Assembly (NCBI GenBank): GCA_030425645.1
Contig: JAUHZK010000008.1
Location: 62,001-126,000 of the forward strand
DNA length: 64,000 bases
Source of the DNA: Gammaproteobacteria bacterium
GTDB lineage: Bacteria > Pseudomonadota > Gammaproteobacteria > JAPPPA01
Direction: 5' to 3'
Program-made: the position numbers and the translations under genes
Shown: positions 1 through 64,000 of the stretch, in pieces
How the letters are laid out: every line of letters starts with the position of its first letter
Numbering within the stretch: the stretch's first letter is position 1
The notes under the pieces: generated by a model
Seen by the model: only the letters and a program-made list of their open reading frames with translations
What the model was told of the DNA's origin: nothing
Databases searched by the model: none

Positions 1-969
1 AACCGAGATCACATAACTCAGTTTTTCAAAAATATCTTCCGGCGCCAGTTTTAAACCGCGCGGCAATAAGTTACGGAAATCACAGTATTCACGCACCGCC
101 TCAATCAAACCGGTACGCAGACCATTCACATGCGTACCGCCCTGCGCGGTCGGAATCAGATTCACATAACTTTCGGTAATGAGTTCGCCACCTTCCGGCA
201 TCCACACCACCGCCCACTCAGCGGCTTCATGCTCACTAGAGCGCTCGCCGGTAAACGGCGTTTCTGGCAGCAGCGTCCAACCGCGCAAACCTTCCTGCAA
301 ATAGTCGGTTAGGCCAGACTCAAAAAACCACTCTTCTTTTTCTTTGTTTTTCAGGTCGTTAAAAACAACCTTTAGGCCGGGGCAGAGCACCGCTTTGGCG
401 CGTAGCAAATGCTTTAAGCGCGGGCGCGAGATATTGGCGCTGTCGAAATATTGCGGGTCTGGCCAAAAACGCACGGCAGTGCCGGTATTACGCGCGCCAA
501 CCTCACCAATTTCTTCTAGATCAGCAACCTTATCACCGCCATTACCGTAGGCAATGTTGTATTCCTTGCCACCGCGACGGATATAAACCTCTAAACGACT
601 AGACAGAGCGTTTACTACGCTGACACCCACGCCATGCAAACCGCCAGAGAACTGGTAATTTTTATTAGAGAACTTACCGCCGGCGTGCAACTTGGTCAGA
701 ATTAACTCAACGCCGGGCACGCCTTCTTCCGGGTGAATATCAGTCGGCATGCCACGACCGTCGTCGCGTACTTCAACTGACTCATCTGGATGAATGGTGA
801 CCTCGATTTTTTTGGCGTGGCCAGCTAAGGCCTCATCTACCGAGTTATCAATAACCTCTTGCGCGAGGTGGTTAGGGCGACTGGTCTCGGTATACATGCC
901 GGGGCGGCGTTTTACCGGATCTAAACCAGACAGGACTTCAATGTCAGCGGCGCTATAATTCTGCGTCAT
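1..969 (-). CDS. parE: DNA topoisomerase IV subunit B, 5' part (partial)
   Basis: ATPase subunit of topoisomerase IV, which with ParC decatenates sister chromosomes. Only the first 323 codons are inside the window; the gene runs off the left edge. Reading the minus strand from the ATG at 969 gives MTQNYSAADIEVLSGLDPVK, a typical ParE start. The Bergerat ATP-binding fold is clear: EVIDNSVDEA with the Mg-binding Asn at residue 42, then DDGRGMP, then GGLHGVG. GyrB is the alternative, but the N-terminus (RPGMYTETSRPNHLAQEV) is of the ParE kind. It is transcribed divergently from xseB across a gap of about 140 bp. Confidence 0.96.
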   Translation of the reverse strand, partial: MTQNYSAADIEVLSGLDPVKRRPGMYTETSRPNHLAQEVIDNSVDEALAGHAKKIEVTIHPDESVEVRDDGRGMPTDIHPEEGVPGVELILTKLHAGGKFSNKNYQFSGGLHGVGVSVVNALSSRLEVYIRRGGKEYNIAYGNGGDKVADLEEIGEVGARNTGTAVRFWPDPQYFDSANISRPRLKHLLRAKAVLCPGLKVVFNDLKNKEKEEWFFESGLTDYLQEGLRGWTLLPETPFTGERSSEHEAAEWAVVWMPEGGELITESYVNLIPTAQGGTHVNGLRTGLIEAVREYCDFRNLLPRGLKLAPEDIFEKLSYVISV

Positions 970-1060
970 GTGGCGCAGCGTCTCCTACGGGCGGTGGAAA
1001 TAATAAAGGTCTTTAGAATTAGCCCTTAAAAGTACCAGCGCGAAGCTTCTGTTGTCCACC

Positions 1061-1066
1061 TATAAT
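1061..1066 (+). promoter_or_regulatory. Putative -10 element for xseB-ispA
   Basis: A perfect TATAAT lies 41 bases before the xseB ATG in the divergent parE/xseB gap. No good -35 hexamer is seen 16-18 bases upstream, so this rests on the -10 alone. Confidence 0.45.
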
Positions 1067-1107
1067 GCGCAACCTGACTATTGATAGAACGCCTGAGAGC
1101 CAAGCCA

Positions 1108-1335
1108 ATGAGCGACACGCCAAGTATTAATGACCTAGAAAAAAACCTTGATGAACTCAGCAGCTTGGTGGAACGCCTAGAATCAGGTGATCTCAGCCTA
1201 GACGACGCTCTAAAACAATTTGAGCGCGGCATCGCCCTCACCCGCCAAGCGCAAGGCGCATTGCAGGCGGCGGAACAGAAGGTTCAACTGCTGATGGCAA
1301 ACGGCGAGCTCACTAATTTAGACGATGCCGACTAG
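1108..1335 (+). CDS. xseB: Exodeoxyribonuclease VII small subunit
   Basis: Small subunit of ExoVII, which with XseA degrades single-stranded DNA to acid-insoluble oligonucleotides in the cytoplasm. The 75-residue product has the family signature LEKNLDELSSLVERLESGDL followed by SLDDALKQFERG and a helical C-terminus. The ATG at 1108 was chosen rather than the in-frame TTG at 1081 because it gives the usual family length and start (MSDTPSINDLE). ispA begins three bases after the stop, so the two are co-transcribed, the common arrangement in gammaproteobacteria. XseA is not in the window. Confidence 0.95.
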   Translation: MSDTPSINDLEKNLDELSSLVERLESGDLSLDDALKQFERGIALTRQAQGALQAAEQKVQLLMANGELTNLDDAD

Positions 1336-1338
1336 CCA

Positions 1339-2226
1339 ATGACGTTTGAAGACAAGCTAGGCCAATGGCGCCTGCGTATCGAAAACTATCTTCAGCAATA
1401 CTTGCAGCAACAGGATAGCGACTGCGGCAACCTAGCCGAGGCCATGCGCTACGGCACCTTAGGTGGTGGTAAACGGCTACGAGCCGTTCTGGTTTATGCG
1501 ACAGCAGAAACCATTGGCTTGCCGGCTGATGACGTCGACAGCATTGCCGCCGCCATCGAAATGATTCACGCCTATTCGCTGATTCACGATGACCTACCGG
1601 CCATGGATGATGACGACTTGCGCCGTGGCCAGCCCACTACCCATATCCAGTATGGCGACGCCACCGCGATTCTGGCGGGCGACGCGCTGCAAGCAGAGGC
1701 GTTTGCCGTTTTGGTCTCGGCTACCGCCGTTCAAAACAAACCCGACACTATCGCCGCACTAGTGCAACGACTGGCGCTCGCAGCCGGCCAAGCCGGCATG
1801 GTCGGCGGGCAACAGCTCGACTTAGACGCTGAAGGTCAAGCCGTTAGCCTAGAAACGCTAAGCCGTATTCATCAACTCAAGACCGGCGCTTTAATACGCG
1901 CCTGCTGCACCATGCCAGCAGTGCTAGCCGGCCTACCAGCATCAGAAATAGCGCGACTTGATGACTACGCCAACAACATCGGGCTTGCCTTCCAAGTGCA
2001 TGACGACGTTCTCGACATTACCGCTGACACCGCCACGCTAGGCAAACCCCAAGGCGCGGACCTAGAACGCGGCAAAGCCACCTACCCTGCCTTAATGGGC
2101 CTCGACAAGGCCAGCGCTAAGGCCGCCAGCTTACGCGACGAGGCCTGCGCAGCACTCAGCGGTTTCGGTGACAAAGCCCACTGGCTAGAGGAAATAGCCG
2201 ATTTGATGGTTTCTCGTAGCCATTAA
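1339..2226 (+). CDS. ispA: (2E,6E)-farnesyl diphosphate synthase
   Basis: Polyprenyl synthase making farnesyl diphosphate from IPP and DMAPP/GPP, feeding undecaprenyl phosphate and quinone synthesis. 295 residues, the normal IspA length. The first aspartate-rich motif is DDLPAMDDDDLRRG (from residue 84) and the second is HDDVLDIT (about residue 217); GGGKRLR near residue 42 binds IPP. It lies three bases after xseB. dxs, the usual next gene, is separated from it here by the repeat-protein gene at 2405-4153. Confidence 0.96.
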   Translation: MTFEDKLGQWRLRIENYLQQYLQQQDSDCGNLAEAMRYGTLGGGKRLRAVLVYATAETIGLPADDVDSIAAAIEMIHAYSLIHDDLPAMDDDDLRRGQPTTHIQYGDATAILAGDALQAEAFAVLVSATAVQNKPDTIAALVQRLALAAGQAGMVGGQQLDLDAEGQAVSLETLSRIHQLKTGALIRACCTMPAVLAGLPASEIARLDDYANNIGLAFQVHDDVLDITADTATLGKPQGADLERGKATYPALMGLDKASAKAASLRDEACAALSGFGDKAHWLEEIADLMVSRSH

Positions 2227-2404
2227 AGTATTCGGCTAGCGGCGCGCCACCACTTTAAAACTAAGACAAAGCAAATTACCCAGATACTGTTTGTGGTAAA
2301 TTGTTAAAAAAATTCCGGCGCTTGGGGCAACGGAAAAAATAAAAACAGGTTTACGGCTTTAAAAAAAACCAAACGTACAATCATGTGCGAAAGGGAGTTA
2401 GCGT

Positions 2405-4153
2405 ATGCCTAGTTGCACACCCGTCACCCAGCCGTCTAAATTATTCGGTTTAGCTGGCCTGTTTCTCGTTGCCGCGGCGCCCAGCCACGGTGCCATCATT
2501 ACCGACAATCACGGTAATGTCGGTTACACCACCGCAGCAGAATGCGATCAAGCCGTCCATCAAGGCACGGCCAAGTTTTATCAATCGTTTACGCACCAGC
2601 CGCCGCTATTACGCGAAGGCGAAGTCAGCAGCAAAACCCTCAAGCTAGGCGACATTGAGCGCTATAAGCTAGGGGCCTGCGACCTTGGTGCGGGCGCATC
2701 AGGTGGCCGCAGCGGCGTTAGTGCCTCATTACAAGGCAGCTATGTACCGTATAGCCCAGAAATGACAATAAACGCCTACCAAGACAAACATGGCGACACC
2801 GTGCGCATCACCATGATGCAGTGCGACAACAACTTCAGCGGCCCAATGCCACGTGCAGTAGCCGCCGTCAGCAATCCAGAGCCGCAAGCACCCATTACCA
2901 GCAGCGCGCCGAAGCAGGTCAATGAAAACGGCTCGCAATGTTTTGCCGAGGTACTGATTCCGGCGCAATTCGAAACCAAAACCGAGCGAGTCATTAAGGT
3001 ACCCGCCAGTACCCGCTACGAAGTGGTGCCAGCCACTTACAAAACCGTGACTGAAAAAGTCGTTGTTAGGCCCGAATTTACCCGCCAAATTCCGGTTCCA
3101 GCAACCTACAAAACGGTTAGCGAAAAAGTACTCGTTAAACCGGCTAGCATTCGCCAAGAGCCAATTCCGCCGTCGTTCAAAACGGTCGAAGAAAAAGTGC
3201 TAGTTAGACCTGAAAGCACTCGAATCAAGGTCATCCCGGCAACCTATATCACGGAGAAAGCACCACGTATCTCTAAAGAAGCTAGCGTCAAGCTGACTCC
3301 GTACCCGGCCGAGTTTGAGACCGTGACCGAAGAAGTGATGGTTGCCGAAGGCTACAAGATTTGGAAACGCGGTAGCGCGTGGATTGGCCAGGCCATTGAC
3401 GTACGCCCGCTGCAAAGCTTTGAAGTTGATGAATTCGGCCATGTAGACGGCAACAGCGTTTCTCACGACTGGTTGTTCGCCGACAATAGCAATCTAGAAG
3501 ACGACGTCATGTGTTTGGTAGAAGTACCGCCCGAATACAAGACCATTAGCCGCAAAGTGTTGGTCAAACCTGCTGGCGTGCATGAAGAAGAAATTCCAGC
3601 GGAATACTGCGACTGCACCATTACCAAAGTGGATCAACCGGCGCGCCAAGAAGTGATCAAGGTGCCTGCGGAATACCGTACGGTAACGCGACAAGTTGTC
3701 GCCACCGCCGCCAGCACGCGTGACATTGAAATTCCTGCCCAGTACGAGACAGTGACGCGACAAGTTGTCGACACACCCGCCTCGTTGCGCGAAGAAGTAG
3801 TCGCTGCTAAATACGAGACTATTAGTCGCCAAGTGGTCGACACGCCAGCTAGCGTGAAAGAAATTTCGGTACCAGCTGAATACGAAACCTTGAGCTTCAA
3901 AGTTAAAGTTTCAGAGCCGAGCACTGAACGACGCGAGATACTTTGCGAAACCAACGCCACCGACGACAAAATCCGCGAAATTCAGCAAGCTCTGAAAGAC
4001 GCCGGCTTTGACCCAGGCCCAATTGACGGCTTTATTCGTGGCCAAACCATGAAAGCGGTAAACGCCTATCAACAAGCAAATAACCTTCCTGTAGACGGTT
4101 ACTTGAATATTGAAACGGTTAACGCGCTGCTTGGAAACACCACTCAGCCGTAA
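2405..4153 (+). CDS. Exported protein with many V-P-A-x-Y repeats and C-terminal peptidoglycan-binding domain
   Basis: Function unknown. The 582-residue product starts at an ATG preceded by a good Shine-Dalgarno (AGGGAG, 8-base gap) and has a signal peptide of about 30 residues ending near SHGA. The middle holds a dozen or so short repeats of about 17-20 residues with the pattern V/I-P-A-x-Y-x-T-V/I-T/S-x-x-V-V/L-V, followed by P-A-S-x-R. They form two blocks (about residues 180-315 and 375-505) separated by a non-repeat segment rich in Trp and acidic residues (EGYKIWKRGSAWIGQAIDV). Residues about 519-575 form a PG_binding_1 domain (IREIQQALKDAGFDPGPIDG, then VNAYQQANNLPVDG). This suggests a periplasmic or cell-wall-anchored protein with an extended or fibrous repeat region. 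It has its own terminator and sits between ispA and dxs, where no gene is normally found. Confidence 0.8.
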   Translation: MPSCTPVTQPSKLFGLAGLFLVAAAPSHGAIITDNHGNVGYTTAAECDQAVHQGTAKFYQSFTHQPPLLREGEVSSKTLKLGDIERYKLGACDLGAGASGGRSGVSASLQGSYVPYSPEMTINAYQDKHGDTVRITMMQCDNNFSGPMPRAVAAVSNPEPQAPITSSAPKQVNENGSQCFAEVLIPAQFETKTERVIKVPASTRYEVVPATYKTVTEKVVVRPEFTRQIPVPATYKTVSEKVLVKPASIRQEPIPPSFKTVEEKVLVRPESTRIKVIPATYITEKAPRISKEASVKLTPYPAEFETVTEEVMVAEGYKIWKRGSAWIGQAIDVRPLQSFEVDEFGHVDGNSVSHDWLFADNSNLEDDVMCLVEVPPEYKTISRKVLVKPAGVHEEEIPAEYCDCTITKVDQPARQEVIKVPAEYRTVTRQVVATAASTRDIEIPAQYETVTRQVVDTPASLREEVVAAKYETISRQVVDTPASVKEISVPAEYETLSFKVKVSEPSTERREILCETNATDDKIREIQQALKDAGFDPGPIDGFIRGQTMKAVNAYQQANNLPVDGYLNIETVNALLGNTTQP

Positions 4154-4158
4154 GCTCT

Positions 4159-4191
4159 AAGGCTCTCGGCCATCAGCGCCGAGAGCCTTTT
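4159..4191 (+). terminator. Rho-independent terminator after the repeat protein
   Basis: A perfect 10-bp stem GGCTCTCGGC / GCCGAGAGCC (4161-4170 with 4178-4187) has a 7-base loop, is extended by A-T pairs and is followed by TTTT. It lies six bases after the stop at 4153. Confidence 0.9.
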
Positions 4192-4292
4192 CCCGCTTAT
4201 TCAACAAGCGACATCGTCAGCGCGGTCTTATCTAGGCCGCGCTTTAGGTTCAACCAGCATCCGAAACGTCCAGAAGACGCCAAATTTGGCTC

Positions 4293-4313
4293 GGGCGCGC
4301 TATAATCGCGCCC
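4293..4313 (+). promoter_or_regulatory. Candidate dxs promoter: TATAAT flanked by a GC inverted repeat
   Basis: TATAAT at 4301-4306 is enclosed by the inverted repeat GGGCGCG (4293-4299) / CGCGCCC (4307-4313), about 40 bases before the dxs ATG and just after the preceding terminator. The sequence after the -10 is entirely G/C, which in proteobacteria is typical of promoters under ppGpp control (family knowledge). No convincing -35 is visible. Confidence 0.55.
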
Positions 4314-4346
4314 CCTTTTTCGTGGCGCGCCTACCATCGCTAAAAG

Positions 4347-6215
4347 ATGAGTCATTTCGAAACCAATCCAAGCTGGCCTTTGCTGGAGTGTATTAACACC
4401 CCCGCCGACCTGCGCGCGCTGCCTGAAGCAGACGTCGAACAGGTTGCCAACGAGCTGCGCAGCTATTTGATTCATACGCTATCGGGCTGCGGCGGCCACT
4501 TTGCTGCAGGTTTAGGCACGGTCGAGCTGACCACCGCGCTACATTACGTCTTCAACACACCAGACGACAGACTGGTATGGGACGTAGGTCACCAAGCCTA
4601 TCCGCACAAAATTCTAACGGGGCGTCGCGACGAGCTCGCTACCATTCGCCAAAAAGACGGGCTGTCGCCATTCCCAAAACGCAAAGAAAGTGAATATGAC
4701 ACTTTTGGCGTAGGGCATAGCAGCACCAGCATCAGCGCCGCCCTAGGCATGGCACTTGCGGCCAAAGCCCAAGGGCTAGACCGCAAAGCTGTGGCTGTTA
4801 TTGGTGACGGCGCAATGACCGCCGGCATGGCTTTCGAAGCGCTCAACCATGGCGGCCATTTAAAAGCCGATATGTTGGTTATTCTGAACGACAACGACAT
4901 GTCTATTTCAGAGAACGTTGGCGCACTTAATAGCTATTTTGCGCGGTTGCTGTCGGGCAAAAATTACAATCAACTACGCGAAGGCGGCAAAAAGGTACTG
5001 GCGCAAATGCCTGCCGCTTGGGAATGGGCACGCAAGTCAGAAGAGTTTGCCAAGGGCATGATGACTCCCGGCGTGCTGTTCGAAGAAATGGGTTGGAACT
5101 ATATCGGGCCGATAGATGGTCACGACGTCAACAACCTCGTAAAAACGCTAAAAAATCTGCGCAAACTTAAAGGCCCTCAGTTCCTGCATATCATTACCCA
5201 AAAAGGTAAGGGCTATGCACCCGCTGAGGCCGACCCGATCAAGTGGCACGGGGTTGGAAAATTTGACCCACCCAGCGGTGCCATGGCCGCCAAAACTAGC
5301 GGCGGCAAAAGTTACACCAGCGTTTTTTCAGATTGGTTAGTGGATATTGCCGAACAAGATCCGCGTGTTGTAGGCATTACCCCCGCCATGCGCGAAGGCT
5401 CGGGGCTGGTAGAGTTTTCTCAACGCTATCCAGAGCGTTATCACGATGTCGCCATTGCTGAACAACATGCAGTAACACTGGGTGCAGGCATGGCATGCGA
5501 CGGTTTAAAACCCGTTGTCGCTATTTACTCAACATTTTTACAACGCGGCTATGACCAACTGGTGCATGACGTTGCGGTGCAAAATTTGCCGGTAATCTTT
5601 GCGATTGATCGTGCCGGCGTCGTTGGTCCCGATGGCCCCACCCACGCTGGCAGCTTTGATCTAAGCTTTATGCGCTGCCTGCCCAATATGGTGATTATGG
5701 CGCCCGCCAACGAAGACGAAACGCGGCAGATGCTCTACACCGCGTGGACCTTAGATTGCCCAACAGCGGTGCGCTACCCACGTGGTAACGGCCCCGGTGT
5801 TGATGTCCAAAAGACCATGACTGCACTGCCAGTCGGCAAGGCTAAGCCCCTGCGCCAAGGCCAAAAAGTCGCTATTTTGAATTTTGGCGCCTTGCTACAT
5901 GAGTGCGAGCCAGTAGCAGAAGCTTTAGACGCCAGCTTGGTCGATATGCGCTTTGTGAAGCCGCTGGATACCGCACTACTTGAAAAAATCGCCGCTGACC
6001 ACCAATTAGTCGTTACCGTTGAAGACAATGCGGTGACAGGTGGTGCTGGCAGTGCAGTCAATGAATATTTGGCTAACACAGGCCATACTGTCGAATTATT
6101 AAACCTAGGCTTGCCCGATGTGTACTTAGAACACGGCAGCCGTGAGCAACTTTTGGAAGAAGCCGGCCTTAACAGCCAACTGATCCAACAAAGCATCGAA
6201 GCACGCCTTAGTTAA
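4347..6215 (+). CDS. dxs: 1-deoxy-D-xylulose-5-phosphate synthase
   Basis: Thiamine-diphosphate enzyme condensing pyruvate and glyceraldehyde 3-phosphate, the first step of the MEP pathway. 622 residues, the normal length. The N-terminus contains [20 protein letters not shown] and [12 protein letters not shown]; the ThDP motif is [15 protein letters not shown] (GDG at residues 153-155) leading to NDNDMSIS. The transketolase pyrimidine domain includes the conserved [12 protein letters not shown], and the C-terminus has the transketolase-C fold. The ATG at 4347 follows the strong -10 noted above. folE2 follows after 42 bases on the same strand. With IspA upstream it supplies isoprenoid precursors. 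Confidence 0.97.
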
Positions 6216-6257
6216 GGCCATGCTTCGCTCAGTGACATACGCGAAGGAAGCGACCGA

Positions 6258-7073
6258 ATGAGCACCGAACTACCAGATACCGCCGCCCAACAAATCGAAG
6301 ACGTACAGGGTCGTCCCGACACCCGTCGCATCCCGATTAATAAAGTTGGCATTAAAGATATTCAGCACCCAGTGCGTATTCGCGCCCGTGCTGGCCACGA
6401 CGAACACACCGTGGCCAACTTCAATATGTACGTTAACCTGCCACAGGACTTCAAAGGCACGCATATGTCGCGCTTTATCGAAATCCTTAACGCACATGAC
6501 TACGAAATCACCACCAACAGTTTTGAAGAAATGCTGGGTGAAATGACCGAGCGCTTGGAAGCAGAAAGTGGTCATATCGAAATGACCTTCCCCTACTTTG
6601 TGCAAAAAACTGCGCCGGTTTCCGGCGTCAAATCCATGATGGATTACGAAGTCACCTTTATTGGCGAAAAGCATGGTGACAAAGTAGATGTTTGGGTCAA
6701 AGTGGTCGTGGCAGCAACCAGCCTGTGTCCATGCTCTAAGAAAATTTCTGAGCGTGGCGCGCACAACCAGCGCTCCCACATCACCATTACCGCCCTTCTG
6801 AACGACTTTATGTGGATTGAAGAGTTAATCGACATTGCCGAGTCAGAAGCCAGCTGCGAGTTGTGGAGCATTCTTAAGCGCCCTGACGAAAAATACGTTA
6901 CCGAGCGCGCCTACGACAATCCTAAGTTTGTAGAAGACATTGTGCGTGACGTTGCCGCCCGAGTTGCGGCCGAAGATCGAGTAGATGCGTTTGTTGTTGA
7001 ATCGGAAAACTTTGAGTCCATTCACAATCATTCTGCCTACGCATTGATTGAACAGGATAAGCGCAAGGCTTAA
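6258..7073 (+). CDS. folE2: GTP cyclohydrolase I, type IB
   Basis: Converts GTP to 7,8-dihydroneopterin triphosphate, the entry to folate and queuosine synthesis. The 271-residue protein matches the FolE2 (COG1469) family, not classical Fol[15 protein letters not shown] carries the active-site cysteine pair (C157, C159), followed by the [13 protein letters not shown] metal-binding region. A good Shine-Dalgarno (AAGGAAG) precedes the ATG. In other bacteria FolE2 is a zinc-sparing replacement often under Zur control; here it sits 42 bases after dxs and I see no Zur-like palindrome in that gap, so co-transcription with dxs is likely. Confidence 0.95.
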
Positions 7074-7082
7074 CTTGAAGAC

Positions 7083-7110
7083 GGCCCATTTGTCGGCTGA
7101 CAGATGGGCC
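7083..7110 (+). terminator. Hairpin after folE2 (terminator-like, no U tract)
   Basis: GGCCCATTTGTC (7083-7094) pairs with GACAGATGGGCC (7099-7110) with one G-U pair and a GGCT loop, ten bases after the folE2 stop. No run of T follows, so it may protect the 3' end or aid Rho-dependent ending rather than terminate alone. Confidence 0.55.
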
Positions 7111-7400
7111 AATCCGCTCAGCCGGACCATGTAAGTTGTTTATCTAACAACAACTTAATCAACTCAATAGAAGATTTTATTGCATTTGCGGCAATCCCAC
7201 TTGGCTGCGGTCTGTTGCCGCCTGTCCAAAGCTTATAGCTCCTTAGCCTATCGCCCGATAGGTTGCCTACGGTTCTTAGGACAAAAATAAAACGCCAAGA
7301 ACACAACGGCAGAGGAGGCAAAAAAAATCGCCCCCTGCATACGGAGAAATCGGGTTCTGGTGTCACGAGCCAGAACCCCACAAGCTGAGGGTTCACGGAG
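7111..7400 (+). promoter_or_regulatory. Long structured leader upstream of the S8 peptidase gene
   Basis: This gap of about 290 bases has no credible gene. It contains several perfect inverted repeats on the peptidase strand: AAGTTGTT/AACAACTT (7133-7140 with 7149-7156); GCGGCAA/TTGCCGC (7188-7194 with 7215-7221); TGTCC/GGACA (7223-7227 with 7279-7283) enclosing CCTATC-GCCC-GATAGG (7247-7262); and GGGTTCTGG/CCAGAACCC (7352-7360 with 7370-7378). The 7188-7283 part resembles a compact folded RNA. I compared it by eye with the c-di-GMP-I riboswitch and the match is not good enough to name a class. Confidence 0.4.
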
Positions 7401-9986
7401 ATGTTTTTCTCACCCAAGGGGCAAGAAGCCCCTAATAATCGCGTGCGCGTATTAGTCTGCGCGCTAAGTATTACTATGTCTTTAGTCGCCTGCGGCGGTG
7501 GCGGTGGCGGTGGCGGTGGTAGCGGAGGCAGCAGCAGCGGCGACAGCAATGCCGCAGCACCCACACCGAGTGCACCCAAGCCATCAGAGCCTGATACCGG
7601 GCCGACAACCGGCACACCCACCACGGTTGCAGAGCCAGCCCCAGATCAGCGCGCCAGCATCCACCTACCCAGTGGCTTTTCCGGTGACGGCGAAAACATG
7701 AGCCTGGACCCGCTGCGCCAGAATGAAGACAACGATAGCGTTTACGGTGCCTATGCTGTCGCTACGCATTCCACAGCCGTGGTTGCCGGTGCCGTGACCC
7801 GTTTCGACGATGATAGAAGAGACTTTTTTCAGGCCCAGCTAAGCCGCGGAACCATCATTCGCAGCGTCGCCAGTACAGATACTATTGATATCAGCGATGC
7901 CGATATGTATTTGTATGATGAACATCTCAATCTCATTAATGCCAGTCTCAATAGCACCGCAACGGAATCACTGACGGTCCCCAACGACGGCAACTACTAT
8001 ATTGAGATCGCGCACCATCACGGCGACCGCGCCAAATACAACCTGAGTTTCGACAGTAGCAGCACAAGCAACTACGACCATCCACTGACGCTAAACGGCA
8101 ACATCATCGTCGGCGAATTCATGGTCGCAGGCAGCTCACTACTGCAGTTGCATCAATTCGGACTATTAGGACAACTCCAGCGCGGGCACTTAGGGCCAGC
8201 TCAGCTACTAAAAATTGCCAATCCCGCCGCACTATTAGCGAGCTTGCACTCGCCTCTTACAGCTAGCGACGATTACCTACGCCGCCGACAACTCATCACC
8301 GACAGCACTCAACGCGCGCGCTACGACAGCATATTTTTAGCCCGCGCATTAACTCAGCTATTGGGAGGGATTGTTGAACCCAATATCCGCCTCGGCCTTA
8401 GCAGCCTAGAAACAAACGACAGCCAAGCAAGTCAGCAATGGTCACTGGAACAGATTGGCGTCAACAGTGCCTGGCAAACCACCAGCGGCACTAACAACGT
8501 CCACGTAGCGGTGATTGATACCGGCTTCTTGCTTGACCACCGTGACCTAAAAGACCGCTTTACTACCGGCTGGAATTACATTGATGACAACAACGACCCT
8601 GGCGCCACCGCAGAACTCAGACTGCAGCACGGCACCCATGTTGCCGGCATTATCGCTGCCGAACGTAACAACGGCTTCGACATTGCCGGCATTGCCCCAA
8701 ATATCAAAATCATTCCCATTAAGGTGATGAGACCGGAATGCCTGTGCGGTTCTCTTTATGACGCCTTGCAGGGCATTCTATGGGCAGCTGGCTTGGACAA
8801 CAGTGCTGGCACCAAAGCCGAGATTGCCGCCAAAATTATCAACCTAAGCATCGACCTGCCGACATCGCAGTCACAGTTTTTAAGCAACACCATCAATGCA
8901 GCACGCGAAGCCGGCAGCGTGGTGGTGTGGGCGGCTGGCAACAACCGCACTCGGCTTGATGTGCCAGCACACCACAGCCTGAAAACACCGGGCTTGCTCA
9001 TCACTGCCGCCTCAGGCCTATATGGCAAGCTTGCTAACTATTCCAACTACGGTAACGCCATTGACCTGATTGCGCCCGGCGGCGACAGTCAAACCAGCAA
9101 CGGCGGCCTCCGCATTCGGAGCCTTAGCGGCGGCTTAAGCAGCACCGGCGAATGGATTTATAACAGCAGCAATATGCAAGGCACCTCACAGGCGGCACCT
9201 CATGTTGCGGGCACGCTAGCTCTCGCCGCTAGCGTCTGGCCAAACTTTTCACCCGATGCCGTCGAGTCTCTGCTGAATGCCGGTACCTTAACTCAAGACA
9301 CCGGCATAGTTGGCCCAGACAGCCACCACGGCAACGGCCGCATCGATGCTGCCAAAACCGTCCAAGCCGCTAACCAAGAATCCTCACTGAACTCGCCCCG
9401 CACACAACTCAACGCGCAACCAAGCGAGTTGAACTTCGGCGGTAGCTTCCAAGAGCTAAGTCTGCATATCGAAGCCAACGTCGCTCAAGTGGCTCCGTTA
9501 TCAGTTAGCTTCAAATCCGAAGGCCTAACCGTTACGGCAACGGATACAGATCAGTCAGGCCTAGGCGAATGGCGGATTGCACTGAACCGAAATACGCTGG
9601 GGAACGATCTCTACCAAGGCGTAGTTATTTTTAAGAGCGGCGAACGCAAGCTTTATGTACCCGTGGCGGCTTACAACGACTCCTACCTGGTGCGCAGCAC
9701 CGGCGTCTCAAAAATGCTGGTTGAGTTCCTCGATCCCTCGACGCAGAAACGCTTACACCATCTTGAAGCCGAACTTACCGGGCCACGCAGTTTTCACTTT
9801 GATAGTGAAGGCGTCCCGGCAGGCGACTACATTGTCAGGGCCTCGTCGGACTTAGACAACAACGGCCGCTACTGTGAAATTGGTGAATTTTGCGGCTACC
9901 TAGAAGACAACCCCAACCGTATTAGTCGCGTGCAAAACAGTGGGAGTCTGAACGGACAAGACATCAGGCTTGAGTTGCTGAGGTAA
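7401..9986 (+). CDS. Subtilisin-like S8 serine peptidase, lipoprotein
   Basis: Predicted secreted, lipid-anchored serine endopeptidase of 861 residues. The signal peptide ends in a lipobox (SLVAC) followed by a run of glycines and a Ser/Pro-rich linker. Residues about 85-215 form a beta-rich, PPC-like segment (DADMYLYDEHLNLI, then NDGNYYIEIAHH). The S8 domain has the catalytic triad Asp373 (VIDTGF), His410 (HGTHVAGI) and Ser596 (GTSQAAPHVAG), so it should be active. The C-terminus ends in a DLDNNGRYCEIGEFCGYL segment shared with the paralogue. The AGGG at 7388-7391 gives a reasonable Shine-Dalgarno. The protein coded at 22580-25144 has the same architecture. The substrate is unknown. Confidence 0.92.
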   Translation: MFFSPKGQEAPNNRVRVLVCALSITMSLVACGGGGGGGGGSGGSSSGDSNAAAPTPSAPKPSEPDTGPTTGTPTTVAEPAPDQRASIHLPSGFSGDGENMSLDPLRQNEDNDSVYGAYAVATHSTAVVAGAVTRFDDDRRDFFQAQLSRGTIIRSVASTDTIDISDADMYLYDEHLNLINASLNSTATESLTVPNDGNYYIEIAHHHGDRAKYNLSFDSSSTSNYDHPLTLNGNIIVGEFMVAGSSLLQLHQFGLLGQLQRGHLGPAQLLKIANPAALLASLHSPLTASDDYLRRRQLITDSTQRARYDSIFLARALTQLLGGIVEPNIRLGLSSLETNDSQASQQWSLEQIGVNSAWQTTSGTNNVHVAVIDTGFLLDHRDLKDRFTTGWNYIDDNNDPGATAELRLQHGTHVAGIIAAERNNGFDIAGIAPNIKIIPIKVMRPECLCGSLYDALQGILWAAGLDNSAGTKAEIAAKIINLSIDLPTSQSQFLSNTINAAREAGSVVVWAAGNNRTRLDVPAHHSLKTPGLLITAASGLYGKLANYSNYGNAIDLIAPGGDSQTSNGGLRIRSLSGGLSSTGEWIYNSSNMQGTSQAAPHVAGTLALAASVWPNFSPDAVESLLNAGTLTQDTGIVGPDSHHGNGRIDAAKTVQAANQESSLNSPRTQLNAQPSELNFGGSFQELSLHIEANVAQVAPLSVSFKSEGLTVTATDTDQSGLGEWRIALNRNTLGNDLYQGVVIFKSGERKLYVPVAAYNDSYLVRSTGVSKMLVEFLDPSTQKRLHHLEAELTGPRSFHFDSEGVPAGDYIVRASSDLDNNGRYCEIGEFCGYLEDNPNRISRVQNSGSLNGQDIRLELLR

Positions 9987-10745
9987 CTATCCCACCAGTA
10001 ACTTAATGCCAACGGCAACCGTGATAATTTCAAAGCTTCGCTTAATTACACGGTTGCCTTTGGCGATCGCTAACGACGCCCCCAAATAACCGCCAATCAA
10101 GGAACCGGCAATGAGCGCGGGTAGCCAGGCCCACTGCACCTCGCCCCAGAACCCGAGCGCTACCGCACCACTACCATTCCAGACCAAGCCAACCGTCACC
10201 AAGGTATATGCAACCGCGCGCTGATAGTCCATGCCATACCAGCGGATCAACCACATAGTCACAAACAATCCCGTACCAGAGGCGAGAGAGCCGTTCAGCA
10301 CACCAATCACAAACAGCGCCAAGCCGCCGCCCCATAACGCCGCACCCTGGCGGCGCTTCGGCTGGTACTGACTTCCCAACTCAGCCTTAAACCAAGAGTA
10401 AACACCGAGCGATAAGGTCAGGCAACCGAGGGCGATTTCAGCGGGCCGCTCTGGCACATCCAGAATCAGCCACGCCCCTAACACCACTCCCGGCACACCG
10501 GTAAGCAGGATAAAGACAAAAAAGAAGCGTTCGTATTGGCTGCTGCGCAGATGGCGTAACGTAGCCCCTAAACCTAGGGCCACCGAGGCGATTTTGTGGG
10601 TTGCCAAAGCCACCGCAAACGGCAAGCCTAAAAACAACAATACCGGAAACTGTAGTAGCCCAGCACCGCCACCGGCCAAGGCCGAAAACAAATTGGCAAC
10701 CACCGCAATTGCAAATAACAACAGCTGCTCAATCAGCGCTTCCAC
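9987..10745 (-). CDS. TauE/SafE family membrane transporter
   Basis: Inner-membrane protein of 252 residues with about eight hydrophobic segments. The N-terminal ALAGGGAGLLQFPVLLFLGL and the internal repeat region (SLASGTGLFVTMWLIRW) are typical of TauE/SafE (COG0730) exporters of sulfite, sulfoacetate or related anions. The substrate cannot be read from the sequence. It converges with the S8 gene with no gap and is divergent from the Nudix gene. A second family member, not closely similar, is at 14073-14822. Confidence 0.88.
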   Translation of the reverse strand: MEALIEQLLLFAIAVVANLFSALAGGGAGLLQFPVLLFLGLPFAVALATHKIASVALGLGATLRHLRSSQYERFFFVFILLTGVPGVVLGAWLILDVPERPAEIALGCLTLSLGVYSWFKAELGSQYQPKRRQGAALWGGGLALFVIGVLNGSLASGTGLFVTMWLIRWYGMDYQRAVAYTLVTVGLVWNGSGAVALGFWGEVQWAWLPALIAGSLIGGYLGASLAIAKGNRVIKRSFEIITVAVGIKLLVG

Positions 10746-10780
10746 TACCCTTTACCGCCTATAAGTGTTTACCATGGGGA

Positions 10781-11419
10781 ATGGAACCCTACAACGACCC
10801 TGCCACGCATACCAGCGTATTAGACGAAAACATTAGCGTGCACCGTGCGCGCAAAATACCTGGCCGCCACCGTATGGTGCGTTCTGCTGTCTGCGTGCTG
10901 TTGCGGGAACATGAAAATCAAAATGAAGTGTTACTCATGCGCCGCGCCATTCGGGAGGGCGACCCCTGGTCAGGCCACGTTAGTTTTCCCGGCGGCAGAA
11001 TGGATCCCGATGATGCTGATGCGCTGGCCGCGGCCAAACGCGAGCTTGAGGAAGAAGTGGGCTATCAAGCACACGACGCCGAACCCTTAGGCCGACTGTC
11101 AGACGTCGTTACACGCCGGCACGAAGCCATGCGTCCAATGATCGTAACGCCCTATGCCTTCCGCGTACCCAACGACAGCGAATTTAGTATCAATCACGAA
11201 GCCACCGAAACCTTTTGGTGCCCCTTGAACTTCCTCGCTGACCAGGGCAATCGCGAAGAAATGGAATGGAAGCTCGGCAAAAAACCGCTTGAGGTTCCAG
11301 TTAAGCTGCCCTGTTACTTTTTTGAAGGTCGGCGCATTTGGGGCTTAACACTGCTGATGCTCGACGAACTCATCAAGCTTCACCACGGCCAAGGCAACCG
11401 TCGCTATGCCGGCAAATAA
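10781..11419 (+). CDS. Nudix hydrolase, CoA pyrophosphatase (NudL-like)
   Basis: Predicted to cleave CoA and CoA esters to phosphopantetheine and 3',5'-ADP. The Nudix box is GGRMDPDDADALAAAKREL then EEEVGY, preceded by the CoA-pyrophosphatase type motif GDPWSGHVSFPGG. I start at the ATG at 10781 (MEPYNDPATHTS, 212 residues) because the longer open frame overlaps the divergent transporter gene and codes for an unlikely basic stretch. The role is inferred from the COG0494/NudL pattern. Confidence 0.87.
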   Translation: MEPYNDPATHTSVLDENISVHRARKIPGRHRMVRSAVCVLLREHENQNEVLLMRRAIREGDPWSGHVSFPGGRMDPDDADALAAAKRELEEEVGYQAHDAEPLGRLSDVVTRRHEAMRPMIVTPYAFRVPNDSEFSINHEATETFWCPLNFLADQGNREEMEWKLGKKPLEVPVKLPCYFFEGRRIWGLTLLMLDELIKLHHGQGNRRYAGK

Positions 11420-11453
11420 ACTGAATTAGCTAAGGCTGTGTTTTAATAGCTGA

Positions 11454-12374
11454 ATGACCGAAGTCGACGCTATTCAACTTAACTTCAATCCAGCTAGCTT
11501 GCAGGTGCTCAGCATCATGCTGGCATTTGTGATGTTCGGCGTGGCCTTGGATATGAGGTTGGACAACTTCCGCCAAGTCACTCGCTTCCCGGCCGCGTTC
11601 GCGATCGGTTTATTTTGCCAGTACGTATTACTGCCAGCGACGGGCTTTTTAGCCACCCTAGCATTCCAAACCTCGGCCAGCATTTCACTGGGTATTTTGT
11701 TGGTTTGCACCTGCCCCGGCGGCAATGTCAGCAACTTCTTCACGCATCAAGCCGGTGGCAACGCCGCCTTAAGCGTCAGCATGTCATCGGTATCAACCCT
11801 AGCTTGCATCGTCATGACGCCGCTCAACTTTGGTTTTTGGGCCAGCATGCGCCCCGAGACAGCGGCGCTATTGGAGTCGATACATATTGACCCGCTCACG
11901 ATCGTTATTCAGGTCGCCACCATTCTGCTACTACCCTGCGCGCTCGGCATGCTCTTACGCAGCAAACAGCCCCAGCTGGCAGAGCGCATCAAGCGCCCAA
12001 TCAATATTCTTAGCCTAGTGATGTTCCTCGGTTTTATTGGCGGCGGTTTGGCTGCCAATTGGAACACCTTTTTAAGCCATATTGGCAGCACCTTTTGGTT
12101 GGTGCTGTGCGTGAATGCCTTAGCGCTAACGGTTGGTTACCAATTCGCACGCATCACTGGCCTCAGTTCTCAGGACAGCAAAGCCGTTAGCTTCGAAGTT
12201 GGCATACAAAACACTGGCTTTGGCTTAGTACTGTGTTTCAGCTTCTTTAGCACGCTCGGCGGCATGGCCTTGGTAAACGCCTGGTGGGGCATTTGGCACC
12301 TGATTAGCGGACTCTGTCTGGCCACCTACTGGCGCCGCCGCAGCACATTAAAATTGGCGAATTCACATGCCTAA
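11454..12374 (+). CDS. Bile acid:sodium symporter family (BASS) protein
   Basis: Membrane transporter of 306 residues with 9-10 hydrophobic helices. The SBF-family pattern is visible: PAGRFAIG-type helix 3, LLVCTCPGGNVSNFFTHQAGGNAALSVS (crossover region) and FEVGIQNTGFGLVL. Bacterial members carry organic acids such as pantoate or sulfated sterols with Na+; the substrate here is open. The stop overlaps the start of the following SDR gene by eight bases, so the two are translationally coupled. Confidence 0.88.
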   Translation: MTEVDAIQLNFNPASLQVLSIMLAFVMFGVALDMRLDNFRQVTRFPAAFAIGLFCQYVLLPATGFLATLAFQTSASISLGILLVCTCPGGNVSNFFTHQAGGNAALSVSMSSVSTLACIVMTPLNFGFWASMRPETAALLESIHIDPLTIVIQVATILLLPCALGMLLRSKQPQLAERIKRPINILSLVMFLGFIGGGLAANWNTFLSHIGSTFWLVLCVNALALTVGYQFARITGLSSQDSKAVSFEVGIQNTGFGLVLCFSFFSTLGGMALVNAWWGIWHLISGLCLATYWRRRSTLKLANSHA

Positions 12375-13119
12375 CACTAGACCGCTCCGTATCTACATTA
12401 CCGGCGCCAGTTCTGGCCTGGGGCTTGGCTTAGCCAAGCGCTATCTCGCTAGCGGCCATATTGTTGGCGGCTGTGGCATAGAAGATAAATCTGATTTTGA
12501 TGGCCACGCGAGGCTGCACTATCAAAAAGCCGATGTCCGTGACCGCGAGGCACTGGGCTTTCTTATTCAGCAGTTCGCTGAAGAACACAGCGGGCTTGAT
12601 GTGTTGATTGCCTTTGCTGGCATTAACCACCCCAAAGCGGCGATTCCAGATTGGGATCGTGCCCATGCGGTAATGCAAATTAATGTCACCGGCTTGATGA
12701 ATGCATTGGAACCCGCCATCAACATTATGGCGAAACAGAAAAGCGGCCAAATAGTCGGTATCGGCTCCCTTAGTGGCTTGGTGGGCTTACCCGGCATGGC
12801 CAGCTATGGCGCCAGCAAAGCCGCCACCATCGCCATGTTGGAATCGCTCGACGTTGACCTACGGCCAATGGGCATCGCCGTTACCACCGTTACTCCGGGT
12901 TTTATCGACACACCGTTAACAAGAAACAACCCGCATAAAATGCCGTTCTTGTTAAAAGAAGAAGAGGCCGTGGAGTTAATCTTCAAAGCCATTCAAGCGC
13001 GCAAACGCTACGTCAGTTTCCCGCAACCGCTATCCGGTGTGATGGAAACCATGCGTCGATTACCACGCGGCGTTTACCGTTGGATTGCTGAACGAGACCC
13101 CACTGGCTTAAAGGATTAA
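12367..13119 (+). CDS. Short-chain dehydrogenase/reductase
   Basis: NAD(P)-dependent oxidoreductase of 250 residues, classical SDR. It shows the TGxxxGxG cofactor motif (YITGASSGLGLGLA), the FAGIN segment (NNAG equivalent), the catalytic Ser in GSLSG and Tyr147-x3-Lys151 in SYGASKAA. The C-terminal segment (FPQPLSGVMETMRRLPRGVY) is close to that of SDRs acting on lipids or ketones in this group. It overlaps the BASS transporter gene, which hints at a shared substrate, but the substrate is unknown. Confidence 0.9.
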   Translation: MPNTRPLRIYITGASSGLGLGLAKRYLASGHIVGGCGIEDKSDFDGHARLHYQKADVRDREALGFLIQQFAEEHSGLDVLIAFAGINHPKAAIPDWDRAHAVMQINVTGLMNALEPAINIMAKQKSGQIVGIGSLSGLVGLPGMASYGASKAATIAMLESLDVDLRPMGIAVTTVTPGFIDTPLTRNNPHKMPFLLKEEEAVELIFKAIQARKRYVSFPQPLSGVMETMRRLPRGVYRWIAERDPTGLKD

Positions 13120-13198
13120 TTCTCTAGACCAACGGCTTTACATCAGGCAATGCTCATGAAATGCTAAACGGATTCGTAATAACCGTTTTGTGAAGAGC

Positions 13199-14026
13199 AT
13201 GATCAAGCACCTCCTAGGACTTAGTTGCGCATTGGCTTTGGCTGGCTGCGGTGGCGGCAGCGCCCTACCGGCAAGTAATACCCCCAATACCGAAAATAAC
13301 AGTAGCAGCGTAGCCTTTGACAATAGCGGCGAGAATTGCCGCAACTTTCTGATTATTGCACCCATCACTGAGGCCAATGCGCGCAAGTTTGTGCCACCTG
13401 AGTTCTCCTTAACACAGCCACCTATGGGTTTTGTTGAGCTGGCTGACTGTCCCAGTGGCAGCATTAATGGCGTCGAATCTGGCCCTTACAAAATAGCCGA
13501 GGCAGCGGTCTTTATTACCCCACCTGACGGCGACAGTAACCCGCCCCTGGTTGGCGTCAACTCAGCGATTTATTTGCTCTGGCAATTAGATACCAACGCT
13601 GAACTAGCGGCACTAAAACAAGCCGCTGGTTTTTTTGGCGAGCTAGTGCCAGATATCGAACTAACAGTAGAACAAATCGACCCACTACCACTTGCCGCAC
13701 AGGGCAATGCCAACGTGCCGTTTGATTTTTCACCCTATTCACTACAGGCGACACTCACACCTGACAGCCCGGCGGGGCCTCCCCTACCCAACCAGCTTTG
13801 GCATATGGGCAACCTTGGCCCGGTGAACACATTTAACGATATCTACGCCACCGACCAAGTATTAGCCGGACCCGGCGTCATTACCATTGCCGAAGGCAGC
13901 GCTTTACACGAGTTGTTTGGTAGCACCAGCGTGCTAGGACTAGCGGCTTCCGGCATCGGTTCATTCAATAACAGCTCCCAGCTGCGTCCAGACGTGACCG
14001 CGACTAAGGCGCCGTTAGCGCCCTAA
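13199..14026 (+). CDS. Lipoprotein of unknown function
   Basis: A 275-residue product with a clear lipoprotein signal (SCALALAGCGGG; the Cys is about residue 18). ATG 13199 is preferred; an in-frame GTG lies nine bases upstream. The segment NFLIIAPITEANARKFVPPEF followed by a conserved-looking ADCPSGS and YKIAEAAVFITPP recalls the acetoacetate-decarboxylase-like fold, in which such a phrase marks the first strand and helix, but I cannot confirm this and no catalytic Lys is evident. No operon partner; it converges with the TauE gene at 14073. Confidence 0.7.
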   Translation: MIKHLLGLSCALALAGCGGGSALPASNTPNTENNSSSVAFDNSGENCRNFLIIAPITEANARKFVPPEFSLTQPPMGFVELADCPSGSINGVESGPYKIAEAAVFITPPDGDSNPPLVGVNSAIYLLWQLDTNAELAALKQAAGFFGELVPDIELTVEQIDPLPLAAQGNANVPFDFSPYSLQATLTPDSPAGPPLPNQLWHMGNLGPVNTFNDIYATDQVLAGPGVITIAEGSALHELFGSTSVLGLAASGIGSFNNSSQLRPDVTATKAPLAP

Positions 14027-14056
14027 TCCAAGCTCATCACCAAGCGGTATGGCTAG

Positions 14057-14072
14057 GCCAGTAAAGACTGGC
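14057..14072. terminator. Small hairpin between convergent genes
   Basis: GCCAGT-AAAG-ACTGGC lies between the lipoprotein stop and the TauE stop. The stem is short and there is no T run on either strand; weak candidate only. Confidence 0.3.
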
Positions 14073-14822
14073 TTAACTAAAGACTAAGGCTAGCCCCGAA
14101 AATACCAAGGTGGCATAAACCGCGATCGCGAAACGGCGCTCATTAACGTTATGGTGTAACCATTCACCGATCATCACCGCCGGTATTAGCACCAGCAGGC
14201 AAACCAAGATTTCAGAAACACTTTGCTTAGTTAAGTTGCCAGCAAAGTAATAAGAAAACATTAGCGGCAAGTTAAAGGCGATCCAGCAGGCTGCCAAGGT
14301 GCTGCGAAAAGTGCCTTTCGGAATCCCCTGCCCGGCCAAGCCATATACCAATACCGGGCCAGCAGAGGCGAATAACCCTTGGGTGATACCGGCTAAGAAT
14401 GACCACGGCCAAAGCTTTCGGTTCTTCGGCGCATCATGGCCCTTATGAAATAGCACCCATAACTCGCGTGTGCCCAGAAAAGCCACACAGACACCAAAGA
14501 TGAGTTTCAAGTCACCACTGCCAAGGCTATAAAACAGGTACTGCCCAACCACCATGCCAGCCACCAAGAAGGGCGCGATTCGTTTCAGCAGCAGCCCCCA
14601 GTCGATATGGTCGTGATAGCGCATAAGCAAATACGCCGACAGCGCGATGCTCAGCGGCGGCAACCAGATCAATAATTCCTCAATGGTAAATAGATGTGCG
14701 CCCAGGGTGAGCGCAATCACCACACCACCAAAACCAATCGTGGTCTGGGTAACAAATGAAAACAGGATAAAACCAAGCAGCAGCCAAAACTCTGGGGTGC
14801 TAATAACGGGCGAAAGGGTCAT
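14073..14822 (-). CDS. TauE/SafE family membrane transporter (second copy)
   Basis: Inner-membrane protein of 249 residues with about eight hydrophobic helices and the family start pattern FVTQTTIGFGGVVIALTLGA. The internal repeat GITQGLFASAGPVLVYGLAG is the second TauE half. The substrate is unknown. It is the last gene of a minus-strand run: thioesterase (15536-15970), Tag-like glycosylase (14829-15497), then this gene with a six-base gap, so they are probably one transcript. Confidence 0.86.
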   Translation of the reverse strand: MTLSPVISTPEFWLLLGFILFSFVTQTTIGFGGVVIALTLGAHLFTIEELLIWLPPLSIALSAYLLMRYHDHIDWGLLLKRIAPFLVAGMVVGQYLFYSLGSGDLKLIFGVCVAFLGTRELWVLFHKGHDAPKNRKLWPWSFLAGITQGLFASAGPVLVYGLAGQGIPKGTFRSTLAACWIAFNLPLMFSYYFAGNLTKQSVSEILVCLLVLIPAVMIGEWLHHNVNERRFAIAVYATLVFSGLALVFS

Positions 14823-14828
14823 GGATCG

Positions 14829-15497
14829 TTATCCTATTGATGCCGCTAAGGTACGGCTGATTTGGCAGAGCTGCAGCCCTGATTCTTTTTGCCAAGCATT
14901 AAAGGCTGCTTGAATGGCTTTCATCTCAGTTTGGCTACTAGGGTTAGTACGGTCGATCACCTTTGCCTTTTGCAAGGCAACACAGACGTCACTACTCAGA
15001 ACAAAGGTATCTTTGCCCATACCACGCAAAATCATGGCACCAGTATTGCCGCCTAAGCGCTTACCGCGTTTCTTAAATAAGGCCCATAAACCAACAATAT
15101 CATCGCTCGGCCAAGCGGCAACAAACTCAGCAAAACTACCGTGTTCGGCCGCGATATCCAGCAAGAAAATGGCGTTATCGCGCACGGTATTCACCTTTTG
15201 TGCATTACGCACAATGCGCTCATCCTGTGCGATTTCAGCCAAACGCTGATCTGATAGGTGCGCCATGCCGCGCGGGCTAAAGCCTGAGAAGACCTCTTCG
15301 AAACCGGGCCATTTTTGTTCGATCACGCGCCAGACAAAGCCCGCGCGAAAAACACATTTAGTGATATGCGACAGCCAACGGTCATCTGGGATCTGCGCGA
15401 TCTCTGCATCGGGCAGCGCCGTTGGCCACAGCGCTTTGAGCGCGGCCTCTCCGCCCTTAACGTTTATTGCTTGTTGGTAAAAATCCGCAAACTGCAT
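14829..15497 (-). CDS. DNA-3-methyladenine glycosylase I family protein
   Basis: 222 residues resembling the Tag/COG2818 helix-hairpin-helix glycosylase family that removes alkylated adenine from DNA. Visible parts are TKCVFRAGFVWRVIEQKWPG, FDxxxLAEIAQDERIVRNAQKV, and RLGGNTGAMILRGMGKDTF. The usual Tag zinc-binding residues at the N-terminus (MxRC...) are not obvious, so this belongs to the Tag-like branch often annotated as '3-methyladenine DNA glycosylase-like' and may have a different substrate. Confidence 0.78.
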   Translation of the reverse strand: MQFADFYQQAINVKGGEAALKALWPTALPDAEIAQIPDDRWLSHITKCVFRAGFVWRVIEQKWPGFEEVFSGFSPRGMAHLSDQRLAEIAQDERIVRNAQKVNTVRDNAIFLLDIAAEHGSFAEFVAAWPSDDIVGLWALFKKRGKRLGGNTGAMILRGMGKDTFVLSSDVCVALQKAKVIDRTNPSSQTEMKAIQAAFNAWQKESGLQLCQISRTLAASIG

Positions 15498-15535
15498 GCT
15501 CTATTCCACTAACCCATTGCTTGTTGTCGCTGTGG

Positions 15536-15970
15536 CTAGTCAGCGTAGCCTTTCGCGTCGAGCAACTTAACCTTGCTCCGCACCATGATGCCATTACCAC
15601 GGCCAATCTCACGGTTTTCAGCATCGTAGACCACAGATTCCACAATCCATTGGCTGCGATTCTTATTCACCACCTTACCTTCAGCGCGCATAAAACCACT
15701 GTTTACTGGGCGCGTGATATAGGTGGTAAAGCTTGTGGTGAGTACAAACACATCTGGTTCGAGCGAGTTGGCAGCAAAAAAAGCCGCATCATCTAACAAC
15801 TTAAAATATACCGAACCATGTACCGCACCCGCTGAATGAAAAAAATCTTCTTTCACATCAAACTGAATTTCGGCAGCACCCTCGCTGACGACCATTTTCG
15901 GTTGATAGTATTGATTGGTTGGCGCCGCTTGGTACATGCTTTCTAAAGCACGGTAGTGTTGTTCACTCAC
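15536..15970 (-). CDS. PaaI-type hotdog thioesterase
   Basis: 144-residue hotdog-fold protein. The pattern FHSAGAVHGSVYFKLLDDAAFFAAN (central helix with HG and acidic residue) is that of the PaaI/YiiD thioesterase group, which hydrolyse acyl-CoA esters. Starts at MSEQHYRALES. First gene of the minus-strand group with the Tag-like and TauE genes and divergent from the membrane hydroxylase at 15990. Confidence 0.85.
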   Translation of the reverse strand: MSEQHYRALESMYQAAPTNQYYQPKMVVSEGAAEIQFDVKEDFFHSAGAVHGSVYFKLLDDAAFFAANSLEPDVFVLTTSFTTYITRPVNSGFMRAEGKVVNKNRSQWIVESVVYDAENREIGRGNGIMVRSKVKLLDAKGYAD

Positions 15971-15989
15971 AGGAGTTCCTTAAAAGCCA

Positions 15990-16766
15990 ATGTCAGAAAT
16001 GCGGCCCATTATATTTGTCTTAGTACTAATTAGCTGCTGGCTCTTGCAAAGCTACTGGCCGCGACGCCAACAAGGCAACGTCAATGCCCGCCTAATCGGC
16101 AACTTTGGTCTCCTGCTTTCGGGTAGTTTGTTGCTCTGGCTGGTCGTGCCACTGGGAGCTACTGGCGCTGCCTTGTGGGCTGAACAACAGCATTGGGGCC
16201 TGTTACGGCAGCTGCCATTGCCACTCTGGCTGAGCACCGTACTCTGCGTTGTAGCTCTAGACGCCGCTATTTATTGGCAGCACCGCGCCATGCACCAATG
16301 GCCACTGCTATGGCGTTTACATCGTGTGCACCATAGTGACTTGCAACTCGACACCAGCTCCGGCGTGCGCTTCCACCCGCTAGAAATACTGCTTTCAATG
16401 CTCTACAAGATGGCCATTGTGATTGCTCTCGGTGCCAGCGCCGAAAGCGTCGTGATTTATGAAGTGGTCTTGAGTAGCTTCGCGCTGTTCAACCACAGCA
16501 ACTGGGCCATGCCGGCAGATCATTACTTACGCAAGCTAATCATTACCCCCGATGTGCATCGGGTTCACCACTCAGTCAATGCGGCGGAAACCAATAGCAA
16601 CTACGGCAACTTTTTAGTGCTGTGGGACAAGCTGTTTGCTAGTTATGTTGAACAGCCTCAAACCAGCCATCAACAAATGCAGATTGGCCTGGAACAATAT
16701 CGGGACTCACATAGTCAAAAGCTGCTAACTTTACTGTCGAACCCGTTTACGCGTCTTCGGAAATAA
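15990..16766 (+). CDS. Sterol desaturase / fatty acid hydroxylase family membrane protein
   Basis: Di-iron membrane oxygenase of 258 residues with four or more transmembrane helices. The three histidine clusters of the family are present: HRAMH (98-102), HRVHH (111-115), and HRVHH (190-194), with FNHSN (about 167) as an extra ligand. Family members use O2 to hydroxylate or desaturate lipids. The arsS gene starts seven bases after its stop and arsM follows, so it appears to be part of the arsenosugar operon; a role in making or modifying an arsenolipid is an attractive but unproven inference. Confidence 0.88.
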   Translation: MSEMRPIIFVLVLISCWLLQSYWPRRQQGNVNARLIGNFGLLLSGSLLLWLVVPLGATGAALWAEQQHWGLLRQLPLPLWLSTVLCVVALDAAIYWQHRAMHQWPLLWRLHRVHHSDLQLDTSSGVRFHPLEILLSMLYKMAIVIALGASAESVVIYEVVLSSFALFNHSNWAMPADHYLRKLIITPDVHRVHHSVNAAETNSNYGNFLVLWDKLFASYVEQPQTSHQQMQIGLEQYRDSHSQKLLTLLSNPFTRLRK

Positions 16767-16773
16767 CATCACC

Positions 16774-17748
16774 ATGCACGACATGATGCCACGCCTAGCG
16801 GCTTATGCTTTCCCAGCTATTCGCCGCAGCAAACTAGAAACCCTGCAGGTCAATCTGGGCTATTTATGCAACCAAGTGTGTTTGCATTGCCATGTGAATG
16901 CTGGCCCCAAACGCACCGAACTGATGAGCCGCGAAACGGTGGACCAGCTACTGGCTTACATTGACAAGCAAGCCATCAAAACCCTCGACCTGACCGGCGG
17001 CGCGCCAGAAATGAACCCCGAGTTTAAATACCTTGTGGAGCAAGCACGGCAGCGCGGCGTGCATGTGATCGACCGCTGCAACCTCACCATTTTGCAAGTA
17101 CCGGGTTATGAAGACATGGCTCAGTTTCTGGCAGAACAGCAGGTAGAAATCGTCGCCTCGCTGCCTTGTTACCTAGAAGACAATGTCGACGCGCAGCGCG
17201 GCAAAGGTGTATTTGGCGATAGCATCAAATCACTGCAACAGCTGAACGCTTTGGGCTATGGCGTTGACGGCAGCGGCTTAGAACTGAGCTTGGTTTACAA
17301 CCCACAAGGCCCCAGCCTGCCACCGCCGCAAGAGGCCTTGGAGGCCGACTACAAAGCGCATTTAAAAGCCGAATTCGACATCGTCTTTACGCGCCTGTTC
17401 GCACTCGCCAATTTGCCCGTTCAACGCTTTGGCTCAACCCTTGTGAGCAAAGGCGAATTTGAGCCTTATATGGAAACGCTTAAGGCCTCTCACTCTGACG
17501 ACAATTTAGCTGGCGTGATGTGTCGCAGCACGCTGTCGGTTGACTGGCAGGGTTATGTATACGATTGCGACTTTAACCAAATGTTGAAAATGCCATTGGC
17601 CGCAACACAAGACAGCAACGGCCAAGGCCAAACCCATATTGCCGATTTACTTAGCACCGAGCTAGAAAACAGCCCCATTGCTGTGGCTGGGCATTGCTAT
17701 GGCTGCACCGCCGGACAAGGTTCTTCTTGTGGCGGCGCCTTAAACTAA
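16774..17748 (+). CDS. arsS: Arsenosugar biosynthesis radical SAM protein ArsS
   Basis: Radical SAM enzyme that joins a 5'-deoxyadenosyl group to methylated arsenic, making the arsenosugar precursor. 324 residues. The cluster-binding C-x3-C-x2-C is Cys32, Cys36, Cys39 (CNQVCLHCHVNAGP), followed by LDLTGGAPEMNPEF (GGE-like motif). The C-terminal DUF3641-type region ends in CYGCTAGQGSSCGG, a hallmark of the family. Some relatives carry selenocysteine; no in-frame TGA is present here, so this is the all-cysteine form. arsM follows after 12 bases. Confidence 0.93.
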   Translation: MHDMMPRLAAYAFPAIRRSKLETLQVNLGYLCNQVCLHCHVNAGPKRTELMSRETVDQLLAYIDKQAIKTLDLTGGAPEMNPEFKYLVEQARQRGVHVIDRCNLTILQVPGYEDMAQFLAEQQVEIVASLPCYLEDNVDAQRGKGVFGDSIKSLQQLNALGYGVDGSGLELSLVYNPQGPSLPPPQEALEADYKAHLKAEFDIVFTRLFALANLPVQRFGSTLVSKGEFEPYMETLKASHSDDNLAGVMCRSTLSVDWQGYVYDCDFNQMLKMPLAATQDSNGQGQTHIADLLSTELENSPIAVAGHCYGCTAGQGSSCGGALN

Positions 17749-17760
17749 CGAGAAATTATT

Positions 17761-18876
17761 ATGAAAGTTGATGAGTCAGTCCTCAGCCGCTACTCCGGTG
17801 GTGCCCAAGAACGTGAAGAAGCACTCTGCTGCCCAGTTGATTACGACAAAAGCCTATTAGCACTATTACCAACAGAAATTGTTGAACGTGACTACGGCTG
17901 CGGCGACCCCAGCCGTTATGTGCAAAACGGTGACGTTGTTTTAGACCTTGGCTCTGGCGGCGGCAAAATTTGTTATATGGCAGCCCAATTAGTGGGTGAT
18001 ACCGGCCACGTACATGGCGTTGATATTAATAACGACATGCTCGGCTTAGCTCGCAGCTACCAAGACGAAATGGCCAATAAACTGGGCGGTGACCGCGTGA
18101 CTTTCCATAAAGGCTTTATCCAAGACCTAGCCTTGGATGTGGCCGAGATGGAAGCTTATCTAAGCGCCAAGCCAATCAAAGACGCCGACGACTATTTAGC
18201 ACTAGAACAATGGAAAACCGAGTTCCGCAAAACCACCCCTATGATCGCAGATAACAGCGTCGATCTAGTGGTGAGCAACTGCGTACTTAACCTAGTTAGC
18301 GAAGCCGACCGAGCACAGATGATTAGCGAAATTTACCGGGTACTAAAACCCGGTGGGCGCATTGCCATTTCCGACATCGTTTCTGACCAAACCGTACCGC
18401 AACATTTAAAAGACGATGGCCATCTATGGAGTGGCTGCATCTCCGGCGCTTATCAAGAAAAAGACTTTCTCGATGCCTTCGGCGCAGCCGGTTTTTCCGG
18501 CGTTGCCTATGACAAATGGGACCCCACACCTTGGCAGGTGGTAGAGGGCATTGAGTTCCGCTCGGTCACCATCACCGCCCATAAACGCAGCGATGCCGGC
18601 CGCGCCGATTATGGCCATGCGGTGATTTACACCGGCGCCTATCGCGAGGTTAAAGATGATGACGGCTATCACTACCCCAAAGGTGAACGCATGGCCGTGA
18701 GCAAACGCACTTTTGATTTTCTTACCAGCGGCCCAATGAAAGACGACTTTGTCGGCATTGCTCCGGCCGAAGAAAAAGAGCTAGGTTCCAGCTGCTGCCT
18801 ACCCGGTAAGAAACGCCCTGCCCAAGAAACCCTAGGCGCGACACAGCATAGCCAAACCGCAGCCAGCTGTTGCTAG
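17761..18876 (+). CDS. arsM: Arsenite methyltransferase ArsM (arsenosugar type)
   Basis: SAM-dependent methyltransferase that methylates As(III). 371 residues. The N-terminus has the family phrase EALCCPVDYDKSLL and DYGCGDPSRYV, then methyltransferase motif I LDLGSGGGKICYMA. NCVLNLV with its Cys lies in the central part. The C-terminal third is an extra domain found in ArsS-linked ArsM proteins. It ends with two cysteine pairs (SSCCLPG and AASCC), likely metalloid ligands. It is the last gene of the hydroxylase-arsS-arsM operon. Confidence 0.92.
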   Translation: MKVDESVLSRYSGGAQEREEALCCPVDYDKSLLALLPTEIVERDYGCGDPSRYVQNGDVVLDLGSGGGKICYMAAQLVGDTGHVHGVDINNDMLGLARSYQDEMANKLGGDRVTFHKGFIQDLALDVAEMEAYLSAKPIKDADDYLALEQWKTEFRKTTPMIADNSVDLVVSNCVLNLVSEADRAQMISEIYRVLKPGGRIAISDIVSDQTVPQHLKDDGHLWSGCISGAYQEKDFLDAFGAAGFSGVAYDKWDPTPWQVVEGIEFRSVTITAHKRSDAGRADYGHAVIYTGAYREVKDDDGYHYPKGERMAVSKRTFDFLTSGPMKDDFVGIAPAEEKELGSSCCLPGKKRPAQETLGATQHSQTAASCC

Positions 18877-18907
18877 CCCCAGCCGCGACCGCGGGCACTG
18901 CTAATTC

Positions 18908-18927
18908 GCATTCCTAGTCAGGAATGC
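18908..18927 (+). other. Perfect 8-bp hairpin after arsM
   Basis: GCATTCCT-AGTC-AGGAATGC lies about 30 bases after the arsM stop. No T run follows; it may be a 3'-end stabiliser or a regulator site for the kinase gene downstream. Confidence 0.4.
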
Positions 18928-19002
18928 TAGGCTGTATATCAGGGCAAGCACGGATAGGGGTATCTAGGCGATGAACAAGAAACTGGCTGCAGGGTAACAG
19001 CC

Positions 19003-20595
19003 ATGGATAACAACAACATGCAGGCGCAACAAATGCGCCTGCAGCAGTACCTAGCAGCAAACCAGCCAGAATTATTAGAGTCACTTGCTGAGCTTGTTAA
19101 ATCGCGAGAGGAAGCCCTCAGTTCATCGCAAATGAAGTCTGAGTTCTTGGCCAATATGAGCCACGAAATCCGCACCCCCTTGCATGGTATTGTCGGCACC
19201 ACCGACCTGCTGATGGAAACGGCAGAAAACAAAGAGCAACTCGAGCTCTTGCAGACTCTAAAGATCAGCAACGAAACCTTGCTGCACGTCATCAACGACG
19301 TACTCGATTTTTCCAAGGTCGAACACGGCCAGCTTAAACTCGAAAAACGTAGTTTTGAGCTAGCCGACATCTGCGACAGCGTTGTGCAGTTATTTCAAGG
19401 CACCGCACAGGACAAGCGACTAGAACTAATCAGTGACTACTCGCCGCAGCCACTGCCACGCATCGTCGGCGACCCGCTACGCTTACGGCAAATCATCTCC
19501 AACCTCGTTTCCAATGCCCTCAAGTTCACTTTGCAGGGCAGCGTTAGTCTTAGCGTAGTCGTGGCCGATGAATGCATCCGCATTACGGTCACGGACACGG
19601 GCATAGGGATTAGCGAAGCCTCTCAACAAACACTATTTGATCCGTTTACCCAAGCAGATCAGTCCACCACCAAACGCTATGGCGGTAGCGGCCTAGGGCT
19701 CGCTATCTGCGCGCAATTCGCTACGCTGATGGGCGGTAGCATTGAAGTTGAAAGCCAAACCAACCAAGGCTCGACTTTTACCGTCACCTTGCCGCTGACG
19801 TTAGCGCAAGACAAAGCCCCGGCGGCGGCACCAGCCAACGGCGACCTCTCCCTGCCGCAACACCCCTGGATATTGCTAGTCGACGACAATGCCATTAATC
19901 GCAAAGTCGGTACTCGACTGATTGAATCCCTAGGTTGCAGCGTAATGCTCGCCGGAAGTGGCCCAGAGGCCATTAGTGCCTGTAGAGAAAACCAGTTCAG
20001 CGCCGTCTTGATGGACATCCAAATGCCCGAAATGGACGGCGTAGAAGCGATGCATGCCATTCGAGCCCTAGCAGAAAATACAGCACCGATTATCGCGCTA
20101 ACCGCCTATGCTTCGATCGGCGACAGAGACCGCTATCTTAGTGCCGGCTTTGACGACTATTTAGAAAAGCCACTGAAGAAAAAACGCTTATGGGAGGCGC
20201 TTAGCCACTGCATCTCTACGCCAGACAACGAAAACAAAGACGCGCTTACGAACATTCAGCAAATGCCCGTGCTCAACCAACATGCCTACGAGGAGTTTGT
20301 TGAGCTAATGGATGAGGAAGCGCCCGGCTTGATAGAACGATTCCAACTAGACATGGACGATGCCTGTAAAGAAATTGCAGCACTTGCCCATCAAGCACCG
20401 GACGAATGCAGCAAAGTCGCCCACAAACTGAAATCTTCAGCCGGTTATATCGGTGCCGAACGCATGCGCGGTATGTTTGAATGGCTAGAGCTAGAAATGA
20501 CTAACGCCGACAAGCCGCAACAACAAGCGGCACTGACCTTAGCCGAAGAAACAGCGGCAGCTACTGCCGCCGCTTTACAAGCGCCCCTAGCCTAA
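19003..20595 (+). CDS. Cytosolic hybrid histidine kinase (HisKA-HATPase-REC-HPt)
   Basis: 530-residue hybrid sensor kinase with no transmembrane segment and only about 45 residues (coiled-coil-like) before the kinase core, so no evident sensor domain. The H-box is SHEIRTPLHG (His54), followed by the N box (ISNLVSNALKFT), DTGIGI and GGSGLGLAI. The receiver domain carries Asp338 (VLMDIQMPEMDG) and the C-terminal HPt domain His474 (AHKLKSSAGYIG). It probably receives its signal by protein contact. No response-regulator partner lies next to it. Confidence 0.92.
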   Translation: MDNNNMQAQQMRLQQYLAANQPELLESLAELVKSREEALSSSQMKSEFLANMSHEIRTPLHGIVGTTDLLMETAENKEQLELLQTLKISNETLLHVINDVLDFSKVEHGQLKLEKRSFELADICDSVVQLFQGTAQDKRLELISDYSPQPLPRIVGDPLRLRQIISNLVSNALKFTLQGSVSLSVVVADECIRITVTDTGIGISEASQQTLFDPFTQADQSTTKRYGGSGLGLAICAQFATLMGGSIEVESQTNQGSTFTVTLPLTLAQDKAPAAAPANGDLSLPQHPWILLVDDNAINRKVGTRLIESLGCSVMLAGSGPEAISACRENQFSAVLMDIQMPEMDGVEAMHAIRALAENTAPIIALTAYASIGDRDRYLSAGFDDYLEKPLKKKRLWEALSHCISTPDNENKDALTNIQQMPVLNQHAYEEFVELMDEEAPGLIERFQLDMDDACKEIAALAHQAPDECSKVAHKLKSSAGYIGAERMRGMFEWLELEMTNADKPQQQAALTLAEETAAATAAALQAPLA

Positions 20596-20629
20596 ATACT
20601 GGGCCCCAAATGGAGCCCGGAAGAGAGAT

Positions 20630-21160
20630 CTAGGGTTCCAGCTTGGCTTTCAACTGTTGCAGGCCTATTTCAAAGTCTTTGCGCATTATTGGCTCATAGA
20701 ACTTCATCATTAAACGAGCGACAGGGTTGTTGCCCGACTCACCCCAGCAGGCCCAACTAACCCCGACACTAGCTCCGTCTACCAAGTCAAAGCCACAGTC
20801 CATTTCAAACTCACCTTCATCCATGGTCACGCTATAACGCAGGCTTTCATTTGCGATCGACTGGTGAATCGCGACTTCACCGTGCATAGCACCGTCAAAC
20901 CATTGATAGCGAGCGCCTTCACCGGACTCGGGACCACTAAAGCCAATCTGCAACTCAGGGTATAACTCGCTATTCCAGGCTGTCCAAGTAGGCCAGTTTT
21001 TCAGTGTATTAAGCTGCTCAAACACCTTAGAGACCGGCGCCTGAATCTCAATACTCGTTTCGCTGCGCCACTGTGACGGCGTCAGAAAGCCACCAATCAA
21101 AACCGCCGCAATAAAAGCGGTTACCAATACGAGAACAATGCGAAATACACGTTGGATCAT
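20630..21160 (-). CDS. SRPBCC (START-like) family protein, membrane-anchored
   Basis: 176 residues with one N-terminal transmembrane segment (VLVTAFIAAVLIGGF) followed by a polyketide-cyclase/SRPBCC fold (SETSIEIQAPVSKVFEQLN, then WTAWNSELYPELQIG). Such proteins bind small hydrophobic ligands; this one is unassigned. Its start overlaps the msrB stop by four bases (ATGA), so it is coupled to msrB. Confidence 0.82.
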   Translation of the reverse strand: MIQRVFRIVLVLVTAFIAAVLIGGFLTPSQWRSETSIEIQAPVSKVFEQLNTLKNWPTWTAWNSELYPELQIGFSGPESGEGARYQWFDGAMHGEVAIHQSIANESLRYSVTMDEGEFEMDCGFDLVDGASVGVSWACWGESGNNPVARLMMKFYEPIMRKDFEIGLQQLKAKLEP

Positions 21161-21558
21161 GACGACTCTTTAGCTTCAAACGATAAAGAAGCAGAGTTTA
21201 TACAATATCGCTGGCCTGTTGGTTGCGGACCATCAGGAAAGACATGCCCAAGGTGCGATTCGCAGCGGTTGCAATGGACTTCGGTGCGCCGCATAAACAA
21301 GCTCCGATCTTCTTTGGTAGCCACTGCTTCAGCATCATTCGGCTGGTAAAAGCTCGGCCAGCCAGTGCCGGAATCAAACTTGGTATCGGCGTCAAACAAT
21401 TCTGCACCACAGGCAACACAGCGGTATATACCGGCATCTTTTTTGTCCCAGTAATCACCACTAAAGGCAGGCTCGGTGCCGTGTTTGCGGCAAACCCGAT
21501 ACTGCTCTTCGGTCAGCTGCTGACGCCATTCGGCATCTGATTTCTTTAGCTTTTCCAT
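21157..21558 (-). CDS. msrB: Peptide-methionine (R)-S-oxide reductase
   Basis: Repairs methionine-R-sulfoxide in proteins. 133 residues. Zinc is held by Cys47/Cys50 (CVAC) and Cys96/Cys99 (CNRC); the catalytic cysteine is Cys119 in RYCINSASL; SGTGWPSFYQP binds substrate. No selenocysteine. Cytosolic form with no signal peptide. The downstream SRPBCC gene overlaps its stop. Confidence 0.96.
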   Translation of the reverse strand: MEKLKKSDAEWRQQLTEEQYRVCRKHGTEPAFSGDYWDKKDAGIYRCVACGAELFDADTKFDSGTGWPSFYQPNDAEAVATKEDRSLFMRRTEVHCNRCESHLGHVFPDGPQPTGQRYCINSASLSFEAKESS

Positions 21559-21572
21559 TTTCTCTATCCCAT

Positions 21573-21606
21573 AAAAAAAGCGCGATCATCAGACCGCGCT
21601 TTTTTA
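21573..21606 (-). terminator. Intrinsic terminator after the LolA-like gene
   Basis: A run of A, then GCGCG (21580-21584), a 10-base loop, then CGCGC (21595-21599) and a run of T: symmetric, so it can act on either strand. On the minus strand it ends transcripts of the gene finishing at 21629 and separates it from msrB. Confidence 0.85.
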
Positions 21607-21628
21607 ATAACGTTCCGAAGAGCGATTC

Positions 21629-22408
21629 TTAACGCATCCGGCGTAAAGCTGCCTCGGTAAAGTCACCATCTTTAGCACCAGTCTGGAAATCAATTTTTTC
21701 CCAACTCATAGTAGTGCTTTTGCCAGTTTGGTGGTTAACCATATCCAACTGGTGCGGACGCCAGTATTTATCCAAATACTGCTTGTAGTCGCTCATTACC
21801 AACGTCTTTAGATGCGACTTTTTACGATCGTAGTATTCGACTTTGTAGATGCGGTATTCGGCTTGGTCTAAATACGTCACCTGACGGGTGTAACCCGAGT
21901 TTTTATCGACAGGGAAACGCTCTAGAACATAAATTTTTTCACCGTTCATTTCGTCTTCACGAACGAAGTTGTAGGTGTACTTCTCGATTTCCTGAGAACT
22001 CAAATCCTCATAGGAAAACTCTGAACCCATAAACGGGCCAGATTTGTTACGCGAAGCAATACGCTTAACGCGTTTTACAGCCGGTAGGTATAACCACTGG
22101 TCATCGTCACCCACTTTATGCGAGTGAGTTAGCAGCGCGGTACCACGAATATCCTTCGGCTCATCAAAAATCACGATGCCTTTGTCACCGTCTTCTTGCA
22201 CTTCCAAGCTCTTGATACGCATTTGACGTACCGATTCTTTACCAGCCTTATTGCGCAACACCATACGTGCTAACGACTCAGTATCACCCCAACCAATATT
22301 GGTGGCTTCGGCGGCTTTAGCAATTTCTAGGCCACGCTCCGGCGAGGCATATGCAGTAGCCGACAACATCACAGTTGCTGCCGCTACAGCGGAAATAATG
22401 TTACGCAT
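21629..22408 (-). CDS. Outer membrane lipoprotein-sorting (LolA-like) protein
   Basis: Exported protein of 259 residues with signal peptide MRNIISAVAAATVMLSATAYA. I start at 22408, not at the longer frame, because the ATG follows a strong Shine-Dalgarno (AAAGGA) and begins the signal peptide. The body (VLRNKAGKESVRQMRIKSLE, KVGDDDQWLYLPAVKRVKRI, MGSEFSYEDLS) is the COG2834-like family usually coded beside MMPL/RND pumps, where it is thought to shuttle lipids through the periplasm. The likely partner here is the MMPL protein at 28552-30873, separated by about 6 kb. Confidence 0.88.
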   Translation of the reverse strand: MRNIISAVAAATVMLSATAYASPERGLEIAKAAEATNIGWGDTESLARMVLRNKAGKESVRQMRIKSLEVQEDGDKGIVIFDEPKDIRGTALLTHSHKVGDDDQWLYLPAVKRVKRIASRNKSGPFMGSEFSYEDLSSQEIEKYTYNFVREDEMNGEKIYVLERFPVDKNSGYTRQVTYLDQAEYRIYKVEYYDRKKSHLKTLVMSDYKQYLDKYWRPHQLDMVNHQTGKSTTMSWEKIDFQTGAKDGDFTEAALRRMR

Positions 22409-22579
22409 TATGTTGTCCTTTAATGTACGTATAACTCCAGCCCGACACCCTGCCATGAATTGAGCAACGGCTCAATGACCGCAAGCGCCATTACTTCGTT
22501 TCAAATGCGAAGCGCTGGGGAACAGTAAATAGACCCGCCAAGCTCATTAAAAATCCCTGACGACAGAAATAATCTCGGT

Positions 22580-25144
22580 TTACAACAGCTGTAAGTTCAA
22601 TTCTATTTGCGTCGACTGGCTATCACCGATTCGCAACTCAGCCGTTGGACTACCGCCAGCATATGCGCACAGCTCGCCAAGCTCGCAATATTGCCCATCG
22701 CCATCTAGGTCGGTAGAGGCGCGTAACAAATAGAGACCGGCTGGCACAAGGTCACTGGCTAGAACAAAACGGCGTGCCGCGTCCGGCTCAGCATAGGCCT
22801 GATACACCAAACGCTGATTTAACGCATCGTAGAACCGCAACCACAACTTAGCGATACCAGTTGCACGACCACTCGCCAGCCGGTTATGTGCCGACAACGG
22901 CACTACAATTTGGCGCTCTGCATTTGAGAAGCGCAGCACGTCGCTGCGACTGGCCTCACCCAGACGATCACGATCCACCTCAATGCGCCAGCGACCATAG
23001 CCATCAGTGGTTTCAAGTTGGCTAACGGCAACCCACGCCGGCGCATAGGTAAGCTGCAGCTTAGGCGCGTTAGGGTTACTGCTATAGATATCCACTTCGA
23101 GAGCATCCAACAGCGCACCGAAGTTAGCTTCGCTTGGCGTCGCCAAAATACGCTTAGGTTGCAGCACGGAAATATCACCACCCACTTGCACCAGCGCCGT
23201 CTGTACCGCGCGGCTGGCGTCTAGTAATCCAGCCCCGTAATAGTCATCGTTACCGGGTAGGCCAATGTCCCGGCTTAGGCGACCGTCTTCGATTAGGGAA
23301 TCGACAGCAGCCGGGGTTATATCCGGCCAAACGGAATACATTAAGGCGATCACGGCGGCGACAAATGGCGCTGCCTGTGAGCTACCCTGCATCCGCGTAG
23401 TGCCATATTGCCACTGGCCGTCGACAAAATAGCCATTCAAGCTAGTAACCGTTCTAGCGCCATTATCGGCGGCGAGGTCACCGCCGGGGGCTGCCAGGTC
23501 AACCGCGCTGCCGTAATTGGAGTAACTACTTAACTGCTGAAAACTACCTACCGACGACACAATCACCATACCGGGCACGCCGCTAACAGCGGCCGCATCG
23601 TAACTATGACGGCGCGAATCGTTGCCCGCCGCCCAAACAACGGTGGTGCCTGCTTCGGTCACTTCTTCTAAGGTTTGCAACAGCGCCACATTGCTGCCAT
23701 AAGGTAGCTGCAACGATAAGTTGGCGACTTCTGCCTGTTTGCGGGGCAGACTTCCTGATGCATTAGGCAAACCAGCGGCATAACGTAAGGCCTGCAGAAT
23801 ATCGCCCAATGATCCACATAAGCAGTCAGCCATTACTCGTAACGGCAGCAGGCGGGCATCCGGCGCAACACCAGCAATATAGCCATTATTATTACGAGCC
23901 GCGGCAATAATACCGGCCACGTGACTGCCATGATGCAGCTCCAGGTCCGCACTGGCGGCAACATCGTCATCGCCATCAACAAAGTCGTAACCCACTTCCA
24001 TCTGGCCTTGTAAATCCGGGTGGTTAGGCAAGAACGCCGTATCCAGTACCGCTACCGTCACCCCAGCACCGGTGCTCGATGGCCAAGCGCCTTCAACATC
24101 AATCATTTCCGCCGCCCACTGTTTCGAAGCATCGCTGTCGTTAACGGTTTCTAGGCCACTGCTATATAAAATTTGGTCCGGCTCTACCGTCAATACGCCA
24201 TCAACGGATTCAAGCGCTCGGGCGTGCATCAAGGTGTCATAACCACGACGCACCGCCGCGTTGCGAATACGCGCACGACGTTCAAGATTGTTTTTATGTC
24301 GCTGACCCAACAGACGGCTCGGCAAACCATGCGCTAGCTTCGCGGCAACACCCTTGACCGCCACCTTAGGCGCATCCACGTCCATTGCCACTGCTACGGT
24401 GTGCGGCATCACTGCACCGGCGTGATCAATGGTCGTCACAATTAGCTGACCAGGAATAAGCTGATCATGAATACTAAAGCTCGCGGCTCGTTGTAGGTTG
24501 AGCGCGGGCAACTCGCCTAACGGCAAAAAGTCCAAGCGATATTTAACTAGCCCATCAGCAATGCCGGTGGCATAGGCAACCTCAACATAGTAACGACCAC
24601 TTTCCGGCACTCTCACCCCCTCAAGCGCGGCCGGCCCCATACCTGCGGTTTGCAGTTGCATATCCATGTCATAAAGAAAGATATCGGCATTCGCCACGGT
24701 TGGTTCTGTCGCTTGCAAGGTCAACCACTGCCCAGCGTTGAGTTCAACCAGAAAGAAGTCCTTATTGTCTTCCTCATCCGGTTTAACTACGCCCAGTACG
24801 GTTGTTTCGCCGTCTAAGTTAAATGCCGTGAAAGGGCTGTCGTTGTCATCAGAACGGCTGGCATCGGTATCATCAAGATAAAGGTTTTCACCATCCCCTA
24901 TCACACCATCAGGCAACCACATGGTGGCGACAAAGCGCTCTTGAGCAATCACTGGCGGCGCCGCTACAGGTTCATCGACCACCGTAATCGTCGCCTGCTC
25001 TGGCTCCATGGCGTCGCCACTTTGTTCTGCATCACCGCCGCCCCCGCCGCCACAGGCCACAACCGCGGCGCTTAACGACATAATTTTGGCAATACTCCAT
25101 ATGCTTTGCGCAGGCGCGCAAAGATTCTCCGTGAACCCTTTCAT
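22580..25144 (-). CDS. Subtilisin-like S8 serine peptidase, lipoprotein (paralogue)
   Basis: 854 residues from the ATG at 25144 (MKGFTENL), chosen over a frame 64 codons longer because it has a GGGGA ribosome site and begins the signal peptide. The lipobox is VVAC, followed by a glycine run and an acidic linker. A PPC-like beta domain precedes the S8 domain, whose triad is Asp in VLDTAFLPNHPD, His in HGSHVAGI and Ser in GSSQAAPFVA. The CLCGSL segment and the terminal DLDGDGQYCELGELCAY match the first S8 lipoprotein (7401-9986); the two are clear paralogues. Its leader is structured too. Confidence 0.92.
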   Translation of the reverse strand: MKGFTENLCAPAQSIWSIAKIMSLSAAVVACGGGGGGDAEQSGDAMEPEQATITVVDEPVAAPPVIAQERFVATMWLPDGVIGDGENLYLDDTDASRSDDNDSPFTAFNLDGETTVLGVVKPDEEDNKDFFLVELNAGQWLTLQATEPTVANADIFLYDMDMQLQTAGMGPAALEGVRVPESGRYYVEVAYATGIADGLVKYRLDFLPLGELPALNLQRAASFSIHDQLIPGQLIVTTIDHAGAVMPHTVAVAMDVDAPKVAVKGVAAKLAHGLPSRLLGQRHKNNLERRARIRNAAVRRGYDTLMHARALESVDGVLTVEPDQILYSSGLETVNDSDASKQWAAEMIDVEGAWPSSTGAGVTVAVLDTAFLPNHPDLQGQMEVGYDFVDGDDDVAASADLELHHGSHVAGIIAAARNNNGYIAGVAPDARLLPLRVMADCLCGSLGDILQALRYAAGLPNASGSLPRKQAEVANLSLQLPYGSNVALLQTLEEVTEAGTTVVWAAGNDSRRHSYDAAAVSGVPGMVIVSSVGSFQQLSSYSNYGSAVDLAAPGGDLAADNGARTVTSLNGYFVDGQWQYGTTRMQGSSQAAPFVAAVIALMYSVWPDITPAAVDSLIEDGRLSRDIGLPGNDDYYGAGLLDASRAVQTALVQVGGDISVLQPKRILATPSEANFGALLDALEVDIYSSNPNAPKLQLTYAPAWVAVSQLETTDGYGRWRIEVDRDRLGEASRSDVLRFSNAERQIVVPLSAHNRLASGRATGIAKLWLRFYDALNQRLVYQAYAEPDAARRFVLASDLVPAGLYLLRASTDLDGDGQYCELGELCAYAGGSPTAELRIGDSQSTQIELNLQLL

Positions 25145-25526
25145 AATGTTTCCCCGTGAAGCTTTATTGCTTCTTCTATGCAGATCTTTCACAACCCCGT
25201 GAGACCTGCTTTCTGTGAACCGTGAAATCACTATGGCAACAAAAACTAGCGACTCCCATAGCCAGTCAACCCTACGGTTAGTTTTTGCAGCCCGATGGTC
25301 GAAAGCCTGACCAACGCAAAGAGGAGCGAAAAGCATTTACCGATAAACGGTAAACGCCTAAAAACAACTTAATTAATGGCTAAACATTGTCTGATCGCCC
25401 GGCTTACGGCATAGTGTGCACTGCAACATAACCACCCCGAGATGACTCCGAAAGCATTGCTGCATATAGCTAAATGCCGTTAGTCCTCGTCCGGGCTGCC
25501 AGCTAGATTTCAAACAAAGGCCTTTT
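25145..25526 (-). promoter_or_regulatory. Divergent gap: structured leader of the S8 gene and promoter region of minC
   Basis: No gene is credible in these 382 bases. On the minus strand CAAAAACTA / TAGTTTTTG (25279-25287 with 25240-25248) form a perfect 9-bp stem enclosing ACC-GTAG-GGT and GACT-9-AGTC, which is a possible three-way junction. Nearer the start, GCAGGTCT / AGATCTGC pair with one G-U. The minC half shows nothing distinct beyond an AAAGG six bases before the GTG start. Confidence 0.4.
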
Positions 25527-26225
25527 GTGACCGCAACCGCTCCCGCCTTGGACAACCCAAGCGAATGCTTCGTATTACGCAACCGAATGACGGGCATTGC
25601 CGTACTCGACGTACTGAGTAACGACATCAATCAACTCGTTATCCAACTTCAACAACGTTTGCAGTTGGCCCCTGAGCTATTCAAACAAGCTCCCGTAGCC
25701 CTACATGTGCCGGCCGCGGCGCAACCGCTAGATATCGCTGCTTTGTGCTCAGCCCTAAAACCACTCGCGCTAATCCCAGTGGCCATTACTGCAACAAGTG
25801 ACAATGCCGCCCAACTTGCCCAACAAGCGCAGCTAGGCGTGCTCGATATTGATAGCCAAAAGAGTAGCCCCACCACGCCGGCTGCGGCGGTAACTGCACC
25901 GGCCACTAAAGTCGTTAAACAGCCCGTGCGTTCCGGCCAACAAATTGTTTGCGACGGCGATTTGATCGTACTAGGCCAAGTTGGCGCCGGCGCTGAGGTA
26001 ATCGCTGCCGGCAATATTCATATATACGGTGCCCTGCGCGGCCGTGCTTTCGCTGGCGCTAAAGGCGACGAAAGCTGCCATATTTTTTGTCGGCAACTAG
26101 ATGCCGAGCTCGTTGCCATTGCTGGCGTTTTTAAAGTCAGCGAAGAACTAGACGACACACTGCGGCAACAGCCGAGCCATATTCAACTGCAAGCCGACCA
26201 GCTCCAAATAGCGGCGCTCGGCTAA
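25527..26225 (+). CDS. minC: Septum site-determining protein MinC
   Basis: FtsZ antagonist that blocks division at the poles. 232 residues. The N-terminal MinC_N domain (residues about 10-100) is followed by an Ala/Pro/Thr linker (about 108-130) and the beta-helical MinC_C domain starting at RSGQQIVCDGDLIVLGQVGA, with GNIHIYGALRGRAFAGA. Start codon is GTG, preceded by AAAGG. It heads the minCDE operon, 17 bases before minD. Confidence 0.95.
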   Translation: MTATAPALDNPSECFVLRNRMTGIAVLDVLSNDINQLVIQLQQRLQLAPELFKQAPVALHVPAAAQPLDIAALCSALKPLALIPVAITATSDNAAQLAQQAQLGVLDIDSQKSSPTTPAAAVTAPATKVVKQPVRSGQQIVCDGDLIVLGQVGAGAEVIAAGNIHIYGALRGRAFAGAKGDESCHIFCRQLDAELVAIAGVFKVSEELDDTLRQQPSHIQLQADQLQIAALG

Positions 26226-26242
26226 TTTTTAGAGGATAAAAC

Positions 26243-27055
26243 GTGAGTAAAATTGTTGTAGTGACCAGCGGTAAAGGCGGCGTGGGCAAAACCACCACCA
26301 GTGCAGCCTTTGCGACCGGCCTGGCCATGAAAGGTTATAAAACCGCCGTGATCGACTTTGATGTTGGGTTACGTAACCTAGACCTCATCATGGGCTGCGA
26401 ACGCCGAGTGGTCTATGACTTTGTGAATGTGATTAACGGTGAAGCCACGCTTCGCCAAGCGCTAATCAAAGATAAGCGTATTGAGAACCTCTACGTTCTA
26501 GCGGCATCACAAACCCGTGACAAAGACGCATTAAGCCAAGAAGGCGTAAAAAAGGTTTTAGATGACCTGAAAGCCGATGGCTTCGACTTTATTATCTGCG
26601 ACTCGCCTGCCGGCATTGAAAAAGGCGCTCACTTAGCCATGTTCTATGCCGACGAAGCCTTGGTAGTGACCAACCCAGAGGTTTCATCGGTACGCGACTC
26701 TGACCGCATCCTTGGTTTGCTCTCGAGCAAAACCCACCGTGCGGCCAACGACGAGCCTTGCATTAAAGAGCACCTAGTGCTGACCCGCTACGCACCACAT
26801 CGCGTAGAAACCGGCGAAATGCTGTCGGTTGAAGACGTGCAAGACATTCTGGCAATTCCTCTACTGGGTGTGATTCCTGAGTCCACCGCGGTGCTGAATG
26901 CCTCTAACCAAGGTGCACCGGTTATTCTGGACAACGAAAGCGACGCTGGCCAAGCCTACGACGACTTGATTGAGCGTTTCTTGGGTAACAGCGTTGATTT
27001 CCGCTTCATTGATAACAAGAAAAAAGGCTTCTTTGGCCGTATGTTCGGGAGCTAG
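26243..27055 (+). CDS. minD: Septum site-determining ATPase MinD
   Basis: Membrane-binding P-loop ATPase that recruits MinC and oscillates with MinE. 270 residues. The deviant Walker A motif is TSGKGGVGKTT (residues 8-18); DFDVGLRNLDLIMGCERR and the switch ICDSPAGIE follow. The C-terminal amphipathic membrane helix (KKKGFFGRMFGS) is intact. minE starts two bases after the stop. Confidence 0.98.
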   Translation: MSKIVVVTSGKGGVGKTTTSAAFATGLAMKGYKTAVIDFDVGLRNLDLIMGCERRVVYDFVNVINGEATLRQALIKDKRIENLYVLAASQTRDKDALSQEGVKKVLDDLKADGFDFIICDSPAGIEKGAHLAMFYADEALVVTNPEVSSVRDSDRILGLLSSKTHRAANDEPCIKEHLVLTRYAPHRVETGEMLSVEDVQDILAIPLLGVIPESTAVLNASNQGAPVILDNESDAGQAYDDLIERFLGNSVDFRFIDNKKKGFFGRMFGS

Positions 27056-27057
27056 AC

Positions 27058-27318
27058 ATGAGCTTTATGGATTATTTCCGCCGCAAGCAGCCGACCGCGT
27101 CGGTTGCTAAAGAGCGACTTCAAATTATTGTTGCGCACCAACGCCAACAACGTAATGCGCCAGACTGGCTGCCCAGCCTACAAGCCGATGTACTGGCTGC
27201 TATTCGCAAATATGTTGCTGTGGATGACAACGCCATCGACTTCCAAATGGAACAGGGCGACGGCTGCGAAGTCTTAGAGCTTAACGTTACCCTGCCAGAA
27301 AAGGCGCTTGCCGGTTAA
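27058..27318 (+). CDS. minE: Cell division topological specificity factor MinE
   Basis: 86 residues, normal length. The anti-MinCD region is KERLQIIVAHQRQQRNAPDW; the N-terminal MSFMDYFRRK matches the membrane-contacting segment. Activates MinD ATPase and restricts MinCD to the poles. Last gene of minCDE. Confidence 0.97.
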   Translation: MSFMDYFRRKQPTASVAKERLQIIVAHQRQQRNAPDWLPSLQADVLAAIRKYVAVDDNAIDFQMEQGDGCEVLELNVTLPEKALAG

Positions 27319-27328
27319 CGCTAAAACA

Positions 27329-27356
27329 GTGAGTGCCGGCGCTTGCCGGCACTCAC
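27329..27356. terminator. Hairpin between convergent minE and pyrE
   Basis: Perfect 12-bp stem GTGAGTGCCGGC / GCCGGCACTCAC with a GCTT loop between the two stop codons. No T run on either side, so its strength alone is uncertain. Confidence 0.6.
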
Positions 27357-27359
27357 GGT

Positions 27360-28010
27360 CTAATCACTAATACCGTAACGCGCCCGATAGCCGTTAACAG
27401 CTTCCAACTCAGCCTCTCGATTCGGCTGCGTACGCAACCAAGCAATCAAGTCACTTAAGCTAATAATGCAGGCCACTTTAAGGCCGTAGTCCTGCTCTAC
27501 CTCTTGAATGGCAGACAACTCCCCCGCTCCCCGTTCCTGACGATCTAGCGCCACCAATACCGCGTAGGGATCAGCACCCTCGGCATTGATAATATCGATC
27601 GATTCACGAATAGCCGTGCCCGCAGTAATCACGTCATCAACAATCACCACTCGGCCCGTTAATTGAGCGCCAACCAAGTTGCCGCCTTCACCGTGGTCTT
27701 TTTTCTCTTTGCGGTTAAAACACCAAGGGCGATCAATATCCAAATCACGCACCAGGCTTACCGCCGTCGCGCTGGCGAGTGGAATACCCTTATACGCCGG
27801 CCCAAACAACACCTGCCAGTCACTTCCTAGTTGGTCTTCGATGGCCGCGGCGTAGCATTCACCAAGGGTCGCCAAATCTGAACCTTGGTTAAACAAACCA
27901 GCATTGAAGAAATACGGACTGACACGGCCAGACTTCAATTCAAATTCGCCAAACTTAAGCACGCCACGGGCAATGGCTAGCTCTAGAAATTTTTTCTGAT
28001 AGGGTTTCAT
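27360..28010 (-). CDS. pyrE: Orotate phosphoribosyltransferase
   Basis: Forms orotidine 5'-phosphate from orotate and PRPP in pyrimidine synthesis. 216 residues from the ATG at 28010, preceded by AGGA at a seven-base gap. The PRPP motif is [29 protein letters not shown] and [12 protein letters not shown] (flexible catalytic loop) are present. Converges with minE. Confidence 0.97.
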
Positions 28011-28042
28011 CAAAGCTTCCTAATAATTTGCGCGAATTTTAC

Positions 28043-28555
28043 ATGTCCAAGCTCAAAAAATCCGTTGCGGCGTCAGCCGTTGCCGACCAAGTCCACAAAG
28101 TTTTTCCAAATGACATCAACAGTCATCAAACCGTTTTTGGCGGCGCCATGGTAGCCCATATTGATCGTATGGCTTTGGTGGTAGCTGAACGCCATGCTGG
28201 ACAAACCTGTGTCACCGCCTCAGTGGATGCCTTGCATTTCTTAGCGCCGGCAAAACAAGGGCACACGCTGGTGTTTTCTGCGGCGGTTAATCGCAGCTGG
28301 AACAGCTCAATGGAAATCGGTGCGCGAGTCGAGGCCGAAGACAGCCATACTGGCGAGCGCCAACATGTTGTTTCCGCCTATCTCACTTTTATTGCCGTCA
28401 ACAAAGACGGCAAGGCCGTACCGGTACCTGAACTGGTACCGGAAACCGAACAGGAAAAATTGCGCAGGGGCGAAGCTCGGCTACGACGTGAACAGCGCCT
28501 ACGGCAGGCCGAAGAACTTAAGCGCTACCGTTGCCAGGCAACCGGCAGCTGCTAA
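28043..28555 (+). CDS. Acyl-CoA thioesterase, hotdog family
   Basis: 170 residues, COG1607-type acyl-CoA hydrolase. The pattern INSHQTVFGGAMVAHIDRMAL has the family helix and acidic residue; FLAPAKQGHTLVFSAAVNRSWNSSMEIGARVEAE follows. The C-terminal tail is long and basic (RRGEARLRREQRLRQAEELK). ATG 28043 was chosen over the upstream in-frame TTG. Its stop codon TAA overlaps the TAG of the opposing MMPL gene. Divergent from pyrE across about 30 bases. Confidence 0.9.
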   Translation: MSKLKKSVAASAVADQVHKVFPNDINSHQTVFGGAMVAHIDRMALVVAERHAGQTCVTASVDALHFLAPAKQGHTLVFSAAVNRSWNSSMEIGARVEAEDSHTGERQHVVSAYLTFIAVNKDGKAVPVPELVPETEQEKLRRGEARLRREQRLRQAEELKRYRCQATGSC

Positions 28556-30873
28556 GCTGCCGGCGCGGTTTTCTTACGGTCAACCAGCATCAGCAAGGCT
28601 GGTAGGAACAACAGGTCAAACACCACCGCCAACATAATGGTCATGGCCACCATGTTGCCCATAGCGCTGTTCACGTCAAAGTCAGACAACCCTAAGATCG
28701 CGAAGCCGGCCGCCAAGGCAATTGACGTCACCATTAAGGCCGCACCCACGGTATCAAAGGCATAGCGAATCGACTCTTCGGTGGTTTTGCCAGCCACGCG
28801 TCGCGCACGCAGATACTTACTGAGGAAGTGCACGGTGTCGTCAACAACAATACCCAAGGTGATACTGAACACGGCCGCGATCGACATATTGATATAGCCC
28901 ATGGTGTAGCCCCAGATGCCAAACGCCATCGCCGCTGGGAAAGCATTCGGTATCAGTGACAACAGGCCAAACTTAAACGAGCGCAGCGCCAGAATCAGCG
29001 TTGCCGAAATCAACAAGATCGCCAAGGCGGTTCCGCTCAGCATGCTGTAAATGGTGCGCTGACCAATATGTGCAAACATCAAGGAAATAGACGAGCCGTC
29101 CGACTTCAACTCTGGCGCATGCGTGTCGAACCACTCCTGCGCCGCCGCTTCTAGGTCAATAATCTCCTGCGCCGACTGGTCAGCAATACGTGCATTCAGC
29201 CTTAGTGCCGATTTATCGAAGCTCATCTGATTACCTAGATCCAAACCAAACGGTAGCGAGAACTCGTACAGCAAGTGATATTGCGCGGCTAAGTCGCGAC
29301 TCTCTGGAATCTTGTAAAACGCCGGATCATCATTATTCATGACACGGTTAAGGCGTTTCATAGTACGGGTAAAGACATCAATGTGAGTGGTCTCTGGTCG
29401 CGCGTCGTACCAGTCGGCAAATTCGTCAACCTTGGCTAGGAACTCAGGGTCGTTCACACAGTTGGCCTGACCGCAGCTCAGCTCATACATAATATTGTCG
29501 AAGCCGGTGAGGTTTTCCTGCATAAAGTCAGCCGCTGTTCTAAACGGTACACCTTTGTGGAAATACTGAATGGTGTTGTCGTTCAGTTCGTTGCGCGGCA
29601 TGCCGGCAATCAGTACCAGCGCGACCGACACCGAGCCAATCAAGAACTTGACTGGGTGGCCAATAATCGAACCCGCTAACTTCTGTAGGCCGCCCTCATT
29701 GCCACCTTCGCTGGTGTTGTCTTTGCGGCCTTTAGCCGGCAACGCCATCATCATTCCTGGCAATACCGTTAGCGTGAAAATCCACGCGGCAATCACGCCC
29801 AAGGCACAGACATTGCCCATTTCAGCAATCGGTGGCGAGTCGGCAAAGTTCAAGCTGACAAAACCAATCGCGGTGGTAAACGAGGTTAAAAACACTGGCT
29901 GCATATTTACAGACAGGGTTTTGGTCATGGCTTCGGCCTTATCAAAACCACGGCCTAAATTACGCAGATAAAGAATCAGTAAGTGAACTGAATCGCATAC
30001 CGCCAGCGTCATAATGACCACCGGCGCAGAAATATTAACTTGGTTAAGTGGGATACCCAGCCAACCGGCAGCACCTTCCGCCGCCAGCGTACTAATACCA
30101 ACAATTGTCAGCGTCACCAATACAGATGCCCAGCTACGGAAGAACAACAGCAGCAACACCAACGTCAGCAAGTACATGGCCGGAATCAACGTGCCCATGT
30201 CTTCAATGGAGTTTTCGTTAAAGGCGGTATTAACGATCAGCACACCCATTAGGTAAATGGTATGTCCGGGGTATTTAGCTTCCATTTCGTCGCGCTTTTC
30301 ACGCGACATTTTCACTAGCTCAACCGTCTCGCTCTCATAGTCGAGGCGGTTATCTGACATCTCAAAAGTGACTTGCACCGCGGTCACATCACCCTTGGCA
30401 GCGACCATATTGTTTCTCAAGATCGGCTCTGCCAAGGCAATGCTGCGTGCTTCTTGCCGTTGCTCCAGGGTCGCTGTCGCCGCGTCGTCAACCAAATCGA
30501 CCACGATCAAATCATCACCCTCGGCATAGGTGTGCTGGTAATTCGTCAGCGAGTCCACCCGCGAGGATGTAGGCATTTGCCAACCAAACTCGGTTAACTC
30601 TTCAACCAGGCGCAGCGTGTCATTGGTGAATACATCGCCGTCGTCAGGGGCGATGATAAACGTCATGCCATCATCTTTAGAAAAGGTTTCTTGGATGCGC
30701 TCATAAGCCTTCAACTGCGGGTTGTCTGGCTTAAAGAAGATTTTGTAATCGCTTTCAAAGTAGAGGTTTTTGCCGCCATAGCCGAGCACGGCCAATACTG
30801 CAAAAGACGCCACCATCAGCCACTTACGGTTTGCGACCAACCATGCCGCTACGCGATCATTGAAATCTTTCAT
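28552..30873 (-). CDS. MMPL/RND superfamily transporter
   Basis: Large inner-membrane exporter of 773 residues starting MKDFNDRVAAWLV (the open frame begins 52 codons earlier, but that part is not RND-like). It has one N-terminal helix, a periplasmic loop of about 200 residues, five helices (TLIPAMYLLTLVLLLLFF and on), then the repeat with a second loop and five helices. Charged intramembrane phrases (ITLGIVVDDTVHFLSKYLRA; LAVCDSVHLLI) are in RND-proton-relay positions. COG1033 type, likely lipid or hydrophobic-compound export; the LolA-like protein at 21629-22408 is the usual kind of partner. Confidence 0.9.
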   Translation of the reverse strand: MKDFNDRVAAWLVANRKWLMVASFAVLAVLGYGGKNLYFESDYKIFFKPDNPQLKAYERIQETFSKDDGMTFIIAPDDGDVFTNDTLRLVEELTEFGWQMPTSSRVDSLTNYQHTYAEGDDLIVVDLVDDAATATLEQRQEARSIALAEPILRNNMVAAKGDVTAVQVTFEMSDNRLDYESETVELVKMSREKRDEMEAKYPGHTIYLMGVLIVNTAFNENSIEDMGTLIPAMYLLTLVLLLLFFRSWASVLVTLTIVGISTLAAEGAAGWLGIPLNQVNISAPVVIMTLAVCDSVHLLILYLRNLGRGFDKAEAMTKTLSVNMQPVFLTSFTTAIGFVSLNFADSPPIAEMGNVCALGVIAAWIFTLTVLPGMMMALPAKGRKDNTSEGGNEGGLQKLAGSIIGHPVKFLIGSVSVALVLIAGMPRNELNDNTIQYFHKGVPFRTAADFMQENLTGFDNIMYELSCGQANCVNDPEFLAKVDEFADWYDARPETTHIDVFTRTMKRLNRVMNNDDPAFYKIPESRDLAAQYHLLYEFSLPFGLDLGNQMSFDKSALRLNARIADQSAQEIIDLEAAAQEWFDTHAPELKSDGSSISLMFAHIGQRTIYSMLSGTALAILLISATLILALRSFKFGLLSLIPNAFPAAMAFGIWGYTMGYINMSIAAVFSITLGIVVDDTVHFLSKYLRARRVAGKTTEESIRYAFDTVGAALMVTSIALAAGFAILGLSDFDVNSAMGNMVAMTIMLAVVFDLLFLPALLMLVDRKKTAPAA

Positions 30874-31053
30874 CCGGAGAAACCTAAGATAATTTATATA
30901 CTTAGACGCATTTAACCATAGTCGATCGCATTGGTTTTGACCGTAAGCGACAAAAAACCTGAGCAAAAACAGAATCTGGTTTACAGTGACTGAACTGTAT
31001 CTATTAACAACAGCTACAAGCTTCCCCAAGACCTAAACCATCAGAGACCACTT

Positions 31054-32631
31054 GTGACCGCGGCCGCTAACCAACATCCCAAACGTTCATGGCAAGAAAC
31101 ACTCGCCATGCTGAAATCACCTCCGGTATGGGTGATGTTGCTACTAGGCTTCTCTGCCGGCCTACCTTTGTTGCTAATTTTTTCGTCTTTGTCGCTATGG
31201 CTTTCTGAAGCGGGCGTTCAGAAATCTACCGTTACCCTATTTAGCTGGGCCGCGCTGGGTTATTCCTTCAAGTTTGTCTGGGCACCCATTGTTGACTCTC
31301 TACCGGTACCGCTACTGACAGATAAAATGGGGCGGCGACGCAGCTGGCTACTTATTTCTCAGCTCGGCATTGTTGCCAGCATCGTGTCGATGGCCATGAT
31401 CGACCCGTCTAGCAATCTTGAGGCCTTATCGGTAATGGCCTTTGCCGCCGTTGCATTAGGGTTTTCCTCAGCCACACAAGACATTGTTATCGACGCCTAC
31501 CGGATTGAGAGCGCCGACCAAGACCTACAAGCCATCCTCGCGGCCACTTATATCGCTGGCTACCGTATTGCCATGTTGGTCTCGGGCGCGCTGTGTATTG
31601 TGCTTGCCCAGGCATGGGGATCAACAGCCGAGGCCTATAGCTACAGCGCTTGGCAGGCCGCTTATTTGTGCATGGCCGCGGCAATGCTATTGGGCATTGT
31701 GACAACGCTACTCATGGCAGAGCCCGCCGCTAGCAGTCAGCAGAGCAAACAACATTCGCTATCTAGCTATCTGCGTTTTCTATTTACTTTTGTCTGCAGC
31801 GTCTTGGCCCTTATTCTTTGCTATCGCACTGTCGGTGCGCCGCTAGAGGAAATGCGACAAAGCTTAGTCAGCCTCTGGGGCAATAAAAACTTAGCCGGAT
31901 TCGTGGTCGAAAGCATACGGCTCGGCGCCGCTATTACTGCGGCTGCCGCCACCGCCTATCTCTGTGTTGCACTAGGCATTAGCCAAAGAGAGATGGTTAA
32001 GGCGACTTATGTTGAGCCCGTCATCGACTTTTTTAAACGTTATGGTCTTGGCTTAGCGGCACTACTACTCGCTATTGTTGGGCTTTACCGAATCTCTGAC
32101 ATTGTGCTCGGCGTCATTAGCAACTTGTTCTATTTGGATTTGGGCTACTCCAAAACCGAAATTGCCAGCGCCGTAAAAACCTTTGGCCTATTAATGAGTA
32201 TTGCGGGTGGCTTTGCCGGCGGTTTGTTGGCGCTTCGGTTTGGGGTTATGCGTAGCTTGATTTTGGGCGCCGTACTCGCAGCCGCCACCAACTTGCTGTT
32301 TTTGTTATTGGCGCATATCGGCTACAACCTACCATTCCTCTATGTGGTGGTCGGTGTCGACAACCTCTGCGCCGGTCTCGCCTCGGCGGCGTTTGTGGCA
32401 TTTCTATCTAGCCTGACTAATATCGCCTTCACTGCCATGCAATACGCCATCTTCAGCTCGCTGATGACACTAATCCCTAAAGTCATTGGTGGCTATTCCG
32501 GCGGCATTGTTGAAAGCCTGGGTTATGAACAATTTTTTGTTATTACCACGCTACTAGGACTGCCGGTATTGCTGTTACTGGTATACGCGAACAAAAAGTT
32601 CGACTTGCAGCTGCCGAATGCCAACAATTGA
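31054..32631 (+). CDS. ampG: AmpG-type muropeptide permease (MFS)
   Basis: Major facilitator transporter of 525 residues with about 12-14 helices. The start LLLGFSAGLPLLLIFSSLSL, then FKFVWAPIVDSLPVPLL, DKMGRRRSWL and ATQDIVIDAYRIE are hallmark AmpG phrases. It imports GlcNAc-anhydroMurNAc peptides for cell-wall recycling. GTG start at 31054. The downstream Rieske gene overlaps its end by 14 bases. Slightly longer than the usual ~490-residue AmpG because of a central extension. Confidence 0.9.
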   Translation: MTAAANQHPKRSWQETLAMLKSPPVWVMLLLGFSAGLPLLLIFSSLSLWLSEAGVQKSTVTLFSWAALGYSFKFVWAPIVDSLPVPLLTDKMGRRRSWLLISQLGIVASIVSMAMIDPSSNLEALSVMAFAAVALGFSSATQDIVIDAYRIESADQDLQAILAATYIAGYRIAMLVSGALCIVLAQAWGSTAEAYSYSAWQAAYLCMAAAMLLGIVTTLLMAEPAASSQQSKQHSLSSYLRFLFTFVCSVLALILCYRTVGAPLEEMRQSLVSLWGNKNLAGFVVESIRLGAAITAAAATAYLCVALGISQREMVKATYVEPVIDFFKRYGLGLAALLLAIVGLYRISDIVLGVISNLFYLDLGYSKTEIASAVKTFGLLMSIAGGFAGGLLALRFGVMRSLILGAVLAAATNLLFLLLAHIGYNLPFLYVVVGVDNLCAGLASAAFVAFLSSLTNIAFTAMQYAIFSSLMTLIPKVIGGYSGGIVESLGYEQFFVITTLLGLPVLLLLVYANKKFDLQLPNANN

Positions 32632-32962
32632 GTCCATGAAGCTAGCCGACGTACACGACATCCCAAACCCCGGCTCAATCAGCCATGACGCGGCTGGCAA
32701 GTTTCGGCCCTACAACATTATGTTGGTACGCAACGGTTTAGATATCAAAGCCTATGTAAATAGCTGCCCACACACTGGGGCACCCTTAGACTTTGTAGAC
32801 GGCAGGTTTCTAAGCCCAGACAAGCAGCATATTCAATGCACCACCCACGATGCCTTATTCGATATCAACAACGGCCGCTGCCTCGCTGGCCCCTGCCCCG
32901 GCCAGAGCCTAAAACCCGTGGCGATTGAAGTGATTAATGGTGAGGTTTGGCTGGCCGATTAA
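32618..32962 (+). CDS. Rieske [2Fe-2S] domain protein
   Basis: 114 residues, a free-standing Rieske domain. Cluster ligands are C-P-H ([10 protein letters not shown]) and C-T-T-H ([15 protein letters not shown]), typical of dioxygenase-type or NirD-like ferredoxins. It overlaps ampG by 14 bases and converges with erpA. The redox partner is unknown. Confidence 0.88.
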
Positions 32963-33324
32963 ACCGAAAACGAACTGCCGCAGCCGCAGGTGGTTTGCGC
33001 GTTGGGGTTTCTAATGACGAATTGTTCGCCTTCCAAACCACTACTGTAGTCAATTTCAGCACCCACTAAGTATTGAAAGCTCATCGGGTCAACTACTAGC
33101 TGCACACCTTGCTTCTCTACCGTGGTATCGCCTTCGTCGCTGTTTTCATCAAAGGTAAAGCCATACTGAAAACCGCTACAACCACCACCTTGGATAAACA
33201 CACGTAACTTCAGTGCGTCATTGCCTTCTTCTTCCAGCAACTCTTTCACTTTTGCGGCAGCCGAATCGGTAAAGATTAAGCTAGGGCGTTCACCGCCACC
33301 GTAAGATTGTGCTTCCAAACTCAT
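32959..33324 (-). CDS. erpA: Iron-sulfur cluster insertion protein ErpA
   Basis: A-type carrier delivering [4Fe-4S] clusters, for example to isoprenoid enzymes IspG/IspH. 121 residues with the three conserved cysteines Cys49 ([10 protein letters not shown]), Cys113 and Cys115 (TTCGCGSSF). Last gene of the argC-DUF6776-bactofilin-erpA run found in related gammaproteobacteria. Confidence 0.95.
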
Positions 33325-33394
33325 AAAACTCTGCCTCGCGCCGCCTTATAGCTAAGCGCTTATCTCTAAAGTATGACCGATGGCGAAAAAACCG

Positions 33395-33847
33395 CTAGGC
33401 AGTTTTTTCGCGTTGCGCGGCGGCCTTGTTGACTGATTTCAACTTCGGCTTACCAACCTCTCCGCCGGGCTCACAAAATACCAACTGGCCGTTGACCTGG
33501 GCACCGACTGCAACATCAATCAGGTTGTAATAAACATTGCCATTAATGCGGGCATTTTCTGCTAATTCAACTAAACCAGTAGAACGCACATCACCGTCAA
33601 CGGTGCCATTAATATTCACATTTGGCACACGTAGCTCCCCTACCACGCACCCTTGCTCACTTAAGTGGCAACTAGATTGACTGTCATCCAGCGCCAACAC
33701 GTTGCCTTTAACAACACCATCTATATGCAAACCACCGGTGAAACTTAAATCACCCTCTACTGTGGTTTGTGGCCCCAGTAGCGTATCAATCTGATTATTA
33801 ATACCGCTGCTTTGGCGACGACGTTTACCCATTTTCATTAGTGCCAT
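33395..33847 (-). CDS. Bactofilin family protein
   Basis: 150 residues with the polymer-forming cytoskeletal core (beta-helix of about residues 25-125): LLGPQTTVEGDLSFTGGLHI, VVKGNVLALD, INGTVDGDVRSTG. Bactofilins polymerise without nucleotide and organise wall synthesis. An excess of Cys (SCHLSEQGCVVG) is present in the middle. In the argC-DUF6776-bactofilin-erpA operon. Confidence 0.92.
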   Translation of the reverse strand: MALMKMGKRRRQSSGINNQIDTLLGPQTTVEGDLSFTGGLHIDGVVKGNVLALDDSQSSCHLSEQGCVVGELRVPNVNINGTVDGDVRSTGLVELAENARINGNVYYNLIDVAVGAQVNGQLVFCEPGGEVGKPKLKSVNKAAAQREKTA

Positions 33848-33888
33848 GACTTGCCCCTAAAATCCTTTTTTCAAATCCATGTGGTTAT

Positions 33889-34623
33889 TTAGCGCAATAG
33901 CGCCAACCACTCCCTTTCTTCTAACAACTGCGACGCTTTTGGCCGACGCACCGCAATATCAATTGCCAGCTCCTTGGGCTCAAACCCCTCTGGCAAGGTC
34001 AACGGCAAGGTAATGTTCTGAAAATAACGATAACCAAACTTAACCGAATCCACGGCGGCCGGATGTAACTGCTTCAATGTAAGTTCAAGCGGCTCACCGT
34101 CTTGCTGACCATACAGCGAGAGGGCAATTTTACCGCTTGCTCGCACATCATGCTGTTTAACCTGGGTCATGGTGATATTCACCGACCAATTTAGCTCATC
34201 ACTACCCGGGCGTAACTGAATATCACTCACGCGAATACCTGCCTTTGCAGCTTCCGAACCAAGGATGTTCTCGTAAAACTGCAGCTGCTCAAGCAACTGG
34301 TGCTTTTCAAGCAGTGCGCCTTGCAACTCTTTTTGCATCTCAACCGCTGCCTGTATTTCCAGGTCGGTTAGCTGACGCTGAGTCTCCAACTTCCGCGTTA
34401 AAGCTTGGATTTGCTCTTGTTGTTGCTGCAAAACCACAAAACTACGGTCTTGCACGGCCAACAACGCAGCTCGATCATCTAGATTCTCACCCACGCGCAG
34501 GGCACCACGCAAACTGCCTAAATGGTAGCTTTGCCAAAGCAGCAAAGTAGCCAACGCCACCAATACCGCCCACCACCAACGGCTAGCGGGACTTTGCTCT
34601 TTAACAACCCTTACGCGAGGCAT
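33889..34623 (-). CDS. Membrane-anchored coiled-coil protein (DUF6776-like)
   Basis: 244 residues with one N-terminal transmembrane helix (WWWAVLVALATLLLW), a long coiled coil (about 45-125, rich in Gln, Glu and Leu) and a beta-rich periplasmic C-terminus (SDIQLRPGSDELNWSVNITM). The conserved place between argC and a bactofilin supports a role in the same envelope process as the bactofilin, but the function is not known. Confidence 0.82.
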   Translation of the reverse strand: MPRVRVVKEQSPASRWWWAVLVALATLLLWQSYHLGSLRGALRVGENLDDRAALLAVQDRSFVVLQQQQEQIQALTRKLETQRQLTDLEIQAAVEMQKELQGALLEKHQLLEQLQFYENILGSEAAKAGIRVSDIQLRPGSDELNWSVNITMTQVKQHDVRASGKIALSLYGQQDGEPLELTLKQLHPAAVDSVKFGYRYFQNITLPLTLPEGFEPKELAIDIAVRRPKASQLLEEREWLALLR

Positions 34624-34630
34624 GGCAACA

Positions 34631-35662
34631 CTACGGCAATAAGGCGGCAGCTTCTAAACCAGCCGTTTCAGCCAAACCATGCGCTAGGTTAAAGTTTTGC
34701 ACGGCCTGCCCGGCGGCACCTTTAACAAGGTTATCAATCACGGAAGAGACCACCACCACGTCACCACCTTGTGGACGCGTAACGGCAATGCGGCAAGTAT
34801 TAATACCCCGCACCGAACGGGTTTGCGGCTGCTGTCCAGCAGGCAATACATCTACAAACGGCTCGTTCGCATAGCGCTGCTCGAATAAGCCCTGCAGATC
34901 AACAGAGGTATCGGTCAAACGCGCATATAAGGTCGCTTGAATGCCCCGAATCATCGGCGTTAAATGCGGCACAAAAGTCAGTTCGGGCATTTGGCCACAA
35001 ACCGCTTCAAGGCCACGACGAATTTCTGGCAGGTGACGATGACCACCCACGCCATAAGCCATCATCGAGTCACCGGACTCGCAGAACAAGCTGCCAACCT
35101 TAGCGCCACGGCCGGCACCACTGACACCCGATTTGCAATCGGCGATCAGGCTGTTTAAATCAATGACATCAAGCAAGGGCAAGAAGCCCAGCTGTGTTGC
35201 AGTTGGATAACAACCCGGCACTGCGATTAATTGCGCCGACGCAATCTGCTGCCGATTCACTTCTGGTAAACCGTAAACAGCGTCCGCCAACAACTCCGGC
35301 GCAGGATGCGGCTCGCCGTACCAGCCAGCCCACTCGGCGGCATCTTTCAGCCGGAAATCCGCAGACAGGTCGATCACCCGTGTGCCTTTAGCCAATAAAG
35401 CAGGCGCATGGTGCGCGGCGGTAGCATGCGGCGTGGCATAGAAAACCACGTCGTGCGCCGCTAGCGCATCAACGTCTGGCTCAACAAATTTCAGGTCGTA
35501 ATGACCGCGCAAATTAGGGAATAAATCCGCCACTGAACGTCCGGCTTCGGCGCGCGAAGTCACCATGCGCACATCCGCATTCGGATGGCTTGCCAACAAA
35601 CGTAATAACTCAACCCCGGTATAGCCGGTAGCTCCAACAATGGCGATAGAAATGCTAGACAT
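34631..35662 (-). CDS. argC: N-acetyl-gamma-glutamyl-phosphate reductase
   Basis: NADPH-dependent step of arginine synthesis. 343 residues. The N-terminal Rossmann motif is [12 protein letters not shown]; the catalytic Cys151 is in [13 protein letters not shown], and HRHLPEI carries the catalytic His. First gene of the minus-strand operon with the DUF6776-like gene seven bases downstream. Confidence 0.97.
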
Positions 35663-35751
35663 AAAAAATTCGAACTAAATTTGGCGAAAACACCGTAAAC
35701 AATGCTGCTAATCATACCGCGTAAGACAACGGTCAAGGTTAGAATAGCGCC

Positions 35752-37560
35752 GTGAGCAACCCTAGCAAAAACAGCCCCATCGACAGACGCCAGCGCTTTA
35801 CCGAGCTGTGGCGCGCGCTATTTTTACTGATTGCCAAAAACCGAGCCCTGCCATTTACTGCTTTATGGGGTTTAGGCACCGGCGTTTCCGTTGGCTTACT
35901 CGTGGTTGCCTTTGAAATCGCGGTAGCCAAGATCCACCAAGCTTTATGGCCTGCCACTACCTCAGCACTGGTCATCAATGGCGAGACCACCGAGCAATTT
36001 GTTGCCGTCACTTGGTGGCAAACCGCCTTAATTCCGCTGGGCGGCGCGCTCTTTATTGGACTGATTTTCACCGGCCTTCCAAAACGCTCGCGCGAAGCCG
36101 GCGTAGCCCATGTGATCGAACGTATTATGCGCCACGACGCGGTATTACCGTTTCGCAACGCTATTGCCCACTTCTTCGGCGCTATCGTTGCCTTGGCCTC
36201 AGGCTTTAGCGTAGGCCGTGAAGGCCCAGCCATCCACATGGGTGCAACACTCGCCAACTGGCCTGGCCGCTTTGGTTTCTTGCCATCCAACCTGGGCCGC
36301 CTACTAGCCGCCAGTGGTGCCGCTGCCGCCGTGGCCGCATCTTTTAACACGCCGTTAGCTGGCGTGATTTTGGCAATGGAAGTAGTGCTAATGGAATACA
36401 GCATTGCCGGCTTTGCACCGGTCATGCTGTCCGCTGTTGGCGCCACCGTGGTGACCCAGTATTTCCACGGTTCTGTCCGCACCTTCTCGGTGCCGCCACT
36501 CGAATTGGCCAGCTTATGGGAACTGCCTTGGCTAGCCCTGCTCGGTTTTGTGCTCGGCATTCTGGCGCACAATATGGTGCGTTTGCTTGATAGCTTTAGC
36601 CGCATGATGCGCAACAGCAAACCCTGGCTACGCGCTCTTGTCGCTGGCTTAATTACCGCCGCTGGCGCCATTTTGGTCCCGCAGGCAATGGGCCTAGGCT
36701 ACGACAGCGTTAACACCGCCTTGGTAGGCCAAATGACCGTCACGGCCGCCTTTGCTCTATTGGTTGCCAAATTATTTATGAGTACCGCCGCCATTGGCTT
36801 GGGTATTCCGGGTGGCCTAATAGGCCCCTCGGTCGTCATCGGTGCCATGGCTGGCACGGTCATCGGCTGGCTTGGCCAGTTCGCGGTGTTTGCGCATACA
36901 TCACCAATCGCGTTTTACGCTCTGGTTGGCATGGGCACCATGATGGGTGCCGTGCTCCAAGCACCACTGGCGGCGATCACCGCCATGCTTGAGCTGACCG
37001 GCAACCCCAACGTGATTTTGCCGGGCATGTTTGCGTTAATGTCTGGCTACATCACCCAAAAAGTGATTTTCCAAGACGAGCCGCTATTCCTACACGTGCT
37101 CTCACTACGCGGCATCAAACAGGAAAAAGACGCCCGCTTGAGAGCTCTACAGCAAACTTCGGTAGCGGCCGCCTCTAACACCAATGTCATGCTACTGCCG
37201 AGCACTGTCAGCGTAGAAGTGTTACGCGAAGCAACCAAGCAAACCGATTGGATTTTGGCGCGACGCGCACGCCAACTTTACCGCAGCACCGAAATCCGCG
37301 AATGGCTTAACAGCCACGAGGAAGAGCTACTCAGCGGCTCGACTATTTTGCTCGACAAGCTGCCGATTACGGCGTTTCGCTGTCGCCCTATTCATGCCGG
37401 CGCCTCTATGTGGCGCGCCTTTAACTACTTAAAGACCGACGAATACGACGCGCTTTATGTTCGCTGGCCAAAATGGCGTTTGCCACGCGGCCGTATCCAA
37501 GGCGTGATTACTCGCGACACCCTGTCTGGCGAAGTCAAACTCGACTATTGCCCACTTTAA
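35752..37560 (+). CDS. ClC-family chloride channel/transporter
   Basis: 602 residues. The ClC core (about residues 20-440) has the gating-glutamate motif GREGPAIHMG (conserved Glu), VAASFNTPLAGVILAMEVVL and GIPGGLIGPSVVIGA; the first selectivity element is degenerate. A C-terminal cytosolic region of about 160 residues (ending in GRIQGVITRDTLSG) looks like a divergent CBS-type regulatory domain. GTG start. It could be a Cl-/H+ antiporter; E. coli ClcA is shorter. hemJ follows after 21 bases. Confidence 0.9.
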   Translation: MSNPSKNSPIDRRQRFTELWRALFLLIAKNRALPFTALWGLGTGVSVGLLVVAFEIAVAKIHQALWPATTSALVINGETTEQFVAVTWWQTALIPLGGALFIGLIFTGLPKRSREAGVAHVIERIMRHDAVLPFRNAIAHFFGAIVALASGFSVGREGPAIHMGATLANWPGRFGFLPSNLGRLLAASGAAAAVAASFNTPLAGVILAMEVVLMEYSIAGFAPVMLSAVGATVVTQYFHGSVRTFSVPPLELASLWELPWLALLGFVLGILAHNMVRLLDSFSRMMRNSKPWLRALVAGLITAAGAILVPQAMGLGYDSVNTALVGQMTVTAAFALLVAKLFMSTAAIGLGIPGGLIGPSVVIGAMAGTVIGWLGQFAVFAHTSPIAFYALVGMGTMMGAVLQAPLAAITAMLELTGNPNVILPGMFALMSGYITQKVIFQDEPLFLHVLSLRGIKQEKDARLRALQQTSVAAASNTNVMLLPSTVSVEVLREATKQTDWILARRARQLYRSTEIREWLNSHEEELLSGSTILLDKLPITAFRCRPIHAGASMWRAFNYLKTDEYDALYVRWPKWRLPRGRIQGVITRDTLSGEVKLDYCPL

Positions 37561-37581
37561 TACCTACACGGAACAACACTC

Positions 37582-37995
37582 ATGCTCTGGATTAAAGCCT
37601 TCCATATCGTCTTTATGGTGACTTGGTTTGCCGGCCTGTTTTACCTGCCGCGACTATTCGTCTACCACGCCGACACCCAAGACCAAATTAGCCATGACCG
37701 TTTTTGCATCATGGAAAAGCGCCTATCCATCATTATGTCGATTGGCGCAGCGCTCACCATAATCTTTGGCCTTTGGTTGCTGAGCGGTTATAGCCTCGCC
37801 GGCCAAGGTTGGATTCACGCCAAACTGCTACTCGTCTTTGGCCTTATTGGTTATCACGGTTGGTGCCAAGTACAGGTGAAAAAGTTTCGTGAAAACCGCG
37901 CCAGCGGCAGCAGCAAATACTACCGGCTTATGAATGAGGTACCGGCCCTAGCGTTGATTGCAATTGTGGTTTTAGCGGTTGTAAAACCGTTCTAA
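37582..37995 (+). CDS. hemJ: Protoporphyrinogen IX oxidase, HemJ type
   Basis: 137-residue membrane protein with four helices. The opening KAFHIVFMVTWFAGLFYLPRLFVYH has the family's conserved histidines, and KLLLVFGLIGYHGWCQVQVKKF is the second signature. HemJ converts protoporphyrinogen to protoporphyrin IX in heme synthesis in bacteria lacking HemG/HemY. Probably co-transcribed with the ClC gene. Confidence 0.93.
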   Translation: MLWIKAFHIVFMVTWFAGLFYLPRLFVYHADTQDQISHDRFCIMEKRLSIIMSIGAALTIIFGLWLLSGYSLAGQGWIHAKLLLVFGLIGYHGWCQVQVKKFRENRASGSSKYYRLMNEVPALALIAIVVLAVVKPF

Positions 37996-38055
37996 GCCCC
38001 CACATAGATAACAGCTATTACAGCGATACATATTTCTAATTGCGGCCTACACCAT

Positions 38056-38083
38056 GCCACGGCATAGTGATGCCGCGAAATTT
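38056..38083 (+). terminator. Weak terminator-like hairpin after hemJ
   Basis: CGGCAT-AGTG-ATGCCG, extended by a near-complementary flank and followed by AAATTTTT. It lies about 60 bases after the hemJ stop and before the peroxiredoxin Shine-Dalgarno (CAGGAGA). Confidence 0.4.
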
Positions 38084-38111
38084 TTAACCCATCCCCTGCA
38101 GGAGATTTACC

Positions 38112-38717
38112 ATGGGCGTATTAGTTGCTCGTCAAGCACCTGATTTCACCGCTGCTGCCGTACTTGGCAATGGCGAGATTGTTGATACCTACACTCTGTC
38201 TGAAAACATCAAAGGCAAAAAAGCGGTTATCTTTTTCTACCCGCTAGATTTCACCTTTGTATGCCCAACTGAGCTACTGGCTTTTGACCACCGCTTAGAA
38301 GAGTTCACCAAGCGTGGCGTTGAAGTGATTGGCGTTTCTATCGACAGCCAGTTCTCACACAACGCATGGCGTAACCTGCCAGTAAACGAAGGCGGTATTG
38401 GCCAAGTGGGTTACACCCTAGTTGCCGACACCAAGCACGAAATTGCACAAGCCTACGATGTTGAGCACCCAGAAGCTGGCGTTGCTTTCCGTGGTTCATT
38501 CCTAATCGACGAAGAAGGCACCGTACGTCACCAAGTAATCAACGACCTCCCACTAGGCCGTAACGTTGACGAAATGCTACGTATGATCGATGCCCTAGCC
38601 TTCCACCAAGAGCACGGCGAAGTTTGCCCTGCTGGTTGGAACCAAGGTGACAAAGGCATGGACGCTTCACCTACTGGTGTTGCTTCTTACCTTTCTGAGG
38701 AAGCCGACAAGCTATAA
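38112..38717 (+). CDS. 2-Cys peroxiredoxin (AhpC/TSA)
   Basis: 201 residues, typical 2-Cys Prx reducing H2O2 and organic peroxides. The peroxidatic Cys51 is in DFTFVCPTELLAF and the resolving Cys172 in HGEVCPAGW. The GGIG (residues 93-96) plus a C-terminal YLSEEADKL tail (YF-like) suggest a hyperoxidation-sensitive form. Strong Shine-Dalgarno (AGGAGA). Its own terminator follows. Codon choice looks that of a highly expressed gene. Confidence 0.95.
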   Translation: MGVLVARQAPDFTAAAVLGNGEIVDTYTLSENIKGKKAVIFFYPLDFTFVCPTELLAFDHRLEEFTKRGVEVIGVSIDSQFSHNAWRNLPVNEGGIGQVGYTLVADTKHEIAQAYDVEHPEAGVAFRGSFLIDEEGTVRHQVINDLPLGRNVDEMLRMIDALAFHQEHGEVCPAGWNQGDKGMDASPTGVASYLSEEADKL

Positions 38718-38738
38718 GCCAAGTCACTTCCCCACAAG

Positions 38739-38775
38739 AAACCCGCCCAGCGTCAGCTCGGCGGGTTTTCTTTTG
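38739..38775 (+). terminator. Rho-independent terminator after the peroxiredoxin
   Basis: AAACCCGCC (38739-38747) pairs with GGCGGGTTT (38760-38768), 12-base loop, then TTCTTTT. About 20 bases after the stop. Confidence 0.9.
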
Positions 38776-38871
38776 CCCGCCTCCAAACCGCCAAAGGCCC
38801 AGATAAAGACTTGCACTCTCGGGCTTTTGCGACAACACTGAAAGTCTGCACGGGGTCACTGCGGACGGTTA

Positions 38872-40677
38872 ATGACAATTGAACAAAACTGGTATGAGCA
38901 ACTAGTTGAGCATGCGCCTGACGCATTGCTGCTAGTGGATAGCGAAGGCATTATTCGTCTCGCCAATCATCAGGCCGAAACACTATTTGGCTATCGCCGC
39001 GAGGAGCTGGTCGGCAGTAATGTCGACATCCTTGTGCCGCAAAGTGCACGCAAACATCACCACGTCCATCGCGATGGTTTCTTTATGGCGCCACGGCCGC
39101 GCAATATGGGCGAAGGCAGCGACCTTGAAGGGGTTAGGAAAGACGGTGCCAAATTTGCCGTCGAAATCAGCCTTAGTCCGGTTAACACGGACGAAGGCAT
39201 GTTTGTTGTCGCCGCCGTACGCGATGCCACCAACCGCAAAAAAACTCAAAACCAACTACGTTCGTTACTAGAAACCGCACCCGACGCGATGGTGATTATT
39301 AACCAAGGCGGCGAGATCGTATTGGTCAATAAGCAGACGGAAAAGCTCTTTGGGTATAGCAGGGAATCACTTATCGGTCGCCAAGTAGAGGTGCTGATTC
39401 CCGAGCACTTACGCCAGACTCATGTCGGCCACCGCGACGGCTATTTCACCGCGCCACGAGTACGTGAAATGGGGGCCGGCCAAGAACTAGCCGGACGCCG
39501 CAAAGACGGCAGTGTGTTCCCCATTGAAATCAGTCTGAGCCCCTTTGAATCAGATGACGGCACCTTCGCTACTGCCGCCATCCGCGACATCACCTCACGC
39601 AAGCAAGCCGAAGACCAACTCCGGGCGGTACTAGAAACCGCACCCGACGCCATGATTATTGTTGATGACCACGGCTGCATCACACTGGTGAATCAACAAG
39701 CCGAAGAAATGTTTGACTACAAACGTAGCGAGCTAGTCGGCAATAGCATCGAAATACTGATTCCGGAACATTTACGGCAGCGCCATGAAGGTTATCGCAG
39801 CGGCTATTTTGAAGCGCCAAAACGCCGCGAAATGGGCATCGGCCTAGAGCTATCCGGGCGCCGTCGCAATGGCACCACCTTCCCCGTAGAAATTTCCCTA
39901 GGCCCTCTAAATACCGAGCATGGCCGCTGGGCCACCGCCGCGATCCGCGATTTATCTGAACGCAAACGGGTTGAACAGCTCGAGATCAGCCACCGTGAAA
40001 TGGAGCATTTCTCCTATGCCGCGTCACACGACCTAAAAGCTCCGTTGCGTAATATTGTTAGCTTGGTTGAGGTCTTAAAAGAAGACCTAAGCGAGCACCA
40101 GCTGCCAGAGCACATTAGCGAAATATTGAGTCTGATCGGCACCAACACTGGCCGCATGCACTCACTAGTACAAGACCTACTAGAGTTCTCACGTGTTGAT
40201 CGCAGTGAACGCCACTTTGAAGCGGTCGATCTCAATCTATTGGTGCAGGAAATTTGCGAACTGATTGAGCATGACCTAACCAACGCCCAAGCGACAATAA
40301 ACTATCACGCGCTACCGACTATCACCGTCGATCGCTTGCTGATGCGGCAGCTGCTACAAAACTTAATTACCAACGGCATTAAGTTCCAGCCCGAAGGGCA
40401 ACCGCCAGTGGTCACCGTCAGCGCCAAAGCACGTGAAGATGGCTGGGAAATTATCGTTGCCGATAACGGTGTCGGTATTTCAGCAGAATATCGCGAGCAG
40501 GTCTTTCAGGTGTTTTCACGCTTACATGACCTACAAGAATACGAAGGCAACGGAATTGGCCTCGCCATCTGTAAAAAAATAGCTGACATTCATCACGGGC
40601 GAATCTGGGTTGAAGACAACCCGCCCCAGGGGGCGGCCTTCCATTTCACAGTCGCCAAACGCGTACAAAAGCATTAA
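38872..40677 (+). CDS. Soluble histidine kinase with three tandem PAS domains
   Basis: 601 residues, no transmembrane segment. Three closely similar PAS domains (about residues 8-125, 132-250, 255-372) share E/L-x-APDA, NxQAExxF-Y, ExxxGxxxxxLxP, H-RDG-F-AP-R-MG, and R-xDGxxFPxEISLSP. Then a HisKA domain (His386 in ASHDLKAPLRN) and a HATPase (N box QNLITNGIKFQ, DNGVGIS, GNGIGLAI). The kinase core is of the phytochrome/Rcp type, and the single-domain regulator 57 bases downstream is its likely partner. The signal bound by the PAS domains cannot be read from the sequence; heme, flavin and redox remain open. Confidence 0.92.
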   Translation: MTIEQNWYEQLVEHAPDALLLVDSEGIIRLANHQAETLFGYRREELVGSNVDILVPQSARKHHHVHRDGFFMAPRPRNMGEGSDLEGVRKDGAKFAVEISLSPVNTDEGMFVVAAVRDATNRKKTQNQLRSLLETAPDAMVIINQGGEIVLVNKQTEKLFGYSRESLIGRQVEVLIPEHLRQTHVGHRDGYFTAPRVREMGAGQELAGRRKDGSVFPIEISLSPFESDDGTFATAAIRDITSRKQAEDQLRAVLETAPDAMIIVDDHGCITLVNQQAEEMFDYKRSELVGNSIEILIPEHLRQRHEGYRSGYFEAPKRREMGIGLELSGRRRNGTTFPVEISLGPLNTEHGRWATAAIRDLSERKRVEQLEISHREMEHFSYAASHDLKAPLRNIVSLVEVLKEDLSEHQLPEHISEILSLIGTNTGRMHSLVQDLLEFSRVDRSERHFEAVDLNLLVQEICELIEHDLTNAQATINYHALPTITVDRLLMRQLLQNLITNGIKFQPEGQPPVVTVSAKAREDGWEIIVADNGVGISAEYREQVFQVFSRLHDLQEYEGNGIGLAICKKIADIHHGRIWVEDNPPQGAAFHFTVAKRVQKH

Positions 40678-40733
40678 CGCAAGCACTCACCCCAAAGGAC
40701 TCATCTATAAGGGCCCATCCACAGGAACGCATC

Positions 40734-41138
40734 ATGAGCAACCCAACCATACTGATCGTAGAAGATGACGCCGCCGCGTTAATGCTGACCCGGCGCGTAT
40801 TAAACAAAGCCATTCCGGAGGCAAATATCGACATTGCGGCAGATGGCGACGAAGCCATTAACGCCGTGTTCAAAGCCGCCGAGGAAAACCGCCTGCCGCT
40901 AGTGATGCTGTTGGATTGGAACTTACCCAAAAAACATGGCCGCGAAGTACTGCAAACCATCCGCCAAGATCCACGCAGCAAAGACTTACCGGTAGTTATT
41001 GTGACCAGCTCGAATGCCGAACCGGATAAATCGGAAGCCTTCTCCCTGGGCGCTAACAACTTTGTGCATAAATCGCTCGAGCTAAGCGAGTTCAGAGACA
41101 ATCTAACCGCCACCTGCAAGCAGTATTTAAACCTCTAG
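40734..41138 (+). CDS. Single-domain response regulator (Rcp1-like)
   Basis: 134-residue free-standing receiver domain. Acidic pocket EDD (residues 8-10), phospho-acceptor Asp61 (LLDWNLPKKHGREVL), VTSSN and Lys in FVHKSLE. The WNLPKKxGxEVL phrase is typical of Rcp-type regulators that pair with phytochrome-like kinases. Lies just after the triple-PAS kinase; no output domain, so it probably acts by protein contact. Converges with sixA with a two-base gap. Confidence 0.93.
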   Translation: MSNPTILIVEDDAAALMLTRRVLNKAIPEANIDIAADGDEAINAVFKAAEENRLPLVMLLDWNLPKKHGREVLQTIRQDPRSKDLPVVIVTSSNAEPDKSEAFSLGANNFVHKSLELSEFRDNLTATCKQYLNL

Positions 41139-41140
41139 CA

Positions 41141-41635
41141 TTAGGCTTGGTTTTTAGGAAAATCAAACCAGTAGTCACAGGTTTGAACCGCGCTTAATTC
41201 TGTCCAACAGCTAATATCAAATTGCATGCTCACCACCGCCGCGGTCGGCATATCAGCAGCCGCCAAGCCGCCTAACTGCTGCGCCAAATAACTAATGCCG
41301 GGGTTGTGGCCAAACAACATCAGGTGATTGATAGCAGCATCCTGCTCTGCAATCACGGCCGCGACCTCCGCCCCTACAAATGGGTACAAGCGCTTATCAA
41401 GCTGTAGCGGAACCGCTAGGGCTTGAGCTACAAAATCTGCGGTTGTGTGTGCACGTACTGCATCACTGCTAATCAACTTATCTGGCTGTTCGGCTAGCGA
41501 CCACCTTGCACTCAGCCGCGCCGCCATCTCTGGTGCTGCGGCTAGACCTCGTTTATTCAGTGGCCGCTCTTTATCGGTCAGGCCCGGATGATTCCAATCC
41601 GACTTCGCATGGCGCATTAACGTTAGCGTTTTCAT
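41141..41635 (-). CDS. sixA: Phosphohistidine phosphatase SixA
   Basis: 164 residues with the RHG motif at the start (LTLMRHAKSDWNHPGL) and the second His in MLFGHNPGISYLA. SixA removes phosphate from phosphohistidine proteins such as NPr/HPt domains. Its start overlaps the hydantoinase stop by four bases. Confidence 0.92.
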   Translation of the reverse strand: MKTLTLMRHAKSDWNHPGLTDKERPLNKRGLAAAPEMAARLSARWSLAEQPDKLISSDAVRAHTTADFVAQALAVPLQLDKRLYPFVGAEVAAVIAEQDAAINHLMLFGHNPGISYLAQQLGGLAAADMPTAAVVSMQFDISCWTELSAVQTCDYWFDFPKNQA

Positions 41636-43620
41636 TGTTTATTTAGCCTTAGATTGCCAACGCTATCCATCATCGCCGACCAGCCTTCGTCAACCAACAA
41701 GGTAGAAACCTGCTCAACAATCAAGGCTGGCCCAGCAATCACCTGAGCCACGGCTATCTGCTGCCGCGCATATACCGGTACTGGCTGATCGTATCCAGCC
41801 AGCGACTCTTCAGCCAATGCTGGCGCGGCTTCCTTAATCGGCCAGCTTGGCATTAGCTCGGCCACATTGGCCTGCTGACTGCGGCAAGAAACACGTAAAT
41901 TCACCCACTCCACCGGCATATCTAAGGCATGTCCATAAACACGCTTATGCGCCTGATGAAAGGCCTCAGCCAAATCGTCCAAGTTCGCCGTGGCCAATAG
42001 CGGAATATTCAAACTATGGCTTTGCCCTAGGTAACGCAGATCCAAACTAATCACGCGCTCAATCGCATCCAAGGTTATGCCTTCTGCCCGCAACTCATCG
42101 GTGGCAGGAATCGACAACACATCAATTAATTCTTCAACCTCACACGCACTGGCATCGGCAAGCGGCTTACGCACACTGCGCGATACCTCACGGCTAACCG
42201 GCGCTAACAACATGCCCAAGGCGGATAAGACGCCTCCATGAATCGGCGCGATGGCGCGCTGCATACCCAGCGCATCGGCCAGGGCGCACATATGTAAACC
42301 AGCAGCGCCGCCAAACGCCATTAAAGCGTCTTGCCTAGGATCTTCCCCTTGCTGCACCGAAATCACCCGCAGCGCCTGCGCCATATGCTCATTGGCAATA
42401 CCAATAATGCCTTTAGCTGCCTCTTCCACCGTTAATCCCAGCGGCTCTGCCAAGGCGGCTACTGCTTGCGTCGCCGCCGCCACATCTAATTCCATACCGC
42501 CGCCTAAAAAGGCAGCCGGGCGCAAACGACCTAGCACCACATTGGCATCTGTCACCGTAGCTTGCGTACCACCATTGCCATAACAAGCAGGCCCCGGTGA
42601 AGCACCGGCCGATTGCGGCCCGACTTGCAACAAGCCTCCGTCATCAATCCATGCTAAAGAACCGCCACCGGCGCCAATGGTATGCATATCTACCATTGGC
42701 ACCGCCACGGGGTACGGGCCAATATGACTTTCAGTGGTCAGCCTAGGCATACCACTAACCAAGGCCACATCGGTTGAGGTCCCCCCCATATCAAAGGTTA
42801 GTAGTCGCTCTTCTTCACATAACTCAGCAAAGGTCTTGGCCGCCATCAAACCACCAGCCGGCCCTGAGAGCAGCAAATTCACCGCCCGCCGGCTGGCCTT
42901 GGCCGCGGCCAAAGTGCCACCGGTGCTTTGCATTACTGCCACCGGCGACGGTTTAACACCGGCATACAAACGCTGGACATAACCTTCTACCAAAGGCCCC
43001 AACCAGGCATTTAGCCACACGGCCATGCCGCGTTCGTATTCGCGGTATTCAGGCAATACTTGTGCAGAACAGCAGACAAACATATCGGGGAAGGCCTGCT
43101 GAATGGCCGCCGCTAACTGACGTTCATGGCGGTCATCTAAAAACGAAAACAGAAAATTGATCGCCACGGCCTGCGGTTGTAAAACCCGCAGCTGTGAAAT
43201 CACTGCATTACAGTGTTCGGCCGTCAGTGCTTTTAGCTCAGTGCCGTCTGCGGCTAAGCGACAATCCACTTCCAAGCACATCGACTCAGGCACCGGCGGT
43301 GTTTCCGGTAGCGCCTGCAATTGGTACAGCTCGCGCCGGGCTTGGCGCCCCAGCGTTAGGGTATCTTTAAAGCCCGTGTTGGTGATGTAAGCCGTGGCCA
43401 CACCCTTGCCTTCTAAAGCCGCATTAGTGGCCACGGTCGAGCCATGCACGAGATCAAACTCGCCAGCATTCAAACCCAGCGCCTTAATACCATCCAAGAT
43501 GGCTTGCTCGGGCGCCTCTGGTGTCGACAACTGCTTATGGATCCGCAAACCATCAGCCGTCATCAATACAAAATCGGTAAAGGTGCCGCCAGTGTCCACC
43601 CCTAAACGCTGCTTAGTCAC
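41632..43620 (-). CDS. Hydantoinase/oxoprolinase family protein (HyuA-like)
   Basis: 662 residues. The N-terminal phosphate-binding loop LGVDTGGTFTDFVLM is that of the ASKHA fold; AVMQSTGGTLAA, TFDMGGTSTDVALV and FGGAAGLHMCALAD are family motifs. Members split hydantoins, 5-oxoproline or acetone with ATP. A matching HyuB subunit is absent, so the substrate cannot be fixed. Divergent from mutM; co-transcribed with sixA. Confidence 0.9.
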   Translation of the reverse strand: MTKQRLGVDTGGTFTDFVLMTADGLRIHKQLSTPEAPEQAILDGIKALGLNAGEFDLVHGSTVATNAALEGKGVATAYITNTGFKDTLTLGRQARRELYQLQALPETPPVPESMCLEVDCRLAADGTELKALTAEHCNAVISQLRVLQPQAVAINFLFSFLDDRHERQLAAAIQQAFPDMFVCCSAQVLPEYREYERGMAVWLNAWLGPLVEGYVQRLYAGVKPSPVAVMQSTGGTLAAAKASRRAVNLLLSGPAGGLMAAKTFAELCEEERLLTFDMGGTSTDVALVSGMPRLTTESHIGPYPVAVPMVDMHTIGAGGGSLAWIDDGGLLQVGPQSAGASPGPACYGNGGTQATVTDANVVLGRLRPAAFLGGGMELDVAAATQAVAALAEPLGLTVEEAAKGIIGIANEHMAQALRVISVQQGEDPRQDALMAFGGAAGLHMCALADALGMQRAIAPIHGGVLSALGMLLAPVSREVSRSVRKPLADASACEVEELIDVLSIPATDELRAEGITLDAIERVISLDLRYLGQSHSLNIPLLATANLDDLAEAFHQAHKRVYGHALDMPVEWVNLRVSCRSQQANVAELMPSWPIKEAAPALAEESLAGYDQPVPVYARQQIAVAQVIAGPALIVEQVSTLLVDEGWSAMMDSVGNLRLNKQ

Positions 43621-43658
43621 TTACAATCTCGCCAAAATCATGAAATGAGAATTGTACG

Positions 43659-44474
43659 TTGCCAGAACTACCAGAAGTAGAAACAACCGCACGTGGTATT
43701 CGCCCGCATATTGCGGGGCATAAGGTATCCAAAGTGATTGTGCGCAACCCAAAACTGCGCTGGCCGGTACCTGCCGATCTGGCACAGCAACTTAGCGGCC
43801 AAATCATTCAGCAAGTTGAGCGCCGTGGCAAATACCTGATTTTTAGCACCGACAACGGCCACCAGTTATTACACCTAGGCATGAGCGGCAGCCTGCGCGT
43901 CTTACCGCAAGGCACGGCCGCCGCAAAACATGATCATGTCGATTGGCTCCTAGACAACCAGCAAGTATTGCGCCTAAACGACCCTCGCCGTTTTGGCAGC
44001 GTGTTATGGACTACCGACGATCCACTGCAACACCCGCTATTAGCCGCTTTAGGCCCGGAACCGCTAAGCGACGACTTTGACGATAACTATCTTTGGCAGA
44101 AAAGTCGCGGCCGTAAACAGAACGTTAAAACCTTTGTGATGGACAGCAAGCTAGTGGTGGGTGTCGGCAATATCTACGCCAGTGAATCGCTCTTTTTAGC
44201 TGGCATTAACCCCAATATTGCCGCTGGCAGAATATCCAAGCAACGCTACCAACAATTAACCAGCGCTATCAAAAGCACCTTGGCGAAAGCAATTGCAGCA
44301 GGCGGCACCACGCTGAAAGACTTTAACCAAGTGGACGGCAAACCCGGCTACTTCAAACAAGAACTGAATGTGTATGGCCGTGCGGGAGAGCCCTGCACTC
44401 GGTGCCAGCAACCGATTAAGAATAAAGTCCTTAATCAACGCATGACGTATTGGTGCGCCAGTTGTCAGCGCTAA
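43659..44474 (+). CDS. mutM: Formamidopyrimidine-DNA glycosylase (TTG start)
   Basis: Removes 8-oxoguanine and Fapy lesions. 271 residues. The enzyme acts through its N-terminal proline, so the start must be the codon just before PELPEVETTARG; that codon is TTG at 43659, and no in-frame ATG or GTG exists there. The essential Glu3 is present, as is Lys in RRGKYLIF. The C-terminal zinc finger is CTRCQQPIKNKVLNQRMTYW with CASC. Ribosome site is weak (GAGA). Confidence 0.96.
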   Translation: MPELPEVETTARGIRPHIAGHKVSKVIVRNPKLRWPVPADLAQQLSGQIIQQVERRGKYLIFSTDNGHQLLHLGMSGSLRVLPQGTAAAKHDHVDWLLDNQQVLRLNDPRRFGSVLWTTDDPLQHPLLAALGPEPLSDDFDDNYLWQKSRGRKQNVKTFVMDSKLVVGVGNIYASESLFLAGINPNIAAGRISKQRYQQLTSAIKSTLAKAIAAGGTTLKDFNQVDGKPGYFKQELNVYGRAGEPCTRCQQPIKNKVLNQRMTYWCASCQR

Positions 44475-44505
44475 GGGCCAACCACTAGAGCCACCGTCTC
44501 GATAG

Positions 44506-44877
44506 CTATTCCTGGCTTGGCTTTATTGGCCGCTCGCCGGGAATCATGGCGTCGCCATTATCAGACTCCGTGCCTGCTGATTTTTTCTCTATATGACGGC
44601 GCATAGCCACTAAGGACGGCGCCGCCATATCGTCCTTTTGTTCGCAGAGATTGACCGCACCTTGCGCCAAATGCTGATACATATTGCGGTAGTCTTCCGC
44701 CATCTGATGCGCCAGCTGCGCGGTCTTTTCAAAATGCGTTTCAACCTCTTGCCGGTAGTCAGCATGTTCGGCGCGCAAGGCATCAATATTGGGCTGCTTG
44801 CGTTTCGCCAGCCAGTAACCAATTAAGCCACCCAGCAATAAGCCTACAATTCCAGACAAGACTTCAACGGCGTGCAT
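44506..44877 (-). CDS. ZapG/YhcB-like DUF1043 protein
   Basis: 123 residues from the ATG at 44877, preceded by GAGGG. One N-terminal transmembrane helix (VLSGIVGLLLGGLIGYWLAK), then a coiled coil (about 30-90: EHADYRQEVETHFEKTAQLA) and a variable acidic tail. In E. coli the equivalent YhcB/ZapG links cell elongation, division and lipid supply. The family call rests on architecture and the HxxYRxxVExHFxxTAxL pattern. Confidence 0.88.
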   Translation of the reverse strand: MHAVEVLSGIVGLLLGGLIGYWLAKRKQPNIDALRAEHADYRQEVETHFEKTAQLAHQMAEDYRNMYQHLAQGAVNLCEQKDDMAAPSLVAMRRHIEKKSAGTESDNGDAMIPGERPIKPSQE

Positions 44878-44928
44878 ATTTCCCTCACAAAATTCCACAG
44901 CAAGCGCTTTTAGCCATAGCATTTAACC

Positions 44929-46017
44929 ATGCCAGCCTCAGCGAATCAGCAAGAGTTAGTGAACGAGTTATTCAAAGCCGACTTAAGCGTCGTTATTCCC
45001 TGCCGTAATGAGGCGGAAAGTTTGCCGCGCCTGCTGTCGCAGCTGGCCGGACAAACGGACATCGAACTCGAGATTATTGTCGCCGACGGAGGCTCCAATG
45101 ATCAGACCCTAGCCATCGCGCAAGCAGCCGGCGCCAAAACCTGCCAATGCGAACCCAATCGCGGCGCGCAAATGAATGCCGGCGCCAGACTAGCAACGGC
45201 AGAATGGCTGTTGTTTTTACATGCCGACAGCCAGCTCAGTCAGCCGCAGCAATTGCAACACGCTTTACAGCTGATGCAGCAACAGCCCGCAAACGAGCTT
45301 TGTGCAGGCCATTTCCCGCTACAGTTCAGCGACCGCCCCGCAGATGAAAAACGCTGGCGAGTGCTGGAGTATAAAACCACGCTCAACCTTCCACTCACTA
45401 TCAGCGGCGACCAAGGCTGCCTACTCAGCAAGCAAAACTTCCTTGCGCTCGGCGGCTTCCAAACCACGCTGCCATTCTTAGAAGATCAAATGCTGGCCGC
45501 TTCCATCCAACAACGAGGCCGCTGGCTAAGTCTGCCGCACGCCCTGCTGACTTCAGCCAGACGTTTTCAGCGTCAAGGTTTTCGCGGTCGCTACCTATTG
45601 ATGACCCTAATTATGGTCGCCTATCAATGTGGTTTAACTGAGTTCCTTGACCCCAAAAGCCTATATCCGGAGCAACAACAAGCCGGCAAGATAAAGCTAA
45701 AGCCGCATCTACAGCGGCTGTTAACACTATTCACTCGCTTACCCAATGGCCGGCAATTGAGCTTTTGCTGGCGTATCGCCGGCTTAGCACGGGATAACCT
45801 CTACCAACTGCCGCTGTGGCTGGACGCAGCACTTGGATTACAGTCATGGCCTTTCTCAACATTCTGGCTAAAACTGATACAGCCTTTAACCCAGCTGACG
45901 ATATTGAAAACGATTTGGCAACTATTGTTTTTGCCATTGTTTCCTCTGCTGGTGCTCGTCTGGCTGCTGCCCACGGCAATTGGCGCTAGAATAAAATCCC
46001 AACCTTCAAGACAATAA
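44929..46017 (+). CDS. TIGR04283-type arsenosugar biosynthesis glycosyltransferase
   Basis: 362-residue family-2 glycosyltransferase. N-terminal SVVIPCRNEAESLPRLLSQL, the VADGGSNDQT nucleotide motif, RGAQMNAGARLATAEWLLFL and HADSQL are the recognised pattern of the family found with ArsS/ArsM. C-terminal about 100 residues (LWLDAALGLQSWPF, and a hydrophobic segment LPLFPLLVLVWLLP) suggest membrane association. It lies 26 kb from the arsS-arsM pair in this window, in front of the DUF349 gene. The assignment of the step (sugar transfer onto the arsenical) is family knowledge. Confidence 0.85.
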   Translation: MPASANQQELVNELFKADLSVVIPCRNEAESLPRLLSQLAGQTDIELEIIVADGGSNDQTLAIAQAAGAKTCQCEPNRGAQMNAGARLATAEWLLFLHADSQLSQPQQLQHALQLMQQQPANELCAGHFPLQFSDRPADEKRWRVLEYKTTLNLPLTISGDQGCLLSKQNFLALGGFQTTLPFLEDQMLAASIQQRGRWLSLPHALLTSARRFQRQGFRGRYLLMTLIMVAYQCGLTEFLDPKSLYPEQQQAGKIKLKPHLQRLLTLFTRLPNGRQLSFCWRIAGLARDNLYQLPLWLDAALGLQSWPFSTFWLKLIQPLTQLTILKTIWQLLFLPLFPLLVLVWLLPTAIGARIKSQPSRQ

Positions 46018-46029
46018 AAACGCAGTACT

Positions 46030-48501
46030 GTGGCTCTTCTATTTTCGCCGGCATGGCAATCTAAAAAACCTGAAAAACGACTCGCCGCGCTAGACAAACT
46101 ACCGCCGGAACAGGCCGCCGATATCCGTGCTGATTTGGCACTCAATGATCCAGACGAAAGCGTCCGACTCGCCGCGACGCAGGCCATCCAAACACCGGAC
46201 GCCTTAATTCGTTTACTGAAACAGGCTAATAACACTATTGCCCCCGCCATTCGGCAGCAGTTAATCCAGCTGCTAGACAATGAGCAGCCACTACCTCGCG
46301 AAAGCCGACAACGCTGGCTCCGCAATTGTGATGATGTCGCCACTTTGGAGCATTTGGCCCGCTACGCGACCGAAGCCGAGCTACGCAAAACCGCGTTACA
46401 GCAAGCTAATCAACAGCAGCTCTGGCATCACTGTGTGCAACATGACCCTTTGCCGGCTAACCGCGAATTTGCCGTCGACCGAATCGAAAACACGCAAGGC
46501 CTAAAACAGCTCATTGACGCCTTACGCAAAACCGATAAGCACATCACCAAACTGCTACAGCAGGCATTAGAAGACAAACTACTCGATGCCGGTGACGCCG
46601 ACACTATCCAAGCCGTGCAATTACGCTGCTGCAAGCAACTAGAAACACTCATCGAAGACAAGGCAGAAGAATCCGCCTTGCGCGCAATTGACGCCCAATG
46701 GGCACAAGTCGCCGGCACTGACCCCGTGCATCACTTCCCAGCTTTGGCTGAACGCTATGCGCGCTCACGGCGCGTATTTCTAAGGTTGCATCAACCTCAA
46801 GAGCTTGTAGTCGAAGCCGAACCAGAGACCACCGAACCAGAAATAGATCCGACGCTTGCCGAAGCCCAGCAAATTGCCCGAAAAGCCAAAAGCTGGCTTA
46901 ACGGCAAGCAGTTGCCACGGCGCAAGCATATTGAGGTCTTACGCAAACAATGGCGCAAGCTGAAAGCCGAGTTCGACGACGCCAAGCTTAGTGAGCAGAT
47001 CACCGAGCAACTCAGTCAGCTCAATCAGCGTCTAATTAAGCAAGATGAACAATGGCAGCAAGACCTCGCCACTAGCATTGCGCAAATCCCCAAGCTACAG
47101 CCGTTGCTCGACGAGGGACAGTTACAAGCCGCGCGCGAGCTTTACCAAACGCTTGAGGAAAAACTGCGACAACTAAAAGCCATCGACAATCGCAGCGAAC
47201 TGCGTCAAGCCATGGAGCAACTGCAAGCGATTAAACCCGTCATGCAAGAACTTGGCGGCTGGCAACATTGGAGCAATAACCGTAAACGCCGCGAACTCTG
47301 CGACCGCGTCGAAGCATTGATCGGCAAAGATATTGATCCAGAGGCGCTGGCTGAAGAAATTAAGAAGCACCAAGCAGATTGGAAAGCACTAGAAGCCAGC
47401 GAAAAAGCCGAAGGCAGCGATAAAGCCAAAGGCGGCCGCGACAGCCCCGCACTATGGAAACGCTTCCAACATTTATGCCGTACCGCTTGGGAGCCTTGCG
47501 CCGAACACTTTGAACAGAAGCGCCAAAATCGCGCGCTAAAACGCGAACATATTGAAAAGGTCATGCAAGACCTGCTGCGATTTGGCGATAAGGCGAAAAA
47601 GTTTGATGAGAACGCAGTTAGCACCACCGTGCGTAGCGGCTATCGCATGCTCAACGAACTCCATCGCATGCCACCCAAAGAACGCCGCAGCTTAGAAAAA
47701 CAATTACGCGCAGCCTTAGCGCCATTTGAAGAAGTCAATGAACGGCAGCAAAAACAAGCCGCCTACGCCAAGCGCCAGCTAATTGAAAAAGCCCAGCAAC
47801 TAAAACCAGACGACGACCTGCAAAACGCCATCAAACAGATGAAGCAACTGCAGGCCGACTGGAAGAAAACCGGCCGCTGCGACCCCAAAACCGATCGCAG
47901 CCTATGGAATGACTTTCGCAAACAAGCCGACCGTGTATTCGGCGTTTTGGACCAACAACGCAAAGCCCATAACCAAGTGCGCAAAGAGGCCAGCAGCAAG
48001 CTAGCGGGCTTGGTCAATGAAATCGGTGCACTGGCTGAACAGGCAACCGCAGACACACTACATGAGTTACATAAACTCAGCGGCCAAGCCGAAAGCTTGG
48101 AAAGTGAAGCCGATAGCCGCCAGCTCAGTAGCCAGCTTGCGGCGGCTAAAACCAAAGTCGAAAAAGCGGTTAAGGCCAGTGCCAATAAAGCGCGCCTGAG
48201 CCAACTCGCCGAGCTCGCCAAAGCGGCTCAAGCACGGATGCCAGAAGAGGCCGACGACGGCTTGCTAAAACAAGCTCGCGATGCCGTGATCAATATGGAA
48301 ATTCTGGCTGGGAAAGACTCACCTGCAGCCGACAAAGCACGTCGACTAGAACTACAAGTAGCGCAGCTAGCGGCCAATCTAAATGGCAAAGGTAAGGGCC
48401 AAAGCCTGCTAGACCAGGCCGAGGAGTGGTACCAATCAGCCACCAGCACTAGCAAGCAATGGCCGGCACTACATAAACGCGTACAGGCATTGCTGAAATG
48501 A
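46030..48501 (+). CDS. DUF349 repeat protein
   Basis: 823 residues, GTG start. The N-terminal ~240 residues contain HEAT-like units (LALNDPDESVRLAATQAI; PDALIRLLKQ). The remainder consists of several long helical DUF349-type repeats with conserved Trp pairs: LWKRFQHLCRTAWEPCAEHF, LQADWKKTGRCDPKTDRSLW, FRKQADRVF. The ends are highly charged coiled coils. The function is unknown; the family is widespread in gammaproteobacteria. It overlaps the next gene by four bases. Confidence 0.88.
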   Translation: MALLFSPAWQSKKPEKRLAALDKLPPEQAADIRADLALNDPDESVRLAATQAIQTPDALIRLLKQANNTIAPAIRQQLIQLLDNEQPLPRESRQRWLRNCDDVATLEHLARYATEAELRKTALQQANQQQLWHHCVQHDPLPANREFAVDRIENTQGLKQLIDALRKTDKHITKLLQQALEDKLLDAGDADTIQAVQLRCCKQLETLIEDKAEESALRAIDAQWAQVAGTDPVHHFPALAERYARSRRVFLRLHQPQELVVEAEPETTEPEIDPTLAEAQQIARKAKSWLNGKQLPRRKHIEVLRKQWRKLKAEFDDAKLSEQITEQLSQLNQRLIKQDEQWQQDLATSIAQIPKLQPLLDEGQLQAARELYQTLEEKLRQLKAIDNRSELRQAMEQLQAIKPVMQELGGWQHWSNNRKRRELCDRVEALIGKDIDPEALAEEIKKHQADWKALEASEKAEGSDKAKGGRDSPALWKRFQHLCRTAWEPCAEHFEQKRQNRALKREHIEKVMQDLLRFGDKAKKFDENAVSTTVRSGYRMLNELHRMPPKERRSLEKQLRAALAPFEEVNERQQKQAAYAKRQLIEKAQQLKPDDDLQNAIKQMKQLQADWKKTGRCDPKTDRSLWNDFRKQADRVFGVLDQQRKAHNQVRKEASSKLAGLVNEIGALAEQATADTLHELHKLSGQAESLESEADSRQLSSQLAAAKTKVEKAVKASANKARLSQLAELAKAAQARMPEEADDGLLKQARDAVINMEILAGKDSPAADKARRLELQVAQLAANLNGKGKGQSLLDQAEEWYQSATSTSKQWPALHKRVQALLK

Positions 48502-49106
48502 GCGAACTCCTAAATGGCTTACTCTATAAACACGGCAAGGTGCCGCCGTTAACGCTCGCCTTAATCGGCATCTGCGTACTAATTAGCCTCTACAGCAACC
48601 TTGGCGACAACCTAGCAAAGTTATTGCCCTTATTGATGAGCGAGTACCGCGGTAACAGTTGGGCTCAGCTCGTCGAAATTCACCAAGGCCAATACTGGCG
48701 CCTACTCTCTCCAGTTCTGGTCCATTTTGGGCTGCTGCACCTACTCTTCAATATGATGTGGCTATGGGATTTAGGCGGCGTTATCGAAAGCCGCTGGTCA
48801 AGTTTGCAACTTGGTTTCTTAGTCATCCTTATCGGCGTAACTTCCAACCTTGCTCAGTACCTCATGCAGGGTGCACTGTTTGGCGGTATGTCTGGAGTGG
48901 TTTATGGGCTGTTAGGTTACTTGTTTGTACTGGGGCGCCTACGGCCAGACCTAGGTCTCCGAGTGCCGCCACAAATCATGGCCTTTATGATGATTTGGTT
49001 TGCGCTCTGCTGGAGCGGCCTACTAGGCGGCATCGCCAATTGGGCTCATACAGCAGGTCTAGCGGCAGGTGGAGGCCTTGGCCTATTACGCAGCACCGTC
49101 CGTTAA
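48498..49106 (+). CDS. Rhomboid family intramembrane serine protease
   Basis: 202 residues, six hydrophobic segments. Catalytic Ser132 is in FGGMSGVVYGLLGYLF (GxSG) and catalytic His184 in NWAHTAGLAAGGG; VHFGLLHLLFNMMWLWDLG is the family's second-helix signature. Its start overlaps the DUF349 stop (ATGA), suggesting coupling. Substrate unknown. Confidence 0.93.
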   Translation: MSELLNGLLYKHGKVPPLTLALIGICVLISLYSNLGDNLAKLLPLLMSEYRGNSWAQLVEIHQGQYWRLLSPVLVHFGLLHLLFNMMWLWDLGGVIESRWSSLQLGFLVILIGVTSNLAQYLMQGALFGGMSGVVYGLLGYLFVLGRLRPDLGLRVPPQIMAFMMIWFALCWSGLLGGIANWAHTAGLAAGGGLGLLRSTVR

Positions 49107-49180
49107 ACAAGGCGCAGCTACTCATGGCTGGCAGCCGCAACAAGCCTAAGCAAACCGCAGCAAGCTTAAGCACAGAAAAA

Positions 49181-49201
49181 TTACATACGGTTGGTATGTA
49201 A
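49181..49201. promoter_or_regulatory. Perfect palindrome, TetR-type operator candidate
   Basis: TTACATAC-GGTTG-GTATGTAA is a perfect 8-bp inverted repeat with a five-base spacer in the 232-bp gap before the thioredoxin-like gene. Its form (ACATACn5GTATGT) is like operators bound by TetR/AcrR-type repressors. No TetR gene is in the window. The gap otherwise holds nothing distinct. Confidence 0.5.
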
Positions 49202-49338
49202 ATTTATTCATATAAATCAACAGGATAAAAACAAAAACGTTTACTAGGAGTTTTGCTTAGGCTAACTCGTAGATTATTGCGATCCGAGGGCGGTCACAAA
49301 AAAACTAATTATCATCGCTATATAACTGGCAAACAGCG

Positions 49339-49785
49339 ATGACCCTATCACTACGAAAAATGAGCATGGCACTGGCGCTAAGCCTAATCACGGTCGCCAA
49401 CCCCGCCATGGCTACCAAGGCGAGTCCTAAACCATTAGTGATGGTGTTTTGGGCGTCTTGGTGCAATGCCTGCAATAACGCCCTCGCTGCACTATCCGAG
49501 CTGGACGCCGAGATAGACAACAGCCACTTCCTCGCCGTCAATGTCCTGGACGAACAGCCCGTTGCCGACTCGCTAGTTAAAAAAGGTTTCGAACAATTAC
49601 GCTGGCTAGACGCCGGGGATGAATATGCCCGGCATTACGGCGTAACCAGCCTGCCGTGGGTCATTATCAAAGACAGCCAACGCCAGTTGCTTAGCAGCCA
49701 GCCAGCGCTGGGCACAGCGACTGGCATTGCCTATCAAATCAATGGCGTGCTGGCGGTGCAGCAGACGCTAGCAGCGATTGAATAG
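49339..49785 (+). CDS. Secreted thioredoxin-like protein
   Basis: 148 residues: signal peptide (MSMALALSLITVANPAMA) followed by a TlpA-like thioredoxin fold with the redox motif FWASWCNACNNALAAL (CNAC). The cis-Pro is in TSLPWVII. Likely a periplasmic disulfide reductase or oxidase; the CNAC dipeptide is unusual. The start follows a weak ribosome site. Confidence 0.86.
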   Translation: MTLSLRKMSMALALSLITVANPAMATKASPKPLVMVFWASWCNACNNALAALSELDAEIDNSHFLAVNVLDEQPVADSLVKKGFEQLRWLDAGDEYARHYGVTSLPWVIIKDSQRQLLSSQPALGTATGIAYQINGVLAVQQTLAAIE

Positions 49786-49814
49786 TTGCCGCTGCAAACC
49801 AAACGAACGGCGGC

Positions 49815-51629
49815 TTACTCTATTGGTAGCGTTCTTTGCACCGGATTAGGCGGCACGTAAGAAACTAACGTCAGTCCCGAATCTGGCAGCCAGCGCACTT
49901 CATCACCAGCAAAACGCAGATTGCCGTCACCGCTGACCAAGGCAATCTGTATTGCCTCTTCCGGCAACTTCTTCACTGCATCCAAATAGGTGAACTCGTC
50001 AGTTAAGCGGGTTTTCTGGAACTGCCAGCCGCGAATATGGCACTCCCATAACTCCTCAAACTGAGTCGCGCCTTTAAATGCCGGTAGGCCACGACGGGTA
50101 TCCGACACCGCCTGTGGGTCATCGTCACCCGCCAACATCGGAAGCTGGTAAACCTTATGCGGTCCAAGGTCTGGGCCAAAGGCATTACAGGCCAAAGCGT
50201 TATAGGCGTCATTACTACTGGCCGCCAACAACATTTCAACGCCTTCTAATTCCAACTCTTCTTCGGCTTTTTCCGACAGCACTTCGCCATACCAAGTCTC
50301 CAAACCACGCTCACGCGCCGCACGTAGGCGATGCCAAGCGTTGTCAGCCAAAAGCACACTGACGCCTAATTTTTTCAGCGTCGATCCCAGCTCTACAGCC
50401 CAAGGAGAACTGCCAGCAATTAACAAAGTACCGGCACTACTGCGTTTCAAACCGAGCTTCTCTGCCACCCAGCCCAAGGACAAACCATGCAAGGTAACGG
50501 TGGCAAAAATCAGTACAAACACCAGTGGCACCAGCAAGTTGGCATCTGCGTAGCCAGCTTCAACCATTGGCAAGGCAAAGGCACCGGCAGAAGCCGCCGC
50601 CACCACACCCCGCGGGGCAATCCAACCAATAAATACGCGCTCTTGCCAAGTCAGGCCGCTGCCAATCGTGGCCAGCCAAACCGCCAACGGTCGTACTGCA
50701 AAAATAAGCACCGCGATCAGCGCTACCAAGCGCCAACTTAGCTCTTCCAAGACGGAAAACTTAAGTCCCGCCGTTAATACAATAAAGAGGAAGGACACCA
50801 TCATGATAGTGATGTATTCCTTAAAGCGACGCATCTCGCCAATACTGCGCAGCTTCATATTGCCCATCACCACGCCAGCCAGGGTCGCAGCCATCAAGCC
50901 AGACTCGTGCTGAACAATATCGGACAAGGCATAAATCACCGATACAACCGCTACAGCGGCCGGCGCTTTTAAGTATTCAGGAATCCAGTTGCGGTCAAAT
51001 GAAACGCCTAATAGCCAGCCGATACCACCGCCCAACGCCATGGCCACCGAGAGCGCTAACACTAAGTCACTTAACACCTGAGTCAGCGGCGCTTCGCCAC
51101 CACCAAAAACAAAATACTGGTAGACAAAAACGGCAAGCAATACGCCAATGGGATCATTCACAATGCCTTCCCATTTAAGCATGCTGGCGACTTTGCGTTT
51201 CAGATGGGCGTGCCGCAACAACGGCATAATCACGGTAGGCCCGGTTACCACAATAATGGCGCCGAACAACAACGCTGTTGGCAACGACAAACCACCAATG
51301 AAATACGAGGCCGCACTACCCAAGACCCATGCAACGGCGACACCCACAAAAATTAGCCGTCTAACGCCGGTACCCGCCTCTTTCAACTCATGCAGACGCA
51401 GGTTGAGGCCACCCTCAAACAGAATGAGCGCCACAAACCAAGCCACGATCTCGCGCAAGCCATCACCAAAGTGCTCTTCCGGTTCAACCAAACCAGAGAT
51501 CGGCCCCAACAGCACGCCGACCACAGACAGCAACACAATTGCCGGCACTCGAAAACGCCAGGCCAACCATTGCGCTGCTGCACCGGCGAAAACCACAAGC
51601 GCCAAAACCAGCTTCAGTGACTCGATCAT
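49815..51629 (-). CDS. CPA1-type cation:proton antiporter with C-terminal nucleotide-binding domain
   Basis: 604 residues from the ATG at 51629 (MIESLKLVL). About 12 helices: LILFEGGLNLRLHELK, then VTGPTVIMPLLRHAHLKRK and WEGIVNDPIGVLLAVFVYQY, which carry the paired-acidic transport centre (ND). The C-terminal ~170 residues form a TrkA-N/RCK-like domain (LLIAGSSPWAVELGSTLKKL, then EVLSEKAEEELELEGVEMLLAAS). Na+/H+ or K+/H+ exchange is the expected role. No operon partner. Confidence 0.9.
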   Translation of the reverse strand: MIESLKLVLALVVFAGAAAQWLAWRFRVPAIVLLSVVGVLLGPISGLVEPEEHFGDGLREIVAWFVALILFEGGLNLRLHELKEAGTGVRRLIFVGVAVAWVLGSAASYFIGGLSLPTALLFGAIIVVTGPTVIMPLLRHAHLKRKVASMLKWEGIVNDPIGVLLAVFVYQYFVFGGGEAPLTQVLSDLVLALSVAMALGGGIGWLLGVSFDRNWIPEYLKAPAAVAVVSVIYALSDIVQHESGLMAATLAGVVMGNMKLRSIGEMRRFKEYITIMMVSFLFIVLTAGLKFSVLEELSWRLVALIAVLIFAVRPLAVWLATIGSGLTWQERVFIGWIAPRGVVAAASAGAFALPMVEAGYADANLLVPLVFVLIFATVTLHGLSLGWVAEKLGLKRSSAGTLLIAGSSPWAVELGSTLKKLGVSVLLADNAWHRLRAARERGLETWYGEVLSEKAEEELELEGVEMLLAASSNDAYNALACNAFGPDLGPHKVYQLPMLAGDDDPQAVSDTRRGLPAFKGATQFEELWECHIRGWQFQKTRLTDEFTYLDAVKKLPEEAIQIALVSGDGNLRFAGDEVRWLPDSGLTLVSYVPPNPVQRTLPIE

Positions 51630-51718
51630 AAAACCCCAATATTCAAAATTCGGACCCGGCAAAATAACACTAGCAAGAACACAAATACATCCCTAGCACA
51701 TGGTTTTATACTGCCCCT

Positions 51719-52951
51719 ATGAAACAAAGCACTAACACACTACTGCGCGGCATCACGGTACTCGACCTAACACGGCTATTACCGGGGCCATACTGCACTC
51801 AACAACTGGCTCAACTCGGCGCCACGGTCATTAAAATTGAAGAGCCCAACGGCGGCGACTATGCGCGCAGCTTGTCACCGGAGTTGTTCGCATTGGTGAA
51901 TCGCGGCAAGCAATCTATAACGCTTGATTTACGCCAAACTGAAGACCAAGCGCGTTTTAAGGAGCTGGCCAAAACCGCTGACGTAGTAGTGGAATCGTTT
52001 CGTCCTGGCGTCATGAAAAAGCTCGGCTGCGATTATGAAGCGCTGAAAGCGCTCAACCCAAAACTCGTTTATGCCGCCATTACCGGATACGGCCAAGACG
52101 GCCCCTATGCGGAGCGCGCAGGCCACGATATGAACTATCTCGCCACCGCTGGTGTACTTGACCAAATTGGCAGCGTTGGCGCTGCGCCGTCATTAAGCAA
52201 CGTGCAAATTGCCGACCTTGCAGGTGGTGCTATGAACGGTGCCATCGGGATTTTGGCCGCGGTCATTGGTGCCCAAGCCAGCGGCCAAGGTGAGCTGGTT
52301 GACATCAGCATGACCGACGGCGCGCTCGCCATGAACACTGTGGCCTTGGCCGCCATTAATCAAACCGGCAAAACACCGAAACGCGGCGACGACATGCTCA
52401 GCGGCGCACTACCAAACTACCGGGTTTATAAATGCCGAGATGGCCGTTATTTGGCAATCGGCGCCTTGGAACCACAGTTTTTTATCCGCGTACTGAATGG
52501 TGTCTGGGACAGTGTTCCCAGCCCTATTCGCGGCACCATTGATAAGTTACTAAAAGCCACCCAAGCGCAAAGCAAAAAGCCTAAAGGCCAGAAATCTCAA
52601 ACCCAGAAATCCAGTAGCAGCAAAAACAACAATGCCAAGCTGCAGCAAATTAGCGTAATGCTGAACGACCCGGTCAAAGGCAAGCTGCTACTCATGCCCA
52701 TCCATTGGGCTTTGAGCGCGGCCTTTAAAACCAAAACTCGCGACCAATGGGATCAATGGTTTGCCGACAAAGACGCCTGTGTTTCAGCCATTCTTAGTCC
52801 CGGCGAGGCCATTCAACATCCACTCTTTGCAGCCCGCGACATGGTTGGCGAAGAGCAAGGCCAGCACTATTTTAAGAACCCAATTAAATTCCAACAGACC
52901 GCTGAACCGTTAGCCGCGAGCCCAGAACTTGGTGCTAACAACCCAACATAA
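51719..52951 (+). CDS. CaiB/BaiF-type CoA transferase with a low-complexity insert
   Basis: 410 residues, class III CoA transferase family (racemase-like). N-terminal GITVLDLTRLLPGPYCTQQL, IEEPNGGDYAR, NRGKQSITLDL, and the catalytic-Asp motif AGHDMNYLATAGVL. About residues 275-335 hold an insertion rich in Lys, Ser, Gln and Asn (QSKKPKGQKSQTQKSSSSKN) before the conserved TRDQWDQWFADKDACVSAIL. This stretch is absent from typical members. The gene precedes the wax ester synthase on the same strand by 38 bases. Substrate unknown. Confidence 0.87.
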   Translation: MKQSTNTLLRGITVLDLTRLLPGPYCTQQLAQLGATVIKIEEPNGGDYARSLSPELFALVNRGKQSITLDLRQTEDQARFKELAKTADVVVESFRPGVMKKLGCDYEALKALNPKLVYAAITGYGQDGPYAERAGHDMNYLATAGVLDQIGSVGAAPSLSNVQIADLAGGAMNGAIGILAAVIGAQASGQGELVDISMTDGALAMNTVALAAINQTGKTPKRGDDMLSGALPNYRVYKCRDGRYLAIGALEPQFFIRVLNGVWDSVPSPIRGTIDKLLKATQAQSKKPKGQKSQTQKSSSSKNNNAKLQQISVMLNDPVKGKLLLMPIHWALSAAFKTKTRDQWDQWFADKDACVSAILSPGEAIQHPLFAARDMVGEEQGQHYFKNPIKFQQTAEPLAASPELGANNPT

Positions 52952-52989
52952 AACGCGCTTTCACTTTTCAGCCCAAACAAGATATCAAC

Positions 52990-54399
52990 ATGAAAACAAT
53001 GAACGTACTGGACGCTAGCTGGCTCTTTGTGGAGTCCACCGAAGCGCCCATGCAAGTTGCCCAGCTTAAAATTTTCTCGCTGCCCGAAGATGCGCCAGAT
53101 GACTTTTTAAGTGATCTCGTAAAACAGTTCCGCAAGTCACGCGAGTACTACGCGCCGTGGAACCTAAAGCTGCGCAACCCCAACCTTAAAGCCATGATGC
53201 CGGTATGGGTTGAAGACAACGATATCGACTTGGATTACCACTTTCGCCACTCCGCGCTGCCTAAACCGGGCGGCGAGCGCGAGCTAGGCATCTTGGTTTC
53301 TCGGCTCCACAGCCACCCGCTGGACTTCAAACGCCCGTTGTGGGAAATGCACGTTATTGAAGGCCTAGAAAACAATCGTTTCGCGCTTTACACCAAGTTC
53401 CATCACTCGCTGATTGATGGCGTTAGCGGCGTACGCATGATCGAGCGGCTGATGACTACCGATCCCAGCGACCGTAGTCGACCACCGGCTTGGTCAATGA
53501 AACCAGAAACACGAACCAAAAAAGCCAAAGCCCAGCCTAAGAAACAAGCGCCAACGCCCGAGAACGCGCTGAAGGAACTACTGGGTGAAGCCAGCAGCAA
53601 CGTCCAAGGAGGCATTGGCACCATTCGTGAATTGCGCCGCGCCTTCCAACGTCTACTCGGCGCCCGAGCCAGTGGCGTGTCTTCGTTAAAAGGCCCCTTC
53701 GACTGCCCCAAAACCATGCTCAACAGCCGCATTGGTCAAGCCCGCCGTTTTGCGACGCAGCAGTTCGATTTAAATCAAATGAAAGCCATTGCCAAAGCGG
53801 CCGACTGCAGCCTCAATGATATTGTTCTGGCCATTAGCGCCACGGCACTACGCCGGTTTTTGATCGATGTGAACGGCCTTCCCAGCAAGCCGCTGACGGC
53901 TGGCTTACCGGTGAATATTCGCCCTAAAGGCGACCAAGAGACGGGTAATGCCATCAGCTTTATTATGGCTAGCTTAGCCACCGACATTGCCGACCCAAAG
54001 ATGCGCTTAGAGGCGATTAAAAACTCTACCCATAGCGCCAAAGAACATTTACAGAAACTGCCCAAAGAAGCACTGATGCAATATACCGCCATGATTATGG
54101 CGCCATTTATGATGCAGCTTGTGTCTGGCATGGGCGGACGCATGAAATCGGTATTTAACCTCACCATTTCCAACATCCCTGGGCCCAAAGAGACGCTCTA
54201 CTACCACGGCGCCAAACTCGAGGCGAGCTACCCTATTTCTCTGATTCCACACGGCCAAGCGCTGAACATTACCTGCCTGTCTTATGCCGACACTTTGAAC
54301 TTTGGTTTTACCGGCTGCCGCGACTCGTTGCCGAGCATGCAGAATATTGCGGTATACACTGGCGAGGCACTGCAAGAATTAGCGGATATTTATCTTTAA
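52990..54399 (+). CDS. Wax ester synthase / acyl-CoA:diacylglycerol acyltransferase
   Basis: 469-residue WS/DGAT. The catalytic HHxxxDG motif is His138, His139, Asp143, Gly144 (FHHSLIDGVSG). The C-terminal half has the second family block (LTAGLPVNIRPK, NAISFIMASLATDIADP, TISNIPGPKE). Makes wax esters or triacylglycerol from acyl-CoA for storage. Start is MKTMNVLDASWLFVES. Storage of this kind is common in marine and alkane-using gammaproteobacteria. A Lys/Pro-rich linker (RTKKAKAQPKKQAP, residues about 175-190) interrupts the two domains. Confidence 0.92.
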   Translation: MKTMNVLDASWLFVESTEAPMQVAQLKIFSLPEDAPDDFLSDLVKQFRKSREYYAPWNLKLRNPNLKAMMPVWVEDNDIDLDYHFRHSALPKPGGERELGILVSRLHSHPLDFKRPLWEMHVIEGLENNRFALYTKFHHSLIDGVSGVRMIERLMTTDPSDRSRPPAWSMKPETRTKKAKAQPKKQAPTPENALKELLGEASSNVQGGIGTIRELRRAFQRLLGARASGVSSLKGPFDCPKTMLNSRIGQARRFATQQFDLNQMKAIAKAADCSLNDIVLAISATALRRFLIDVNGLPSKPLTAGLPVNIRPKGDQETGNAISFIMASLATDIADPKMRLEAIKNSTHSAKEHLQKLPKEALMQYTAMIMAPFMMQLVSGMGGRMKSVFNLTISNIPGPKETLYYHGAKLEASYPISLIPHGQALNITCLSYADTLNFGFTGCRDSLPSMQNIAVYTGEALQELADIYL

Positions 54400-54423
54400 A
54401 CAGCCAGCGTTACCGCAACCAAT

Positions 54424-54449
54424 AAAAAAGGGCCTCACGGCCCTTTTTT
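54424..54449. terminator. Bidirectional intrinsic terminator between the WS/DGAT gene and glmS
   Basis: A6-GGGCC-TCAC-GGCCC-T6: perfect 11-bp stem with an A/T tail on each side, lying between two convergent genes. Confidence 0.93.
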
Positions 54450-54473
54450 CTTTTACGCAAAAACCGCGAGGGA

Positions 54474-56297
54474 CTATTCCACCGTCACCGACTTAGCCAG
54501 ATTACGCGGCTGATCAACGTCCGTGCCTTTTAATACCGCCACGTGATACGACAGCAATTGCAGTGGCACGGTATACACTATCGGTTCCATAAACTCGTCG
54601 GCGTGTGGCACCGGAATCACGGTGACGCGGTCACTGCTTTGCATGCCCGCTTTAGCATCTGCAAACACAATCAGCTCGCCACCACGCGCCCGCACTTCTT
54701 CTAGATTAGACTTCAGCTTTTCCAATAGCTCGTTGTTAGGCGCTACCGCAACTACCGGCATATCTTCATCAACCAAGGCTAATGGGCCATGTTTTAGCTC
54801 ACCCGCGGCATAGGCCTCAGCATGGATATAGGAAATCTCTTTTAGTTTGAGAGCGCCCTCCATAGCGACCGGGTATAGCGGCCCGCGGCCTAAAAATAGC
54901 GCATGATGTTTGTCGGCAAATTTTTCCGCTAGCATTTTGATCGGTTGATCCAGCTCCATGCACTGCTCAACCACATTGGCTACCTGCCGCAACTGCGTCA
55001 CGACCTCAGAGTTAGCCTCACCATGTACAGCTTTTTGCAAGGCCGCCGCCAACACTAACAATGCCGACAACTGCGTGGTAAAGGCTTTGGTTGAGGCGAC
55101 GCCAATCTCAGGGCCAGCATGGGTCATTAAGGCGTGATCAGACTCTCGCACCAAGGAGCTATCTGGCACGTTACAAACCGTCACGCTACCCACATAGCCT
55201 AGGCCTTTGGCCATTCTCAGCGCGGCCAAGGTGTCGGCCGTCTCGCCAGACTGCGAGATACTGACAAACAAGCGGCCATCTAAAACCACCGGCTGGCGGT
55301 ATCGGTACTCACTAGCAATCTCGACCACACAGGGCACGCGCGCCAGTTGCTCAATCCAATAACGCGCAATTAGGCCAGCGTGGTAACTGGTGCCACAGGA
55401 AATAATATGCACGCCCTTAACATTCTTAAACAAACCATCGGCGCCAGCGCCGAGCAAATCTTCGGCGACATGGTCGGGCTCTAAACGGCCCGCCAACGTA
55501 GCGCGTAGCGCAACTGGTTGCTCGTAGATTTCCTTCATCATGTAATGGCGGAACTCACCCTTGTCAGTGGCCGCCGAGGTTAACGATGACTCGACTACGG
55601 GGCGCTGATGAGGGTGGCCGTTGCGATCGTAAATATCGACCCCGTCGCGGCGCACCTCGGCGACATCGCCCTCTTCTAAATAGATAAAGCGGTTAGTAAC
55701 CGGCAGCAGTGGCGTGCTATCTGAGGCAATAAAGTTTTCGCCAATACCGATGCCCACCACAAGCGGGCTACCGCTACGCGCGGCAATTAAGCGGTCTGGC
55801 TCATCCGTCGAAATCACACCAAGGGCATAAGCACCATCTAAATGATCCAGCGCTTCCAGCACTGCTTGAAACAAATCACGGCCTTCGGCCCGCAACTTGG
55901 CAATCAAATGCACAATCACTTCGGTGTCCGTATCGGACTCAAAAAAGTAGCCGTCTTTCTCTAGCACTTCGCGTAACGGCTGGTGGTTTTCAATAATGCC
56001 GTTATGCACAATCGCCAAATCGTCGCCCGACATATGCGGATGTGCGTTGCGCTCTGCTGGCACACCGTGCGTTGCCCAACGGGTATGAGCAATGCCCAAA
56101 CCACCGGCAACCGGGGCAGCAGCAATGGCTTTTTCTAACTCGGCCACTTTGCCTACTGCACGACGGCGTTGCAGTGCGCCATTGCCAAGCAAGGCCACAC
56201 CCGCTGAGTCATAACCACGGTATTCAAGCCGTTTAAGCCCTTCTACCAAAATATTCTGTACACCACGCTGAGCGATGGCGCCGACGATGCCGCACAT
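54474..56297 (-). CDS. glmS: Glutamine-fructose-6-phosphate aminotransferase
   Basis: First step of amino-sugar synthesis. 607 residues from the ATG at 56297; the following residue Cys2 ([12 protein letters not shown]) is the catalytic glutaminase nucleophile, which fixes the start. Shine-Dalgarno AAAGGA. The glutaminase domain runs to about residue 240, then two SIS sugar-isomerase domains ([30 protein letters not shown]). C-terminus [12 protein letters not shown] is the usual substrate-binding end. Confidence 0.97.
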
Positions 56298-56398
56298 AGT
56301 AATCCTTTGTTTTGCCGTTGCTGCAAGGCAGCCAGTAACTGGCGCTGAGTTTATCACCGCCTTGGCAATGACTCACCACTGTTTCCAATCATGTAAAT

Positions 56399-56417
56399 GA
56401 TAATGATTTGCATTTAG
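56399..56417 (+). promoter_or_regulatory. Fur box over the porin operon promoter
   Basis: GATAATGATTTGCATTTAG matches 13 of 19 positions of the E. coli Fur consensus. It overlaps a plausible -35 (TTGCAT, 56408-56413) and lies just upstream of a -10 (CATAAT, 56430-56435), 16-base spacer, ahead of the porin gene. The adjoining AAATG ... CATTT extend the symmetry. Confidence 0.7.
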
Positions 56418-56435
56418 ATTAATTTTTGTCATAAT
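56408..56435 (+). promoter_or_regulatory. Promoter of the porin operon
   Basis: -35 TTGCAT and -10 CATAAT with 16 bases between, 69 bases before the porin ATG. The -35 lies inside the Fur box, so iron-loaded Fur would block it. Confidence 0.5.
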
Positions 56436-56503
56436 GCGCCGCATGCTGTAACCCGCCCATCGCTAGCGTTGCTGCAGCCTTATCTAATTTTAGGAGTATT
56501 TAC

Positions 56504-57646
56504 GTGAAAACACGTTTGATTACCGCCGCTGCTTTAACAGCCGCTGCCACTACTGCCGCCGCCCAAGCGCCGAGCAACGCCGAGCTATATGAAATTATCC
56601 AAGCTCAGCAAACCCAAATTGAAAACCTACAAAACCAAAGCAGCAGCACTAGCAGCTTTGGTGGTCGCACCTCTTTAGGTGGTTACGGCGAATTGCATTA
56701 CAACAACATTAAAGACGGTCGCGATGAGATTGATTTCCACCGCTTCGTGCTCTTTATAAACCATGAATTCAATGACCGCGTTCGCCTATTTACTGAGTTA
56801 GAGCTGGAACACGCGCTAGCCGACGACAGCGGCAAAGGTGCAGTTGAATTAGAGCAGGCATATATCGAATTTGATATCAGCGACAAACTGCAAGCCAAGG
56901 GTGGTCTATTTTTAGTACCGGTTGGTATTTTGAACGAGACTCATGAGCCGCCTACGTTTTACGGTGTTGAGCGCAACAACGTAGAGAACAAAATCATCCC
57001 TACCACTTGGTGGGAAGCCGGTGCTGGCATCAACGGTCGTACCGAAGGCGGCTTTAGCTGGGACTTTGCCGTACATAGTGGTTTAAACATTGACACCACC
57101 GCTGGCAAAACCAAGATCCGCGATGGTCGCCAAAAAGTAGCGAGTGCTGCTGCAGATGACCCAGCCGCGACTGCTCGTATTCGCTACACCGGTGTCACTG
57201 GCCTAGACCTCGCTGCCACAGTGCAATATCAAGCCGATATCACCCAAGGCACGGATGCGGCTGGTGATGCAGCTGCACGTTTATTGCAAGCTCACGCTAT
57301 TTACCAAGCCGGCGAAACCAAGCTAACCGCTTTCTACGCCACTTGGGATATCGACAACGCCACCTTTGAAGCCGTAGGCGCGGACGAGCAAACCGGTTAT
57401 TACCTTGAGGCATCACAAAAATTGAGCGATCAAGTTGGTGTATTTGTACGCCACGAAAACTGGGATAACCGCGCTGGCAACGCTACCGACACCAAAAACG
57501 ATCAGCAAACCCTTGGTGTGAACTACTGGCCTCATGAAAATGTTGTGCTCAAAGCCGATATTTTCACTGCTGAAATATTCGACACCGATGACGCGAGTCG
57601 CAAAGACAAAGAAGGCTTTAACTTAGGTATTGGTTATCAGTTCTAA
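56504..57646 (+). CDS. Porin, iron-regulated
   Basis: 380-residue outer-membrane beta-barrel protein. Signal peptide (MKTRLITAAALTAAATTAAAQA), then a short coiled coil (ELYEIIQAQQTQIENLQNQ), a linker, and a barrel beginning GGYGELHYN with alternating strands; the C-terminal residue is Phe (GYQF), as required for barrel insertion. The coiled-coil plus barrel layout is that of phosphate-selective-porin/OprP-like and related families; the substrate is unknown. It heads the operon with the FMN-binding and PepSY genes. Confidence 0.9.
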   Translation: MKTRLITAAALTAAATTAAAQAPSNAELYEIIQAQQTQIENLQNQSSSTSSFGGRTSLGGYGELHYNNIKDGRDEIDFHRFVLFINHEFNDRVRLFTELELEHALADDSGKGAVELEQAYIEFDISDKLQAKGGLFLVPVGILNETHEPPTFYGVERNNVENKIIPTTWWEAGAGINGRTEGGFSWDFAVHSGLNIDTTAGKTKIRDGRQKVASAAADDPAATARIRYTGVTGLDLAATVQYQADITQGTDAAGDAAARLLQAHAIYQAGETKLTAFYATWDIDNATFEAVGADEQTGYYLEASQKLSDQVGVFVRHENWDNRAGNATDTKNDQQTLGVNYWPHENVVLKADIFTAEIFDTDDASRKDKEGFNLGIGYQF

Positions 57647-58196
57647 GTTAAATAAAACGCTGGGCACTCCGGCAACCAAAAGCCTGCTAGCCTTGCTAGC
57701 AGGCTTTTTCTGTTTCTTCGCCAGCCAACTTAGCTATGCCGAGGAATACCTTTCCGAACAAGATTTTCTAAGCCAACAGTTTGCCGAGGTCCCCGCCGCC
57801 AAAGCCCTATGGATTACCGGTGAGCTAAAAAACCTAACGGCCGAGATACTGCAACACCCGCCGGCCAAACTACGCCAGCGCTACTGGCAATCCGGCACGC
57901 GTAGCGTCTGGGTAATGGATGAAATTGGTAAAGAAAAACCCATCACTGTGGGTATTGTGGTCAATAACGGCGTGATTGAGTTAGTCAAAGTATTGGCGTT
58001 TAGAGAATCTCGCGGCTGGGAAATTCGTTATCCATTTTTTACCAAACAGTTTGACCAAGTCAGCCTGACTCAAAAACAGAAACTGAACAAAACCATCGAC
58101 AATATTACTGGCGCCACGCTATCGGTTCGCGCAGTTAGAAAACTGGCGCAGCTGGCTTTGATTTATCATGCCCGCGTTACCCCCAGTAACGACTAA
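57630..58196 (+). CDS. Secreted FMN-binding domain protein (TTG start)
   Basis: 188 residues. The frame has only TTG at 57630 as a usable start (no ATG until far into the domain), overlapping the last porin codons, which implies translational coupling. The signal peptide is LLALLAGFFCFFASQLSYA. The domain ends with DNITGATLSVRAV: the flavinylation motif D-x-x-T/S-G-A-T/S with Thr163 the predicted FMN-attachment residue. ApbE would perform this; no ApbE gene is in the window. The hydrophobic segment is coded by DNA that also forms a terminator hairpin (next entry). Confidence 0.85.
   Translation: MVISSKLNKTLGTPATKSLLALLAGFFCFFASQLSYAEEYLSEQDFLSQQFAEVPAAKALWITGELKNLTAEILQHPPAKLRQRYWQSGTRSVWVMDEIGKEKPITVGIVVNNGVIELVKVLAFRESRGWEIRYPFFTKQFDQVSLTQKQKLNKTIDNITGATLSVRAVRKLAQLALIYHARVTPSND
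57678..57709 (+). terminator. Intrinsic terminator inside the start of the FMN-binding gene
   Basis: Perfect 13-bp stem AAAAGCCTGCTAG (57678-57690) / CTAGCAGGCTTTT (57696-57708), 5-base CCTTG loop, ending in T5C and more T. It lies 32 bases after the porin stop and inside the signal-peptide codons of the next gene. Because it is not interrupted by ribosome-independent features it would end most transcripts after the porin. Confidence 0.85.
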
Positions 58197-58208
58197 TGCC
58201 TAACACCT

Positions 58209-58982
58209 ATGTCTCGTAGCCACCCAAACAATAGCGTGCAAAAGCGCCAACGCCGCGCCCGCCTTATCCATTCTATTTACAGCTGGCACCGTTGGCTTGG
58301 GCTGAGCGTGCTGTTATGGGTATTGATGTTTGCTATTAGCGGCTTGCTGATTGAAGCCGCTCCCGCATTAAAGCTCGACAGCCGCAAAATCCAAACAAAC
58401 TGGGTATTAGATCGCTATGGGGTTAAGCAACCGCAGGCAGTCGCGCAATGGGCACTGACTGAGCATCAGATAGACGTATGGGACCAAGGCGCCAGTATTG
58501 GCGGCCAATGGCTGACCGAGTTTAATCAGCAAAACAAAAACGTCACCGGCCTAGGCAACCCATTAGGCGTACTAGCGGTTGCATCCGCTAGCCAGTTAGC
58601 GCTTTATACCTACGGCGGCGAATTTATTGACCAACTCCCGGGGCCCAAAGGGCAGATTGAAAAGGTTGGCATGACTGCGGACCATCAACTGGTCGTACAA
58701 ACCCAGCACGGAAATTTTGTAGCCGATAGCGATTTATTGAGTTGGTCGGCCACCGGCGCGGACGACATCCGCTGGAGCCAAAAACAAGACATGGCCGAAG
58801 CCACCACTCCGGCCGCTAATCACGATATTTCTTGGGAAAGACTACTACTGGATGTTCACAGCGGCGCCTTCTTTGGCACCGTTGGTCGTTGGCTATCACG
58901 GCTTGCTGCCGTTGTGATGATCCTATTAGCTCTGTCTGGTTTTTACACTTGGTTTACACGCTTCGCACGCAAACCAAGATAA
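58209..58982 (+). CDS. PepSY-associated transmembrane protein
   Basis: 257 residues with an N-terminal helix (HSIYSWHRWLGLSVLLWVLM), a periplasmic PepSY-like region and a C-terminal helix (VGRWLSRLAAVVMILLALSG). The N-terminal HSIYSWHRWLGL and C-terminal DVHSGAFF have the histidines that bind heme in related electron-transfer proteins. It starts 12 bases after the FMN-binding gene. Known PepSY proteins of this kind act in membrane electron transfer, including ferric-siderophore reduction (family knowledge). Confidence 0.87.
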   Translation: MSRSHPNNSVQKRQRRARLIHSIYSWHRWLGLSVLLWVLMFAISGLLIEAAPALKLDSRKIQTNWVLDRYGVKQPQAVAQWALTEHQIDVWDQGASIGGQWLTEFNQQNKNVTGLGNPLGVLAVASASQLALYTYGGEFIDQLPGPKGQIEKVGMTADHQLVVQTQHGNFVADSDLLSWSATGADDIRWSQKQDMAEATTPAANHDISWERLLLDVHSGAFFGTVGRWLSRLAAVVMILLALSGFYTWFTRFARKPR

Positions 58983-58989
58983 GCCCGCT

Positions 58990-59562
58990 CTAACGGTCCT
59001 GCGAACGCCTCCGGGCCGGATGACGGTTGCCGTTTTTCTTATTCTTACGCTTTAAGTAATACGGGATAACCCCGTCAGGGAATAAAGCCGGCGCCAATTC
59101 TTGTAGCGCTTTAAAGTAAACATCGCGCTTAAAAAACACCACTTGCCGTAGCGGCTCCCAAGGCTCTACCCACTTCCAGTCGTCAAACTCAGGCTTGTCG
59201 GTGGTATCAAAGCGCACGTGCTCCTCGCCCTCGCGCGACAACACCAGCAAGAACCAGATTTGTTTCTGACCAATCACTTTGGGAAAACTGTTGCGACGTA
59301 TAAAACGTTGCGGCAGATCGTAATGCAGCCAGTTTTTTGTCGAGCCAATCAGCTTCACATGCTGCCGTTCCAAGCCAACCTCTTCTCGCAACTCGCGATA
59401 CATGGCTTGCTCAGGTGTCTCGTCATCATCCAGTCCACCCTGCGGGAACTGCCACGAGTCCTGTCCGGCACGGCGCGCCCAAAATAAACGCCCTTGCCCG
59501 TTTGTGAGGATGATCCCGACGTTGGCTCGATAACCTTTTTCGTCGATCACGGATATATCCAA
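58990..59562 (-). CDS. rppH: RNA pyrophosphohydrolase RppH
   Basis: 190-residue Nudix enzyme that removes pyrophosphate from 5' ends of mRNA. The Nudix box is [19 protein letters not shown] then [22 protein letters not shown] and WFLLVL follow the RppH pattern. Starts [16 protein letters not shown], close to the family start. Converges with the PepSY gene, seven bases apart. Confidence 0.94.
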
Positions 59563-59663
59563 GAATTTTTAACTGTCGACGATTGTTTCATATTTACGGC
59601 CGTCAAGAAAACTGCCACGATAAACATCCAACACTATTAAACACACAGCGAATAAAAATCGGC

Positions 59664-60362
59664 ATGAAATTAGCGATCTTTGACCTAGATAACACGCTAT
59701 TAAATGGGGACAGCGACTTTTTATGGGGGGAGTTTATTTGTGAACAAGGCTTGGTAGACAAGCTGGAATATCACGAAAAGAATCGCAACTTCCACCAGCA
59801 ATACATGGACGGCGAACTCAATATCACCGAGTTTGTGGAATTTGTTCTGGCACCCATGGCCGGCAAAAAAGTCGACGAGATGAATGCCCTGCATGAAAAA
59901 TTTATGCAGCAAAAAATCAAATACATCATGACCCGGCAAGCCCGCAAACTGATTGCCAAACATCAAGACGCCGGTCATGAAACGCTGATTATTACCGCCA
60001 CCAACGAATTTATTACCCGCCCGATTGCCGACGCTTACGGCATCAGCAACCTGCTAGCGACGCCGGTTGAGGTAAAACGCAATAAATTTACCGGCCAGTC
60101 GCCTGGCACTCCATGTTTCCAAGAAGGCAAGATCGAACGCCTAGAAGCATGGTTAAAAGAAAATGGCCACGAGCCCGAGGAAACTTGGTTCTACTCCGAC
60201 TCTCGTAATGACATTCCGCTATTAGAAAGAGTCGACAACCCCATCGCTGTAGACCCCGACGATGCATTGTTCGACCACGCTGAATTGCTTGGCTGGGAAG
60301 TGTTGTGGCTGCATAAGCCGCGGCCGAATGAGCATGATGGTGAGGAAGACGAGCTTTATTAA
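59664..60362 (+). CDS. HAD-superfamily subfamily IB hydrolase
   Basis: 232 residues from the ATG at 59664 (the open frame extends 27 codons upstream without a good start). The nucleophile motif is IFDLDNTLL; LIITATNEFITRPIA supplies motif II; SDSRNDIPLLERV is motif IV. The cap (residues about 15-90) is helical as in PSPase-type phosphatases. A phosphoserine-phosphatase-like or other small-molecule phosphatase is likely; the substrate is not fixed. Confidence 0.88.
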   Translation: MKLAIFDLDNTLLNGDSDFLWGEFICEQGLVDKLEYHEKNRNFHQQYMDGELNITEFVEFVLAPMAGKKVDEMNALHEKFMQQKIKYIMTRQARKLIAKHQDAGHETLIITATNEFITRPIADAYGISNLLATPVEVKRNKFTGQSPGTPCFQEGKIERLEAWLKENGHEPEETWFYSDSRNDIPLLERVDNPIAVDPDDALFDHAELLGWEVLWLHKPRPNEHDGEEDELY

Positions 60363-60496
60363 AGGCTCTCCATTAAGTCCCTTCTAGATTTGTTGGTGGC
60401 TGTTTCGGTCCCACCTTGGTAAATATGCTAGTGTCGTTTTCGGCCTTTAGAAGGTTTTGTACGCTTTCGGTTATTTTCGTTAGTGCGGGCCGAGTG

Positions 60497-60909
60497 ACTT
60501 TTCTTTGCGTCGCCAAAGAAAAGTAACCAAAAGAAAGGCGATCCCACCATGCGGCCGCTATCTCGGTTCCCTGCGCTACTCGCCAAATCGAGCGCCTGCG
60601 GGAACTCACTCCGCTAACGCTCCGTTCAAACAGGCCGCAGGCTCAATCTCGATTTAGCTCCGTTGCTCGGCCGCATAGAAGGGCGAAAGTACCGCTAACC
60701 AGCAGTGTTGGTAGCGTGAAGTCTTTCCCTCTAGGCCCCTTTTGCGCAGCTGAGCATCGCAGTGGATTTTGGATTGAGGGAGCGGCTTGTTTGAGCGTTA
60801 GCGAGTTCCCGCGACCGCCAAAATCCGCGAGAAGCGCAAGGCACCGCGAAGCGGCTGCGCGGTTGGCGGTGGCTTTTTTGGTTACTTTTCTCGCCATAGA
60901 GAAAAGTAA
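60497..60909. repeat. Two-unit inverted, hairpin-capped non-coding element
   Basis: Fills most of the 638-base gap between the HAD gene and the TRAP protein gene. The left end is ACTTTTCTTTG-6-CAAAGAAAAGT (60497-60524); the right end is GTTACTTTTCTC-6-GAGAAAAGTAAC (60880-60909), both perfect hairpins. Read inward from each end, the two halves are diverged copies of one unit: each runs AAAAGTAACCAAAA, then a GCG-rich stretch, then GCGGGAACTC...GCTAACGCTC...CAAACA, then CTCAATC. The small open frames inside are short, unlike proteins, and differ between the copies. It looks like a dispersed chromosomal repeat with two facing units. The flanks 60363-60496 and 60910-60999 show nothing else. Confidence 0.7.
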
Positions 60910-60999
60910 CTCGGCCTTACCAATACACTCACCAAAAGCAAATGGAAGCTCCTAGGGCCGAAACAACCACTAGCCAAACCAAAAGAACGGCGCGGTAAC

Positions 61000-62085
61000 C
61001 TACCCCGCCCCACGCGCATTCAAATAAGCCCGCTCAGACACATCATGCCAAGCCATCACGTTGTCACGAAAATCACGAAACGAGTCATAGACTTTTTGCG
61101 TTAATGGGTCTGCACCAGCTACTTCCGCAACCACCTCATCCGAGGTGCTGCGTAGCGAGGCTAAGACATCATCAGGGAATCGGCGCAGGTCCACTTTGTG
61201 CTTGGTCACCAAGGTATTCAGCGCTTGGTTGTTATTGGCGGTGTACTCAGCCAGCATACGATTACTCACTGCTTGAGTCGCCGCCGTCACAATCGCTTGT
61301 AGATCTTTGGGTAGAGCTAGCCAAGCGTCTTTGTTCACCATGCATTCTAAAACCGGGCCGGGCTCATGCCAGCCGGGGTAGTAGTAATGTTTAGCGGCTT
61401 TATAAAGGCCAAAGGCTAAGTCGTTATAAGGCCCAACCCATTCGGTCGCATCAATCGCACCCGACTGCAGCGAGGTAAATAGTTCAGCACCTGGTAGGCT
61501 CACCGGCGTGCCACCCAAGCGTTTCAAGACCTCGCCTCCCAAACCGGGAATACGCATTTTTAGGCCTTTCAAATCAGCAACCGAGTTAATTTCCTTATTA
61601 AACCAGCCGCCCATTTGTACGCCGGTATTACCCGCATCAAATGGCACTAAGTTGAAACGGTCATAAACCTCACGCCAAAGCTCCATGCCGCCGCCAAAAT
61701 GCAACCACGAATGCATTTCGATAGCCGTTAGCCCAAATGGAACCGCGGTAAAGAATTGTGTCGCCGGTGACTTACCTTTCCAGTAATAAGCGCCGGAATG
61801 GCCCATCTCGGCGGTGCCGCGTGAAACCGCATCAAACACCTCTAACGGTGGTACTAGCTCGCCACCACCGTAGACCTTAACGGTTAAACGGCCCCCAGAC
61901 ATTTCCGTAATAGCGTCAGCCAACCAAGCGGCTCCTGTGCCCAAGCCGGGGAAATTGCGCGGCCAAGAGGTGACCATTTTCCACTTGAGTTTTTTATCAG
62001 CCGCCGTGACTACCGCCGGTGCCGCCACGGCGCCCACTGCCGCCGCTGTGGCACCAGCCTTACTTAAAAATTTTCTTCTATCCAT
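61000..62085 (-). CDS. TRAP transporter substrate-binding protein (DctP family), Tat signal
   Basis: 361 residues with a twin-arginine signal (MDRRKFLSKAGATAAAVGAV). The body (WKMVTSWPRNFPGLGTGAAW; GYYWKGKSP; MRIPGLGGEVLKRLGGTPV; SGAIDATEWVGPYNDL) is the TakP-like (alpha-keto acid) branch of periplasmic TRAP receptors. The conserved Arg that binds carboxylate is in MRIPG. The DctQ/DctM membrane subunits are not next to it, so its partner is elsewhere in the genome. Confidence 0.92.
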   Translation of the reverse strand: MDRRKFLSKAGATAAAVGAVAAPAVVTAADKKLKWKMVTSWPRNFPGLGTGAAWLADAITEMSGGRLTVKVYGGGELVPPLEVFDAVSRGTAEMGHSGAYYWKGKSPATQFFTAVPFGLTAIEMHSWLHFGGGMELWREVYDRFNLVPFDAGNTGVQMGGWFNKEINSVADLKGLKMRIPGLGGEVLKRLGGTPVSLPGAELFTSLQSGAIDATEWVGPYNDLAFGLYKAAKHYYYPGWHEPGPVLECMVNKDAWLALPKDLQAIVTAATQAVSNRMLAEYTANNNQALNTLVTKHKVDLRRFPDDVLASLRSTSDEVVAEVAGADPLTQKVYDSFRDFRDNVMAWHDVSERAYLNARGAG

Positions 62086-62477
62086 GGTTTTCCTATTCGC
62101 CCCTCAGTCAAACGACGGCGTTTCCAATCTGCTTAACCAAATTTGCTTTACTGTCGTGGCACTCGGCCGCAGTGAAGACTAAAGCCATGATGGTAATGTA
62201 AAGCACCCTCACAAAACAGATTTCCTTAACGATCTAGGCCTTATAAGCGCCATTTCAGCCTCTGCGAAAAACGATTAAAGACACTGCCCGATCACAGCAA
62301 AACGGGACTGTTAACAAAAACAAAACGGTTATCATCACCTTTGGCGCTTTTTTTTCGACCAATTATCACTTTCAAAAATCACTAAGTGATTGTTATTTAA
62401 AGACACTAAAGCCTCCACATGAAAAATTAGTCGCCCCAACCCTTGTACCTAGCTCTTGGCCCTAATACACTATGCCT
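62086..62477. other. Non-coding stretch upstream of dctP-like gene
   Basis: 392 bases without a gene, A/T-rich in the right part (62280-62430), containing the 5' region of the TRAP gene and, at its end, the candidate promoter TTGTAC (62443-62448) 17-base spacer TACACT (62466-62471) for the RNA that follows. I see nothing else. Confidence 0.4.
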
Positions 62478-62670
62478 TAGCGATCGTACGGTTACCCCAC
62501 CAAGCGGTCGCTTGCTTCAAAGCAAGCGTGACACCCAACGCAGACGACCCCCTGCAGTCACGTTACTTCGTTACCCCACGAATGCTTTGGAGAGCTGTGA
62601 CCAGGCTCCACTACCCCGGGAGCCAATCCAACGGCCTCCGCCCGACCCCGGCGGGGGCCGTTTTCTTTTC
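62478..62670 (+). ncRNA. Candidate small RNA or leader with repeated ACCCC loops
   Basis: From a putative start at about 62478 to an intrinsic terminator. Perfect hairpins on the plus strand: CGCTTGCT-TCAA-AGCAAGCG (62509-62528); GCAG-ACGACCCC-CTGC (62540-62555); TTCGT-TACCCC-ACGAA (62567-62582); GGCTCC-ACTACCCCG-GGAGCC (62604-62624); and the terminator ACGGCCTCCGCC-CGACCCC-GGCGGGGGCCGT (62631-62661, one G-U) followed by TTTCTTTT. Four of these, plus a weak GGT-TACCCC-ACC at 62490-62501, show ACCCC in the loop. No convincing protein frame is present. It could be a stand-alone regulatory RNA or the attenuated leader of the thiolase gene. Confidence 0.6.
62631..62669 (+). terminator. Intrinsic terminator of the candidate RNA
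   Basis: 12-bp stem (62631-62642 with 62650-62661), loop CGACCCC, then TTTCTTTT. It lies 82 bases before the thiolase ATG. Confidence 0.85.
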
Positions 62671-62730
62671 AGCCCCTCATACTTTGTCAGCCACCGGCTT
62701 TACAGCTCAGCGACTGCACTTTACTGTCTG

Positions 62731-62745
62731 CCTTCTTTGAAGGAG
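62731..62745 (+). promoter_or_regulatory. Ribosome site of the thiolase gene inside a small hairpin
   Basis: CCTTC-TTT-GAAGG (62731-62743) overlaps the strong Shine-Dalgarno AAGGAG (62740-62745) seven bases before the ATG at 62752, so pairing would limit initiation. Confidence 0.45.
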
Positions 62746-62751
62746 ATAGGC

Positions 62752-64000
62752 ATGACTCAAGCCCCGTTACTTAAGCGCGTTGCGATTCTAGGTGGCAACC
62801 GAACCCCTTTCTGCCGCGCCTATAGTGACTTTGCTGCGGTCAGTAATATTGAGCTGCTTAGTGCCGCGTTAGCTGGGCTAGTAGAACGCCACCAACTACA
62901 GGGGCAAACTCTGGGTGAAGTCCAAGGCGGTGCGGTCCTTAAACATAGTGAAGACTTTAACCTAGTTCGCGAAGCGGTCTTATCCTCCGGTTTAGCCGCC
63001 GAAACGCCTACCACCGATGTTCAAATGGCCTGCGGCACCGGCTTGCAAGCAGCCTTAAATTTAGCTGGCAAAATCGCCAGCGGCCAAATTGATAGTGCAA
63101 TTGCCTGTGGGGTCGACAGCATTTCTCAGCGCCCGGTCTCGGCCAACAAAGCGCTACATGCAGAACTTAGCGCCACCGCCGGCAAGCCACTTTCGGCATC
63201 GGAGCTACAACAATTATTTGAAAACACACCCGCTCTCGCGATGCCCTACATCCCCGGCGTAGATGAGCGCCGCACCGGCAAAAGCATGGGCCAACACTGC
63301 GAAGAGATGATCACTGAATGGAACATCAGTCGCGCTGAGCAAGACAAACTCGCGCTGGCCTCACACCAGCAGCTAGCGCAATCTATCGCGGATGGGTTTC
63401 ACCAAGACTTAATCAGCCCTTGCTTTGGTGCCGAAGCCGACAATAACCTACGTGCCAACCTGCAAGCGGACAAGCTGGATAGCCTACGGCCGGTATTTTC
63501 GGCCAACGGCAGCATCACTGCCGGCAATGCCAGCGCCTTTACGGACGGAGCAGCCGCAGTGCTCATGGCCTCGGAACAATGGGCCAAAGACCAACAGCTA
63601 CCGGTACAGGCCTACCTCAGCTTCGGCAAAACCGCCGCCGTGAATTTCCAAGACGGCCACGAAGGGCTACTGCTCGCACCGGCCTATGCCGTCAGCCAGC
63701 TACTCGAACATGCCCAGCTATCGCTACAAGATTTTGACTACTACGAAATTCACGAAGCTTTTGCTGGCCAAGTACTATGCACCCTTAAAGCTTGGGAAGA
63801 TCCGCAATTCTGCAAGCAGCGCCTGGGGCGTAGCAGCGCCCTCGGCAGCATTGATCGCAACAAGTTGAACGTTAATGGCTCTTCCTTAGCCGCTGGCCAC
63901 CCCTTTGCCGCTACTGGCGCTCGCATCCTGCCAGTCTTAGCCAAGCTACTCGCTAACAAAGGACAGGGCCGCGGCCTTATTTCGATTTGCACCGCTGGCG
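62752..64000 (+). CDS. Acetyl-CoA C-acyltransferase (FadI-like thiolase), 5' part (partial)
   Basis: Thiolase of beta-oxidation or condensation; the gene runs off the right edge after 416 codons. Start MTQAPLLKRVAILGGNRTPF after AAGGAG. The acyl-accepting Cys94 is in MACGTGLQAALN; the HEAF motif (EIHEAFAGQVL), GHPFAATGAR and SICTAG (second Cys) follow. The RRTGKSMGQHCEEM loop is like FadI-type enzymes that act with FadJ. Probably a stand-alone thiolase; the paired FadJ/FadB-type gene would lie outside the window. Confidence 0.93.
   Translation, partial: MTQAPLLKRVAILGGNRTPFCRAYSDFAAVSNIELLSAALAGLVERHQLQGQTLGEVQGGAVLKHSEDFNLVREAVLSSGLAAETPTTDVQMACGTGLQAALNLAGKIASGQIDSAIACGVDSISQRPVSANKALHAELSATAGKPLSASELQQLFENTPALAMPYIPGVDERRTGKSMGQHCEEMITEWNISRAEQDKLALASHQQLAQSIADGFHQDLISPCFGAEADNNLRANLQADKLDSLRPVFSANGSITAGNASAFTDGAAAVLMASEQWAKDQQLPVQAYLSFGKTAAVNFQDGHEGLLLAPAYAVSQLLEHAQLSLQDFDYYEIHEAFAGQVLCTLKAWEDPQFCKQRLGRSSALGSIDRNKLNVNGSSLAAGHPFAATGARILPVLAKLLANKGQGRGLISICTAG

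Follow-up and report, generated by a model that had tools for sequence, protein, structure and literature searches.

Locus and gene neighborhood

The window, i.e., the whole 64,000-nucleotide stretch of gammaproteobacterial DNA analyzed here, carries on its + strand xseB, ispA (1339–2226), the open reading frame (ORF) that is the subject of this study, dxs (4347–6215), and a folE2-like gene, all named by eye from their translations. Features of the ORF and its flanks are collected in Table 1. At 7401–9986, the window also holds an ORF resembling by eye an S8-type protease, with nine Gly behind a lipobox-like Cys close to the start.

Table 1. The ORF between ispA and dxs, its flanking signals, and the parts of its product (window coordinates).
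Feature	Position	Strand	Basis
Ribosome-binding-like AAGGGAG	2391..2397	+	Sequence inspection
ORF, 582 aa	2405..4153	+	ORF translation; full-length relatives exist
Signal-peptide-like N-terminus, residues 1–30, without lipobox Cys	2405..2494	+	By eye
N-terminal domain, residues 31–150, with Cys 47, 92, and 140	2495..2854	+	Conserved in 5 aligned rows
Cys179, invariant start of the A half	2939..2941	+	Invariant in 31 rows
A half, six 23-residue units, residues 186–323, Trp320 in the last	2960..3373	+	Repeat profile
Linker, residues 324–374, with Trp326, Trp356, and Cys370; predicted hairpin tip	3374..3526	+	Alignment; tip role from model
B half, six 23-residue units, residues 375–512	3527..3940	+	Repeat profile
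Cys514, invariant, closing the B half; predicted to lie next to Cys179	3944..3946	+	Alignment, model
PG_binding_1 domain, residues 520–575	3962..4129	+	Pfam, E 2.8e-16
Terminator-like hairpin	4159..4189	+	-28.2 kcal/mol, z -6.7; absent from consensus-scan list
TATAAT upstream of dxs, also in congener G001	4301..4306	+	Sequence comparison; scan called no promoter

A sequence-only reading of this DNA had regarded the ORF as a late insertion between ispA and dxs, and a survey of 15 genomes, in which gaps are distances between matches, supports it. Both genes lie on one contig in 11 genomes besides the window's own (the congener G001 included), with a gap of 22–201 bp in 10 of the 11, and on separate contigs in three. 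G001 encodes a dxs product 95% identical to that of the window; its ispA and dxs matches are 83 bp apart on the same contig with no gene between them, and its assembly (88% complete) yielded no full-length copy of the gene, only two other family members, and no match to the N-terminal domain. The reading that fits these comparisons best is that the gene may have arrived between ispA and dxs by insertion after horizontal transfer; alternatively, it may have been lost in G001. A copy in Spongiibacter pelagi stands elsewhere, near genes that look by eye like panC and pgi. Genome G082 has a different insert of 2.1 kb in the gap (L083:2194-4073), comprising two ORFs (280 and 291 aa) that run opposite to ispA and dxs, one of which resembles by eye a membrane fatty-acid hydroxylase. 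The ispA of G001 (L082:1571-2474) matches in two overlapping frames, reflecting a frameshift or an assembly error. As for the source of the gene, a mobile-element or phage origin was rejected: a plasmid search at 1e-8 gave no match, phage matches (2 records) are confined to the PG_binding_1 part, and no viral contig was found with the single peptide pattern used.

The gene had also been credited with a strong terminator of its own. The hairpin downstream is indeed strong by free energy and z-score (Table 1), although a consensus scan does not list it as a terminator. A separate promoter for dxs is weakly suggested by TATAATCGCGCCCC, which stands upstream of dxs in both the window and G001 and, being shared, falls to the dxs side of the inserted gene. 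The consensus scan marks the window copy of this stretch as terminator-like, and a promoter scan across 1300–4500 found no sigma-70-like site.

Protein layout and the 23-residue repeat

By eye, the N-terminus bears out the earlier call of an exported protein, in that it looks like a signal peptide; no lipobox Cys was seen after it. At the other end, the PG_binding_1 domain (PF01471) noticed in the same reading is confirmed with 59.9 bits against a cut-off of 23, and is the sole Pfam match above cut-off in the protein. PG_binding_2, over the same part, and DUF4222 stay below theirs, OmpA (PF00691) is absent at E up to 1, and the NCBIfam model HxsA (TIGR03979) reaches 40 bits against a cut-off of 121.65. 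No Pfam or NCBIfam model exceeds its cut-off over the repeats, and the remark that no named family has this repeat arrangement holds for the window protein in both collections.

About a dozen near-repeats of some 18 residues had been noticed between these ends; the number stands and the length does not. Self-match offsets peak at 23, 46, 69, and 92 residues (377 self-matching windows vs. 0–3 in each of 20 shuffles), and the offset histogram rules out an 18-residue period. A repeat profile finds 12 tandem units, six in the A half and six in the B half (Table 1). The motifs V-P-A-x-Y-x-T-V and V-V-P-A-S-x-R are both present, as two parts of one unit rather than as separate motifs. The commonest residues per unit, from 508 units in 57 sequences, read PATYKTVTERVLVKPASTRLIVI, with P1, A2, Y4, T6, V11, and A16 as the strongest positions. 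Tandem Repeats Finder reported no repeat in the DNA, where one 18-nt pair was found, so the DNA copies have diverged. What had been called a Trp-rich domain between the blocks is actually a linker with two Trp, and Trp320 closes the A half.

Family distribution and C-terminal domains

A search of a class sample at E up to 0.001 hit 82 of 369 genomes, some via PG_binding_1 alone; matches inside the repeats, as assessed by reading, come from ~45 genomes among the matches listed. A 6+6 member, L023, used as query, matched 11 of 398 genomes of the phylum at 1e-12, and the A half of L026, from an Ignavibacteria genome, matched 13 of 395 genomes of that genome's phylum at 1e-10, both counts including the genome at the center of the sample. 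Family members come both from Pseudomonadota and from the phylum to which this Ignavibacteria genome belongs. For the family analysis, 57 distinct sequences were kept, and five weaker relatives fell below the filter. Cys179, Cys370, and Cys514 are invariant across 31 aligned rows, and PG_binding_1 is found in all 31 aligned members. The window protein has these three Cys, exact 23-residue units, and the layout 6+6. A literature search on the motifs, on 23-residue repeats, on repeats joined to PG_binding_1, and on matched repeats or β-ribbons, with most subscription journals and bioRxiv outside it, returned nothing about the family; the repeat family is widespread and apparently undescribed.

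The ends of the protein vary. A lipobox-like Cys was seen by eye in many relatives. OmpA (PF00691) was found in five of ten relatives scanned and is C-terminal in four of the ten, which, judged from sequence, would be one wall-binding domain swapped for another. In L130, an OmpA domain lies inside the B half and PG_binding_1 at the C-terminus; with OmpA between B units 7 and 8 (L130:1474-3912), this one protein has two wall-binding domains. The N-terminal domain of the window protein was matched in two of 369 class genomes, its own included, and recurs in scattered relatives (60% identity in G039, 56% in Spongiibacter pelagi, and 36% in the best segment of two Limnohabitans copies). Two more family members are encoded in the window's own genome, L020 with the layout 4+4 and the diverged L030; G001 has a counterpart of each. 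In L071, L077, L013, L029, and L030, an extra Cys stands near the end of the A half, shortly ahead of the one with which the B half begins, as if a second disulfide closed the tip in these members. Two family matches of equal score in one genome (G185:C1:869526-869930 and 1089392-1089796) each contain an internal TGA.

Equal numbers of units in both halves

Neither the breadth of the family nor the relation between its two blocks of repeats had been foreseen: we found two matched halves with equal numbers of units instead of independent blocks. Lengths were measured between anchor residues without a repeat model, from a Cys to a Trp in the A half (23n+3 residues) and from one Cys to another in the B half (23n+6). 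The halves are equal in 48 of the 57 sequences (38 by script and 10 by eye), ranging from 3+3 to 22+22, or arranged as 3+3|3+3. The other nine are uncountable, some cut by the end of the contig or locus and others missing an anchor residue. The sequences equal by script comprise 26 two-block proteins, i.e., 4+4 (21), 6+6 (4), and 3+3 (1), and 12 four-block proteins (3+3|3+3); the remainder is 0 in all of the two-block proteins except L010 and L020, where it is +1. Those equal by eye are 4+4 (3), 10+10 (2), 11+11 (2), 12+12 (2), and 22+22 (1). They include four that the script scored as unequal, namely, L003 (8+4), L022 and L024 (10+12), and L026 (22+27), owing to inserts or to a wrong Cys (the lipobox Cys in L003), and these were reset by eye to 4+4, 10+10, and 22+22; the count of 22+22 for L026 rests on 20 clear B units plus two irregular ones. 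In L130, the twelve A units are matched by seven B units before the inserted OmpA domain and five after it. Among the five relatives below the filter, L025, L012, and L013 have equal halves, and L029 and L030 are ambiguous between 4+4 and 3+4.

Eight layouts occur among 44 proteins, which takes a minimum of 7 changes; on a tree made from the end units and C-terminal domains, and thus partly repeat-based, 12 layout changes are needed. These numbers bear on the view that the halves are unpaired, forming a flexible or adhesin-like repeat stalk with equal numbers due to common descent. Repeat stalks are common and many of the n=4 members are related, as such a stalk would have it, but halves that stay equal in 48 countable sequences and through at least 7 changes among eight layouts make this explanation highly improbable.

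Evidence for probable pairing of A and B units

Position 9 of the unit distinguishes the two halves: it is acidic in 80% of A units and basic in 69% of B units (103 each, from 24 proteins). In the distant member L026, Glu occupies it in 20 of 22 A units and Lys or Arg in 19 of 20 regular B units, and in the four-block members, blocks 1 and 2 are A-type at this position and blocks 3 and 4 B-type. When units of 44 proteins are paired antiparallel, none of the 267 facing pairs is like-charged at position 9, 155 are acid–base, and 4 are base–acid; parallel pairing gives 12 like-charged pairs. Net-charge complementarity of whole halves was considered and is not general, many members having two positive halves.

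We assessed charge coupling by permuting units jointly within each architecture, which allows for kinship inside it. The pair of positions (9,9) gave p 0.001 and the register i+j=18 gave p 0.0005, the lowest attainable, with i+j=16 nearly as low; the strong charge pairs (14,3) and (8,8) fall off register 18. A plain scan of 170 registers, made without permutation, has its two charge minima at 17 and 18, with register 87 third. Register -6, at a shift of one unit, where a second ribbon neighbor would make a coil contact, is fourth lowest in the plain scan; in the permutation test, i+j=17 at the one-unit shift is outside the best three.

The irregularity of units is also correlated between the halves. 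Comparing A_i with B_(n+1-i) in nine proteins (91 pairs) gave a pooled rank r of 0.49 (p 0.002), positive in eight of the nine and -0.26 in the close relative L002; L130 gave 0.26, and parallel pairing -0.07. After trimming one unit per end, the correlation is 0.41 (p 0.003), and after trimming two, 0.27 (p 0.043), at which point the pairing shifted by two also gives 0.27 (p 0.060). Parallel and shifted pairings were therefore set aside as weaker, save for this shift by two after trimming and for one shifted antiparallel pairing in the charge test, diagonal 26 (p 0.0025).

Structure models and fold searches

AlphaFold models were built from alignments of six sequences, one, of low confidence, for the full-length window protein (pLDDT 51.7, pTM 0.27) and one for a 3+3 fragment around the tip of L023 (pLDDT 84.3, pTM 0.33). 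In the former, strand boundaries mirror about the residue sum 691 with 98.6% agreement (median over sums, 54.9%), and in the latter about 171 with 100% (median, 62.2%); both sums equal register 17 in unit positions. Mirror sums shifted by a unit also score, though lower (0.77 and 0.88), as expected from the common period of 23 in the two halves. The mirror sum places residue 179 opposite 512, next to Cys514, and residue 370 opposite 321, next to Trp320. Such mirroring would describe an antiparallel ribbon of two strands, whose Pro-Ala steps face each other and mark off segments of 12 and 7 residues. Five proteins are shared between these alignments and the 44 of the charge scan, so the two lines of evidence are largely, though not wholly, independent. 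Foldseek returned no match at E 0.001 or better. VIA-align Z scores were at most 3.3, the highest belonging to a phage collar and tail complex, with long hairpins of pore stems among the weak matches (Z up to 3.1).

Equal unit numbers and antiparallel facing units would be expected just as well if the halves packed face to face as two β-sheets of equal length, i.e., as a long sandwich rather than one ribbon. The coupling, however, lies near one i+j register, as for neighboring strands, and both models mirror strand for strand; we consider the sandwich unlikely, and the single ribbon the better reading.

The unit might otherwise be a divergent leucine-rich repeat of the BspA type, wound into an ordinary solenoid in which equal numbers are incidental. 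The BspA-type unit also has 23 residues, and several of its hydrophobic positions and its Pro agree with the unit described here. L026 passes the Pfam cut-offs of DUF7583 and of LRR_5 (104.6 bits vs. 27.7), scoring 84.5 bits against LRR_5 with its B half alone and 30.7 with its A half; this Ignavibacteria 22+22 protein (L026:2972-6610) may carry a BspA-like leucine-rich annotation. Against this, L131 and L021 are below the LRR_5 cut-off, and at E up to 1 the model (PF13306) has no match in the window protein, in either of its halves, or in either half of L023. The A half of L026 alone passes the cut-offs of unrelated models too (DUF7583, Dna2_Rift, and Cohesin_HEAT), indicating that its repetitive sequence attracts chance matches, and we take the match of the highly regular L026 repeats to LRR_5 and DUF7583 for a likeness in period and composition. 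A unit with predicted strands of 12 and 7 residues is unlike a leucine-rich repeat, and a solenoid would predict neither equal halves nor antiparallel charge coupling. A leucine-rich solenoid thus has very little probability in our judgment, and the antiparallel ribbon is carried forward below.

Proposed fold and role

Taken together, the data make it likely that these proteins form an intramolecular antiparallel β-ribbon with the linker at its tip and a peptidoglycan anchor, which would serve the cell envelope as strut or spacer. The protein would be exported to the periplasm, as its signal-like N-terminus suggests, and its two repeat blocks would fold together as one long ribbon, a reading drawn from the family statistics and the predicted models. 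Unit A_i would face B_(n+1-i), setting the acids at position 9 of A against the bases at position 9 of B. With the Pro-Ala steps of the two strands opposite each other, kinking or coiling of the ribbon is probable at these points. The base would bring together the N- and C-terminal domains, with a possible bond between Cys179 and Cys514, and residues 324–374 would make up the tip. PG_binding_1, by what is known of its family, is predicted to anchor the base to peptidoglycan. Wall-binding domains, export signals, and a long ribbon together suggest a strut or spacer of the envelope that ends in a tip and whose length would be set by the number of units, and the tip or the rare N-terminal domain may be presented to a partner; function is the weakest step of this proposal. 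By our own estimates, a unit would add ~7 nm to a straight ribbon and ~1 nm to a coil, and at ~1 nm per unit, a periplasm would more easily accommodate 6 to 22 units in coiled form.

More tentatively, we raise the possibility that this is a new architecture found in more than one phylum, in which two far-apart repeat arrays of a single chain are the complementary strands of a giant antiparallel ribbon, probably coiled, their copies change together, and the whole acts as an adjustable ruler between peptidoglycan and envelope. Tandem arrays usually vary freely in copy number; here, the count stays equal in two arrays on either side of a linker, through eight layouts. From the sequence alone, the equal-number rule yields a predicted fold, and it raises the question of how copies enter both arrays. 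If the protein is a spacer, the natural members from 3+3 to 22+22 would be a length series for the setting of envelope distance. Recognition of the family would also name proteins in which only a wall-binding domain is recognized at present, or which look leucine-rich-repeat-like in a profile search.

Comparison with known systems

A wall-anchored envelope protein is of a known kind; the fold is possibly new. Stems of β-pores and other long hairpins give weak matches to the fragment model (Z 2.1–3.3), but these Z scores are too low to speak for more than a common arrangement, and no sequence relation was seen. HxsA (TIGR03979) and the N-terminal domain of SleB align with the C-terminal PG_binding_1 part (structure 6tci), whereas the score is far under the NCBIfam cut-offs and the match covers that part and not the repeats. 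BspA-type leucine-rich repeats (LRR_5) share a similar period, and one relative, L026, exceeds their Pfam cut-off; unlike them, the window protein has no match to the model, is divided into two matched halves, and has other predicted strands.

The closest parallels in role are the tethers of the Pal/OmpA-domain and Lpp types. Like these, members of the repeat family appear to be exported, carry a C-terminal wall-binding domain (PG_binding_1 or OmpA), and in many relatives have a lipobox-like Cys. Lpp affects envelope spacing (PMC5736177), and the repeat family may do so as well. The spacers themselves differ: Lpp forms a coiled coil and Pal consists of a disordered stretch and a domain (PMC8824477, PMC12826056), whereas that of the repeat family is a predicted β-ribbon with matched repeats.

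Follow-up and report, generated by a model that had tools for sequence, protein, structure and literature searches.

We found that the 64,000-nt stretch of DNA analysed (the window) almost certainly contains a real, conserved gene for a structured RNA, which displays the pentamer ACCCC in five hairpin loops (Table 1). Its conserved structure, conserved loops, terminator and isolated position emerge directly from the computations; it sits in an intergenic region, with a DctP-type gene on one side and a thiolase gene on the other. By analogy with characterised RNAs, it is probably an independent small RNA (sRNA) that would act in trans, with its C-rich loops pairing with G-rich ribosome-binding sites. 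The order of this genome is represented in the collection by two draft genomes, this one and one relative, and in the contig of the relative (L031, public as MAG SB9156_S5_bin_6) the RNA likewise lies before the thiolase gene.

Table 1. Features of the RNA gene and its downstream neighbour (positions in the window).
Feature	Position	Strand	Evidence
Predicted transcript, ~192 nt	62478..62669	+	Identity block compared with flanks; fold z-scores; covariance model match
Promoter-like pair, TTGTAC (62443-62448), 17 nt, TACACT (62466-62471)	62443..62471	+	Sequence and alignment (putative)
Hairpin 1, ACCCC 62494-62498 in loop	62480..62511	+	Folds of both genomes; one consistent stem change (U-G to U-A)
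Three-way junction	62515..62592	+	Both folds; two two-sided compensatory and five one-sided consistent changes, none broken
Junction closing stem	62515-62524/62583-62592	+	
Junction arm A, loop ACGACCCC 62544-62551	62525-62564	+	
Junction arm B, loop TACCCC 62572-62577	62567-62582	+	
Hairpin 4, ACCCC 62613-62617 in loop	62604..62624	+	Both folds; same sequence in both genomes
Intrinsic terminator: 13-bp stem, loop CGACCCC 62643-62649, U tract	62630..62669	+	Terminator scan; same sequence in both genomes
Thiolase gene, extends past window end	62752..63998	+	Pfam PF00108/PF02803

The two copies of the RNA are 92% identical over 62473–62669 and 100% identical over the last 77 nt (62593–62669). 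Outside this block, the identity drops to 61.8% upstream, to 43.4% between the terminator and the ATG, and to 67.5% in the thiolase gene (44% at its third positions). Consequently, the conserved block runs from the vicinity of the expected start of transcription up to the U tract. The promoter-like pair, for which the relative has TTGTGA-17-TAGACT in the alignment, had been located correctly in the first-pass annotation, as had the hairpins and the terminator, but the match of the pair to the consensus is weak. A 9-of-12 consensus scan did not report it in the same analysis that reported the terminator, and for this reason we grade it as a putative promoter. A protein-coding reading was also considered; open frames are present, but two one-base indels and the 100% identical 3′ part argue against it. 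Farther upstream of the putative promoter, TTTTTCGACCAAT at 62340–62365 is unchanged in the relative amid diverged surroundings, and it is possibly a regulator site.

The RNA folds with an energy of −82 kcal/mol (z = −5.4) and the relative's copy with −87.2 kcal/mol (z = −6.1), and all 58 base pairs form in both sequences. The stems hold 10 of the 14 substitutions, and not a single pair is broken. Two pairs changed on both sides (A-U/G-C in the arm A stem and G-C/A-U just below the arm A loop), and six changed on one side. When the same changes were placed at random, about five pairs were broken on average; with placement limited to the variable part, zero broken pairs had P = 5e-5 (1 of 20,000 trials), as judged by a simple test that ignores the history of the sequences. 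A shuffle control on pair changes is powerless with two sequences; two sequences also give little covariation, and in the 3′ part they do not vary at all.

These substitutions also bear on the architecture of the RNA. A plain hairpin previously proposed at 62509–62528 is not conserved (−11.0 kcal/mol here vs. −2.8 kcal/mol in the relative), and its place is taken by the long-range closing stem of Table 1. Consistent changes preserve this stem, and the central part of the RNA therefore forms a three-way junction. Similarly, the element GGT-TACCCC-ACC, described earlier as a weak hairpin, does exist, though not on its own: it is the tip of the longer conserved hairpin 1. In the relative, a neighbouring loop base of hairpin 1 is changed and one base is inserted, and the ACCCC is intact.

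The five ACCCC pentamers start at 62494, 62547, 62573, 62613 and 62645, and all of them lie in hairpin loops of the minimum free energy fold. They are essentially unpaired in the ensemble, except for the last base of the terminator loop (0.52). The loops contain four C residues; one has a fifth C at its edge, which is paired. Among 1000 dinucleotide shuffles, none had five ACCCC in loops (the maximum was three), and none had five anywhere in the sequence. The display of ACCCC in hairpin loops is thus even more pronounced than first claimed. Furthermore, over the 2.06 Mb (75%) of this genome that were scanned on both strands, the RNA locus is the sole cluster with at least four ACCCC in 190 nt. 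Within the same sequence, dense CCCC recurs in one place, a degenerate GGTCTGTCCCCGTTTTTG array of ~150 nt on contig C12, near position 145600.

All five ACCCC are kept in the relative, whose ensemble also leaves them mostly single-stranded. Conservation of the loops against changing stems had been named beforehand as the test of a real regulatory RNA, and this is the pattern seen in the two sequences: the C-rich motif stays unpaired and unchanged while the stems vary. The chance of retaining all five is by itself ~0.23, so the retention becomes telling when it is taken together with the intact stems and the clustering, not alone.

Could an RNA-binding protein recognise the ACCCC loops as identical sites and be titrated by the RNA, which would then act as a sponge? 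An RNA with five identical pentamers, each looped on a rigid stem, is also built as a sponge would be. Pairing with variable mRNAs would not demand so strict an identity of the five sites, and Hfq and CsrA are both encoded in the genome. CsrB and RsmZ, which titrate CsrA via GGA loops, likewise repeat one short motif in many hairpin loops. On the other hand, CsrA recognises GGA and the loops here read ACCCC, so that neither the Csr/Rsm motif nor its protein partner fits. We know of no protein that prefers ACCCC loops, and it appears improbable that the RNA is a decoy whose C-rich loop motif binds a protein for which no such role has been described so far. Moreover, a base-pairing role of C-rich loops has been demonstrated in several bacteria (PMC3771888, PMC10470900, PMC4132741), and we regard a protein-binding sponge as unlikely.

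We also considered whether the RNA controls the thiolase gene in cis, as a leader or attenuator that would sense something and decide on read-through at the terminator. The RNA is upstream of the thiolase gene in both genomes, with the terminator ending ~90 nt before the start codon. The thiolase (77% amino acid identity between the two genomes) stays while the upstream neighbour changes from the DctP-type gene here to an unrelated open reading frame without a Pfam match in the relative (L031, 3–926). However, the terminator stem forms in both folds and no competing anti-terminator was noticed there. Conservation does not extend past the U tract: of the spacer that follows (62670–62751), only the islands GCTTTACAGC and CTTTACTGT, ~21 bp apart, are kept, and these likely form a separate thiolase promoter or operator. 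The thiolase gene is probably transcribed on its own. In addition, the covariance model of the RNA matched at none of 79 thiolase loci in other bacteria (mostly Pseudomonas), and no Rfam riboswitch matched in the window. An attenuator role is, in our judgement, rather improbable.

The RNA appears to be narrowly distributed. Among 369 gammaproteobacterial genomes, the covariance model recovered only the two known copies, and the other 367 had no homologue. The best further match (27.1 bits, in genome G211) combines a coding gene's end with an ordinary terminator; the next two are weaker and located in sequence unlike this RNA. Weak BLAST matches in 56 relatives (L003–L030) are short, with no cluster of ACCCC loops around them. 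The model found no paralogue in the fetched part of this genome, where the RNA is single copy, and searches of phage and plasmid records and of viral contigs (the latter with a 24-base core) were empty.

The RNA had not been recognised as a named class, and the Rfam search agrees, with no match at gathering thresholds in the window. The nearest Rfam model is 6C RNA (RF01066), and 6S RNA (RF00013) has no match in the window, its gene being found elsewhere in the genome (78.5 bits). It is very improbable that the RNA has diverged from a known housekeeping RNA or from actinobacterial 6C RNA. The 6C model reaches 33.6 bits on the final two hairpins (E = 0.0099 when 501 nt are searched) but stays below its 47-bit gathering cut-off, and in the first stem that it matches, several pairs do not form. 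It also belongs to another phylum, with two hairpins of about six C per loop instead of five hairpin loops with four C each.

We therefore return to the trans-acting sRNA with C-rich loops. We prefer base pairing because it has precedent and because the complement of ACCCC is a usable ribosome-site word. An independent gene would give rise to a stable RNA of ~192 nt with its own terminator at the end, and the stems would be scaffolds presenting the five single-stranded loops. Several mRNAs would be blocked in translation by the pairing of one or more loops with a GGGG(U) in or close to their ribosome-binding sites. As in sX13 and 6C/B11, the loops may be partly redundant. That the RNA is transcribed, pairs with mRNAs and represses them, and which mRNAs are its targets, is what we infer from the precedents and the sequence.

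To what extent do the ribosome sites of this genome fit such pairing? Across 1794 predicted start regions, GGGGU is enriched ~2-fold in the last 25 nt before starts compared with further upstream (45 vs. 22), and GGGGA and AGGGG are enriched ~5-fold, more than the modest value for GGGGU. This pattern is as expected for plain Shine–Dalgarno variants. Orthologous start regions in the relative keep GGGGU in 3 of 6 cases, GGAGG in 7 of 10 and all 5-mers in 36%. The earlier proposal that the loops pair with G-rich ribosome sites thus remains plausible through its analogues (PMC3771888, PMC10470900, PMC4132741), but GGGGU is only about 2-fold enriched and is conserved like other ribosome-site words. 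The 16S rRNA is absent from the assembly of this genome (rated 99.5% complete, 16 contigs), probably because of an assembly gap, and for that reason the anti-Shine–Dalgarno tail was assumed.

Candidate targets with long complementarity include a DUF1302 gene, an NtrB-like kinase gene and lptA, whose best duplex energies are about −12 to −16 kcal/mol. The relative's orthologues of all three keep GGGGU at the ribosome site, in DUF1302 and lptA amid changed surroundings. GGGGU is lost in the relative in the gene after DUF1302 and in two further genes, and in cydA the GGGG is kept and the U lost. An envelope regulon was also considered, as 40% of the genes with GGGGU look exported vs. 22% of all genes. 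We dropped this idea because GGGGA, GGGAG and other Shine–Dalgarno words show the same excess of exported genes.

If the preferred reading is true, the C-rich-loop design would have appeared independently in an order represented by two draft genomes, and with more loops and an unusually strict motif relative to the examples compared below. The five loops, being equal and on a single scaffold, would allow a clean test of redundancy against joint action on one mRNA or action on different mRNAs. The case also shows that two genomes of an uncultured lineage suffice to recognise an sRNA of 200 nt, through a conserved block set against diverged flanks.

Within the set of papers searched, there was no ACCCC-loop sRNA tied to Shine–Dalgarno sequences, and the RNA is best read as one that would work like sX13, 6C/B11 and LhrC yet belongs to none of them. 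In Xanthomonas, sX13 has three C-rich loops and represses mRNAs with GGGG near the start, without a need for Hfq (PMC3771888). Like sX13, our RNA is gammaproteobacterial, highly structured and intergenic, with 4C/5C motifs in several apical loops on stable stems. Compared by description, sX13 differs in having three loops, whereas this RNA has five, all of them ACCCC, and a three-way junction. Furthermore, sX13 is reported only in Xanthomonadaceae and adjoins polA (PMC3771888), a gene absent from either side of our RNA.

The second system, B11/6C, acts redundantly through two C-rich loops on G tracts in 5′ UTRs (PMC10470900); for both sX13 and B11/6C, repression was tested by mutating loop and target (PMC3771888, PMC10470900). 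Our RNA resembles 6C/B11 in its C-rich loops on GC-rich stems and in a last hairpin followed by U, and differs in phylum (Actinobacteria) and in loop number and C content, as noted above. In Listeria, the C-rich loops of LhrC pair with G tracts near start codons (PMC4132741). LhrC and the UCCC-loop RNAs of Staphylococcus share with our RNA a C-rich motif repeated within each RNA, including the terminator loop, and they bind G-rich ribosome sites, as we propose here. On the other hand, those RNAs are multicopy, belong to Firmicutes and carry UCCC in place of ACCCC, and one of the three motifs of LhrC lies in a single-stranded stretch, whereas all five motifs of the RNA described here are displayed in hairpin loops.
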